Of a DNA stretch of 39,326 nucleotides, positions 1-39,326 are shown one piece after another. Origin of the DNA: a bacterium (lineage in GTDB: Bacteria; Chloroflexota; Chloroflexia; Chloroflexales; Kallotenuaceae); the NCBI GenBank assembly GCA_016781505.1, contig JADDQF010000066.1:1-39326 (forward strand). The letters are read 5' to 3'. Within the stretch, counting starts at the first letter, position 1; every line of letters starts with the position of its first letter. The notes below the pieces were generated by a model. That model saw only the letters and a list, made by a program, of their open reading frames with translations. It was not told where the DNA came from and ran no database searches. The position numbers were made by a program, and so were the translations under genes.

Positions 1-1
1 T

Positions 2-139
2 GGCGGCGGGCTACTCGGTGGCGGTGGTGATGCGAGCGGCGATACGGGTGGCGGCGGGCTCATGGGCGGTGGTGATGCGAGCGGCGATACGGGTGGTGGT
101 GGGCTACTCGGCGACGCTAGCGGAGACCGTAGGAGCTAG
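2..139 (+). CDS. C-terminal part of a Gly/Asp-rich repeat protein or peptide (cut by window start)
   Basis: An open frame runs from the window edge to a TAG at 137-139. It encodes about 45 residues made almost only of Gly, Asp, Leu, Ser, Ala and Thr. The core is a 15-residue unit, GGGDASGDTGGGGL followed by M or L, present twice and followed by a partial third copy ending GDASGDRRS. The start lies outside the window, so size and leader are unknown. It could be the end of a repeat surface protein, or the core region of a ribosomally made peptide, since the next gene downstream encodes an iron oxygenase of a protein-hydroxylating family. No family is recognised. The frame is supported by codon-level conservation between the repeat copies: the differences are mostly synonymous, for example ggcggcggg versus ggtggtggg. 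Confidence 0.5.
   Translation, partial: GGGLLGGGGDASGDTGGGGLMGGGDASGDTGGGGLLGDASGDRRS
20..127 (+). repeat. 45-bp in-frame tandem repeat, two full copies plus a partial third
   Basis: Units begin at 20, 65 and 110. Copies 1 and 2 share the segment ggcggtggtgatgcgagcg and most of the remainder. Copy 3 is divergent and short. The period of 45 bp keeps the reading frame, so expansion would lengthen the encoded Gly/Asp-rich peptide by 15-residue steps. Confidence 0.85.
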
Positions 140-160
140 GGGCGGCCTGGTCAGCGCATA

Positions 161-194
161 GCTTAGCAGGTCGAGGCGACTCGACCTGCTAAGC
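161..194 (+). promoter_or_regulatory. Perfect 15-bp hairpin with GCGA loop between repeat ORF and cupin gene
   Basis: The arm at 161-175 (gcttagcaggtcgag) is exactly complementary to 180-194, with the tetraloop gcga between them. No T-run follows, so it is not a classical intrinsic terminator. It lies 21 bases after the stop of the repeat ORF and 21 bases before the oxygenase start. It could attenuate read-through or protect the upstream message 3' end, giving more of the upstream product than of the enzyme. Confidence 0.8.
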
Positions 195-215
195 CTGAAC
201 ATGTAGGAGCACAGA

Positions 216-1430
216 ATGTCCGGTGCAGGGTTTGATCTTGGTAGAGTTCTTCGCCCAGTCGAACTCGACCGGTTCTTCAGCGACTACTGGGAGCAACGGC
301 CACTCATCATAGCGCGGAGCGAGCCCGACTACTACGCCGATCTCTGCTCCCTGCAGGATGTCGACTACATCATCTCCTCCACTGACTTGCGACATCCTGC
401 AATCCGGTTGGTCAAGAACGGCTCGGAAATACCGCTGCGGCACTATGCAACGAATGTCCCGTGGGGCAACGATGTGTTCACCGGCGTCGCGGATGTCGCG
501 AAGGTGCTGGCAGAGTATCGCCGTGGTGCGACCATTGTGTTGCAGGCTATGCACCGAAGCTGGACGCCCTTGGCGCTCTTCTGTCGCAACCTTGAAGCGT
601 ACTTGACCTATCCGCTCCAGACGAACGTCTACTTAACGCCGCCCTCCGCGCAAGGCTTTGCACCCCACTATGACACCCATGACGTGTTTGTGCTCCAGAT
701 TTCGGGGTCCAAACACTGGCGGATTTATGGCTCGCCGCTCCCCTTGCCGGATCGAAGTCTACCCTCGGGCTCTGTCAAAGTTCACATCGGCGAACCGGTG
801 CATGAGCTTGACTTAACGCCCGGTGACTTGATCTACCTGCCGCGAGGCTACATTCATGAAGCCCTGACCTCCGAGTCGGAATCGCTGCATATCACGGTCG
901 GAATTCCCCCGGTCACTTGGAGCGACGTATTTTCGGAGGCGCTCGCACTGTGTCACCAGGATGTCCGTTTCCGGCAAGCACTACCGGTTGGCTTTGCCAC
1001 ACAAGCCACTATGAGTGCCGCTGTGCATGACCAGTTTGACGCGTTGTTCACTGTCTTTAAAGAGCGGACGAGTCTCGACGCCGTGATGGCCCGACTTGCC
1101 GAACGCTTCATCACGAGCAGACCACCCATGCTTGAGGGCCAGCTGCTTGAACTGGCTGCTGCCGACCGGCTGGAGGTGGACACGATCGTTCAGAAACGGC
1201 CTGGCATCATCTATCGCCTCGCCGCGGACGATCACTCTGTTAGTCTGCTCTTGCCTGGTCAGAAAATCACCTTCCCCAAATATGGCGAGCCACTCCTGCG
1301 GTTCATCAGTGAAACCAGTGAATTCACGATTAGCTCCCTGCCGGGCGACATCGAGGTTGCCGAGAAAATGGGGCTCGTTCGCCGTTTGATACGGGAGGGT
1401 TTTTTAACTCCTGTCCAGGAAACGCCCTAA
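216..1430 (+). CDS. Cupin_4 / JmjC-like Fe(II), 2-oxoglutarate-dependent protein hydroxylase (ROX/YcfD-like)
   Basis: This 404-residue protein has the layout of the ribosomal-oxygenase (ROX) family, whose members hydroxylate arginine or histidine side chains of proteins. The iron triad is visible as H151-x-D153 in the motif PHYDTHD, with the distal H214 in RGYIHEAL. The family signature FVLQISGSKHWRIYG follows the first motif. A roughly 170-residue C-terminal region carries the dimerisation and winged-helix part usual in this family. The start ATG at 216 has a GGAG (206-209) at good distance. The gene follows a Gly/Asp-rich repeat ORF and a perfect hairpin, so its substrate may be that peptide rather than a ribosomal protein; this is inference. 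There is no neighbouring ribosomal gene in view. Confidence 0.85.
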   Translation: MSGAGFDLGRVLRPVELDRFFSDYWEQRPLIIARSEPDYYADLCSLQDVDYIISSTDLRHPAIRLVKNGSEIPLRHYATNVPWGNDVFTGVADVAKVLAEYRRGATIVLQAMHRSWTPLALFCRNLEAYLTYPLQTNVYLTPPSAQGFAPHYDTHDVFVLQISGSKHWRIYGSPLPLPDRSLPSGSVKVHIGEPVHELDLTPGDLIYLPRGYIHEALTSESESLHITVGIPPVTWSDVFSEALALCHQDVRFRQALPVGFATQATMSAAVHDQFDALFTVFKERTSLDAVMARLAERFITSRPPMLEGQLLELAAADRLEVDTIVQKRPGIIYRLAADDHSVSLLLPGQKITFPKYGEPLLRFISETSEFTISSLPGDIEVAEKMGLVRRLIREGFLTPVQETP

Positions 1431-1696
1431 GCATCTAGCGGACCCTCTGGTCGACGTGCTGTGCCTGCTTGTGTCGCTCCTGGTCTGCAACCGCTGACCG
1501 GGCTGCAACATGCGGCGTTTGGTCGGTAGTGAGCCAGCCTTGAAGGGAACGCGGGCAGCGTGAACTTGCACAGGGCGATAGCTTCACCTTGTGCTACATA
1601 GCTCTTAAGCGAAGCACGACTGGCATATGTTGTGTCTCCAGTTTACGCTGGTTCCCAGTCGCGTAGGACGAAATGTTGTCCGCTACCAGACCATCC
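1431..1696. other. Intergenic stretch, no gene seen
   Basis: This gap of about 270 bases lies between the oxygenase stop and the convergent remnant SGNH gene. I see no convincing ORF, RNA gene or strong terminator in it. Confidence 0.5.
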
Positions 1697-2322
1697 CTAG
1701 CCGATCATCTCGCGCACCTTGCCCGCCAGCGCATCGCCCAGCTTGGCATGTTCATCCTTTTCAAAGTGAATCCCGTCGATGTCGCTGGAGGCGATAACGG
1801 TGGACGTATCGTAAAAGGCGCAGCCGCGCTCCTCGGCAATAGCCCAATAGTAGGGGCCAAGCTTACCTGATTTCGCCTGCGCGCCTTCAAACATTTCGGC
1901 GAAGACCGTGAGCTTGCCTAGCGGTGGTGGCGCAAGCAACAACGCCGTCGGCGCGACACCAGAAGTACACAGGTTGATGTGCTGTGCCGTACTTACAAGG
2001 GCGCATACGCCTTGAGCAATGTCGAACGCTGTCAGGCCGAATCGTGCTTTCAAACCGTTGGTGCCGAGCATAATAATGACAAGATCCAGCGGCCAGTGCG
2101 ATTCGAGACACGGCATGAAGTAAGTTTTGCCGTTTTTAACCTCTTCGATGGGATCGTCCCACACTGTGGTTCGGCCATTCAACCCTTCTTCGACGACCTG
2201 GTATTCGGCGCCAAGCGCGCGGCGTAATACACCGGCCCAGCGTGTGTCTTGAGCGAAACGACGCCGGACACAGGATCATAGCCCCAGGTGTTCGAGTCAC
2301 CATAGCACAAGATATGCTTCAT
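1697..2322 (-). pseudogene. SGNH/GDSL hydrolase gene broken by a frameshift
   Basis: Reading from ATG at 2322 (preceded by GAGGGAG) gives block I of the SGNH family, ILCYGDSNTWGYDP, then loses homology. Another frame, entering near 2255-2265, continues with RFAQDTRWAGVLRRALG and VVEEGLNGRTTVWDDP, then block III (LGTN) and block V (DGIHF) to the stop at 1697. Together these make a normal-sized esterase of about 208 residues of the kind that deacetylates carbohydrates or hydrolyses small esters. One missing base (or two extra) around 2255-2270 explains the break. It is either a real decay mutation or a sequencing error. The neighbouring chimera also looks decayed, which favours decay. The open part downstream, starting at 2182, lacks the catalytic Ser block and cannot be functional alone. 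Confidence 0.85.
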
Positions 2323-2376
2323 ACTCCCTCTTCTCCAATGCGTTCAGGGTTGTGCGCTTGCATCGGTCAGCAGCGA

Positions 2377-2817
2377 TTAGTCACGTAGCTCGATCCATGT
2401 CTTGCGCCGGGCGCTCTCAAGCACTGCATCAACCAGCAGTGCGGAGCGATGACCATCCTCGAAGGTGGCAAACACGTGAGCAGAGGCAGCCTCAACGTTG
2501 CCGTCGCGTACCGCTGCGTACATCTGCGCAAACACATTTTTGAGCGCGTCCCGCCAGGCTTCGGCATGACCGCCGGGCAAATGGGTGAATGGGCGAACCT
2601 CGTTTGCCACCAGCGCCGGATCTTTGTTCCGTGAGATATCTGCGGCCCATGAGCTTATGAGCGTGGTTTTCCCAAAGCCTGGCGGAGCGATAGCGGTTGT
2701 CAAAGGGCGGCGCAGCGCATCGTGCAGCCGGCCCAGGAGCCGTGTCCGAGAGACCAGCGTCGTAGTGGGCGGTGGTACGTAGAGTTCGGTGGCGAGAGTG
2801 TGCCCCGTTGCACTCAT
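2377..2817 (-). pseudogene. Chimeric remnant: LuxR/MalT-type ATPase N-terminus fused to Gfo/Idh/MocA C-terminus
   Basis: Residues 1 to about 60 match the start of large LuxR/MalT-type regulators: the ELYVPPP opening, LVSRTRLLGRLHDAL, and the Walker A segment APPGFGKTTLISSW. From about residue 63 the sequence changes to the C-terminal end of Gfo/Idh/MocA sugar oxidoreductases, seen as HLPGGHAEAWRDALKNVF, then FATFEDGHRSALLVDAVLESA to the end. The Rossmann domain of the oxidoreductase and all of the ATPase after Walker A are missing. The junction is near 2630-2637. A deletion or recombination between two genes explains it. The frame stays open, so a 146-residue product could be made, but no function is expected. 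An oxidoreductase-SGNH hydrolase operon is a plausible ancestral state, as the SGNH remnant follows 54 bases downstream. Confidence 0.8.
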
Positions 2818-3220
2818 AGCCGTCTTTCCGCAAGGTACGAAATACCGCGTGAGGTGACGCCAATGCGCATCATCGCTACGCCGTAGGTGTTACATATCCA
2901 TTGTAAAAGACGCGTAAAAAAGCTGCAACTGCAATGGGGCAAGTTGAAGGGGCAGAACAGCAACAGTATGCCGTAGGTTTGCCTGCATTGGTGGAGTACC
3001 AAGCGAGATGGTCGCTTTAGCGCTGGCGAGAGCACGCTCGTGCACAAACGCACGAACGCGATTAAGCTGAGGATTCCACTCTACGAGAGCGCTGGGATTG
3101 AGTAGGTTCAGCATGTACAACCCGACTCTTGGCCATTGAATCTTATTACATTACAAGCTGTGGTCCCTGCTAGTGCAGTCCTCCGAGTGGTTAGCCGAAC
3201 TCTGCTGGTCGCTCGAAGGC
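2818..3220. other. Intergenic stretch of about 400 bases, no gene seen
   Basis: It lies between the start of the chimeric remnant and the stop of the GT4 gene. Short open frames on both strands have no recognisable domain. The stretch is AT-richer to the eye than its surroundings and may hold further decayed material. Confidence 0.4.
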
Positions 3221-4363
3221 TTACTTCACCTTCTCTTCAGCGACCTGCCGATATACGCCCAATGCTTTCTCTGCCAGCTGCCGCCAATGAAACATCGCTG
3301 CCCGAGCTAATCCCCGTTCGCGTAGCTCATCGCGTAACGCGTGATCGCTGACGATACGCTGCAAAGCATCTGCGAGCCCATCGACATCATCGGGATCAAC
3401 CAGGAGTGCTGCATCACCAGCGACTTCGGGCAAACTCGTGGCCGTACTCGTGATCACAGGAGTACCGCACGCCATTGCTTCTAGCGGCGGCATACCAAAG
3501 CCTTCGTAACGCGCGGGAAAGACGAAGGCAAGCGCGGCAGCGTACCACAGCGGCTGCTCATCCGGAGGAACAAAGCCGATAAACTGGACATCACGCTCAA
3601 GGTTCAGCGAGCGATAGAGCGTAAATATTTCATCATAGTGCCAACCCTTATCGCCGGCGATCACGAGTGGCAACCGCACCTCGTCCCGCACGTGCGCATA
3701 CGCTTTGAGCAGCACCGGCACATTCTTGCGCGGCTCTAATGTGCCCAGATACAACAGATAGCGATCGGGTAGTCCTTTGCTCCGCCTGAAGGACTCAAGC
3801 TCCTTCACAGGTCGTGGATGAAATCGTCGGGCGGGAGCATTATAGGCTACGGTAATCCGCTCATCCGGCACGCCGTATCGAGCCCTGATCGCTTGCTTCG
3901 TGAACTCGCTGACGGTCATGATGTGCGAAGCGCGCCGCACGCTCAGGTGGGTAGCCCACTTCAAGTACTGCCGATTCACCGTGCGATGGCTTTGCTGCAC
4001 GTCCAGAAACGCAAGATCGTGAATCGTGATCACGGTCGGCACGGGCGCGAGGAACGGCGCCGTATTCAGCGGTCCATGGAAGAGCGTGTATCGACCGCGT
4101 GCCAGGAGCAACGGTGCTACCGTTTGTTCCCAGGGGATGCGGTACTTCGGGAGAAGCGTCGGCAGCCGACTTTGCGCGATTTCAAAATGCGCCGGTAGCC
4201 CAAGCTGTTCGCGGGTGACGCCAGGATTCACAAAGACAGTGTACTGATTTTCAGTGTCGATGTGGGCTAACTCGCGCAGCAGCTCGACGGTATGATTGCT
4301 TACGCCACCTTGGCGGAATGACGTGGCAAACGAGATGATGTGGCCGTTAATGGCAATGCGCAT
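3221..4363 (-). CDS. Glycosyltransferase family 4 (GT-B fold)
   Basis: This protein of 380 residues transfers a sugar from a nucleotide sugar to a growing glycan at the cytoplasmic membrane face. The N-terminal half begins MRIAINGHII and has the glycine loop RQGGVSNHT. The second half has the hallmark GTLEPRKN segment, VIAGDKGW, and the EX7E-type motif EGFGMPPLE that contacts the donor nucleotide. ATG 4363 is preferred to the longer frame from 4447, because the extra 28 residues overlap the upstream gene and do not resemble the family. It lies 14 bases after the glycosylphosphotransferase stop, so the two are likely co-transcribed, the first committing a sugar to the lipid carrier and this one extending it. 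Acceptor and donor cannot be read from sequence. Confidence 0.9.
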   Translation of the reverse strand: MRIAINGHIISFATSFRQGGVSNHTVELLRELAHIDTENQYTVFVNPGVTREQLGLPAHFEIAQSRLPTLLPKYRIPWEQTVAPLLLARGRYTLFHGPLNTAPFLAPVPTVITIHDLAFLDVQQSHRTVNRQYLKWATHLSVRRASHIMTVSEFTKQAIRARYGVPDERITVAYNAPARRFHPRPVKELESFRRSKGLPDRYLLYLGTLEPRKNVPVLLKAYAHVRDEVRLPLVIAGDKGWHYDEIFTLYRSLNLERDVQFIGFVPPDEQPLWYAAALAFVFPARYEGFGMPPLEAMACGTPVITSTATSLPEVAGDAALLVDPDDVDGLADALQRIVSDHALRDELRERGLARAAMFHWRQLAEKALGVYRQVAEEKVK

Positions 4364-4377
4364 CGTGGTGGATAAGC

Positions 4378-5607
4378 CTAATAGCTGCGTAGCCGTAGCC
4401 AGCGCCGGGCCGTACGCCCATGATATTCTTTCCCCCACCGCAGCCACAGCACGATCAACATGGCAAGCAGCAGGATCTTGATGTCCAAGACCAGACTCAT
4501 GTGGCGTAGGTACACCCGATCGAAGCGCAGCCGTTGGCGGGGAGTGATGTAGTACCCTCCGATTACCTGTGAAAGACCGGCCAGGCCGGGCCGGACTGCA
4601 TGACGCTCGGCAAAATGCGGGGTGTCATGCAAAATATTGTAGATTACGACGGTGCGCAATGGCCGAGGGCCGACAAAGCTCATCTCACCTCGCACGATGT
4701 TGATGAGTTGTGGCAACTCATCCAACGCAGTCTTGCGTAGGAATCGCCCAATGACCAAGGTGCGCGGGTCACGTTCAGACGACGGAATGGGGCCAGTCTC
4801 CTCTTCAGCATTGCGAATCATACTCCGGAACTTGATCTGGTGAAAATTGATGCCACCTCTGCCAACTGAATTCTTGATAAAGAAGATCGGGCCAGGATCT
4901 TCAAACCACACCAAAAACATGCTTACGAGCCAGAGCGGGGCCGACAGCAGGAGGCCGATGAAGGCGAGTGCGAGATCGAAGAGGCGCTTTCCGTGCGGCT
5001 CAGCTGGCAACTGACGAAGCACTCTTTGGTGATGCAGGCGGACCTCTCCCTCGATCCGCGGCGACGGAGGATACGTATCTTCCCATAAGCCGTCATGGAA
5101 TGCCGTTGCGAGCAGTCCACCGGCAAACGAACCGAGTACTGCGCTTCCGAGAGACGAGAACGTCGGGGTGAGTGGAAGAACGAGCAGTTGATAGATCCAA
5201 ACCGCAATGGTCACACCTGCACTGAAGAGAAAGGCGAGACGATATGACCAGGGACGTGACCACCAGGGAAACGTGTAGCTGAGAAGTCGCTGCATGGCAA
5301 AGGTCAACAGTATATGCGGGAGGACCAGGACAGCGAGAATCCAGAGCTGGGGACTCCTGGCTGGTGAGGGTGTCCTGAGTGCCGATATCCGGCTGTCCAA
5401 TTGCAAGAGTAGCAGGACTGCAAACACTACTGCTGCAACACAGATGATCCAGATGCTGCCTCTGCGGCTCCACGTCGCTGTCGGCTTCGTGCGATCACTG
5501 GAGCTTAGTAGAGCGGCCGTCGCCGGAGCGACCATTCCCTGCTCAGCCGGGTCACCGGCGTGTTCCTGTCCTCGCTTCAGCACTGTCGGCGGCTCTAATC
5601 CCATCAA
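4378..5607 (-). CDS. Polyprenyl glycosylphosphotransferase (WcaJ/WbaP-type initiating sugar transferase)
   Basis: This 409-residue membrane protein moves a sugar-1-phosphate onto undecaprenyl phosphate, the first step in making a surface polysaccharide repeat unit. Hydrophobic segments lie near residues 52-70, 87-107 and 120-147. The bacterial sugar transferase domain starts at KRLFDLALAFIGLLLS (207-222), whose helix is the re-entrant membrane anchor. The catalytic core shows QIKFRSM (257-263), DELPQLINIVRGEMSFVGPRP (296-316; the family core) and VRPGLAGLSQV. The N-terminal part is shorter than in WcaJ and lacks a clear CoA-binding-like fold. The start is not certain; several Met residues lie within the first 25 positions. 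It is in the middle of a five-gene minus-strand polysaccharide cluster. Confidence 0.92.
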   Translation of the reverse strand: MMGLEPPTVLKRGQEHAGDPAEQGMVAPATAALLSSSDRTKPTATWSRRGSIWIICVAAVVFAVLLLLQLDSRISALRTPSPARSPQLWILAVLVLPHILLTFAMQRLLSYTFPWWSRPWSYRLAFLFSAGVTIAVWIYQLLVLPLTPTFSSLGSAVLGSFAGGLLATAFHDGLWEDTYPPSPRIEGEVRLHHQRVLRQLPAEPHGKRLFDLALAFIGLLLSAPLWLVSMFLVWFEDPGPIFFIKNSVGRGGINFHQIKFRSMIRNAEEETGPIPSSERDPRTLVIGRFLRKTALDELPQLINIVRGEMSFVGPRPLRTVVIYNILHDTPHFAERHAVRPGLAGLSQVIGGYYITPRQRLRFDRVYLRHMSLVLDIKILLLAMLIVLWLRWGKEYHGRTARRWLRLRSY

Positions 5608-5777
5608 ATTCTACCTCGGTGAGGTTAGGGCATTCAATCCAGCAATAGAGTATGTTTAGAACCGCACTTCAGGTTGGCTCTCCATTGGTGAATGAAACCT
5701 AGTCGAGCATTTTACCGGAATATTCCTTGAGCGAATCAAGATCGCACTCGACAGCAGCATGCGCTTGCTCGCACTGA

Positions 5778-7721
5778 TCAGTCATGATCAGGCGCAAGCA
5801 TGGCCGGAAGAGCGTCAACCTCGGCTCTACGCTGAGACTGTTGCTGCTCAACCCAGAGATTGAACAGCAACAGTGCCCATATGTTGCGACTGTAATCTGC
5901 TCGGCCCGCCATGTGCTCACGCACAAGCTGCAGCACTGCTCCTGGCTGAAAGTAGCCCTGTCGTTGTATCGTCCCAGGTGCGAGGTAGGTATCCACGAGC
6001 GGACGTAGCTCGTGCTTGAGCCAGCGTGACATCGGGACATTGAAGCCGCGCTTGCGCCGATCCAAAATCTCCGCCGGAAGGATTGGGCGCATCGTTTCCC
6101 GTAAGAAATGCTTGAGTCTGAGACCAGGCATCTTGAGGCGGCCCGGAAGCCGAAAGGCAAACTCGACCACGCGATGATCGAGCAGCGGCACACGCACCTC
6201 CAAAGAGTGCGCCATACTCATGCGGTCCACACGCACCAGGTTATCATCCGGCAGATACACCTTCGTATCCGCATACTGAAAGCGGCTGATCGGGTCGAGA
6301 TGCGGAACGGCCTCGTACTGCTGCCGGTACGGCTCGTAGCCGAGCAGGTGACCGTTCAGGGAATCAAGCAACTCAGGGGCGAGCAGCGCACGCTTGAGCG
6401 ACTCATTGAAAAAGGCTTTCCAGGCGTAGTGGCGCTGTCCGGGTTCTAGAAGCGCGTGCTCGACGAAGCGTCGCGCCTTGAAATCGAAGCTCACTTTCGT
6501 ATCGGAAACAGGCAGGCGCTGCACCAGTGAAGGGATGAGACGACGACTGATGGCGTGTGGTAGCTTGTCATAGAGCCGCGCCAGTTTATCCGCCTGGTAG
6601 GTGAGATATCCCGAAAAAATTTCGTCTCCGCCATCACCACCAAGCGCGACGGTGACATGCGGACGCGCCAACTGCGACACATAGTAGGTCGGGATCGCCG
6701 CTGAGTCGGCAAAGGGCTCGTCAAAGTGGTCAACGAGCTTCGGCACAAGGCTGGCGGCGTCAGGTCGAACCGTCATCTCGGTATGCTCTGTTCCGAAGCG
6801 CTCGGCTATCAAGCGTGCATAGGTTGTCTCGTCATACGAGGGGTCATCGAAGCCGATGGCGAAGGTCCGTAGCGAACCATTATGGACTTGACGGGCAAAC
6901 GCCACAACCGTGCTGGAATCAATGCCGCCGCTCAGAAAAATCCCGACAGGAACGTCGGCAACCAGTTGACGCCGGGTCGCGTCGCTCAGTAGCGTGCGCA
7001 GTTCCTCCTGCAACTCGCCCAGCGACAATCGCCGGTCGAACTGCTCTACCGCGGCCAAGTTCCAGTACCGCTGGAGCCGTATATGACCGTCCTGCCAGAC
7101 AAGCGTGTGGCCCGGCTCTAGCTTACGAATCTCACGATACATGCTGTATGGTGCCGGAATGTACAGCAGGGAGAGGTACAGATTCAGCGCTTCCAGATCC
7201 ACGGTGAGCTGCGGGTGATCGGCCCGGATTGATTTGATCTCGGAGCCAAACAACAGCCGATCAGGTAGTGCCGCATAGTAGAGCGGCTTGATGCCGAGAT
7301 GATCGCGCGTCAGCACCAAACGGCGTTCGGTTTCATCCCAGAGTGCAATCGCAAACATACCGTTGAGATGGCGCGGAAAGTCGATCCCATACTCTTCATA
7401 GAGATGCACGATGACTTCAGTATCGCTCCGGGTATAGAAGCGATGACCGCGCTGTTCCAGGTTGTGGCGGAGGTCGGAGAAGTTGTAGATCTCCCCATTG
7501 AAGATGGCCCAGACCGTGCGATTCTCGTTATGGATCGGCTGCTTGCCGCCAGGTAGGTCGATAATTGCGAGGCGGCGCATGGCCAAGCCAATGTTGCGGT
7601 TGAGGTAGTAACCGTCGTCATCAGGTCCGCGGTGGATGAGCTGCTGGCACATCGCGGTCAGCGCCTCGGGCTCGACGAGCCGCTCTGCTTGGTAGTACAG
7701 CTTGCCGGTAATGCCACACAT
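5778..7721 (-). CDS. asnB: Asparagine synthase (glutamine-hydrolysing), AsnB type
   Basis: The protein has 647 residues, normal for the family. It begins MCGITG, so Cys2 becomes the N-terminal nucleophile of the class II glutaminase domain, followed by RRLAIIDLPGG and FNGEIYN. The synthetase domain has the PP-loop FLSGGIDSSTV near residue 263, the ALGGDGGDEIFSGY segment and a DRMSMAHSLEVRVPLLDH motif. It would amidate aspartate or, in polysaccharide clusters, possibly a sugar or amino acid carboxylate. Its position between glycosyltransferase genes suggests the second role; this is inference. The start is supported by the need for Cys2 and by GGAGAGGAG upstream. A TATAAT lies about 115 bases upstream, so it may have its own promoter as well as being in the cluster. 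Confidence 0.93.
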   Translation of the reverse strand: MCGITGKLYYQAERLVEPEALTAMCQQLIHRGPDDDGYYLNRNIGLAMRRLAIIDLPGGKQPIHNENRTVWAIFNGEIYNFSDLRHNLEQRGHRFYTRSDTEVIVHLYEEYGIDFPRHLNGMFAIALWDETERRLVLTRDHLGIKPLYYAALPDRLLFGSEIKSIRADHPQLTVDLEALNLYLSLLYIPAPYSMYREIRKLEPGHTLVWQDGHIRLQRYWNLAAVEQFDRRLSLGELQEELRTLLSDATRRQLVADVPVGIFLSGGIDSSTVVAFARQVHNGSLRTFAIGFDDPSYDETTYARLIAERFGTEHTEMTVRPDAASLVPKLVDHFDEPFADSAAIPTYYVSQLARPHVTVALGGDGGDEIFSGYLTYQADKLARLYDKLPHAISRRLIPSLVQRLPVSDTKVSFDFKARRFVEHALLEPGQRHYAWKAFFNESLKRALLAPELLDSLNGHLLGYEPYRQQYEAVPHLDPISRFQYADTKVYLPDDNLVRVDRMSMAHSLEVRVPLLDHRVVEFAFRLPGRLKMPGLRLKHFLRETMRPILPAEILDRRKRGFNVPMSRWLKHELRPLVDTYLAPGTIQRQGYFQPGAVLQLVREHMAGRADYSRNIWALLLFNLWVEQQQSQRRAEVDALPAMLAPDHD

Positions 7722-7834
7722 CCCCGTACCATCTCCTCTCCATGGGCTGCTTTTTACAAGGCTAGTGGCCCCAGGCCCATTCCGATTATGACCATCGAAG
7801 GAAACAGAATGTATTCCGTCGAGAGCAAGACGGG

Positions 7835-7863
7835 ATTATACCGCAGCAGGTACGGATAGTATG
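7835..7863 (-). promoter_or_regulatory. Candidate promoter for asnB
   Basis: On the minus strand a perfect TATAAT (7840-7835) lies about 115 bases before the asnB start. The -35 position at 17 bp spacing (7863-7858, catact) is weak. Confidence 0.4.
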
Positions 7864-7879
7864 TAGGCTGCTGACACAG

Positions 7880-8677
7880 TTAATTTCGCACCAGCGCTCG
7901 CAGCCGCTCGAATATCACGAGCAGGACGAAGAGCGGGAGCCGCAACTGACGTCGCCAGCGCCAGGGTTCCTGCCAAAGGCGGTACAGCCATTCTAATCCG
8001 AGCGTATGCCAGACTTTTGGCGGGCGTGGTATGACACCTGCCACAAAATCGAGGGTGCCGCCGACCCCGATCATGACTGGCACTCCCAGCGTCATTCCGT
8101 GGCGCGCGATCCAGAGATCTTGGGTAGGAGCGCCGTAGGCGACCAGGAGAATATCAGGGCGAGCTGCGCGCACGTGTGCTAGGGCTGCGGCCGTTCCTTC
8201 CGGCGTAGGGTCAGCGCTATTTACCTCGATCTGCAAGTCGGGTAAACGTGCTTGTAATTGGGCGGCGGCACGCGTTGCGATGCCGGGCCTCGCGCCAAGA
8301 AAGAAGAGACGCCACCCCTCTGCCGCCGCGATCGGGGCCAGGCGATATACGAGCTCGCTGCCGGGTACGCGCGAGACAAAGCGGCGGCCTTGTAAGAGCG
8401 CGGCGAGCTGCAATCCAACGCCGTCCGCTAATGCGAGATCGGCGTTTAACAATACGTTGCGGAATGCTGCATTGTGCCGGGCGATGACCAGGAACTCAGG
8501 ATTGACCGTAACGATCTGATGGGGGTCTTTCGTTTTGATCATGGCCCTGATGCGCGCAAGTGCGTCGTCATAGGTCAGATTATGGACTGGAACGCCTAAG
8601 ATCGTGATCGATGCGCGAGATTGACGTTGGGAACCAGAATATGGAGCGTGCTCATCTTGCTTGGAAAGGTTAGACAT
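7880..8677 (-). CDS. WecG/TagA/CpsF family glycosyltransferase (GT26)
   Basis: This 265-residue protein of the GT26 family transfers a sugar (ManNAc or ManNAcA in studied members) to a lipid-linked intermediate in wall or capsule glycan synthesis. The visible signatures are LGVPVHNLTYDDAL at the start, IVTVNPEFLVIARHN, NADLALADGVGL (the conserved catalytic-aspartate region), LFFLGARPG, GAPTQDLWIARH and GVGGTLDFVAG. The C-terminal tail KVWHTLGLEWLYRLWQEPWRWRR is basic and hydrophobic and probably binds the membrane. It sits between the ligase/polymerase and asnB genes on the same strand. The N-terminal 22 residues are polar and not conserved in the family, and there is no good Shine-Dalgarno, so the true start may be a little downstream. 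Confidence 0.92.
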   Translation of the reverse strand: MSNLSKQDEHAPYSGSQRQSRASITILGVPVHNLTYDDALARIRAMIKTKDPHQIVTVNPEFLVIARHNAAFRNVLLNADLALADGVGLQLAALLQGRRFVSRVPGSELVYRLAPIAAAEGWRLFFLGARPGIATRAAAQLQARLPDLQIEVNSADPTPEGTAAALAHVRAARPDILLVAYGAPTQDLWIARHGMTLGVPVMIGVGGTLDFVAGVIPRPPKVWHTLGLEWLYRLWQEPWRWRRQLRLPLFVLLVIFERLRALVRN

Positions 8678-8706
8678 GGCGACAGTCTGCCCACTTTACC
8701 TCGTAT

Positions 8707-8720
8707 TGTCAACTGTTGAC
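8707..8720 (-). promoter_or_regulatory. TTGACA -35 box inside a GTCAAC-T-GTTGAC palindrome
   Basis: The sequence 8708-8720 is a perfect 6-bp inverted repeat with one central base. On the minus strand TTGACA occupies 8712-8707, about 30 bases before the WecG-type gene start. A -10 box at 17 bp would be cagact, which is weak. A repressor site overlapping the -35 box is possible. Confidence 0.35.
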
Positions 8721-8855
8721 GGAACGGAACGTAGGATAGGCAAGCTCCACAGGAACCTGAGCACTCGCTCGTCTACCAAGTCCCGAAATGATCAGCGGAG
8801 ATCTTGCATCGGCCCGCTCGATGTCGCGTTACACGACTGCTGCTAGTCTTTGTTC

Positions 8856-11054
8856 TCACGCTGAAGAGACTCCTACGCATTCCCTTGTTGCCGGTAAGCT
8901 ATCACATGCCTCCGATAGCACTGGATGCTGGGACGCAGTGTTGCAACGGTACTCAGTAGCAACGATGAAGACGAGCCACCAGATATAGATCATATCGCCG
9001 CCCATAAGCGTCTGGTCGACCATGCCATGAACAAGGAGGTCGACGAGGATGGCCAACGTTGCCAGGGCCACCGGTTGGTGACGGGCCTGCCATAGGCTTT
9101 GCGCACTTCGGAGGACGAGTCCTGTGATGACGACTACTCCGAGGAGGCCGAGCTGTAACCAAACATCGAGCACGAGGTTATGGGGATGAGCGATCGTCAT
9201 CAATCGTTGTTGTGGCATACCATATCTTGAAGGATCGACATGCGCGAGCTGGTCGAGCCCAAGACCGAGCACCGGCGATGAGCGGATCGTGTTCCACGCG
9301 GCTATCCAGATTGGAACCCGGCCGATCGCCGTTCCTTCCCCGATACGGAGTACGTTGAGTACGAACGAAGGCGCAACTACGCTGATCATGCCCAGGCCCA
9401 AGCTGGCGGTGGTTGTCAACAGACCAAGGATTTTCCAGGCACGCCGGGCAAGTAGGACCGTCACCACGGATAACAGGACGCCGATCCACGCGCCCCGGGT
9501 AAAGGTGAGCACGGTCGCGGCCAGCAGAGGTACACTCAAGATGGCTGCGCTAAAGCGGGTTTTTGCCGAAGCAGCGGCGAGCGCAAGCGCCAGAGCTGCT
9601 GCGAGTGCCGTCCCGAGATACGCTCCCAACGCGGTCGCACTAGGCAGTATCCCGATCAACCGTGGCGTCCCTTCCAGGATCACGCTGCCACGACCGAGTG
9701 CCCAGCGTACGAGACCGTCACTCGCAACCCATGTTGCCGGAATGATCAATGCCCGGAGTAGATCAGAGGGATGTACCAGCTTTCGGCGCATGAGAACCAG
9801 CGTGACGATCGCCCAGAGCAGCGGCTCCAAGAGCGTTCGACGGAATTCACGGGATGCGGTCCGGAGGTCGGCTACCGTGGGAGCGAACACACTGACAACT
9901 CCTGCGAGTAACAAACCGCCGCCCGCCAGCAGCAGCCACCGCTCATGACGTAGGAATTCTCGGTACTTCGCGCGACCAGAGCGAAACCAGTGAATCTGGT
10001 GATAACTACCGCGAAACGTTAGCGCGAGTATGATGATGACAATCAGTGTTTCGGTGAGTGGAAATGCGAACGGGCCTACTGTACGCGGCCGGTAATAGAA
10101 CGGCACGGACGCGAGGGGCAGAACTGCTGCCAATGCGGGACGGCAGGCGATCAGAACGGTTAGGAGTACGGCACCCAACAGCGCGAGAGGCAGCATCGCT
10201 GGAAGATACCAGAGGGCGAGGGCCCCAAGGCCGATCAGCATGACGGCGGCCCGGCGTCCATCGAGCATGGTAGCAATGCTATATGAGAGCAGCGCCGCGA
10301 ATAGCACTGTTAGCGTGGCTGCAAGTGCGAGGCGACCGACGCCAGGTGCCGGCGGCGGCGTGGCGCGTTGCGCATTGAGCAACGCGGCATAGCGGTCCAG
10401 CTCGCTGCGGTATCTGGTGTCGAGATCGAGCAACTGACGCAGGCTGTAGGTCGAGCGCCCAATCTCCGTCGCTGCGGCCACCTGTGCCTCAAGACCCGCT
10501 GCCTCTAGTTGGGCAGCACCACGGGCAAAAAAGGCGGCGTCTGGAGGCCACCAATCGGATCGCAACCCGACTGGTGGGGGATACAGTTTGAGGAGCTCGA
10601 CAATTGGCCAGGTGGCGGGCCGTAACGCCTCGCCGCCCGGTCCGAGATCACGGGTGCTGGCCATGAGCGTGTTGTCATAGCTCCGGAGCGCTTCCCGCTT
10701 AGCTGAAGCACTGGCCGCGAGGCGCTCCAACAACCGGGCATCGGCAGCAAGCGTTGCCGCGGCTGCCGCCCGATCAGTAACCGATAGTTCTCGCAGTGCG
10801 AGGCCACGCTGCTCGAAATCGCCGCGTGCTCCATCAAGGACTGCTGCTGCCTCCATCGCAGTTTGACGCAGAGATGCGCGTGCTTCAAGCGTGGTACGAG
10901 CGTCCGCTAGGACTCTGCCGGGAGCATTTGCGTTCCAGAGTGATGGTAATGGACCACCCCATGCCAGCGTGAGCGTAAGGCTCATGACGAGTGTCAGTAG
11001 ATAGCCTATTTGTGGCCGTGGATGGCCCCTGTTGGTCGTGCGGGATAAGAACAT
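8856..11054 (-). CDS. O-antigen ligase/polymerase family membrane protein (Wzy_C) with large helical extracytoplasmic insert
   Basis: This 732-residue polytopic membrane protein belongs to the WaaL/Wzy group, which polymerises repeat units or transfers finished glycan from undecaprenyl carrier outside the membrane. After a first membrane segment (about 16-36), residues about 47-235 form an Ala/Leu/Arg-rich, probably helical domain. Then come about ten hydrophobic segments. The Wzy_C domain is seen at RVPIWIAAWNTIRSSPVLGLG and in AHPHNLVLDVWLQLGLLG, where the conserved His and the loop before the next helix are typical. The roughly 190-residue insert after the first helix is not usual for the family. 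As the first gene of the minus-strand cluster it follows a TATATT promoter placed so close that the message may be leaderless. Confidence 0.88.
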   Translation of the reverse strand: MFLSRTTNRGHPRPQIGYLLTLVMSLTLTLAWGGPLPSLWNANAPGRVLADARTTLEARASLRQTAMEAAAVLDGARGDFEQRGLALRELSVTDRAAAAATLAADARLLERLAASASAKREALRSYDNTLMASTRDLGPGGEALRPATWPIVELLKLYPPPVGLRSDWWPPDAAFFARGAAQLEAAGLEAQVAAATEIGRSTYSLRQLLDLDTRYRSELDRYAALLNAQRATPPPAPGVGRLALAATLTVLFAALLSYSIATMLDGRRAAVMLIGLGALALWYLPAMLPLALLGAVLLTVLIACRPALAAVLPLASVPFYYRPRTVGPFAFPLTETLIVIIILALTFRGSYHQIHWFRSGRAKYREFLRHERWLLLAGGGLLLAGVVSVFAPTVADLRTASREFRRTLLEPLLWAIVTLVLMRRKLVHPSDLLRALIIPATWVASDGLVRWALGRGSVILEGTPRLIGILPSATALGAYLGTALAAALALALAAASAKTRFSAAILSVPLLAATVLTFTRGAWIGVLLSVVTVLLARRAWKILGLLTTTASLGLGMISVVAPSFVLNVLRIGEGTAIGRVPIWIAAWNTIRSSPVLGLGLDQLAHVDPSRYGMPQQRLMTIAHPHNLVLDVWLQLGLLGVVVITGLVLRSAQSLWQARHQPVALATLAILVDLLVHGMVDQTLMGGDMIYIWWLVFIVATEYRCNTASQHPVLSEACDSLPATRECVGVSSA

Positions 11055-11061
11055 GATCCCG

Positions 11062-11090
11062 AATATAACATGTCATTTAAATAATTTCAG
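11062..11090 (-). promoter_or_regulatory. Candidate promoter of the polysaccharide cluster
   Basis: The minus strand has an extended -10 box TGT-TATATT (11070-11062) and CTGAAA as -35 (11090-11085) at 17 bp. The predicted first transcribed base falls at about 11055, next to the ATG at 11054, so the transcript would be nearly leaderless. Confidence 0.5.
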
Positions 11091-11126
11091 CATTACGCAG
11101 CAAGCAAGATATACAAGCTGCTTAGC

Positions 11127-11297
11127 TTAGTAGGCAGCTGTTCGCTTAACCGGCGAGAGGCGATACGCCGCCATGTACCGAAGCTGCGCATCATTATCTT
11201 CGAGGATAATCTGGCGGTTGACCATACGGTGGAATTTGTCCCCGATAGCTAGAATGCGTGGTGTCTTACGTGGAAGGGGTTTGCACTCAGGCGCCAT
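11127..11297 (-). CDS. Small ORF of 56 residues, unknown
   Basis: A minus-strand frame from ATG 11297 to TAA 11127 encodes a mixed-charge peptide with sections such as RILAIGDKFHRMVNRQIILE and AQLRYMAAYRLSPVKR. The composition is protein-like, without the Arg/Ser/Pro bias of shadow frames in this GC-rich DNA. No family is recognised and there is no clear Shine-Dalgarno. It lies downstream of tRNA-Sec on the same strand and 72 bases before the ligase start. It may be a small gene or the end of a decayed one. Confidence 0.3.
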   Translation of the reverse strand: MAPECKPLPRKTPRILAIGDKFHRMVNRQIILEDNDAQLRYMAAYRLSPVKRTAAY

Positions 11298-11407
11298 TCA
11301 ACGTTTGTGGGCTGGCATCGAACAAACAACCATGGCGCATGATCGGTTTGTGGTTGGGCCTATTTAAGAGCAAGTACTGGTACAGAAGCAAACCAGGACC
11401 AAAGTAC

Positions 11408-11504
11408 TGGCGAGAGCGCGTGGGAGTCGAACCCACCGGCGAAGCTCGTCACCCCGCCCAACCGTTTTGAAGACGGCGACCAGCACCGGCCAACACCCGC
11501 TCTC
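11408..11504 (-). tRNA. selC: tRNA-Sec (anticodon UCA), CCA encoded
   Basis: The minus-strand RNA is 94 nt plus an encoded CCA (11410-11408). Features of bacterial tRNA-Sec are all visible. The anticodon loop CUUCAAA (anticodon UCA) is identical to that of E. coli selC. There is a 6-bp D stem closing a 4-nt CGGU loop, a long variable arm of about 8 bp, a T arm GTGGG-TTCGACT-CCCAC, and discriminator G73. The acceptor pairs GAGAGCG with CGCUCUC, and the eighth pair next to the T stem is a G-G mismatch where 8 pairs are expected. The D stem is rich in G-U pairs. This indicates that the organism inserts selenocysteine at UGA, although no selenoprotein gene is recognised in the window. Confidence 0.9.
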
Positions 11505-11510
11505 GTGGTC

Positions 11511-11539
11511 ATGCTACCGAATGTGCTGCTCGCCGTCAA
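11511..11539 (-). promoter_or_regulatory. Promoter of tRNA-Sec
   Basis: On the minus strand TTGACG (11539-11534) and TAGCAT (11516-11511) are separated by 17 bp. The predicted start is at or very near the first base of the tRNA (11504). Confidence 0.65.
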
Positions 11540-11558
11540 GCGTCGCGCAAACGGCTCG

Positions 11559-12290
11559 TCAGATGAACGCCAGATCGTACTGCTGCTGCCACTCAACCAG
11601 CGCTCGATTGAGCTGATCGCGTTCAAGGTAGCCGCACTCCACCAGCACATCGCCCAGCAGCGCCTTCCGCCCCTGCCGCTTGAGCTCGGTCTGCCGTGCC
11701 AGTCCCTGGTGGAGCTGTGGGCGGGTCAGGAGGCCCTCCTTCATCAGAAAATCGCCGATCTGGCCGGTCGCCCCGGCCCGCTCAGCGTTTGGCTGCGTCT
11801 CGATCTGGCCCGCGATGGCCGCTTCGAGCTGCTCGGGACGAACCAGCTTCAGCCGCAGCAAAATTTCGCCTAGTCGCAGCGGCTGGTGCTTTTGGGCATA
11901 CTTTGCCTGTTCCTCCAGCGCTGTCTCAAGCTGTGCCTGCGTAATAACGCGTGCTTCCACCAAGGCTTCGCCGAGCATGTAGCGGCGTTGGGGCGTGGAT
12001 GGCGGTGTAACCGGCGTAGGCGTCACGGCCGCCTCTTCCAAAATCATCCGAATGTTAAGCACATCCCTGGCTTCCCGCGCCTGCCGATGCTGCGGATTGA
12101 TGGTTAGCAGGTGCTCGATGCAGCGCAGGGCTTGCTCAAGCGTCGGCATGACCTGGCTCAGCCAGAGCCAGGCCGTCTCGTTCCGCGGCTCTTGTTTCAG
12201 AACACGCAGCAGGGAGCTGCGGGCGTGCTCATGCTTGCCGGCTCGCGCAGCAGAGATAGCGGCTTGCAGGTCGGTAGCGATCTGGGTCAT
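11559..12290 (-). CDS. TPR protein with four MshEN-like motifs (two tandem GspE/PilB N-terminal type domains), no ATPase
   Basis: This 243-residue protein starts with a TPR-like helical region (residues about 5-80, with the AISAARAGKHEHARSSLLRVL type pattern). A Pro/Thr linker (90-100) follows, then four 24-residue motifs at 105-128, 139-162, 177-200 and 211-234. The motif follows the MshEN pattern (R)LGxxLxxxxLxxxxxLxxxLxxQ, clearest in motifs 2 and 3. MshEN domains of type II secretion and type IV pilus ATPases bind cyclic di-GMP through such paired motifs. Here there is no ATPase domain, so a stand-alone c-di-GMP receptor or adaptor is inferred. ATG 12290 is chosen because the extra 13 residues from 12329 are basic and unlike the family; GGAG lies upstream. 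It is divergent from a signalling operon beginning at 12490. Confidence 0.75.
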   Translation of the reverse strand: MTQIATDLQAAISAARAGKHEHARSSLLRVLKQEPRNETAWLWLSQVMPTLEQALRCIEHLLTINPQHRQAREARDVLNIRMILEEAAVTPTPVTPPSTPQRRYMLGEALVEARVITQAQLETALEEQAKYAQKHQPLRLGEILLRLKLVRPEQLEAAIAGQIETQPNAERAGATGQIGDFLMKEGLLTRPQLHQGLARQTELKRQGRKALLGDVLVECGYLERDQLNRALVEWQQQYDLAFI

Positions 12291-12450
12291 AGGAGCTCTT
12301 CTCCGCTTACAAGGGTACGTGCGGTACAATACGAAATCGCTCCCGCCTTCACAAGACCGCGTGGTCGTGGGTAGGCGTGGTGCTCCAGGGTGCGCCCAGG
12401 TTGGACCATCAGGGCTTGTTCCTGAGCTGCGGGTACGTCACAAAGACGTA

Positions 12451-12459
12451 TGCTATAAT
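12451..12459 (+). promoter_or_regulatory. Extended -10 promoter of the signalling operon
   Basis: TGC-TATAAT at 12451-12459 is a consensus extended -10 box, 30 bases before the ATG at 12490. No good -35 hexamer is present, as is common for extended -10 promoters. Confidence 0.6.
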
Positions 12460-12489
12460 GCGCACGTTGCGCCGAAGAAGGAGCACCTC

Positions 12490-13614
12490 ATGTCCAGCCA
12501 CTTCCCCGATGGCTTGCCTGCCGTATCGCCCGCAACGGTTGCCCAGATCACGCGTCGCCTGCCCGAACATGGCGATATCATGGTGCGTGTGGGCAGCCGG
12601 GTTGAACCGGACGACACCATCGGACAAGCGCGCGTCTCACCGCCGCCTTTGTTTCTCAATGTTGCCTCTGCGCTGAAGATTGCCCCAGGGGATGTGCCGC
12701 GCCGCGTGAAGCGTAAGCCGGGCGAACGGGTGATGTCGCAGCAGCTGTTGGCAAAACGCGGCGGCCGCCGTTGTCTCGTACCTGTGCAAGGCACCATTGC
12801 CGCGATCGACGGCGAGACCGGCTTTGTGATCATCACCCCCGATCCGGTGCCGGTAACCCTGCCTGCATCTGTGCGCGGCTATGTAGCCGATGTCATGCCC
12901 GGGCGGAGCGCGTTGATCGAAACGGCAGCGGCGGTGATCCAGGGGGTGTTTGGGATCGGCGGTGAGCAGTTTGGCGTGCTGCGCTTGCTGGTTACAGATC
13001 GCCATGACGTGATCACGCCGGAGATGATCGACGCGCGCAGCGCGTATGCGTTGATCATCGGCGGCGCTGGTATCACGGCGGAAGCGCTGCGCAAGGCACA
13101 GCAGGAGCAGGTGCGGGGTGTGATTGTGGGCGGTATCGAGCAGGGAGCCGTTCAGTCGTTTCTGCAAAGCGCGAGCCTGGGGCGTCCGACCGGTTGGTAT
13201 GCCTATGGGCAGCGTAACGATGTTGTTCCGCCAACGCCCACCGTGCTGGTGACCGAAGGCTTCGGCATCCATCCGATGGCCGAGCCCTTGTTTGAGTTGC
13301 TGACGCGCTATGATCGCCAAGAAGCGTTTCTGGATGGCACAACAACGTTGCTGCCTCCGGTTCGTCGGCCGCGGGTTGTGATTCCGCTGCCGCGCTTGCA
13401 AGGTGGGCAAGAGCCGCCGCCGCCGCGAGCACTCCAGCCAGGATCGGTGGTGCGCCTGGTAGACGAGCGGCATCTCGGCATGGTTGGTCGAGTGAGTGCC
13501 GTGAGCCAGCAGGGTCAACTTGCGTCGGGTGTGCGGACGCCGACCGCAACGGTCCAGATCAGCGAACGTGAAATGCTGGTCGTGCCGCAAACCGCGCTTG
13601 AGGTGATTGGGTAG
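12490..13614 (+). CDS. Conserved protein with barrel-sandwich (lipoyl-like) region and C-terminal KOW-like motif, function unknown
   Basis: This protein has 374 residues. The start ATG 12490 has GAAGGAG at ideal distance; the open frame extends upstream but overlaps the promoter. The N-terminal region repeats a pattern of lipoyl/RnfC-type barrel-sandwich folds (VRVGSRVEPDDTIGQA; VPVQGTIAAIDGETGFVIIT). A central part, with RLLVTDRHDVITPEMID and YALIIGGAGITAEALRKAQQEQVRGVIVGGI, looks like an alpha/beta region. The end, GSVVRLVDERHLGMVGRVSAV, fits a KOW-like beta motif. No catalytic site is visible. It starts an operon with a histidine kinase (3 bases apart) and a roadblock protein, so a role as a sensor or scaffold in that pathway is likely; this is inference. 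Confidence 0.8.
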   Translation: MSSHFPDGLPAVSPATVAQITRRLPEHGDIMVRVGSRVEPDDTIGQARVSPPPLFLNVASALKIAPGDVPRRVKRKPGERVMSQQLLAKRGGRRCLVPVQGTIAAIDGETGFVIITPDPVPVTLPASVRGYVADVMPGRSALIETAAAVIQGVFGIGGEQFGVLRLLVTDRHDVITPEMIDARSAYALIIGGAGITAEALRKAQQEQVRGVIVGGIEQGAVQSFLQSASLGRPTGWYAYGQRNDVVPPTPTVLVTEGFGIHPMAEPLFELLTRYDRQEAFLDGTTTLLPPVRRPRVVIPLPRLQGGQEPPPPRALQPGSVVRLVDERHLGMVGRVSAVSQQGQLASGVRTPTATVQISEREMLVVPQTALEVIG

Positions 13615-13617
13615 TCG

Positions 13618-15219
13618 ATGCAAGGCCCCGTCGCGCAATCAGCTGCGCTTGGATTCGAGCCGCATATTCCTCGCATTCTGGTGATCGACGACGAGCCGTC
13701 GATCTGTGTGATTGTGCAAAAAACTTTAAGCCTCGAGCCCTACGCCGTTGAATATGCAACAAATCCGTTGGAAGGGCTGCGGCGACTGCGTGAAACCGCC
13801 TTTGATCTGTTGATCACCGATATCAGCATGCCGTACCTGGATGGACTGACGCTGGCCGAGCAGGTGCGCGCGGCCCAACCGCTGCTGGGCATTGTGGTCA
13901 TGACGGCGTACAGCTCATTTGAGAATATTGCCCGCGCGGTGCATACCGGCATCGCCGACTTTATCACCAAGCCGTTTGATATCCAACAGCTCCGTCTAAC
14001 CGTCAGTCGCGCCTTGGAACGCCAGCGTTTGCAGCGTGACAATGTGCGGCTGCACACGCTTGTCAAGATCGTCGATTACAGTCAGGCGATCAATAGTTCG
14101 CTTGAACTGGATGCGCTGGCCCGTGTGGTGGCCGACATTGTGGTTCAGGAGACAGGCGCAACGGCATTTGCGCTCTGGACCAGCCAGGCGGCTGGTCAGC
14201 TGGTGCTCCAACCGGGCGCGGTAGTGCCGGATCGCCTCCACCTGCAAGCGCTTGAGTTGGCTGAGCAGGCGTTTGCGGAAGGACGACCACGGCGTTCCAC
14301 CGGGGAGGCTCAGGTTGAAGCCGAGCCGGGTGAAACATTGCTGGCGCTGCCGCTGCAAGTGCAGGCTGACCGCATTGGCGTGTTGGTGGTGGCGCATGCC
14401 GGCGCGCAACATACGGTGATTGAGGAGCTGTTGGGGATCATCGCGGGCCAGGCGGCGCTGGCCATCCGCAACGCGCGCCAATACCATGCCCTGCGCGAGC
14501 TGGATCGACTCAAGAGCGAATTTATCGGCATTGCGTCCCATGAGCTGCGCACACCGCTGTCGCTCGTGCTGGGCTATAGCTCGTTGTTACGTAATCGTTT
14601 GAGTGGTCGCGAGCGTGAAAGTTTGCAGCAAATCATCGACGGCGCGATGCGCATTGGCGATATCATCGACGATCTGGTTAATTTGCGGCGCTCAGACCTC
14701 CAGCAACACCGCCTGGAAAGCAGTACGTTTGATATTTGGACGGTGGTGCGCGAAGTTGTGGCCGAGCTCACGCCATTGGCAAAGACACGTCAAGTTAACT
14801 TGTCCGTCGAGTGTCCTCCCGCTGCAACGGAGATCGTGGCCGACCGTGAAAAACTAAGTTTGGCACTGGCGAATGTGGTTGATAATGCAACCAAGTTTAC
14901 TCCAGCCGGCGGCTCAGTTCGCGTCGTGGGTCAGGGGCCTGAGCAGCTAAACCTGCCGCAGGCGGTGATCGAAGTCCATGATACCGGGGTGGGCATTGCG
15001 GAGCGGGATCTGTCGCGGGTGTTTGAGCGCTTTTATCAGGTCGCGCCCACGGCCACGCGGGCCCATACCGGGCTAGGTATTGGCCTGGCAATAACCAAAA
15101 TTTTTGTTGAGCTGCATGGCGGGCAGGTGCAGGTGCAAAGCGAGCTTGGTCAAGGCAGCGTGTTTCAAGTCCGGCTTCCACTCGTTCCAGCCGAGCCATC
15201 AGCTCGGTTCTGCAGTTAA
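13618..15219 (+). CDS. Cytoplasmic hybrid histidine kinase: REC-GAF-HisKA-HATPase
   Basis: This 533-residue protein has an N-terminal receiver domain with all key residues (D24-D25, phosphoacceptor D68, T96, K118). A GAF-like sensor region follows at about 140-290, then the H box ASHELRTPLSLVLGY with phosphorylated His308. The ATPase domain has the N box ANVVDNATKF, G1 VHDTGVGI, F box FERFYQV and G2 GLGIGLAITKIF. There is no membrane segment, so it acts in the cytosol, and the receiver at the N-terminus may gate the kinase. It lies 3 bases after the KOW-type gene and 12 bases before the REC-roadblock gene. Its output partner is not obvious, because the next protein has a degenerate receiver. 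Confidence 0.93.
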   Translation: MQGPVAQSAALGFEPHIPRILVIDDEPSICVIVQKTLSLEPYAVEYATNPLEGLRRLRETAFDLLITDISMPYLDGLTLAEQVRAAQPLLGIVVMTAYSSFENIARAVHTGIADFITKPFDIQQLRLTVSRALERQRLQRDNVRLHTLVKIVDYSQAINSSLELDALARVVADIVVQETGATAFALWTSQAAGQLVLQPGAVVPDRLHLQALELAEQAFAEGRPRRSTGEAQVEAEPGETLLALPLQVQADRIGVLVVAHAGAQHTVIEELLGIIAGQAALAIRNARQYHALRELDRLKSEFIGIASHELRTPLSLVLGYSSLLRNRLSGRERESLQQIIDGAMRIGDIIDDLVNLRRSDLQQHRLESSTFDIWTVVREVVAELTPLAKTRQVNLSVECPPAATEIVADREKLSLALANVVDNATKFTPAGGSVRVVGQGPEQLNLPQAVIEVHDTGVGIAERDLSRVFERFYQVAPTATRAHTGLGIGLAITKIFVELHGGQVQVQSELGQGSVFQVRLPLVPAEPSARFCS

Positions 15220-15231
15220 GGTGTACCTACC

Positions 15232-16212
15232 ATGGCTTCCCCAATCATGATTGTGCCAGGCAAAAATGTGGTGTTGCATTACGTAGCCCGTCAGATGGAG
15301 GGTCTGGGCGATGTGATGGTGCTCGGCACCGCCAACGATGCCCTGTGGCAATCCCGCCAAACACCACCCCGCATTGTGCTTGCGGATGTGCAGCTTGACG
15401 ATATGAGTGGCGCCGAATTAGCCGAAATTTTGCCTAACTTTGCGCCAAACACGCGTATTTTGATCTGTGGCCGCGCCGTGCCCGCCACGGTGGCGCAGGT
15501 GCAGGCGCTTGGCGCCGAGTTTGTGGCGCTGGATGGCTCGTCGGCCGAGGCAGTCCGTACGGTGTATGAGGTGCTGGATATGGCGCCGCCGCCGACGCTG
15601 CCGACCACGGGCGATCTGCGGGAAGCGCCGCCCGCACGCGCCCAGGTAGTCGCCCCTCCGTCAGCTGCAGCCGCTACGCCTCCTGCCAAGGCAGCTGTGC
15701 CGCCTAAACCGGAATCCGCTACGCCGTCGGCTAGCCCCGCCCGTACACAGCCGACCAAAGAGGCGGCTCCCCCATCTGCAGCACCTCGGTTGGATGGCTT
15801 TGCGAAAGGGGGCGCCTTGGTGATCCAGCCGCAACAATATCAAGTGTTGATGCGGCTGTTGGATGTGGTGGCCAAGGAAGTCGGGGCACAATCTGTGCTG
15901 CTGATCGACCCTGCCGGCATGGTGTTGGTACAATCCGGTACCTTGCCCGGCGTGGTGATGGAGCTGATCGGGCCGATGGTTGCGACCAGCTTCTCGACCA
16001 CGAGCCAGCTCGCGCGTCATCTGCAAGATCAAAACACCAACGCTACCTATGTGCATGAGGGCGACCACTACGATATTTATGCGTTCAATATCAGCTATCG
16101 CGTGAGTCTGCTGATCATGTTCGATAAACGCATCAATCCCGGCAAACTTGGTACGGTTTGGGTGTACGCGAAGCGGGCAATGAAGCAGCTGCAGCAAATC
16201 TTGAAGTTGTGA
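15232..16212 (+). CDS. Degenerate receiver domain linked to roadblock/LC7 domain
   Basis: This 326-residue protein has three parts. Residues 1-120 resemble a receiver: the Asp in IVLADVQLDDMSG (D52) is kept, but the acidic pair is replaced by VPG and the conserved Lys is lost (FVALDG). Residues about 125-190 are a Pro/Ala-rich linker. Residues about 195-320 form a roadblock/LC7 domain (VLLIDPAGMVLVQSG, MVATSFSTTSQLARHL, the DIYAFNISYRVSLLIMFD strand). Roadblock proteins commonly regulate small GTPases such as MglA/Rab-like proteins in motility and polarity. No GTPase gene is in view. It closes the three-gene signalling operon and is probably a phosphorylation-independent adaptor. Confidence 0.85.
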   Translation: MASPIMIVPGKNVVLHYVARQMEGLGDVMVLGTANDALWQSRQTPPRIVLADVQLDDMSGAELAEILPNFAPNTRILICGRAVPATVAQVQALGAEFVALDGSSAEAVRTVYEVLDMAPPPTLPTTGDLREAPPARAQVVAPPSAAAATPPAKAAVPPKPESATPSASPARTQPTKEAAPPSAAPRLDGFAKGGALVIQPQQYQVLMRLLDVVAKEVGAQSVLLIDPAGMVLVQSGTLPGVVMELIGPMVATSFSTTSQLARHLQDQNTNATYVHEGDHYDIYAFNISYRVSLLIMFDKRINPGKLGTVWVYAKRAMKQLQQILKL

Positions 16213-16232
16213 CGAAAAGTACAAATTGAGGC

Positions 16233-16261
16233 TTGCAAATCTTGCCCAAGTCTGCTATACT
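16233..16261 (+). promoter_or_regulatory. Promoter of the ATP synthase operon
   Basis: TTGCAA (16233-16238), 17 bp, then TGC-extended TATACT (16256-16261). The predicted start near 16268 leaves a leader of about 155 bases before atpB. It lies 20 bases after the roadblock gene stop. Confidence 0.75.
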
Positions 16262-16423
16262 CGCCACAGAAATTGAATGTGAGATATTTCTCAATCTCAA
16301 CGATGTGGTTGCCCCACGGCTCGCCGACAATCCCTTCCGGGACTGGATGACGAGCTTCGTTTTTGTCGTACCATATGCACGCCGTTTGAAGTGTTGTGAA
16401 GCATCAGGAGGAGGTAGTCGCCA

Positions 16424-17500
16424 TTGTCCACGCGCAATAAAATTCTCCTTGGCATTCTTGGCCTCGTCGTGATCAGCGCCGCGCTCCGCTACGGATTGCC
16501 GGGCATCTTCGGCGTCGGCTCGCCGGTTGTGTCGGTCAAGGCCGAGCCGATTTTCAGCATCGACGGCAGCGGCTTCCATTTCGGGCCGGCGATGTTTGCG
16601 GGCGGGCATCATCCCGGTGGCTTCGTGGTAACCAACGCCATGCTGATGGCGCTGCTGGTCACGCTTGTGCTGACGATCTTGTCGCTGGTGGCCGCGCGCA
16701 ATGTTCGCCTGGTGCCGACCGGCTTTCAGAACTTCACGGAGATCGTTGTCGACGGCATGTATAACACCTTTGGCAGTGTTGATCGCAAGTACATTGCGCG
16801 CTTCTGGCCACTGGTCGGCACCATCTTCTTTTACGTCCTGATGTCAAACTGGCTGGCGCTGGTGCCGGGCGTGCTGTCGGTTGGCTATCGCGTGCCCGAA
16901 GCCGCGCTGCACGCCCCGCCGGCCGGTGCCGAGGGGGAAGGCGAACACGCGCCGGCTGAGTCGGCCACGCCAACTGATCAGGCGCATGGCGAGGGTGAAG
17001 GTGAAGGCACGGAGGAGCACGCGGTGTTGGTGCCCTACCTCCGCTCTCCCAGCGCCGATTTGAACAATACGCTGATGCTGGGCTTGGTCGGCTTTTTGTT
17101 TATCGAGTTTTGGGGCTTTCGGCAGCTCGGCGCGGGCTACCTGTCCAAGTTCTTTCCGTATCGCGACGGGCCGATTGGCATCTTTGCCGGCGTGCTCGAA
17201 TTTATCTCCGAGTTCGTCCGCATCATCTCGTTTGCATTCCGGTTGTTCGGCAACGTGTTCGCGGGTGAAGTGATCCTGCTGGTGATGCTGTTCCTCTTCC
17301 CGCTGCTGCCGTTGCCCTTCCTGGGTCTTGAGACGTTTGTGGGCTTTATCCAGGCGTTTGTGTTCGCGATCCTGGTGATGGCGTTTGCATCCCTGGCGAC
17401 GCAGGCACACGGCGGGCACGAAGGCCATGGCCCGGGCCATGACAGCGAGCCGCATCACGCCGAGCTGGGTGGTACGACGCGCCAAAATCCGGCGCACTAG
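16424..17500 (+). CDS. atpB: ATP synthase F0 subunit a
   Basis: This is the membrane subunit that forms the proton half-channels against the c-ring. Its 358 residues exceed the usual 230-290. It begins with TTG at 16424 behind a strong AGGAGGAGG at 16406-16414. The conserved channel segment EFVRIISFAFRLFGNVFAGE holds the essential Arg facing the c-ring carboxylate. The extra length comes from an N-terminal hydrophobic segment (7-22), a Glu/His/Gly-rich loop about residues 162-200 (for example GEGEGEGTEEH) and a His/Gly-rich tail (HGGHEGHGPGHD). These loops could bind metal or simply be spacers. It is the first gene of atpBEFHAGDC. I see no atpI upstream. Confidence 0.95.
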   Translation: MSTRNKILLGILGLVVISAALRYGLPGIFGVGSPVVSVKAEPIFSIDGSGFHFGPAMFAGGHHPGGFVVTNAMLMALLVTLVLTILSLVAARNVRLVPTGFQNFTEIVVDGMYNTFGSVDRKYIARFWPLVGTIFFYVLMSNWLALVPGVLSVGYRVPEAALHAPPAGAEGEGEHAPAESATPTDQAHGEGEGEGTEEHAVLVPYLRSPSADLNNTLMLGLVGFLFIEFWGFRQLGAGYLSKFFPYRDGPIGIFAGVLEFISEFVRIISFAFRLFGNVFAGEVILLVMLFLFPLLPLPFLGLETFVGFIQAFVFAILVMAFASLATQAHGGHEGHGPGHDSEPHHAELGGTTRQNPAH

Positions 17501-17545
17501 CTACGTAACATGCTGCGGCGCGGGTCGCAGTGAACGAATGGTTAA

Positions 17546-17809
<264 letters not shown>

Positions 17810-17839
17810 CAACGCTGGCGCAAGCCTGATGGAGGAGAC

Positions 17840-18331
17840 GTGGACGCATTAGGTATCGATCTCGGTGCTTTTATCTGGTATCTCGTGAACTTCGTGATCC
17901 TGCTGGCGGTGCTGCAGCGCTTTTTGTATCGGCCGCTCCTGGGCGCGATGCAAACCCGTGAAACGCGGATTCGCGAAAGCATCGAGAATGCCGAGCAGGT
18001 CAAGCAGCAGGTTGCGCGGGCCCAGCAGGATTACGAGGCGCGCATCAACGAGGCGCGGCAGGAGGCGGCCCGGATTGTGGCGCAGGCTAACGAGCGGGCG
18101 GGCGTGTCGGCGCAAGAGATTATTGCGCAGGCTCAGGCCGAGGCGCAGCGCATTCAGCTTGAAGCGCGCGAGCAAGCGCAGCAAGAGCGTGAACAGCTAC
18201 TGCGTGGCTTGCAGGCGCAGCTTTCAAACCTGGTGATCCAGACCGCCAGTACGGTTGTCGGTCAGGAGCTGAAGGGCAATGGCCACGACCGGCTGATCCA
18301 GCAGTCGATTGCTGATCTTGGGAGGGTGTAA
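17840..18331 (+). CDS. atpF: ATP synthase F0 subunit b
   Basis: This 163-residue stator subunit has an N-terminal membrane helix (LGAFIWYLVNFVILLAVLQRFLY) and a long charged coiled coil rich in Ala, Glu, Gln and Arg (about 40-145). It is typical in length for the family. It starts with GTG at 17840 just after GGAGGAG. Its TAA shares one base with the atpH ATG, so translation of the two is probably coupled. Only one b gene is present; there is no b-prime. Confidence 0.95.
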   Translation: MDALGIDLGAFIWYLVNFVILLAVLQRFLYRPLLGAMQTRETRIRESIENAEQVKQQVARAQQDYEARINEARQEAARIVAQANERAGVSAQEIIAQAQAEAQRIQLEAREQAQQEREQLLRGLQAQLSNLVIQTASTVVGQELKGNGHDRLIQQSIADLGRV

Positions 18332-18687
18332 TGCCGGCCGTTGACGCTCCAGTTGTGGCGCAGGCCTTGTACGACTCGCTCGTGCAAACGTTGCGCGCGA
18401 ACGGCGCCGAAGACCAGCTTGACGAGGTGATTGCGCAGTTTGTCGATTTTGTGCGTGGCGCCGGCCCGCGCGAAGCGACGGTAACCAGCGCGGTGCCGTT
18501 GTCCCAAGCGCAGCAGAATGATATACTACAACAGCTGCGCGGCAAGCATGGCGCGGCGCTGGATGTTACCTTTGAAGTTGATCCGGCTATTCTAGGCGGC
18601 CTCATCGTGCGAGTCGGCGATCAGGTGTTGGATGACAGCGTGCGGAGCCGACTGGTCGCGATTCAGCAGCGGATGCTTGTCAGTTAG
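18331..18687 (+). CDS. atpH: ATP synthase F1 subunit delta, short form lacking most of the N-terminal domain
   Basis: Delta links F1 to the peripheral stalk. This protein has 118 residues, against about 175-180 in typical bacteria. By eye its sequence aligns with E. coli delta from about residue 80 onward: the DQLDEVIAQFVDFV helix, the VTSAVPLSQAQ strand-helix, and the conserved LGGLIVRVGDQVLDDSVRSRL end. The N-terminal six-helix domain, which in other organisms holds the N-terminal helix of alpha, is reduced to one helix. The gene cannot begin much earlier, because its ATG overlaps the atpF stop. The C-terminal, b-contacting part is intact. It may be a lineage feature. Confidence 0.88.
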   Translation: MPAVDAPVVAQALYDSLVQTLRANGAEDQLDEVIAQFVDFVRGAGPREATVTSAVPLSQAQQNDILQQLRGKHGAALDVTFEVDPAILGGLIVRVGDQVLDDSVRSRLVAIQQRMLVS

Positions 18688-18692
18688 CGGCG

Positions 18693-18766
18693 AGCCGTCA
18701 GCCGTCAGCTATCAGCATTCAGTTCTCAGCTTTGGTATCCTTGCTGATGGCTGATAGCTGATAGCT
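18693..18766 (+). repeat. Inverted heptad-type repeat element between atpH and atpA
   Basis: The left side is built of short repeats around gccgtcagctatcagc (18693-18731). The right side (18743-18766, gctgatggctgatagctgat and so on) is its approximate complement, with AGCTATCAGC facing GCTGATAGCT. It can form an imperfect hairpin. Related elements of different sequence but the same design occur at 21333, 22924 and 29508. Confidence 0.75.
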
Positions 18767-18790
18767 CTTTGTTTATCAAGAGGGTTTTTT

Positions 18791-20332
<1,542 letters not shown>

Positions 20333-20377
20333 GGTAGGGTAGCTGAGGGAGTACGGGCGAAAAACGCAAGGGCTCAA

Positions 20378-20405
20378 GTATGGGTTTGATTTATCAAACC
20401 CATAC
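20378..20405 (+). repeat. Perfect 13-bp palindrome between atpA and atpG
   Basis: The arms gtatgggtttgat (20378-20390) and atcaaacccatac (20393-20405) are exact complements around TT. The surrounding sequence (GAGTACGGGCG before, CGGGACACCCGCCCCTAC after) also looks like dispersed intergenic repeat material, so the whole 20335-20440 interval may be an inserted non-coding element. Confidence 0.75.
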
Positions 20406-20466
20406 ACGCCGTCGGGACACCCGCCCCTACTTCCTGCCCCTCCTGGCCTTTAGAGCGAGGAAGAGC

Positions 20467-21330
20467 ATGGCATCGTTACGCGAGATTCGTCGCCGCGTGC
20501 GCTCAGTCAAAAATGTCGCCAAGATCACCAAGGCCATGGAAATGGTCTCGGCGTCCAAAATGCGGCGCGCGCAACGCAACACCCAAGCAACGCGGCCCTA
20601 CGCTGAACGGATGCGGACGGTGATGGGTGAGCTTACCACGCGCGCCGGCCAGCAGCTGGCCCATCCACTGCTGACGCAACGCGCCGATGTGCGGCGCATC
20701 GGTCTGGTAATCGTCACCCCGGACAAAGGGTTGTGCGGCGCGCTGGTCACCAATGTGCTGCGTACCGCGAGCCGCTTTGTGCTGGAACAGCGCCGGCTTG
20801 GCCGTGAAGTCGAGGTGCTAACGGTCGGCAAAAAGGGCCGCGATTTTGCGGTGCGGACCCACCTGCCGCTGGTTGCCGAAATCACCGGGCTGGGCGACTC
20901 GCCCAAGCTGATCGACGTTTTGTCCGTGGCGACCAACGTCATCAATGGGTTTAGCGAGGGCCGCTACGACGAGGTGTTCGTTGTGTTCACGGCGTTCGTC
21001 AACACGCTGTCGCAAAAGCCCGAGCGTAGGCGGCTGCTGCCGATCGAGCCGCCTGCGCAGCCGACTGGCGGAGCGCGCGTCGACTACACCTATGAACCTG
21101 GCCAGGGCGAAGTATTGAACGCATTGCTGCCTCGCTTTGTCGAGGTGCAGCTGTACCAAACCATTCTTGAATCGATTGCGAGCGAACACTCGGCCCGCAT
21201 GGCCGCGATGCGCAACGCAACCGACAACGCCAAGGAGCTGGTGCGCGATCTAACCCTGTCCGCCAACAAAGCACGGCAGGCCGCGATCACCAAGGAGTTG
21301 GCGGAAATTTCGGCGGGCAGCTTGAGATAA
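20467..21330 (+). CDS. atpG: ATP synthase F1 subunit gamma
   Basis: The central rotor shaft, 287 residues. The N-terminal helix starts [16 protein letters not shown] and continues [18 protein letters not shown]; the C-terminal helix has [22 protein letters not shown], both pairing as the coiled coil inside the alpha-beta hexamer. The middle has the GLCGALVTN segment typical of gamma. ATG 20467 with GAGGAAGAG upstream is chosen over the longer frame from 20380, which would start inside a palindromic repeat. A stretch rich in Pro and Arg near residues 200-230 is slightly longer than in E. coli. Confidence 0.96.
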
Positions 21331-21332
21331 AC

Positions 21333-22919
<1,587 letters not shown>

Positions 22920-22923
22920 CTAC

Positions 22924-23003
22924 GAGGCTTCAGGTTTCAGGCAACAGGTTTCAGGAGGCAGTTAAGTCTTTACCTGATGCCTGAAGCCTACAGCCTGAAG
23001 CCT
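22924..23003 (+). repeat. Inverted heptad-type repeat element between atpD and atpC
   Basis: The left half (22924-22955) has ttcaggtttcagg and caggtttcagg. The right half (22972-23003) has cctgatgcctgaagcc and cagcctgaagcct. The halves are complementary in type and can fold as an imperfect hairpin. Confidence 0.8.
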
Positions 23004-23016
23004 TCCCGAGGTTGCT

Positions 23017-23454
23017 ATGCCTTTTCGGCTTGAAATTGTGACGGCTGAGCGAATTGTTCTGTCGGATGAGGTGGATCAGATCAATGTGCCGGGCGCGGCC
23101 GGGCGCATGGGTATTCTGCCGCGCCACGAGCCGCTGCTGACCTCCTTGATCCCGGGTGAGCTCGACATCATCAAAAACGGTGAGCGCACGCCGTTCGCGA
23201 TCTCGGGCGGCTTCATGGAAGTGCTGCCCGAGCATGTGACGATCCTGGCCGATACCGCTGAGCGCGCCGACGAAATCGACGAGGCTCGGGCTGAGGCGGC
23301 GCGGCGGCGCGCGGAAGAGCTGATGCGCGAGCGGCGCTCCGACCAGGAGATGCTGCTGGCCGAAGCCCAGCTGCGGCGCGCCATGGTCCGCCTATCCGTG
23401 GCCAGGCTGAAGCGTGGCGGCCGGCGTGCCGGTCCGGGTGGTGGGCTCGAATAG
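23017..23454 (+). CDS. atpC: ATP synthase F1 subunit epsilon
   Basis: 145 residues. The N-terminal beta-sandwich shows FRLEIVTAERIVLSDEVDQI and the conserved PGAAGRMGILPRHEPLLTSL; the C-terminal two-helix part (about 88-134) has EIDEARAEAARRRAEELM and can act as the regulatory arm that inhibits hydrolysis. A Gly/Arg-rich tail ends it. ATG 23017 has GAGG a few bases upstream. It is the last gene of the operon and a hairpin with a T-rich tail lies about 80 bases downstream. Confidence 0.95.
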   Translation: MPFRLEIVTAERIVLSDEVDQINVPGAAGRMGILPRHEPLLTSLIPGELDIIKNGERTPFAISGGFMEVLPEHVTILADTAERADEIDEARAEAARRRAEELMRERRSDQEMLLAEAQLRRAMVRLSVARLKRGGRRAGPGGGLE

Positions 23455-23519
23455 ACCCCCGCTGGGGCGCCTTGCCGCTGTATGGCATGGGCGCAAAGTC
23501 CGATTCCGCCTGTGAAATG

Positions 23520-23528
23520 TGCTACAAT
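23520..23528 (+). promoter_or_regulatory. Extended -10 promoter candidate for mreB
   Basis: TGC-TACAAT at 23520-23528, about 97 bases before the mreB start, without a clear -35 box. The strong hairpin at 23533 would begin at or near the first transcribed bases if this promoter is used. Confidence 0.45.
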
Positions 23529-23532
23529 GTTT

Positions 23533-23565
23533 GCGCTTGACGGTGGCCGTCAAGCGCATTTGTTT
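23533..23565 (+). terminator. Hairpin with T-rich tail after the atp operon
   Basis: A perfect 11-bp stem, gcgcttgacgg (23533-23543) with ccgtcaagcgc (23547-23557), loop tgg, followed by atttgttt. It fits an intrinsic terminator for atpBEFHAGDC. It also lies just behind a candidate promoter, so it could instead be a 5' element of the mreB message. Confidence 0.65.
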
Positions 23566-23624
23566 AGCGATGAGTGACCGTTTCACGCGTCGAGCGGGCG
23601 GCACCAGCTGATTGAGGAACGACG

Positions 23625-24635
23625 GTGGCGCGCAAAATCGGGATTGATCTTGGCACAGCAAATGTTTTAGTGTATGTAAAGGGCAAAGGTATTGTCCTGA
23701 GCGAGCCATCGGTGGTGGCGCTGTCGACCAAAACGGGTCGGCCGCGCGCAGTGGGCGTCGATGCGCTCGAAATGCTTGGTCGCGAACCCGGCAGCATTGA
23801 AGTGATACGTCCCATGCGTAACGGCGTGATCGCCGACTACGTTGTGACCGAGGCGATGCTGCGCCATTTTATACGCAAAGCTAATTCGGGCTCCATTTCG
23901 CGGCCTGCGGTGATGATCTGTATTCCAGCCGGCGTAACATCCGTTGAAATGCGAGCCGTCCGCGACGCCGCAATCCAGGCTGGCGCACATCCCAAACACA
24001 CCTACCTGATTCGCGAGCCGCTTGCTGCCGCCATCGGCGCCAACATTCCTACCGCCAAAGCGTCGGGAAACTTCATTATCGATATCGGCGGCGGCACAAC
24101 CGAGGTTGCCGTGGTTTCGCTCAACGATATTGTAGTCAGCGCCTCGGTGCGGGTGGGCGGCGTTAAGTTCGATGAAGCGATTGCCTCGTATATCAAGCGG
24201 AAATATAACGTCGCGATCGGCGAGCGCACCGCCGAAAGCATCAAGGTCGAGGTTGGCTCGGCGCTAGCCTTGGAACAGCCTCTGCTGATGCAAGTGCGTG
24301 GCCGCGATCAAGTGTCGGGCTTGCCCAAAACGATCCAGGTCAGCTCGAACGAGATCACGGAGGCGATTCAAGAGCCGCTTGAAGCGATTATTAATGCCGT
24401 TCGCGCCGTGCTGGTGGAAACGCCGCCGGAGCTGGCGTCGGATATTATCGACAAAGGAATGGTGATGACCGGCGGTGGCTCGATGCTGCGGCGCATCAAC
24501 GAGCTGTTGACTGAGGTTACCGGTGTGCCCTGTTATGTTGCGGACCAACCCGCAAATTGTGTGGCGATTGGTACCGGCTTAGCCCTTGAAAACATCAACA
24601 TCTTGCGTGATAGCTTGTCAGGCGATGAGGGATAA
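23625..24635 (+). CDS. mreB: Rod-shape-determining actin homologue MreB
   Basis: 336 residues, normal. Actin-fold ATP motifs are clear: phosphate-1 [19 protein letters not shown] near the start, phosphate-2 [14 protein letters not shown], and the adenosine motif [14 protein letters not shown]. It polymerises under the membrane and guides cell wall synthesis. The start is GTG 23625 behind GAGGAAC. No mreC, mreD or rodA follows; the next gene is pckA, so this is a solitary mreB. Codon use resembles its neighbours. Confidence 0.95.
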
Positions 24636-24676
24636 TCTATTAACTGGCTAACAGGGACACTATCAGGAGGAAATCA

Positions 24677-26278
24677 GTGGCTATTTCTGTGTCAACGGAG
24701 ACTCAGCATGCCCTGGAGGGACTTGGCCTTACCAATCTAGGCAACGTGCATTGGAACTATGCGGTGCCGGTGTTGGTTGAGCAGGCGATCCGGCGGGGGG
24801 AAGCCCAGCTCGCCAGCAACGGCGGCCTTGTAGCCTATACCGGCAAGCGCACGGGTCGCTCCCCGAAAGACCGTTTCATCGTCCGCAATGCCGCGACGGC
24901 TGATACAGTGGCCTGGGGCGCGATCAATCAGCCGCTTGAGCCGGCCGTGTTTGATGCCCTGCGCCGGCGAGTGGTGGCGTACTTGCAAGGCCGTGACGTT
25001 TTTGTGCTGGATGCGCGTGCCGGGGCCGACCCGCAGAGTAGCTTGCCGCTACGTGTGGTGACCGAATACGCCTGGCACAGTCTGTTCGCCAAGCAGCTGT
25101 TCCTTGGGCTTACGGCTGAGGAAGCGGCGTCCCATGTGCCCGAGTGGACCATCCTTTCCGTGCCCGGGTTTAAAACCGACCCCCAGCGCGACGGCGTTTA
25201 CTCCGATATCGCCGTTATCCTGAATTTTGAAAGCCAGGAAGTGCTGATCTGCGGGACTGAGTACGCCGGCGAGAGCAAAAAGTCGATCTTTTCGGTGCTG
25301 AACTATATCCTGCCGCAGCGTGGCATCTTGCCGATGCACTGCTCGGCGAACCAGGGACCGCGCGGCGATGTTGCGCTCTTTTTCGGCTTGTCGGGCACCG
25401 GCAAAACCTCGCTTTCCTCCGATCCGGAGCGGGGGCTGATCGGTGACGACGAGCACGGCTGGAACGAGAACGGCGTGTTTAACTTCGAGGGCGGCTGCTA
25501 TGCCAAATGCATCCATCTGTCGCCCGACAAGGAGCCGCAGATCTACAACGCGATTCGCTTTGGCGCGGTGATCGAGAATGTTGTGGTCGATCCCGCAACG
25601 CGTGCGCCCGACTACGACGACGACCGCTTCACCGAAAATACGCGCGTCGCCTACCCGCTGGAGCATATTGCGAATATCGTTGAGTCGAAGCGGGGCGTCC
25701 ACGCCAATGTGCTCTTCTTTTTGACGGCCGACGCCTTTGGTGTGCTACCGCCAATCGCGCGCCTTACTCCCGAGCAGGCGATGTATCATTTCTTGAGCGG
25801 CTACACCGCCAAGCTGGCCGGTACCGAAGTCGGCGTGACCGATCCCCAAGCTACGTTTGAGGCGTGCTTTGGCGCACCCTTCCTGCCGCTGCCGGCCACG
25901 ACCTATGCCAGAATGCTGCGCGACAAACTGAACCGCCACCATGCCCGGGTGTATCTGCTCAACACCGGCTGGAGCGGTGGTCCCTTTGGTGTAGGCCAAC
26001 GGATCAGCATCGCTCATACGCGCGCGATGCTGCGCGCCGCAATCGCAGGTGAGCTAGAAGCGGCGGAAACCTACACCGACCCGCTCTTTGGCCTGCATGT
26101 CCCCACACATATTGCGGGCGTGCCCGACGCAGTGCTGCGGCCGCGGGACACCTGGCAAGACCAGGCGGAGTACGACCGGCTGGCGCGGGTGTTGGCGCAA
26201 CGCTTCGTCGATAACTTCGCCGCAAAGTTCGCGGCGCAAGCACCGGAGCTTGCCGCGCAAGGTCCGCGCCTCGCCTAA
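24677..26278 (+). CDS. pckA: Phosphoenolpyruvate carboxykinase (ATP)
   Basis: 533 residues. It interconverts oxaloacetate plus ATP with phosphoenolpyruvate, CO2 and ADP, the key step of gluconeogenesis. The ATP-type family is shown by [14 protein letters not shown], the kinase-1a loop [18 protein letters not shown], the GDDEHGW metal site, [12 protein letters not shown] and [15 protein letters not shown]. The start is GTG 24677 behind AGGAGGA. It has its own strong terminator 30 bases after the stop. Confidence 0.96.
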
Positions 26279-26306
26279 CTAGCTTCGGCTTCTCGCCGTT
26301 TCCTTG

Positions 26307-26345
26307 CCTCTCGCTTGGTGCAGCGCCGGCGAGAGGTTTTCTTTT
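26307..26345 (+). terminator. Intrinsic terminator of pckA
   Basis: Stem cctctcgc (26307-26314) pairs with gcgagagg (26329-26336), with a 14-base loop that itself contains short complementary bases, then ttttctttt. Confidence 0.85.
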
Positions 26346-26412
26346 GTGGGTTCGGCCTGTTTTGGAGCTGTCACCGCAACTTCGGTCGATCTAGGCGGGC
26401 CGGTGAGAGCTT

Positions 26413-26441
26413 TTGACAGGATTTTGGGGACACAATATCCA
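26413..26441 (+). promoter_or_regulatory. Candidate promoter of the mevalonate block
   Basis: A perfect TTGACA (26413-26418) with TATCCA (26436-26441) at 17 bp. The -10 box is weak, which may mean activation or low expression. Confidence 0.5.
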
Positions 26442-26489
26442 CATATTCGCACGACGCTGATGTGCTGATTTATTAGTGGAGTTGTTTTT

Positions 26490-27536
26490 GTGCCAAAACC
26501 TACGTTAGCGACCGGCATCGTCGGTTACGGCGCGTACGTCCCACGCTTCCGTATCACCGCTGCCGAAATTTCACGCATATGGAACGGCGGCTCTCTGCTG
26601 CCGATAACAGAAAAATCGGTTCCAGGCATCGACGAGGACACGATCACGATGGCCATCGAGGCAGGTCGTCATGCCCTGGCTCGTGCTGCCGTTCCCGCTA
26701 CCGAGCTTGGCGCTGTTTGGATCGGCTCTGAGTCGCATCCGTACGCGGTTAAGCCGTCCGGCACAATCGTGGCCGAAGCGCTTGGCTGTGGGCTCGAGAT
26801 CAGCGCTGCGGACTGGGAGTTCGCGTGCAAGGCCGGGACTGAAGCGCTCACTGCCTCGATGGGCATGGTCGGTTCGGGGATGCTGGCATACGCCATGGCG
26901 ATCGGCGCCGACACGGCACAGGGGCGTCCCGGCGATGCCCTGGAGTACACCGCGGCCGCGGGTGCCGCTGCCCTGATTGTCGGGCCGGCTGACCAGGCCC
27001 TGGCGACGCTGGATGCCACGCTCTCGGTCGTCACCGATACGCCGGATTTCTTCCGGCGGGCTGAGCAAACCTATCCGGTGCATGGCAACCGCTTCACCGG
27101 TACGCCGGCCTACTTCGCGCATATCACAAACGCCGGACGGCGGCTGCTGGCACAGCTGGGCGCGGAGCCGGGCGACTTTCGCTATGTGGTCTTTCACCAG
27201 CCGAATGCAAAGTTTCCGCAAACGGTCGGCAAGCAGCTCGGCTTCGGTCCGGAACAGATCGCGCCGGGGCTGTTGGCGCCGCGGATCGGCAATACCTACT
27301 CAGCGGCCGCACTGCTGGGCCTATGCGCGACGCTGGATGTAGCGGAGCCGGGCGACCGGATCATGGTTGTTTCATATGGCTCGGGCGCGGGCGCCGATGC
27401 ATATGCCCTAACTGTGACGGATCGGCTGCCGGCTGCCCGTGAGCGCGCGCCACTGACAACCGCCTATCTCGAACGACGTGTCGAGGTCGACTACGCGACA
27501 TATGCAAAGTGGCGCGGCAAGCTCGTGCAAGGCTAA
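26490..27536 (+). CDS. mvaS: Hydroxymethylglutaryl-CoA synthase, archaeal type
   Basis: 348 residues of the thiolase-fold HMG-CoA synthase group found in archaea and some Chloroflexota. It condenses acetyl-CoA with acetoacetyl-CoA for the mevalonate pathway. The catalytic set is intact: Glu81 (WIGSESHPYAVK), Cys113 (WEFACKAGTEAL) and His236 (VVFHQPNAKFP). The start is GTG 26490 with GGAG upstream. It is followed by a thiolase homologue and a DUF35 protein in the same order as in archaeal operons, where the three proteins form one complex that passes acetoacetyl-CoA between sites. Here the two partners have lost key residues (see the next two genes). Confidence 0.93.
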   Translation: MPKPTLATGIVGYGAYVPRFRITAAEISRIWNGGSLLPITEKSVPGIDEDTITMAIEAGRHALARAAVPATELGAVWIGSESHPYAVKPSGTIVAEALGCGLEISAADWEFACKAGTEALTASMGMVGSGMLAYAMAIGADTAQGRPGDALEYTAAAGAAALIVGPADQALATLDATLSVVTDTPDFFRRAEQTYPVHGNRFTGTPAYFAHITNAGRRLLAQLGAEPGDFRYVVFHQPNAKFPQTVGKQLGFGPEQIAPGLLAPRIGNTYSAAALLGLCATLDVAEPGDRIMVVSYGSGAGADAYALTVTDRLPAARERAPLTTAYLERRVEVDYATYAKWRGKLVQG

Positions 27537-27614
27537 GCTACAAGGAGAGCGCGGCACACGGCCTGGCATGTATTCTTGCGCCGGGTTTGGTGCTGCGTAA
27601 GGAATAACAGTTGT

Positions 27615-28769
27615 ATGCGAAATGTGTATATTGCCGGTATTGGCCAAACGCCTGTCGGCGAACATTGGGATAGCTCGTTGACCACCTTAGCTGTGCGTGC
27701 CCTGTCTGCCGCGCGCCGCGAGGCCGAACTGCCGATCCAGGCGTTGTATGTTGGCAACGCCCTTGGCGGTGAAGTTGCGGGCCAAGCGTTGCTCGGCACA
27801 ACGGTGGCGACTGCGGCTGGTCTGGGCGGAATTGAGGCCATGCGCGTGGAGGCTGGCGGCGCATCTGGCGGCGCAGCGCTCCGGCAAGCGTATCTCGCAG
27901 TTGCCGGGGGCGCGTTTGATGTTGTGGCAGTTGTCGGCGTGGAAAAGCTGACGGATGTGCTGGAGGGCTCGATCGAGGCGGCGCTGGCGCTGGCGCTTGA
28001 CAGCGATTATGAGGCGGCGCAGGGACTCACGCTCACCGCAGGCTGGGCTTTGCTCCAGCAGCGGTACATGCATGTGTATGGCTATGCCGACACTGCGTTC
28101 GCGCCCTTTCCGGTGAATGCCCATCGCAACGGCTCGACCAATCGAGCGGCGCAGTATCGCTCGGCCATCTCACGCGAGCAGGTGATTCGGTCGCCCAAAG
28201 TTGCCGCGCCGATCGCGCTGCTGGATAGCTCAACGGCGGCTGATGGCGCTGCGGCCGTGATCATTGCCGCGGAGCAGGTGGTGCGCAAGCTGAGCGGTCC
28301 GCGCATCAGGGTGGCAGGCTCTGCGTTGGCGTCGGCTCCGCTTGCACTCGGCGCGCGCCGGGATCTGCTGTGGCTGGAGGCGGCCGAACAATCCGCGCAG
28401 GGGGCGCTTAAGCAAGCAGGTGTTCGCCATGCCGATGTCGACGTGCTGGAACTATCGGATCAGCATGGCATCGTGGCGGCGCTGTCGCTGGAGGCGGGTG
28501 GCTTTGTGGAGCGTGGCATGGCGCCTCAGGCGGCCGCGGATAACCTGATTGCCCGTGAAGGCACGCTGCCGATCGCGACCTTCGGTGGCTGTAAAGCGCG
28601 CGGTGATGCGCCCGGCGCCTTGGGCGTGTACCAGATCGTGGAGCTAACTCAGCAGCTGCGCGGTACGAGTGGCGCGAATCAGGTTGCGGATGCACGTGTG
28701 GCGTTTGCGCAGTGTTTGGGCGGCCTCGGAGCGACGGCGGCAACGCACGTGCTTGTGCGGGAGGATTAA
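27615..28769 (+). CDS. Thiolase-superfamily protein (archaeal acetoacetyl-CoA thiolase/SCP2-like) without the catalytic residues
   Basis: 384 residues from ATG 27615 (MRNVYIAGIGQTPVG), behind AAGGA; the longer frame from 27576 adds 13 atypical residues. Overall it follows archaeal acetyl-CoA acetyltransferases, including DSSTAADGAAAVI and the YQIVELTQQLRG end. The nucleophile region, usually VExACASG, reads VEAGGASGG, with Gly82 in place of Cys. The HDAF-type region reads ELSDQHG (280-285), and the GHP His is replaced (KARGDAPGALG, Asp331). Claisen chemistry by the normal route is therefore unlikely. It could be a scaffold subunit, or an aldolase-like enzyme: thiolase-fold steroid aldolases (Ltp2 type) also work without the Cys and with a DUF35 partner. 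It lies between mvaS and a DUF35 gene and is translationally coupled to the latter. Confidence 0.85.
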   Translation: MRNVYIAGIGQTPVGEHWDSSLTTLAVRALSAARREAELPIQALYVGNALGGEVAGQALLGTTVATAAGLGGIEAMRVEAGGASGGAALRQAYLAVAGGAFDVVAVVGVEKLTDVLEGSIEAALALALDSDYEAAQGLTLTAGWALLQQRYMHVYGYADTAFAPFPVNAHRNGSTNRAAQYRSAISREQVIRSPKVAAPIALLDSSTAADGAAAVIIAAEQVVRKLSGPRIRVAGSALASAPLALGARRDLLWLEAAEQSAQGALKQAGVRHADVDVLELSDQHGIVAALSLEAGGFVERGMAPQAAADNLIAREGTLPIATFGGCKARGDAPGALGVYQIVELTQQLRGTSGANQVADARVAFAQCLGGLGATAATHVLVRED

Positions 28770-28772
28770 AGA

Positions 28773-29153
28773 ATGCAGCTAGCAAAACATTGGCGTCTCA
28801 AGGGCAGCCGCTATCGCTTGGAAGGGGCGCGCCATCCCCATACCGGCGCAATTTGCTTCCCGCGTCCGGCCGATGCGGCCGAGTGGGAGGCCGTTCCGTT
28901 GTCGGGCCAAGGCGTGGTCGAGTCGTTTGCCGCCGCGGGCAAAGCTGCTGATGGCTTCGCCGACGACGCGGTAATGGCGCTGGTTCGTTTGGCGGAAGGG
29001 CCGATCATTACAGCCCAGCTGACGGACGTGGCGCTGGATGAGGTTAAGATCGACATGCCGGTCGAGATGGTCACGCGCAAGCTCCGTGACCTCGGCCCCG
29101 AAGGTTTGATTGTGTACGGGTACAAATTCCGGCCGCTGCTGGTGGAGCGCTAG
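28773..29153 (+). CDS. DUF35 OB-fold protein lacking the zinc-ribbon cysteines
   Basis: 126 residues. In archaea DUF35 proteins bridge thiolase and HMG-CoA synthase and share their CoA site. The OB-fold part is recognisable (GQGVVESFAAAG, GPIITAQLTDV, IDMPVEMVTRKL, YGYKFRPLL). The N-terminal helix and YRLEGAR are followed, where CxxC...CPxC is expected, by HPHTGAICFPRPADAAEWE. Only one Cys (28) remains, so zinc binding is probably lost. The start lies 3 bases after the thiolase stop, with GGGAGGA inside the thiolase end, so the two are made together. It is probably the structural partner of the unusual thiolase homologue. Confidence 0.88.
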   Translation: MQLAKHWRLKGSRYRLEGARHPHTGAICFPRPADAAEWEAVPLSGQGVVESFAAAGKAADGFADDAVMALVRLAEGPIITAQLTDVALDEVKIDMPVEMVTRKLRDLGPEGLIVYGYKFRPLLVER

Positions 29154-29218
29154 CTCGCCCCAATGGTAGCCACCACATGCATGCTCCTATGCGCGTCGCG
29201 TTGCTGGTGAAGCTCGGC

Positions 29219-29242
29219 GGCGCGCATGGTATAATGCGCGCC
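29219..29242 (+). promoter_or_regulatory. secG promoter with -10 box in the loop of a 9-bp palindrome
   Basis: ggcgcgcat (29219-29227) and atgcgcgcc (29234-29242) are perfect complements flanking ggtata. TATAAT occupies 29230-29235, so the -10 box lies across the loop and right arm. A dimeric regulator bound here would block the promoter. No good -35 is found at 16-18 bp. Confidence 0.5.
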
Positions 29243-29267
29243 AACTCACACTGGAGTACAAATATTC

Positions 29268-29507
29268 ATGGGTTTGCGTACATTTATTGATCTTGCCCAG
29301 CTTGTTTTGGCAATCACCCTGATCGTTCTGGTGCTGCTGCAGGCCAAAGGCAACTCGGCCAGCGCCTTTTTCAATCGCGAGGCGGCCACAACGTATCGGA
29401 CACGTCGTGGGGTCGAGCGCACGATCCTCCAAGCCACAATCGGCATCGCGATCTTGTTCTGTGTCCTTTCGCTGCTCAACAACTTGCTGCCAAAACTTGG
29501 CTTTTAG
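29268..29507 (+). CDS. secG: Protein-export membrane protein SecG
   Basis: 79 residues with two membrane helices (FIDLAQLVLAITLIVLVLLQ and ATIGIAILFCVLSLLNNLL) joined by a cytosolic loop with the family pattern QAKGNSASAFF...TTYRTRRGVERTI. It helps SecA-driven movement of proteins through SecYEG. ATG 29268, preceded by CTGGAG. It stands alone with its own promoter and is followed by a repeat element. Confidence 0.92.
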   Translation: MGLRTFIDLAQLVLAITLIVLVLLQAKGNSASAFFNREAATTYRTRRGVERTILQATIGIAILFCVLSLLNNLLPKLGF

Positions 29508-29588
29508 GCTTCAGCCGACAAGCTTCAGGTTACAGGGACCAGGCTTAACTCACGAGGTTGCAGCCTGAGAGCTGTGACCTGATGCCTT
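29508..29588 (+). repeat. Inverted heptad-type repeat element between secG and the solute-binding protein gene
   Basis: The left half has ggcttcagccgacaagcttc and caggttacagggaccaggct. The right half has gttgcagcctgagagctgtg and acctgatgcct. The design is the same as in the elements between the atp genes, but the copy is more degenerate. Confidence 0.65.
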
Positions 29589-29592
29589 TAAT

Positions 29593-31215
29593 ATGATCCG
29601 TCGTATTCGTTGGCAAATGTTGATCGCCGCCTGCGCTGCGTTGGTCGTCATCGGTTTGCTGGGCTCGGTGGCGCTGTCTACCTCCGCCACAACGCTGTCC
29701 CTGACGGGAGCGGTGTATGTTGAAGGCGTCGTTGGTGCGCCGCGGCAGCTCAATCCGCTAGCACAAGGCCCGGATGCATCGCCGGCTGAGCGCGATCTGG
29801 CGGCTCTGCTTCTGGAAGGGCTGACCCGCGTCGGCGTGGATGGCCGGATCGAGCCGGCGCTGGCCGAGCGTTGGACTGTCAGCCAGGATGGTCGGGTCTA
29901 CACCTTTAGGCTGCGAGCCGGCCGAACCTGGCACGACGGCGCGCTGGTCACCGCCGACGACGTGCTGTACACCGTGCGTGGTGTGCAAAACGCGAACTTT
30001 CCGGGTGACCCGGCCCTTGCAGCGCTGTGGCGCAATGTGCTGGTCCAAAAACAGGACGAGCGGACCGTGCAATTCCAGCTAAGCGCGCCTTTCGCCCCGT
30101 TCCCCAGCGTCGCGCGTTTGCCCATTTTGCCGGCCCATCTGTTCCGCACACTGCGGCCGGAGCAGTGGCCGACCGCTTCGTGGACTCAACATCCGGTCGG
30201 CACCGGTCGTTACAAGCTTTATGCTCTAGATGCGCAGCAAGCGGTGTTGGTGCCGTTTGCTGGCTACCCCGGAACGCCCGCGCTTGATCACCTGGTGCTC
30301 CGCTTTTATCCCACCGCCGAGGCGGCCGTGCTCGGGCTGAGCCGCCGCGAGGTTCAAGGTGTGGCAACTGTCGCGACCGGAGGCCAGCGCCTGCCCGATG
30401 TGCCCCGCCGGGCCCAACGCCTGCTCGCTCCGCTGGGCGACTACACCATCCTGGCCTTTAATCTGCAGCAGTCGCCGCTGGATGAGCTGCAGCTGCGCCG
30501 GGCGCTTGTGCTTGGGCTTAATCGCGAAGTGCTGATTACCAAAGTGTTGGGTGGTCAAGGCCAGCTGCTGGACACCCCCGTGCTGCCTGGAACATGGGCG
30601 GCGGAGCCGGCTGCGCGGCTGCCGGCTTTTAGACGAAGTGCGGCCCAGCAGCAGCTGGGCGCGCTCGGCTATGTGGACACAAACGGCGATGGTTGGGTAG
30701 AGGCCGACGGCCAGCGGCTGGTGCTTCCGCTGCTGATTGCGGACGCGGTGGAGGCAAATGCGGTGGCGGCTGAGCTAGCGCAGCAGCTGCGCGAGATCGG
30801 GATTGGGCTTGATATTCAGCGTGTGCCGAGCAGTGAGCTGCAAACTGCCTTGGCCAGCCATAACTTTACCATGGCCCTGCATAGCTGGAGCGATGTGGGG
30901 GTCGACCCCGATCTGTATGCGCTGTGGCACTCGTCGCGGGCCGACGGCGGCGCAAACTACGCTGGTCTGCGCGACGCCCAGATCGATCAGCTGTTGATGG
31001 ATGGCCGTGCCACGCAGGACGAGCCGACCCGCCGCCAAATCTATGCGGATTTCCAGCGCCGCTGGGTTGAGTTGATACCCAGCCTGCCCCTGTACCAGAA
31101 TGTGTTGGCCTACGATGTGGAAGGCGCTCCCGCACCACCCGTACCGCCCGATCTTTTGTCGAACCGTGTCGAGCGTTTTGCCGTGCTGGACGAATGGCTC
31201 CAACCAAACCAGTAG
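29593..31215 (+). CDS. Extracytoplasmic peptide/nickel-type solute-binding protein (SBP family 5)
   Basis: 540 residues. An N-terminal hydrophobic segment (about 9-30) follows a basic start (MIRRIRWQ) and has no lipobox Cys, so the protein is anchored by a signal-anchor helix or is released. The family core appears as LLLEGLTRVGVDGRIEPALAERW, TFRLRAGRTWHDGALVTADDVLYT, HPVGTGRYKL, LRRALVLGLNREVLI and ALHSWSDVGVDPDLYALWHSS. It would bind oligopeptides or similar ligands. No permease or ATPase of the Dpp/Opp type is next to it. There is no clear Shine-Dalgarno; ATG 29593 lies 4 bases after a repeat element. Confidence 0.9.
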   Translation: MIRRIRWQMLIAACAALVVIGLLGSVALSTSATTLSLTGAVYVEGVVGAPRQLNPLAQGPDASPAERDLAALLLEGLTRVGVDGRIEPALAERWTVSQDGRVYTFRLRAGRTWHDGALVTADDVLYTVRGVQNANFPGDPALAALWRNVLVQKQDERTVQFQLSAPFAPFPSVARLPILPAHLFRTLRPEQWPTASWTQHPVGTGRYKLYALDAQQAVLVPFAGYPGTPALDHLVLRFYPTAEAAVLGLSRREVQGVATVATGGQRLPDVPRRAQRLLAPLGDYTILAFNLQQSPLDELQLRRALVLGLNREVLITKVLGGQGQLLDTPVLPGTWAAEPAARLPAFRRSAAQQQLGALGYVDTNGDGWVEADGQRLVLPLLIADAVEANAVAAELAQQLREIGIGLDIQRVPSSELQTALASHNFTMALHSWSDVGVDPDLYALWHSSRADGGANYAGLRDAQIDQLLMDGRATQDEPTRRQIYADFQRRWVELIPSLPLYQNVLAYDVEGAPAPPVPPDLLSNRVERFAVLDEWLQPNQ

Positions 31216-31350
31216 ACTCCAGGCGCTGCGGGGCAAACGACTACCTGCGTGGACCTCGCCCTGTTCCGGCGTGCAACTGCGCCCAATGGTTGATGACGGA
31301 GCCCAGGATATATCCACTGCAACGGGACCATCGCATCAGCTACCAGGCGC

Positions 31351-31382
31351 AAAAAGCCCGTCAGCGAAATTCACTGACGGGC
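31351..31382 (-). terminator. Intrinsic terminator of tRNA-Gly
   Basis: On the minus strand GCCCGTCAG (31382-31374) pairs with CTGACGGGC (31364-31356) over a 9-base loop, followed by TTTTT (31355-31351). It begins 3 bases after the encoded CCA. Confidence 0.9.
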
Positions 31383-31385
31383 GAT

Positions 31386-31461
31386 TGGAGCGGGAGACGG
31401 GATTCGAACCCGCGACCTTCTCCTTGGCAAGGAGATGCTCTACCAACTGAGCCACTCCCGC
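31386..31461 (-). tRNA. tRNA-Gly (anticodon GCC), CCA encoded
   Basis: The minus-strand cloverleaf has acceptor GCGGGAG/CTCCCGC, D arm GCTC-AGTTGGTA-GAGC, anticodon stem TCTCC/GGAGA around TTGCCAA, T arm GCGGG-TTCGAAT-CCCGT, U73 as usual in bacterial tRNA-Gly, and CCA at 31388-31386. It reads GGC and GGU codons. Confidence 0.97.
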
Positions 31462-31484
31462 AAGCACTGCTTGCGACGTCGGAG

Positions 31485-31513
31485 AGTATAACATAGTTCT
31501 TGGGGGAATGCAA
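31485..31513 (-). promoter_or_regulatory. Promoter of tRNA-Gly
   Basis: The minus strand has TTGCAT (31513-31508), 17 bp, and TGT-extended TATACT (31490-31485), starting the transcript about 15-20 bases before the mature 5' end. Confidence 0.75.
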
Positions 31514-31599
31514 ATGTATTTGATAGCTGAAAGTGGCGAAGCTCGTGGAGCCATCCCTCTCCCCGCAGCTGCCGCGTTCACCACTTCCTGGGTGAAGTG

Positions 31600-31608
31600 T
31601 GCTATGAT
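31600..31608 (+). promoter_or_regulatory. Extended -10 promoter of the radical SAM gene
   Basis: TGC-TATGAT at 31600-31608, with no clear -35. It lies about 80 bases before the ATG at 31690. Confidence 0.45.
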
Positions 31609-31689
31609 TACGAAAAACTACCGTAGAACGTGTGTGCCATACACGCTTTGCCGTCCGTTCCCGCTGCACCGCTAGCAAGAACGAACCAG

Positions 31690-32853
31690 ATGGATCTTGA
31701 ACACAAGCTTGAGCTACTGGCTGACGATGCGCGCTTTGAGGCGTGTGATAGTTTCACGCCTCGGAAACGGAAAGGTAAGCGAGGATCGCCCGGCATTCAG
31801 CATACCCGGGGCCCGAACGGCAAGCCGATGGCGCTTCTTCGGCTGCTGCAAAGCAATAGCTGTGAGTGGGATTGTCCGTATTGTCCGCTGCGCCGCTCCA
31901 ACGACATCGCACGGGCTACCCTCACCCCCGAAGAGCTGGCGACGACGTTTATGCAGCGGCATGAAGCCGGCGATGTGCAAGGCTTGTTCCTTTCTTCGGC
32001 CGTGGATGGCGGCGTGCGTCCGGCCATGGCGCGTATGTTGGACACGGTGGAATTGCTGCGGGTGCGCTTTGCGTACACCGGGTATGTGCATCTTAAGCTG
32101 ATGCCGGGCGCGCGGCCGGATGAAGTGGAGCGGGCCGCGACCCTTGCGGATCGCGTGTCGATTAATCTGGAAGCGCCCAACGGCGCGCGGATGAAGCGCA
32201 TCTCGCCCGAACGGCGCTGGAGCACCATCCTGGAGCCGATGGCCTACGCCCGCGAGCAGCAGGAAGCGGGGAACTTGCCGTCCGGTCAGGCTACGCAGCT
32301 GGTGGTAGGCGCGTCTGGCGAGAGCGATCGCGAAATATTTGCGGCGACCTCGCGAATGTACAGCGAGTTCAAGCTGCGCCGGGTGTATTTCAATGCGTTT
32401 CGGTCACAGCCCAACACGCCCATGGCCGAGCACGAGTCCACGCCATGGGTGCGCCAGCAGCGCTTGCAGGAGGCCGACTGGCTGGTGCGGCATTACGGGT
32501 TTGATGCCAGCGAGCTGCCCTTCGAGGCCGACGATAATTTGCCGCTGCAGCTCGATCCTAAATTCGCCTGGGCGCTCCAACACCCGGAACAGTTTCCGAT
32601 CGATGTCCAGACCGCTGATCGCGAAGCGTTGCTGCGCGTGCCCGGCATCGGCCCGATCAGCGTCGAGCGCATCCTCGCCCTGCGCAGCGCCGTCCGTTTC
32701 CGTGAGCTGCAGCATCTGCGCAAGCTGGGCGTCGTCGTCACCAAGGCGCGTCATTTTGTGACTTTGGATGGACGGTTTTTCGGCGGTGATGCCGCCCAAG
32801 TGGTTGCGCGCCTGCGCGCACAGCCGATTGTGGAACAGCTGACGCTTTGGTAA
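31690..32853 (+). CDS. Putative DNA modification/repair radical SAM protein with HhH domain (rSAM_link_UDG type)
   Basis: 387 residues. The radical SAM cluster motif is C58-x3-C62-x2-C65 (SCEWDCPYCPLRRSND). Conserved family segments include LFLSSAVDGG, LKLMPGARPDEVERA, RVSINLEAPN and YFNAFRSQPNTPMA. The C-terminal part has a helix-hairpin-helix, LLRVPGIGPISVERILALR, near residue 310, implying DNA or RNA binding. Related proteins are usually encoded beside a uracil-DNA glycosylase-like protein; none is adjacent here. ATG 31690 (MDLEHKLELLADDARFEACDS) is preferred to the frame from 31630, whose first 20 residues are atypical. Confidence 0.88.
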   Translation: MDLEHKLELLADDARFEACDSFTPRKRKGKRGSPGIQHTRGPNGKPMALLRLLQSNSCEWDCPYCPLRRSNDIARATLTPEELATTFMQRHEAGDVQGLFLSSAVDGGVRPAMARMLDTVELLRVRFAYTGYVHLKLMPGARPDEVERAATLADRVSINLEAPNGARMKRISPERRWSTILEPMAYAREQQEAGNLPSGQATQLVVGASGESDREIFAATSRMYSEFKLRRVYFNAFRSQPNTPMAEHESTPWVRQQRLQEADWLVRHYGFDASELPFEADDNLPLQLDPKFAWALQHPEQFPIDVQTADREALLRVPGIGPISVERILALRSAVRFRELQHLRKLGVVVTKARHFVTLDGRFFGGDAAQVVARLRAQPIVEQLTLW

Positions 32854-33091
32854 CAGCGCAACGGTGCCGGGCTGATCGATGACCATGGCTTTGGCCCGTT
32901 AATCTCAGCTCGCGGGATGCTTCGTCAAGGCAACCTCCTCAACGCCGGTCTCTAGCGACTTGTCCCTGACCTCCTAGGCCGAGCTAGCCCAATTGCATAT
33001 AGAAGGGTTGCCCCAAACGCGGTATCATTAACCATGATGCTGAGTCCACCTCCGTGGATCGCGCGTTGCCGCATTGCTTCGGGAGCATTGG

Positions 33092-34054
33092 ATGATACAA
33101 GCCAACGACCTGCATAAATATTTTGGTCAGTTCCATGCCGTGCGCGGCATTTCGCTGCATGTGCCCGCGGGCCAGGTACTTGCGCTGCTCGGCCCGAATG
33201 GAGCAGGTAAAACCACAACTGTGCGGATGCTCAGCGCGATTCTAAAGCCCAGCCAGGGTACGGCGCGGATCGCTGGCCATGATGTCGAGACGGAGCCGCA
33301 GCTCGTCCGGCATAAGGTGGGCCTGCTGACCGAGTATCCCGGGCTGTATGCGCGCATGACCGCCGTCGATTACCTGATGTTCTTTGGCCGCCTGCAAGGC
33401 ATGAATCGGACGGATTGTGCGACGCGGGCGGCGCAGTTGCTGAAGCGCTTCGACTTGTGGAGCGCTCGGGACCGCAAGCTGGACGGCTATTCCAAGGGCA
33501 TGAAGCAAAAGGTTGCCCTGATTCGGGCCATGATCCACGATCCCGCCGTGCTGTTTCTGGATGAGCCCACCACGGCCATGGACCCCCAGAGCGCGCGTAC
33601 CGTGCGGGATGCGATCAGCGATTTGCGGGACTCGCGGCGGGCGATTGTGCTGTGTACGCATAATTTGACCGAGGCGGAAGTGCTGGCCGATTATATCGCG
33701 GTGGTGCGCGGTGGCCAGATTGTTGCCCAGGGCACATCCGAGCAGCTTACCCAACAGCTGCTGGGCGATCCGCTGTGGGAAGTGCGAACCGCACGTGTGC
33801 TTAACGGCGAAGTGTCCGAGATCAGCCGCATGGTCGAGGTCGAAGATTATGGCGATACATGGCTGCGCTATCGCACCAGCCGCGCGGCCGAGGTTAACCC
33901 CGCATTGCTGCGGCGGCTCCATCACGCCGGCACGCCGGTGGTGTCGCTGAGCGAAGTGCCGCGCTCGCTGGAGTCAGTGTATCTGCGCATCGTGGGTGAA
34001 AGCCAGCCAGAACGCATGGCCGGCGTTTCCGAAGTGGAAGAGATCGGCGTATGA
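33092..34054 (+). CDS. ABC transporter ATP-binding protein (ABC-2 exporter type)
   Basis: 320 residues. Walker A GPNGAGKT (34-41), a signature motif in the form YSKGMKQK (133-140) typical of the drug/Na-efflux (CcmA/NatA) group, Walker B VLFLDEP (153-159), and the switch His in LCTHNLTEAE. The C-terminal 100 residues form the extra domain common in this group. ATG 33092 has GGGAG at 6 bases; the frame from TTG 33074 is less likely. It overlaps the permease gene by 4 bases (ATGA), so one complex is made. Substrate unknown. Confidence 0.93.
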   Translation: MIQANDLHKYFGQFHAVRGISLHVPAGQVLALLGPNGAGKTTTVRMLSAILKPSQGTARIAGHDVETEPQLVRHKVGLLTEYPGLYARMTAVDYLMFFGRLQGMNRTDCATRAAQLLKRFDLWSARDRKLDGYSKGMKQKVALIRAMIHDPAVLFLDEPTTAMDPQSARTVRDAISDLRDSRRAIVLCTHNLTEAEVLADYIAVVRGGQIVAQGTSEQLTQQLLGDPLWEVRTARVLNGEVSEISRMVEVEDYGDTWLRYRTSRAAEVNPALLRRLHHAGTPVVSLSEVPRSLESVYLRIVGESQPERMAGVSEVEEIGV

Positions 34055-35484
34055 CGTTGCTCCCGATTCGGGTTGTGGCCCGCCGTGAGATGCGCGATAA
34101 TCTCACCGACTGGCGCATGCTCTTTCCGGTCATTATCCTGACCTTTATTGTTCCAACGGTTATTTTGTCCGCTGCTTTGTACGCGATCCGCTTCATCGGC
34201 GACAACGGCTCGGTCGCGCGCCTGATCCCGTTCGGCCTGCTGCTGTCGGGTTTTTTGCCAGCGTCGTTCTCGCTGATTACGGCGCTTGAAAGCTTTGTGG
34301 GCGAGAAGGAACGCAACACCTTGGAGTCGCTGCTGGCGATGCCGATGAGCGACGGCGAGCTGTATCTGGGCAAGCTCACCGCGGCCCTGCTGACGCCGCT
34401 GGTGTCGGCGCTGATGGCGATGGCAACCTTCGCCTTCTGGTACAACGTCGCCGCTCCTGCAGCGGTCCAGGGCCGCGTTCGGATCGACTTAATGTGGCTG
34501 ATGGTGGCGTTGATTGCGGTCAAAGCGATCGTGATGGTGGCCGGTGCGGTCATTATCTCGTCGCACACCACCACTGTGCGCGCCGCTAACCTGCTGGCAT
34601 CATTTGTGTTGGTGCCGATGTCGGTCGTGGTTCAGCTGGAAGCGTTGGTGATTATCGCCCAGCAGCCGCAGCTGCTGTGGAATATCTTCTGGGCGCTGCT
34701 CGCCATTGCCGTGATGTTGGTGCGAACCGGCATGAACTCCTTCAACCGCGAAGAGATCTTGTCCCGCGAACACGCCGGCTTCAGCACCAAGCGCATCTGG
34801 TGGACGTTTAAGCAATTTTTGAAAGAGTTTCAGCCCGCTGGCGTCGCTCCCGAGCGCTACACCGCTTCGTTTTCCCTCCGCCGCTTTTATCGCCGCGACT
34901 TCCCGGCGCTGCTGCATGAGTATCGCGCGGCGCTGCTGGTTGTTTTTTTGGCGGTGATGACCGGGCTGGTCTTTGGCGTATTCGCGTTTGGCGCCTATCG
35001 AGCAGCGTGGCTCGACAACTTTTTGCAGCGCAGCATCGGCACAGCGCCTCGGCCGTCGCTGTTCAACGCGGCCGGCATCGCGGCTACCAATCTGCGCATC
35101 GGTCTGTTTTCAAACGTGTTGTCGCTGTTCAGCTTTGGCATCTTTGCGTTCTTGGTGCCGGCGGCGGAGTTTGCGCAGATCGGCTATGTGTCGGCGTGGT
35201 ACGCGGCGCACGGACGCAGCCCATGGATCTATGTGCTGGCCTACGTGCTGCCCCATGGTCTGATCCTGCTTCCAACCTTTGTGCTGTCGTCGGCGCTGGG
35301 TATCCGCATTGGCGCTGCCCTGCTGTATGCGCCGCGCGGCTTCACCATCGGCCAGAATATTCTGTGGGCGCTGGCCAATGCCGCCAAGGTGTTCGGCCTG
35401 GTGAGCTTGCCATTGATCCTGCTGGCGGCCCTGATCGAGGGGCTGGTAACGCCCGAGGTCGTCCGGTTGGTCTACGGCGGGTAG
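34051..35484 (+). CDS. ABC-2 type permease
   Basis: 477 residues. There are membrane segments near 26-48, 60-80, 112-135, 145-175 and 185-225. A cytosolic loop of about 60 residues is followed by one more segment (about 295-315) and a second group of segments (about 355-470). The opening RVVARREMRDNLTDWRMLFPVIILTF and the EKERNTLESLLAMPMSDGELYLGKL motif are typical of ABC-2/NatB-like permeases, where the latter contacts the ATPase. It is translationally coupled to the ATPase gene before it. Likely export of a drug, lipid or ion, not determinable here. Confidence 0.9.
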   Translation: MTLLPIRVVARREMRDNLTDWRMLFPVIILTFIVPTVILSAALYAIRFIGDNGSVARLIPFGLLLSGFLPASFSLITALESFVGEKERNTLESLLAMPMSDGELYLGKLTAALLTPLVSALMAMATFAFWYNVAAPAAVQGRVRIDLMWLMVALIAVKAIVMVAGAVIISSHTTTVRAANLLASFVLVPMSVVVQLEALVIIAQQPQLLWNIFWALLAIAVMLVRTGMNSFNREEILSREHAGFSTKRIWWTFKQFLKEFQPAGVAPERYTASFSLRRFYRRDFPALLHEYRAALLVVFLAVMTGLVFGVFAFGAYRAAWLDNFLQRSIGTAPRPSLFNAAGIAATNLRIGLFSNVLSLFSFGIFAFLVPAAEFAQIGYVSAWYAAHGRSPWIYVLAYVLPHGLILLPTFVLSSALGIRIGAALLYAPRGFTIGQNILWALANAAKVFGLVSLPLILLAALIEGLVTPEVVRLVYGG

Positions 35485-35512
35485 TCGAGCGCGGCCGAGA
35501 TCGAGTAGAATG

Positions 35513-35540
35513 AGCCGGATGGTCACGCGACCGTCCGGCT
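35513..35540 (+). terminator. 12-bp hairpin after the ABC operon
   Basis: agccggatggtc (35513-35524) pairs with gaccgtccggct (35529-35540), one G-T pair, loop acgc. There is no T-run, so it is a weak or factor-dependent terminator, or a leader element of rpe, which starts 84 bases on. Confidence 0.55.
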
Positions 35541-35623
35541 TGTGCATTGGTGTACCGCTTCGTGCTGGACGAGCTACGCCATTCTGGCGCAGCATGACCA
35601 TCGGCGATGATTGAGGAGCTACC

Positions 35624-36334
35624 ATGCCCATAGGCACACTCAACGGACGTGATCTGCTGCTCGCGCCTTCGATTCTGGCGGCCGACTTCGCGCAGCTGGG
35701 GGCGCAAGTCCAGGCGGCCGAAGCCGCTGGCGCAGACTGGTTTCAGGCGGATATCATGGACGGCCATTTCGCGCCCAACATCTCGTTCGGGCCGTTGGTT
35801 GTCGCCGCGCTCAAGCCCGTGACAAGCTGCCTTCTGGATTGCCATCTGATGATCAGCAATCCCGAGCTGTACATCGACGAGTTTGTGGCGGCGGGTGCGC
35901 AACACATTACGGTTCATGCCGAGGCCGTGGTGCATCTCCATCGGGTCGTGCATCAAATCAAGGAGCAGGGTGTGCGCGCTGGTGTGGCGCTCAATCCGGC
36001 CACGCCGCTTTCCGTGCTGGACGAAATCGTGGCCGATCTTGACCTTGTGCTGATAATGACGGTGAATCCCGGCTTCGGCGGCCAGCAGTTCATCGCCAGC
36101 AGCTTGGACAAGATCCGCCGGACGCGCGCCATGTTGGATCGACATGGCCTCGAGGAGGTTGTGCTGCAGGTCGATGGCGGCATTTCGGCCCGCAATGTCA
36201 GGGTAGTCGCGGAAGCCGGCGCTACCTGCTTTGTCGCCGGGTCGAGTGTGTTCAAGCACCAGCAGGGCATCGCCGTGGCCATCGAAGAATTTCGGCAGGC
36301 GCTAGGGACGCCACAGCGAGCCGACAATGAGTGA
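35624..36334 (+). CDS. rpe: Ribulose-phosphate 3-epimerase
   Basis: 236 residues, (beta-alpha)8 barrel. It interconverts ribulose 5-phosphate and xylulose 5-phosphate in the pentose phosphate and Calvin routes. Catalytic and metal residues lie in APSILAADFAQL, DIMDGHFAPNISFGP, DCHLMI, MTVNPGFGGQQF and VDGGISARN; phosphate is held at VAGSSVFKH. ATG 35624 with GAGGAG upstream. It overlaps the next gene by 8 bases. Confidence 0.96.
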   Translation: MPIGTLNGRDLLLAPSILAADFAQLGAQVQAAEAAGADWFQADIMDGHFAPNISFGPLVVAALKPVTSCLLDCHLMISNPELYIDEFVAAGAQHITVHAEAVVHLHRVVHQIKEQGVRAGVALNPATPLSVLDEIVADLDLVLIMTVNPGFGGQQFIASSLDKIRRTRAMLDRHGLEEVVLQVDGGISARNVRVVAEAGATCFVAGSSVFKHQQGIAVAIEEFRQALGTPQRADNE

Positions 36335-37127
36335 TCGCGCGCCTGCTCGGCCCCCTGTTGGGCTCGCCGCCACCCACCACGATCCGGACGACGCGATGCT
36401 GCCCCAGGCGCTGCGCGTTCTGCCATTGCTTCATGATCTGTATGCCCAGATGCTTGTGCTTGTCTCGCCGGAGACCGGGCAGCGCACAGTGGACACGCTT
36501 GCGGAGCATGGCCTGCGCGTCGAGCGGCAGGCAGAGCCGGCCGACATCGATACGTTGGGGCTGACCCGCTTGGATACCATCCGCCGGGCGAGCAGCGGTG
36601 GAGCAGCGCATCTGCAGCTGTGTGACTGGGATCGGCTGATTCACTGGGCGGAGGCGTACCCGGATGAGCTCCGCGAAGTGGTCGAGGCCATCCCCCGCCA
36701 TGACCTGTTAATTCTGGGCCGGACCGCCCGCGCATTTGCCACTCATCCCCGGGTGCAGCGTGACACCGAGGCCCTGATCAACCACGCGTTTGGCCTGGCC
36801 TTCGGACAGCCACTGGATGTGACAGCGGCTTCACGCGGCCTTAGCCGGCGGGCCTGGGAGGCCTTGCTGGCCCTCCCACAGCCCGAGCCCTCCAGCGGCA
36901 ACGACTGCGCCTGGCCGCTCTACCTCGCCCGTGTGCCTGAGCTCGTGATCGGCTATGCGGCAACCGAAGGCTTGGAGTGGGAAACGCCCGACCGCTACGG
37001 CGACGACATTGCCCGCGCGGGCGGCCTGGACGCCTGGATCGCCAACTACGACGCCGATCCGCAACGGTGGGAGTTTCGGCTGCGTTTGGCGCTGCTTGAG
37101 GTGGCGGCAGTCAATCGTTGGCGCTAG
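36327..37127 (+). CDS. Conserved-looking protein of unknown function, overlapping rpe; GT-A-like features
   Basis: 266 residues, start overlapping the end of rpe by 8 bases, so the two are coupled. No family is firmly recognised. The order of elements is suggestive: an alpha/beta start (MLVLVSPETGQRTVDTLAEHGLRVE), a segment HLQLCDWDRLIHW with an acidic D-x-D-like pair, LLILGRTARAFATHP, and a charged helical end. This resembles a nucleotide-sugar transferase fold of GT-A type, which is only a hypothesis. No signal peptide or membrane segment. Confidence 0.75.
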   Translation: MSDRAPARPPVGLAATHHDPDDAMLPQALRVLPLLHDLYAQMLVLVSPETGQRTVDTLAEHGLRVERQAEPADIDTLGLTRLDTIRRASSGGAAHLQLCDWDRLIHWAEAYPDELREVVEAIPRHDLLILGRTARAFATHPRVQRDTEALINHAFGLAFGQPLDVTAASRGLSRRAWEALLALPQPEPSSGNDCAWPLYLARVPELVIGYAATEGLEWETPDRYGDDIARAGGLDAWIANYDADPQRWEFRLRLALLEVAAVNRWR

Positions 37128-37198
37128 TGTTGGCGCGTGTTCAAGCCGTGTCGCTGACGCTCTGTGCAGACTGATCGGCAGCAGCCGCGCCGCGTTGC

Positions 37199-37207
37199 TG
37201 GTAAAAT
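37199..37207 (+). promoter_or_regulatory. Extended -10 promoter candidate for mnmA
   Basis: TGG-TAAAAT at 37199-37207, about 75 bases before the mnmA start. No clear -35. Confidence 0.4.
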
Positions 37208-37280
37208 ATAAGCAGCTACGCAAAAGAGAGCCGATCACCGCGCCGATGTGTGTGGTGCGGCCTGCATGAGATAACAAGCT

Positions 37281-38432
37281 ATGGCTAAAGTTCTGGTGGC
37301 AATGAGCGGGGGGGTGGATAGCTCGCTTACGGCGGCGCTGCTCAAGGAGGCAGGACACGACGTAACGGGGGTGACCATGCATCTTTGGGAGGGCGACGAC
37401 GAGCGGCTGCTGGAGTCGCAGTGTTGCTCGCTGGAGATGACCACGGGCGCGCGCGCGGTGTGCGCTCAGCTTGGCATTCCCTACTATGTGTGGAACTACC
37501 AGCGCGAGTTCCGCCGCCATGTGATCGACTATTTCATCAACGAGTACACCGCGGCGGCTACGCCCAATCCGTGCCTCGCCTGCAACCGGGATCTGAAGTT
37601 CCGCTATTTGCTGGAGCGCGCGCAGGTGCTCGGCTTTGATTATCTGGCGACCGGTCATTACGTGCAAACGGAGTGGACGGCGGCGGGCGGCGATTGGCAA
37701 GCCGTTACCCCGACGACCCTTGATAGGCAGCTTGCGGCGGCGAGTGTCAAGTTTCGGATGCGGCGGTCGGTTGAGCTGCGCAAAGACCAGAGCTATGTGC
37801 TGTACATGCTGCAGCAGGACGAGCTGGCGCGGCTGATCTTCCCGTTGGGCGGCTTTTCCAAGGCTCAGGTCCGGGCGATGGCGGCTGCGCGTGCCCTGGC
37901 GACGGCCCAAAAGCCGGAAAGCATGGATATCTGCTTCATTCCCGACAACGACTATCACCGCTTTATGCGCGAGGAGCGGCCGGATGCGCTCAAGCCCGGG
38001 CCGATTGTGGATCGGTCTGGCACGGTGTTGGGTCAGCACGACGGCCTGCCGCTCTACACGGTTGGGCAGCGGCGTGGCCTGGGAGTCACGGGCAGCACGC
38101 CGCTGTATGTGATCGAGCTCGACTCCGCGCGCAACTTGCTGATTGTGGGTACCAAGGACGAGCTGGACCGCCGGGAGCTCGTGGCCGAGGCGTTTTCGTT
38201 TGTTGGCGGCGCATGGCCCCAAACGCCGTTTCGCGCTGACGCGCAAATCCGCTCCCATGCTCAGGCCGTGCCCGCGACCATTACCCCCCGCGAGCCGGGC
38301 CGGCTGCTGGTACGCTTCGACACGCCCCAGCGCGCCGTGACGCCCGGGCAAGCGATCGTGCTCTATGCTGGCGACGTAGCCCTTGGCGGCGGGCGGATCA
38401 CCGTCGAGCAGCCTGTTGCGGAGCTGGTGTAG
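37281..38432 (+). CDS. mnmA: tRNA-specific 2-thiouridylase MnmA
   Basis: 383 residues. It puts sulfur on U34 of tRNA-Lys, -Glu and -Gln. The ATP PP-loop is AMSGGVDSSLTAALL (residues 7-21). The catalytic pair is Cys98 (NPCLACN) and Cys218 (MDICFIPD). TGHYVQ, KDQSYVLYML, FPLGG and GLPLYTVGQRRGLG are conserved family segments. An extra CxxC-like CLAC includes Cys101. ATG 37281 (MAKVLVAMSGG). The stop shares a base with the following GTG. Confidence 0.97.
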   Translation: MAKVLVAMSGGVDSSLTAALLKEAGHDVTGVTMHLWEGDDERLLESQCCSLEMTTGARAVCAQLGIPYYVWNYQREFRRHVIDYFINEYTAAATPNPCLACNRDLKFRYLLERAQVLGFDYLATGHYVQTEWTAAGGDWQAVTPTTLDRQLAAASVKFRMRRSVELRKDQSYVLYMLQQDELARLIFPLGGFSKAQVRAMAAARALATAQKPESMDICFIPDNDYHRFMREERPDALKPGPIVDRSGTVLGQHDGLPLYTVGQRRGLGVTGSTPLYVIELDSARNLLIVGTKDELDRRELVAEAFSFVGGAWPQTPFRADAQIRSHAQAVPATITPREPGRLLVRFDTPQRAVTPGQAIVLYAGDVALGGGRITVEQPVAELV

Positions 38433-38692
38433 TGGCAGGCCTAGCTGCGGGCGCCTTTCTGGGCGGCTTGTTGGGCCTGGTGTATGGCGCCCTGGCGCAT
38501 ATCCTGTGGGGTCGGCATTGGCTCCATCTGCCGCTCTTTCTGATCGGCGGTGCTGCCGGCTGTTTACTCGTCTGGGCCACCGGTGTCCAGCTCCTCAAGC
38601 AGCTGCCGGCGCCCGGGGGTTTAGCGATCCCTGAAGCCACAGTGGTGGCGTGGCTCTTGCTTGCAGGAATTGCAGCAATCCGGCGCGCATGA
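38432..38692 (+). CDS. Small membrane protein, unknown
   Basis: 86 residues starting with GTG that overlaps the mnmA stop by one base. Three hydrophobic segments are visible: LAAGAFLGGLLGLVYGALAH, LPLFLIGGAAGCLLVWATGV and ATVVAWLLLAGIAAI. The Gly-rich first helix could pack tightly. No family recognised; the coupling to mnmA may only reflect compact gene order. Confidence 0.65.
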   Translation: MAGLAAGAFLGGLLGLVYGALAHILWGRHWLHLPLFLIGGAAGCLLVWATGVQLLKQLPAPGGLAIPEATVVAWLLLAGIAAIRRA

Positions 38693-38698
38693 TACAAT
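38670..38698 (+). promoter_or_regulatory. Promoter of the last membrane-protein gene
   Basis: TTGCAG (38670-38675), 17 bp, TACAAT (38693-38698). It lies inside the end of the preceding gene and 55 bases before the GTG at 38753. Confidence 0.7.
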
Positions 38699-38752
38699 CG
38701 CCGACGCGCTTTATGGCTTCCAGAACACCAGATCGCTGCAGGAGGATGCGCG

Positions 38753-39160
38753 GTGAAAAAATGGATTTTGATCGGTGTGGGCGGGCTTGTGCTCGTTATT
38801 GCCCTTGTGGTCGGTCTCATCTCGTATTTTGACGCGTGGCAAACTGCGGCCTATGTTGCGGTTGTTGTGCTCGCCGTCTTTGAAGTCTTCTCGGTACTGC
38901 TGTTAATTGCGCTGCTGGCGGCATTGATTGGCGCGGTTTTTGCGATCCGCGATCTTGCCAACAACACGGTGGTGCCGAAGGTAAGCCAGGCGCTTGATCA
39001 AGTCAAGGATACGGCGGCGGCAACCAAGAATACAACGGCCTATGTTGCCGAGGGCGTGGTAACACCGCTGATCAAAATCTCGAGCATAGCGGCTGGTGTG
39101 CGCACGGCAGCGGTTGCCCTGGCGCGTCGCAACAAGCCCAGCGGATACGAGCCCGAGTAG
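38753..39160 (+). CDS. Small membrane protein with helical cytosolic tail, unknown
   Basis: 135 residues from GTG 38753 behind AGGAGGA. Two membrane helices (WILIGVGGLVLVIALVVGLIS and VAVVVLAVFEVFSVLLLIAL, the latter running on to about residue 65) are followed by an amphipathic region (VVPKVSQALDQVKDTAAATKNTTAYVAEGVV) and a basic C-terminus. The tail resembles the general style of YtxH/DUF948-like proteins, but no assignment is made. It has its own promoter. Confidence 0.75.
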   Translation: MKKWILIGVGGLVLVIALVVGLISYFDAWQTAAYVAVVVLAVFEVFSVLLLIALLAALIGAVFAIRDLANNTVVPKVSQALDQVKDTAAATKNTTAYVAEGVVTPLIKISSIAAGVRTAAVALARRNKPSGYEPE

Positions 39161-39190
39161 CCAGATGTACTACGGGCGCTCTGGACGCCC

Positions 39191-39199
39191 TGCTATACT
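39191..39199 (+). promoter_or_regulatory. Extended -10 promoter at the window end
   Basis: TGC-TATACT at 39191-39199, no clear -35. The gene it drives lies beyond the window. A hairpin follows in the leader. Confidence 0.5.
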
Positions 39200-39214
39200 C
39201 GAACCGAAAGCGCT

Positions 39215-39256
39215 ATGTTAAATTACGGTATGCCATCGCGGCTGCCGTGTTGTTGA
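39215..39256 (+). CDS. Possible 13-residue leader peptide ending in Cys-Cys
   Basis: An ATG about 10 bases after the predicted transcription start opens a frame MLNYGMPSRLPCC followed by TGA, seven bases before a perfect 15-bp hairpin. There is no Shine-Dalgarno. The arrangement recalls attenuator leaders but the evidence is thin. Confidence 0.2.
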   Translation: MLNYGMPSRLPCC

Positions 39257-39262
39257 TGAAGA

Positions 39263-39296
39263 AGAACGACGACAGCAGCAATGCTGTCGTCGTTCT
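39263..39296 (+). promoter_or_regulatory. Perfect 15-bp hairpin with GCAA loop
   Basis: agaacgacgacagca (39263-39277) is exactly complementary to 39282-39296, with loop gcaa. No T-run follows. Same size and loop class (GNRA) as the hairpin at 161-194. It lies in the leader of a gene cut off by the window end. Confidence 0.8.
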
Positions 39297-39326
39297 GCGT
39301 AATGCGACCGACGTTCTTCCCGCACC

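Follow-up and report, generated by a model that had tools for sequence, protein, structure and literature searches.

The gene at 27615-28769 (forward strand) of the window, by which we mean the whole 39,326-nucleotide stretch of DNA analysed here, encodes a thiolase-fold protein in which the nucleophilic Cys and both catalytic His have been replaced. Judged from sequence, it is probably a pseudoenzyme, kept to build a complex with the HMG-CoA synthase and the DUF35 protein encoded on either side of it and to form a shared CoA site, while acetoacetyl-CoA is made elsewhere. The physical complex, its structural need for this protein and the absence of any thiolase activity are all inferred. Literature searches, which covered open-licence papers only, found no published report of this Cys-less form.

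A thiolase fold without the catalytic residues

The 384-residue product of 27615-28769 was assigned from profiles, PDB matches and an AF2 model. It aligns with thiolases end to end, with PF00108 and PF22691 both above cut-off, and its closest solved relatives in the PDB are 7YVY (282.9 bits, E 4e-83), a Pyrococcus furiosus enzyme, and then the thiolase in 6ESQ (190.7 bits), the archaeal thiolase/HMG-CoA synthase/DUF35 complex. This similarity to thiolases is far above chance level. It scores below the curated NCBIfam cut-offs (364.9 of 420 bits for NF004720 and 295.8 of 600 for NF053570). The AF2 model (pLDDT 80.9, pTM 0.87) overlays with 7YVY and 6ESQ at a TM of 0.85-0.92 and thus has the thiolase fold, although its low confidence at residues 324-331, around the GHP motif, makes it uninformative on pocket geometry.

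Alignment to 7YVY, 6ESQ and further relatives places Gly82 (27858-27860) at the position of the nucleophilic Cys, Ser281 (28455-28457) at that of the HDAF His and Asp331 (28605-28607) at that of the GHP His, all codons being on the forward strand. The nucleophile motif IEAACASGG of 7YVY reads VEAGGASGG in the window protein, EVHDAF reads ELSDQHG and KARGHPVGATG reads KARGDAPGALG, so that there is no Cys in xEAACASG and no His in HDxF or GHP. The same alignment of relatives reveals a new His, His284 (28464-28466, forward strand), at the Phe position of HDAF. The first-pass annotation, made from the DNA alone, had given this reading frame, these coordinates and these three motif changes, and all are borne out by the comparison with 7YVY and 6ESQ. 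We also sought a relocated nucleophile in a 25-sequence alignment and found no invariant Cys, so a Cys moved to another place is rejected. The classical second-Cys position is occupied by a Cys in the window protein (residue 367, AQCLGG) and by C, S, T, N or A in relatives. A thiolase that lacks the Cys and both His can neither form nor resolve an acyl-enzyme.

The neighbouring HMG-CoA synthase and DUF35 genes

Upstream, at 26490-27536 (forward strand), lies a 348-residue archaeal-type HMG-CoA synthase (NF003274, 526.8 bits; TIGR00748, 485 bits), whose best PDB match is chain I of 6ESQ (398 bits). Alignment of homologues identifies its catalytic residues as Glu81 (26730-26732), Cys113 (26826-26828) and His236 (27195-27197), again on the forward strand. 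All three are kept, in agreement with the first-pass annotation of an intact synthase, and there are no departures from them in 163 aligned neighbouring homologues, a few of which are incomplete in this region. Downstream, only 3 bases past the stop codon of the thiolase homologue, begins the 126-residue DUF35 OB-fold protein (28773-29153, forward strand), whose nearest PDB match, both by sequence (124.6 bits) and, from its model, by fold, is the DUF35 chain in 6ESQ. The three adjacent window genes are thus each homologous to chains of 6ESQ. The DUF35 neighbour is present as annotated, but it is not a standard one: PF01796 matches only the C-terminal part, Pfam detecting the OB domain alone, and the four zinc-ribbon cysteines of the archaeal complex are missing both here and in all aligned members of the order.

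Elsewhere in the window, ARAGORN places a tRNA-SeC at 11408-11504 on the reverse strand, which suggests selenoprotein synthesis in this genome, and a 407-residue radical SAM protein with helix-hairpin-helix matches is encoded at 31630-32853 on the forward strand.

Distribution and selection within the order

A homologue search of 158 genomes of the same class was positive in 86, and in 71 genomes, all of one order, it is of the Cys-less type that accompanies HMG-CoA synthase. This order, presumably the Chloroflexales, takes in Herpetosiphon giganteus, Roseiflexus, Chloroflexus and Ca. Chloroploca. HMG-CoA synthase and DUF35 adjoin the Cys-less gene in almost all members, a few contigs ending early, and the motifs EA[AG]GASGG, [ST]D[PQ]HxI and KARGD are newly fixed. 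Across 19 close pairs, dN/dS has a median of 0.059 both for the thiolase homologue and for DUF35, and of 0.030 for HMG-CoA synthase; the value for the thiolase homologue amounts to strong purifying selection and is indicative of a needed protein. Random decay or an assembly error is ruled out by the presence of the same residues order-wide and a dN/dS of about 0.06, in agreement with the initial judgement that this was not simple decay.

In one Chloroflexus-type genome (L056) an extra gene at 3888-4598 separates the thiolase homologue from DUF35, and its hydrophobic sequence suggests a membrane protein. Some genomes of the order also carry a second thiolase-like family with Thr in place of the Cys (EAATATG) and no adjoining HMG-CoA synthase (L078, 229-1374; L079, 2902-4044; L080, 439-1581; L092, 2941-3885), in which both His are retained wherever the sequence is complete.

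Variation at the catalytic positions

The three catalytic columns show no variation in 24 Cys-bearing sequences. In the Cys-less Chloroflexota the variability of the same columns ranks at the 50th-71st percentile, about that of an average column, which is what lost catalysis predicts. Of the 20 sequences that represent the order, all have His284, and Gly82 and Asp331 are each shared by 19, so the pocket here is not merely drifting, and neither His284 nor Asp331 was seen in the aligned intact thiolases. These two newly fixed residues could be structural, ligand-binding or catalytic.

It is conceivable, if rather unlikely, that the pocket has been rebuilt in this order as an Asp282-His284-Asp331 site for a non-thiolase chemistry or for acyl-CoA hand-over to HMG-CoA synthase, in which case the archaeal-type mevalonate pathway would have a different first step in these bacteria. 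That a CoA ester undergoes some new reaction in the pocket, for which Asp282-His284 and Asp331 would serve as acid/base, comparable in principle to the Cys-less aldolases Ltp2 and Sal, we consider unlikely. The fixation of His284 and Asp331 would fit such a role, and Ltp2 and Sal show that the thiolase fold can be repurposed (PMC12329534). However, sister Chloroflexota have F/Y/S/T and N/F/D/E/H at these two positions in the same operon and with the same HMG-CoA synthase, and the window's operon holds no additional pathway gene. Moreover, Ltp2 catalysis depends on the Tyr of a YDHF motif, which is YDCY in Sal (PMC12329534), and this Tyr, which we looked for because an Ltp2 precedent had been raised in the first-pass annotation, is missing: the window has SDQH and the order S/T-D-P/Q-H. 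An Ltp2-type aldolase identity is not supported, and of the two branches offered at the outset, a scaffold or a different, Ltp2-like chemistry, the second finds no positive support.

Distinctly unlikely, in our estimation, is a CoA-ester sensor, in which the dead pocket would bind acetoacetyl-CoA, acetyl-CoA or CoA and thereby tune the HMG-CoA synthase joined to it, with no catalysis of its own. The conservation of the fold and of many positions surrounding the pocket, but not of the catalytic residues, would suit a sensor, yet sequence cannot separate this from a structural role.

Cys loss beyond the order

The survey of Chloroflexota proposed at first annotation found the substitutions order-wide and a missing Cys also in other members of the phylum, and we extended it by a scan of named genomes combined with motif reading. 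Cys-less homologues adjoin HMG-CoA synthase in Anaerolineae and Promineifilum, where the Cys is replaced by D, E, G or S, and in another Chloroflexia family (L077; E). Among archaea the same arrangement occurs in Heimdallarchaeota (N/E), a group of Thermoproteota (G/N), two others (D/G) and a Woesearchaeon (D). Relatives that keep the Cys and both His include those of Peribacteria, other Thermoproteota, P. furiosus and M. thermolithotrophicus. With the motif columns left out of the tree, parsimony requires about five changes of Cys state, three of them forced by well-supported branches. One ancient loss inherited everywhere is rejected, since a single Cys-less clade fails the AU test and parsimony gives about five changes, a rejection to be read with caution as the long branches L143, L077 and the Heimdallarchaeota are placed unsurely. 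The Cys thus appears to have been lost recurrently, several separate times in bacteria and archaea.

The DUF35 zinc ribbon is retained in most of the Anaerolineae and archaeal Cys-less cases and was not seen in the Anaerolineae L117 and L126. A missing zinc site is rejected as a general sign of a dead thiolase, given the Peribacteria (L138-L140), in which an intact thiolase lies beside HMG-CoA synthase and the best DUF35-like match appears to be without the ribbon.

Separate thiolases and acetoacetyl-CoA supply

The first-pass annotation had suggested looking for a second, intact acetyl-CoA acetyltransferase, and this genome encodes three separate canonical thiolases, each with the Cys, NEAF, GHP and CxG. 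By our reading of the neighbouring sequences, rather than by profile search, the first (contig C136) stands alone, the second (C51) adjoins acetoacetyl-CoA-reductase-like and PhaC-like genes of PHA type, and the third (C45) adjoins beta-oxidation genes. At least one TIGR01930 match is present in 70 of the 71 genomes of the order, the sole exception being G071 (92% complete), in which no canonical thiolase was found. Among other Cys-less Chloroflexota, 16 of 17 genomes have a canonical thiolase, and the seventeenth (G168) carries an intact paralogue of archaeal type, L173, which branches as the sister of the Cys-less clade.

Exactly one separate canonical thiolase is found in each of the 16 Cys-less Thermoproteota. 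Genomes with a Cys-bearing partner mostly have none: such an enzyme was found in three of eight Cys-bearing Thermoproteota and in none of the three Peribacteria, whose partner thiolase is intact. Two of the three Cys-bearing Thermoproteota that do have one (G210 and G211) are members of the group sister to the Cys-less clade, as would be expected if a second thiolase had been gained before the Cys was lost. The association of Cys loss with a second thiolase is suggestive; corrected for relatedness, it comprises only three independent pairs, with which significance is unreachable, and in this test some rows were scored as having a canonical thiolase ahead of confirmation, L066 being scored 1 although its genome, G071, shows none.

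Four archaea with the Cys-less form, three of them Heimdallarchaeota, have draft genomes in which no other PF00108 thiolase was found. The three Heimdallarchaeota loci (L133, L135 and L136, from G175, G177 and G178) have Asn in place of the Cys and an adjoining HMG-CoA synthase. These genomes would favour a protein that still makes acetoacetyl-CoA, either without a Cys nucleophile or by using the Cys of HMG-CoA synthase through the shared CoA site. We regard this as very improbable, because both His are lost too, because the Cys-less Chloroflexota and Thermoproteota own other thiolases, and because thiolases require an acyl-Cys intermediate and two oxyanion holes.

The genome also encodes HMG-CoA reductase and, as a phosphomevalonate decarboxylase and an isopentenyl phosphate kinase have been characterised from Roseiflexus castenholzii (PMC3857490), the mevalonate route of Chloroflexi is real.

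A proposed role in the complex

In the solved archaeal complex, as summarised with reference to the structure paper of 2018, DUF35 links the thiolase to HMG-CoA synthase and the two enzymes share a CoA site (PMC12329534). We propose, in favour of a pseudoenzyme kept for the complex, that an active HMG-CoA synthase would need the thiolase homologue and DUF35 for its assembly, and that the homologue would be kept for the CoA site shared at their interface. A separate canonical thiolase would supply acetoacetyl-CoA, entering from solution, and the dead thiolase could not cleave it next to the synthase. The route to this state may have started from a genome in which a second thiolase was already there, so that loss of the Cys would be harmless; both His positions would have drifted afterwards, and the zinc site of DUF35 would also have disappeared in this order. 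The scaffold branch of the original annotation is supported by conserved synteny, purifying selection, the intact synthase site, drift of the catalytic columns in relatives and the separate intact thiolases. Against it stand the invariant His284 and nearly invariant Gly82 and Asp331 of the order, the four archaea in which no other PF00108 thiolase was found, G071, and the shortage of independent pairs behind the association with a second thiolase.

Channelling of acetoacetyl-CoA from thiolase to HMG-CoA synthase is well known from the archaeal complex. Repeated death of the thiolase with retention of the protein suggests that the lasting value lies in structure, that is, in assembly and the shared CoA site, rather than in channelling, and the Cys-less lineages are natural knock-outs with which the two could be told apart. 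Throughout this bacterial order, and in several groups of archaea, an acetyl-CoA acetyltransferase annotation of these genes is probably wrong. This bears on models of isoprenoid supply, HMG-CoA being an early isoprenoid building block.

Comparison with known systems

The window shares with the archaeal thiolase/HMG-CoA synthase/DUF35 complex three adjacent homologous genes, the active-site residues of the synthase and the folds of the thiolase and DUF35 subunits, but differs in the replaced Cys and His of the thiolase and in the absence of the DUF35 zinc cysteines. The closest solved relative by both sequence and fold, the Pyrococcus furiosus thiolase PFC_04095 (7YVY, about 43% identical), retains the Cys, HDAF and GHP. 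The steroid aldolases Ltp2-ChsH2(DUF35) and Sal-Shy(DUF35) (6OK1 and 9MYR) likewise combine a thiolase fold devoid of thiolase chemistry with a DUF35 partner, although they are only about 21-24% identical to the window protein, which lacks their YDHF or YDCY. The Friedel-Crafts acylase PhlABC (5M3K) also unites subunits resembling HMG-CoA synthase and thiolase with DUF35 in a single complex, but it serves another pathway, and its reaction is catalysed by the thiolase-like PhlC, which bears an active-site Cys.
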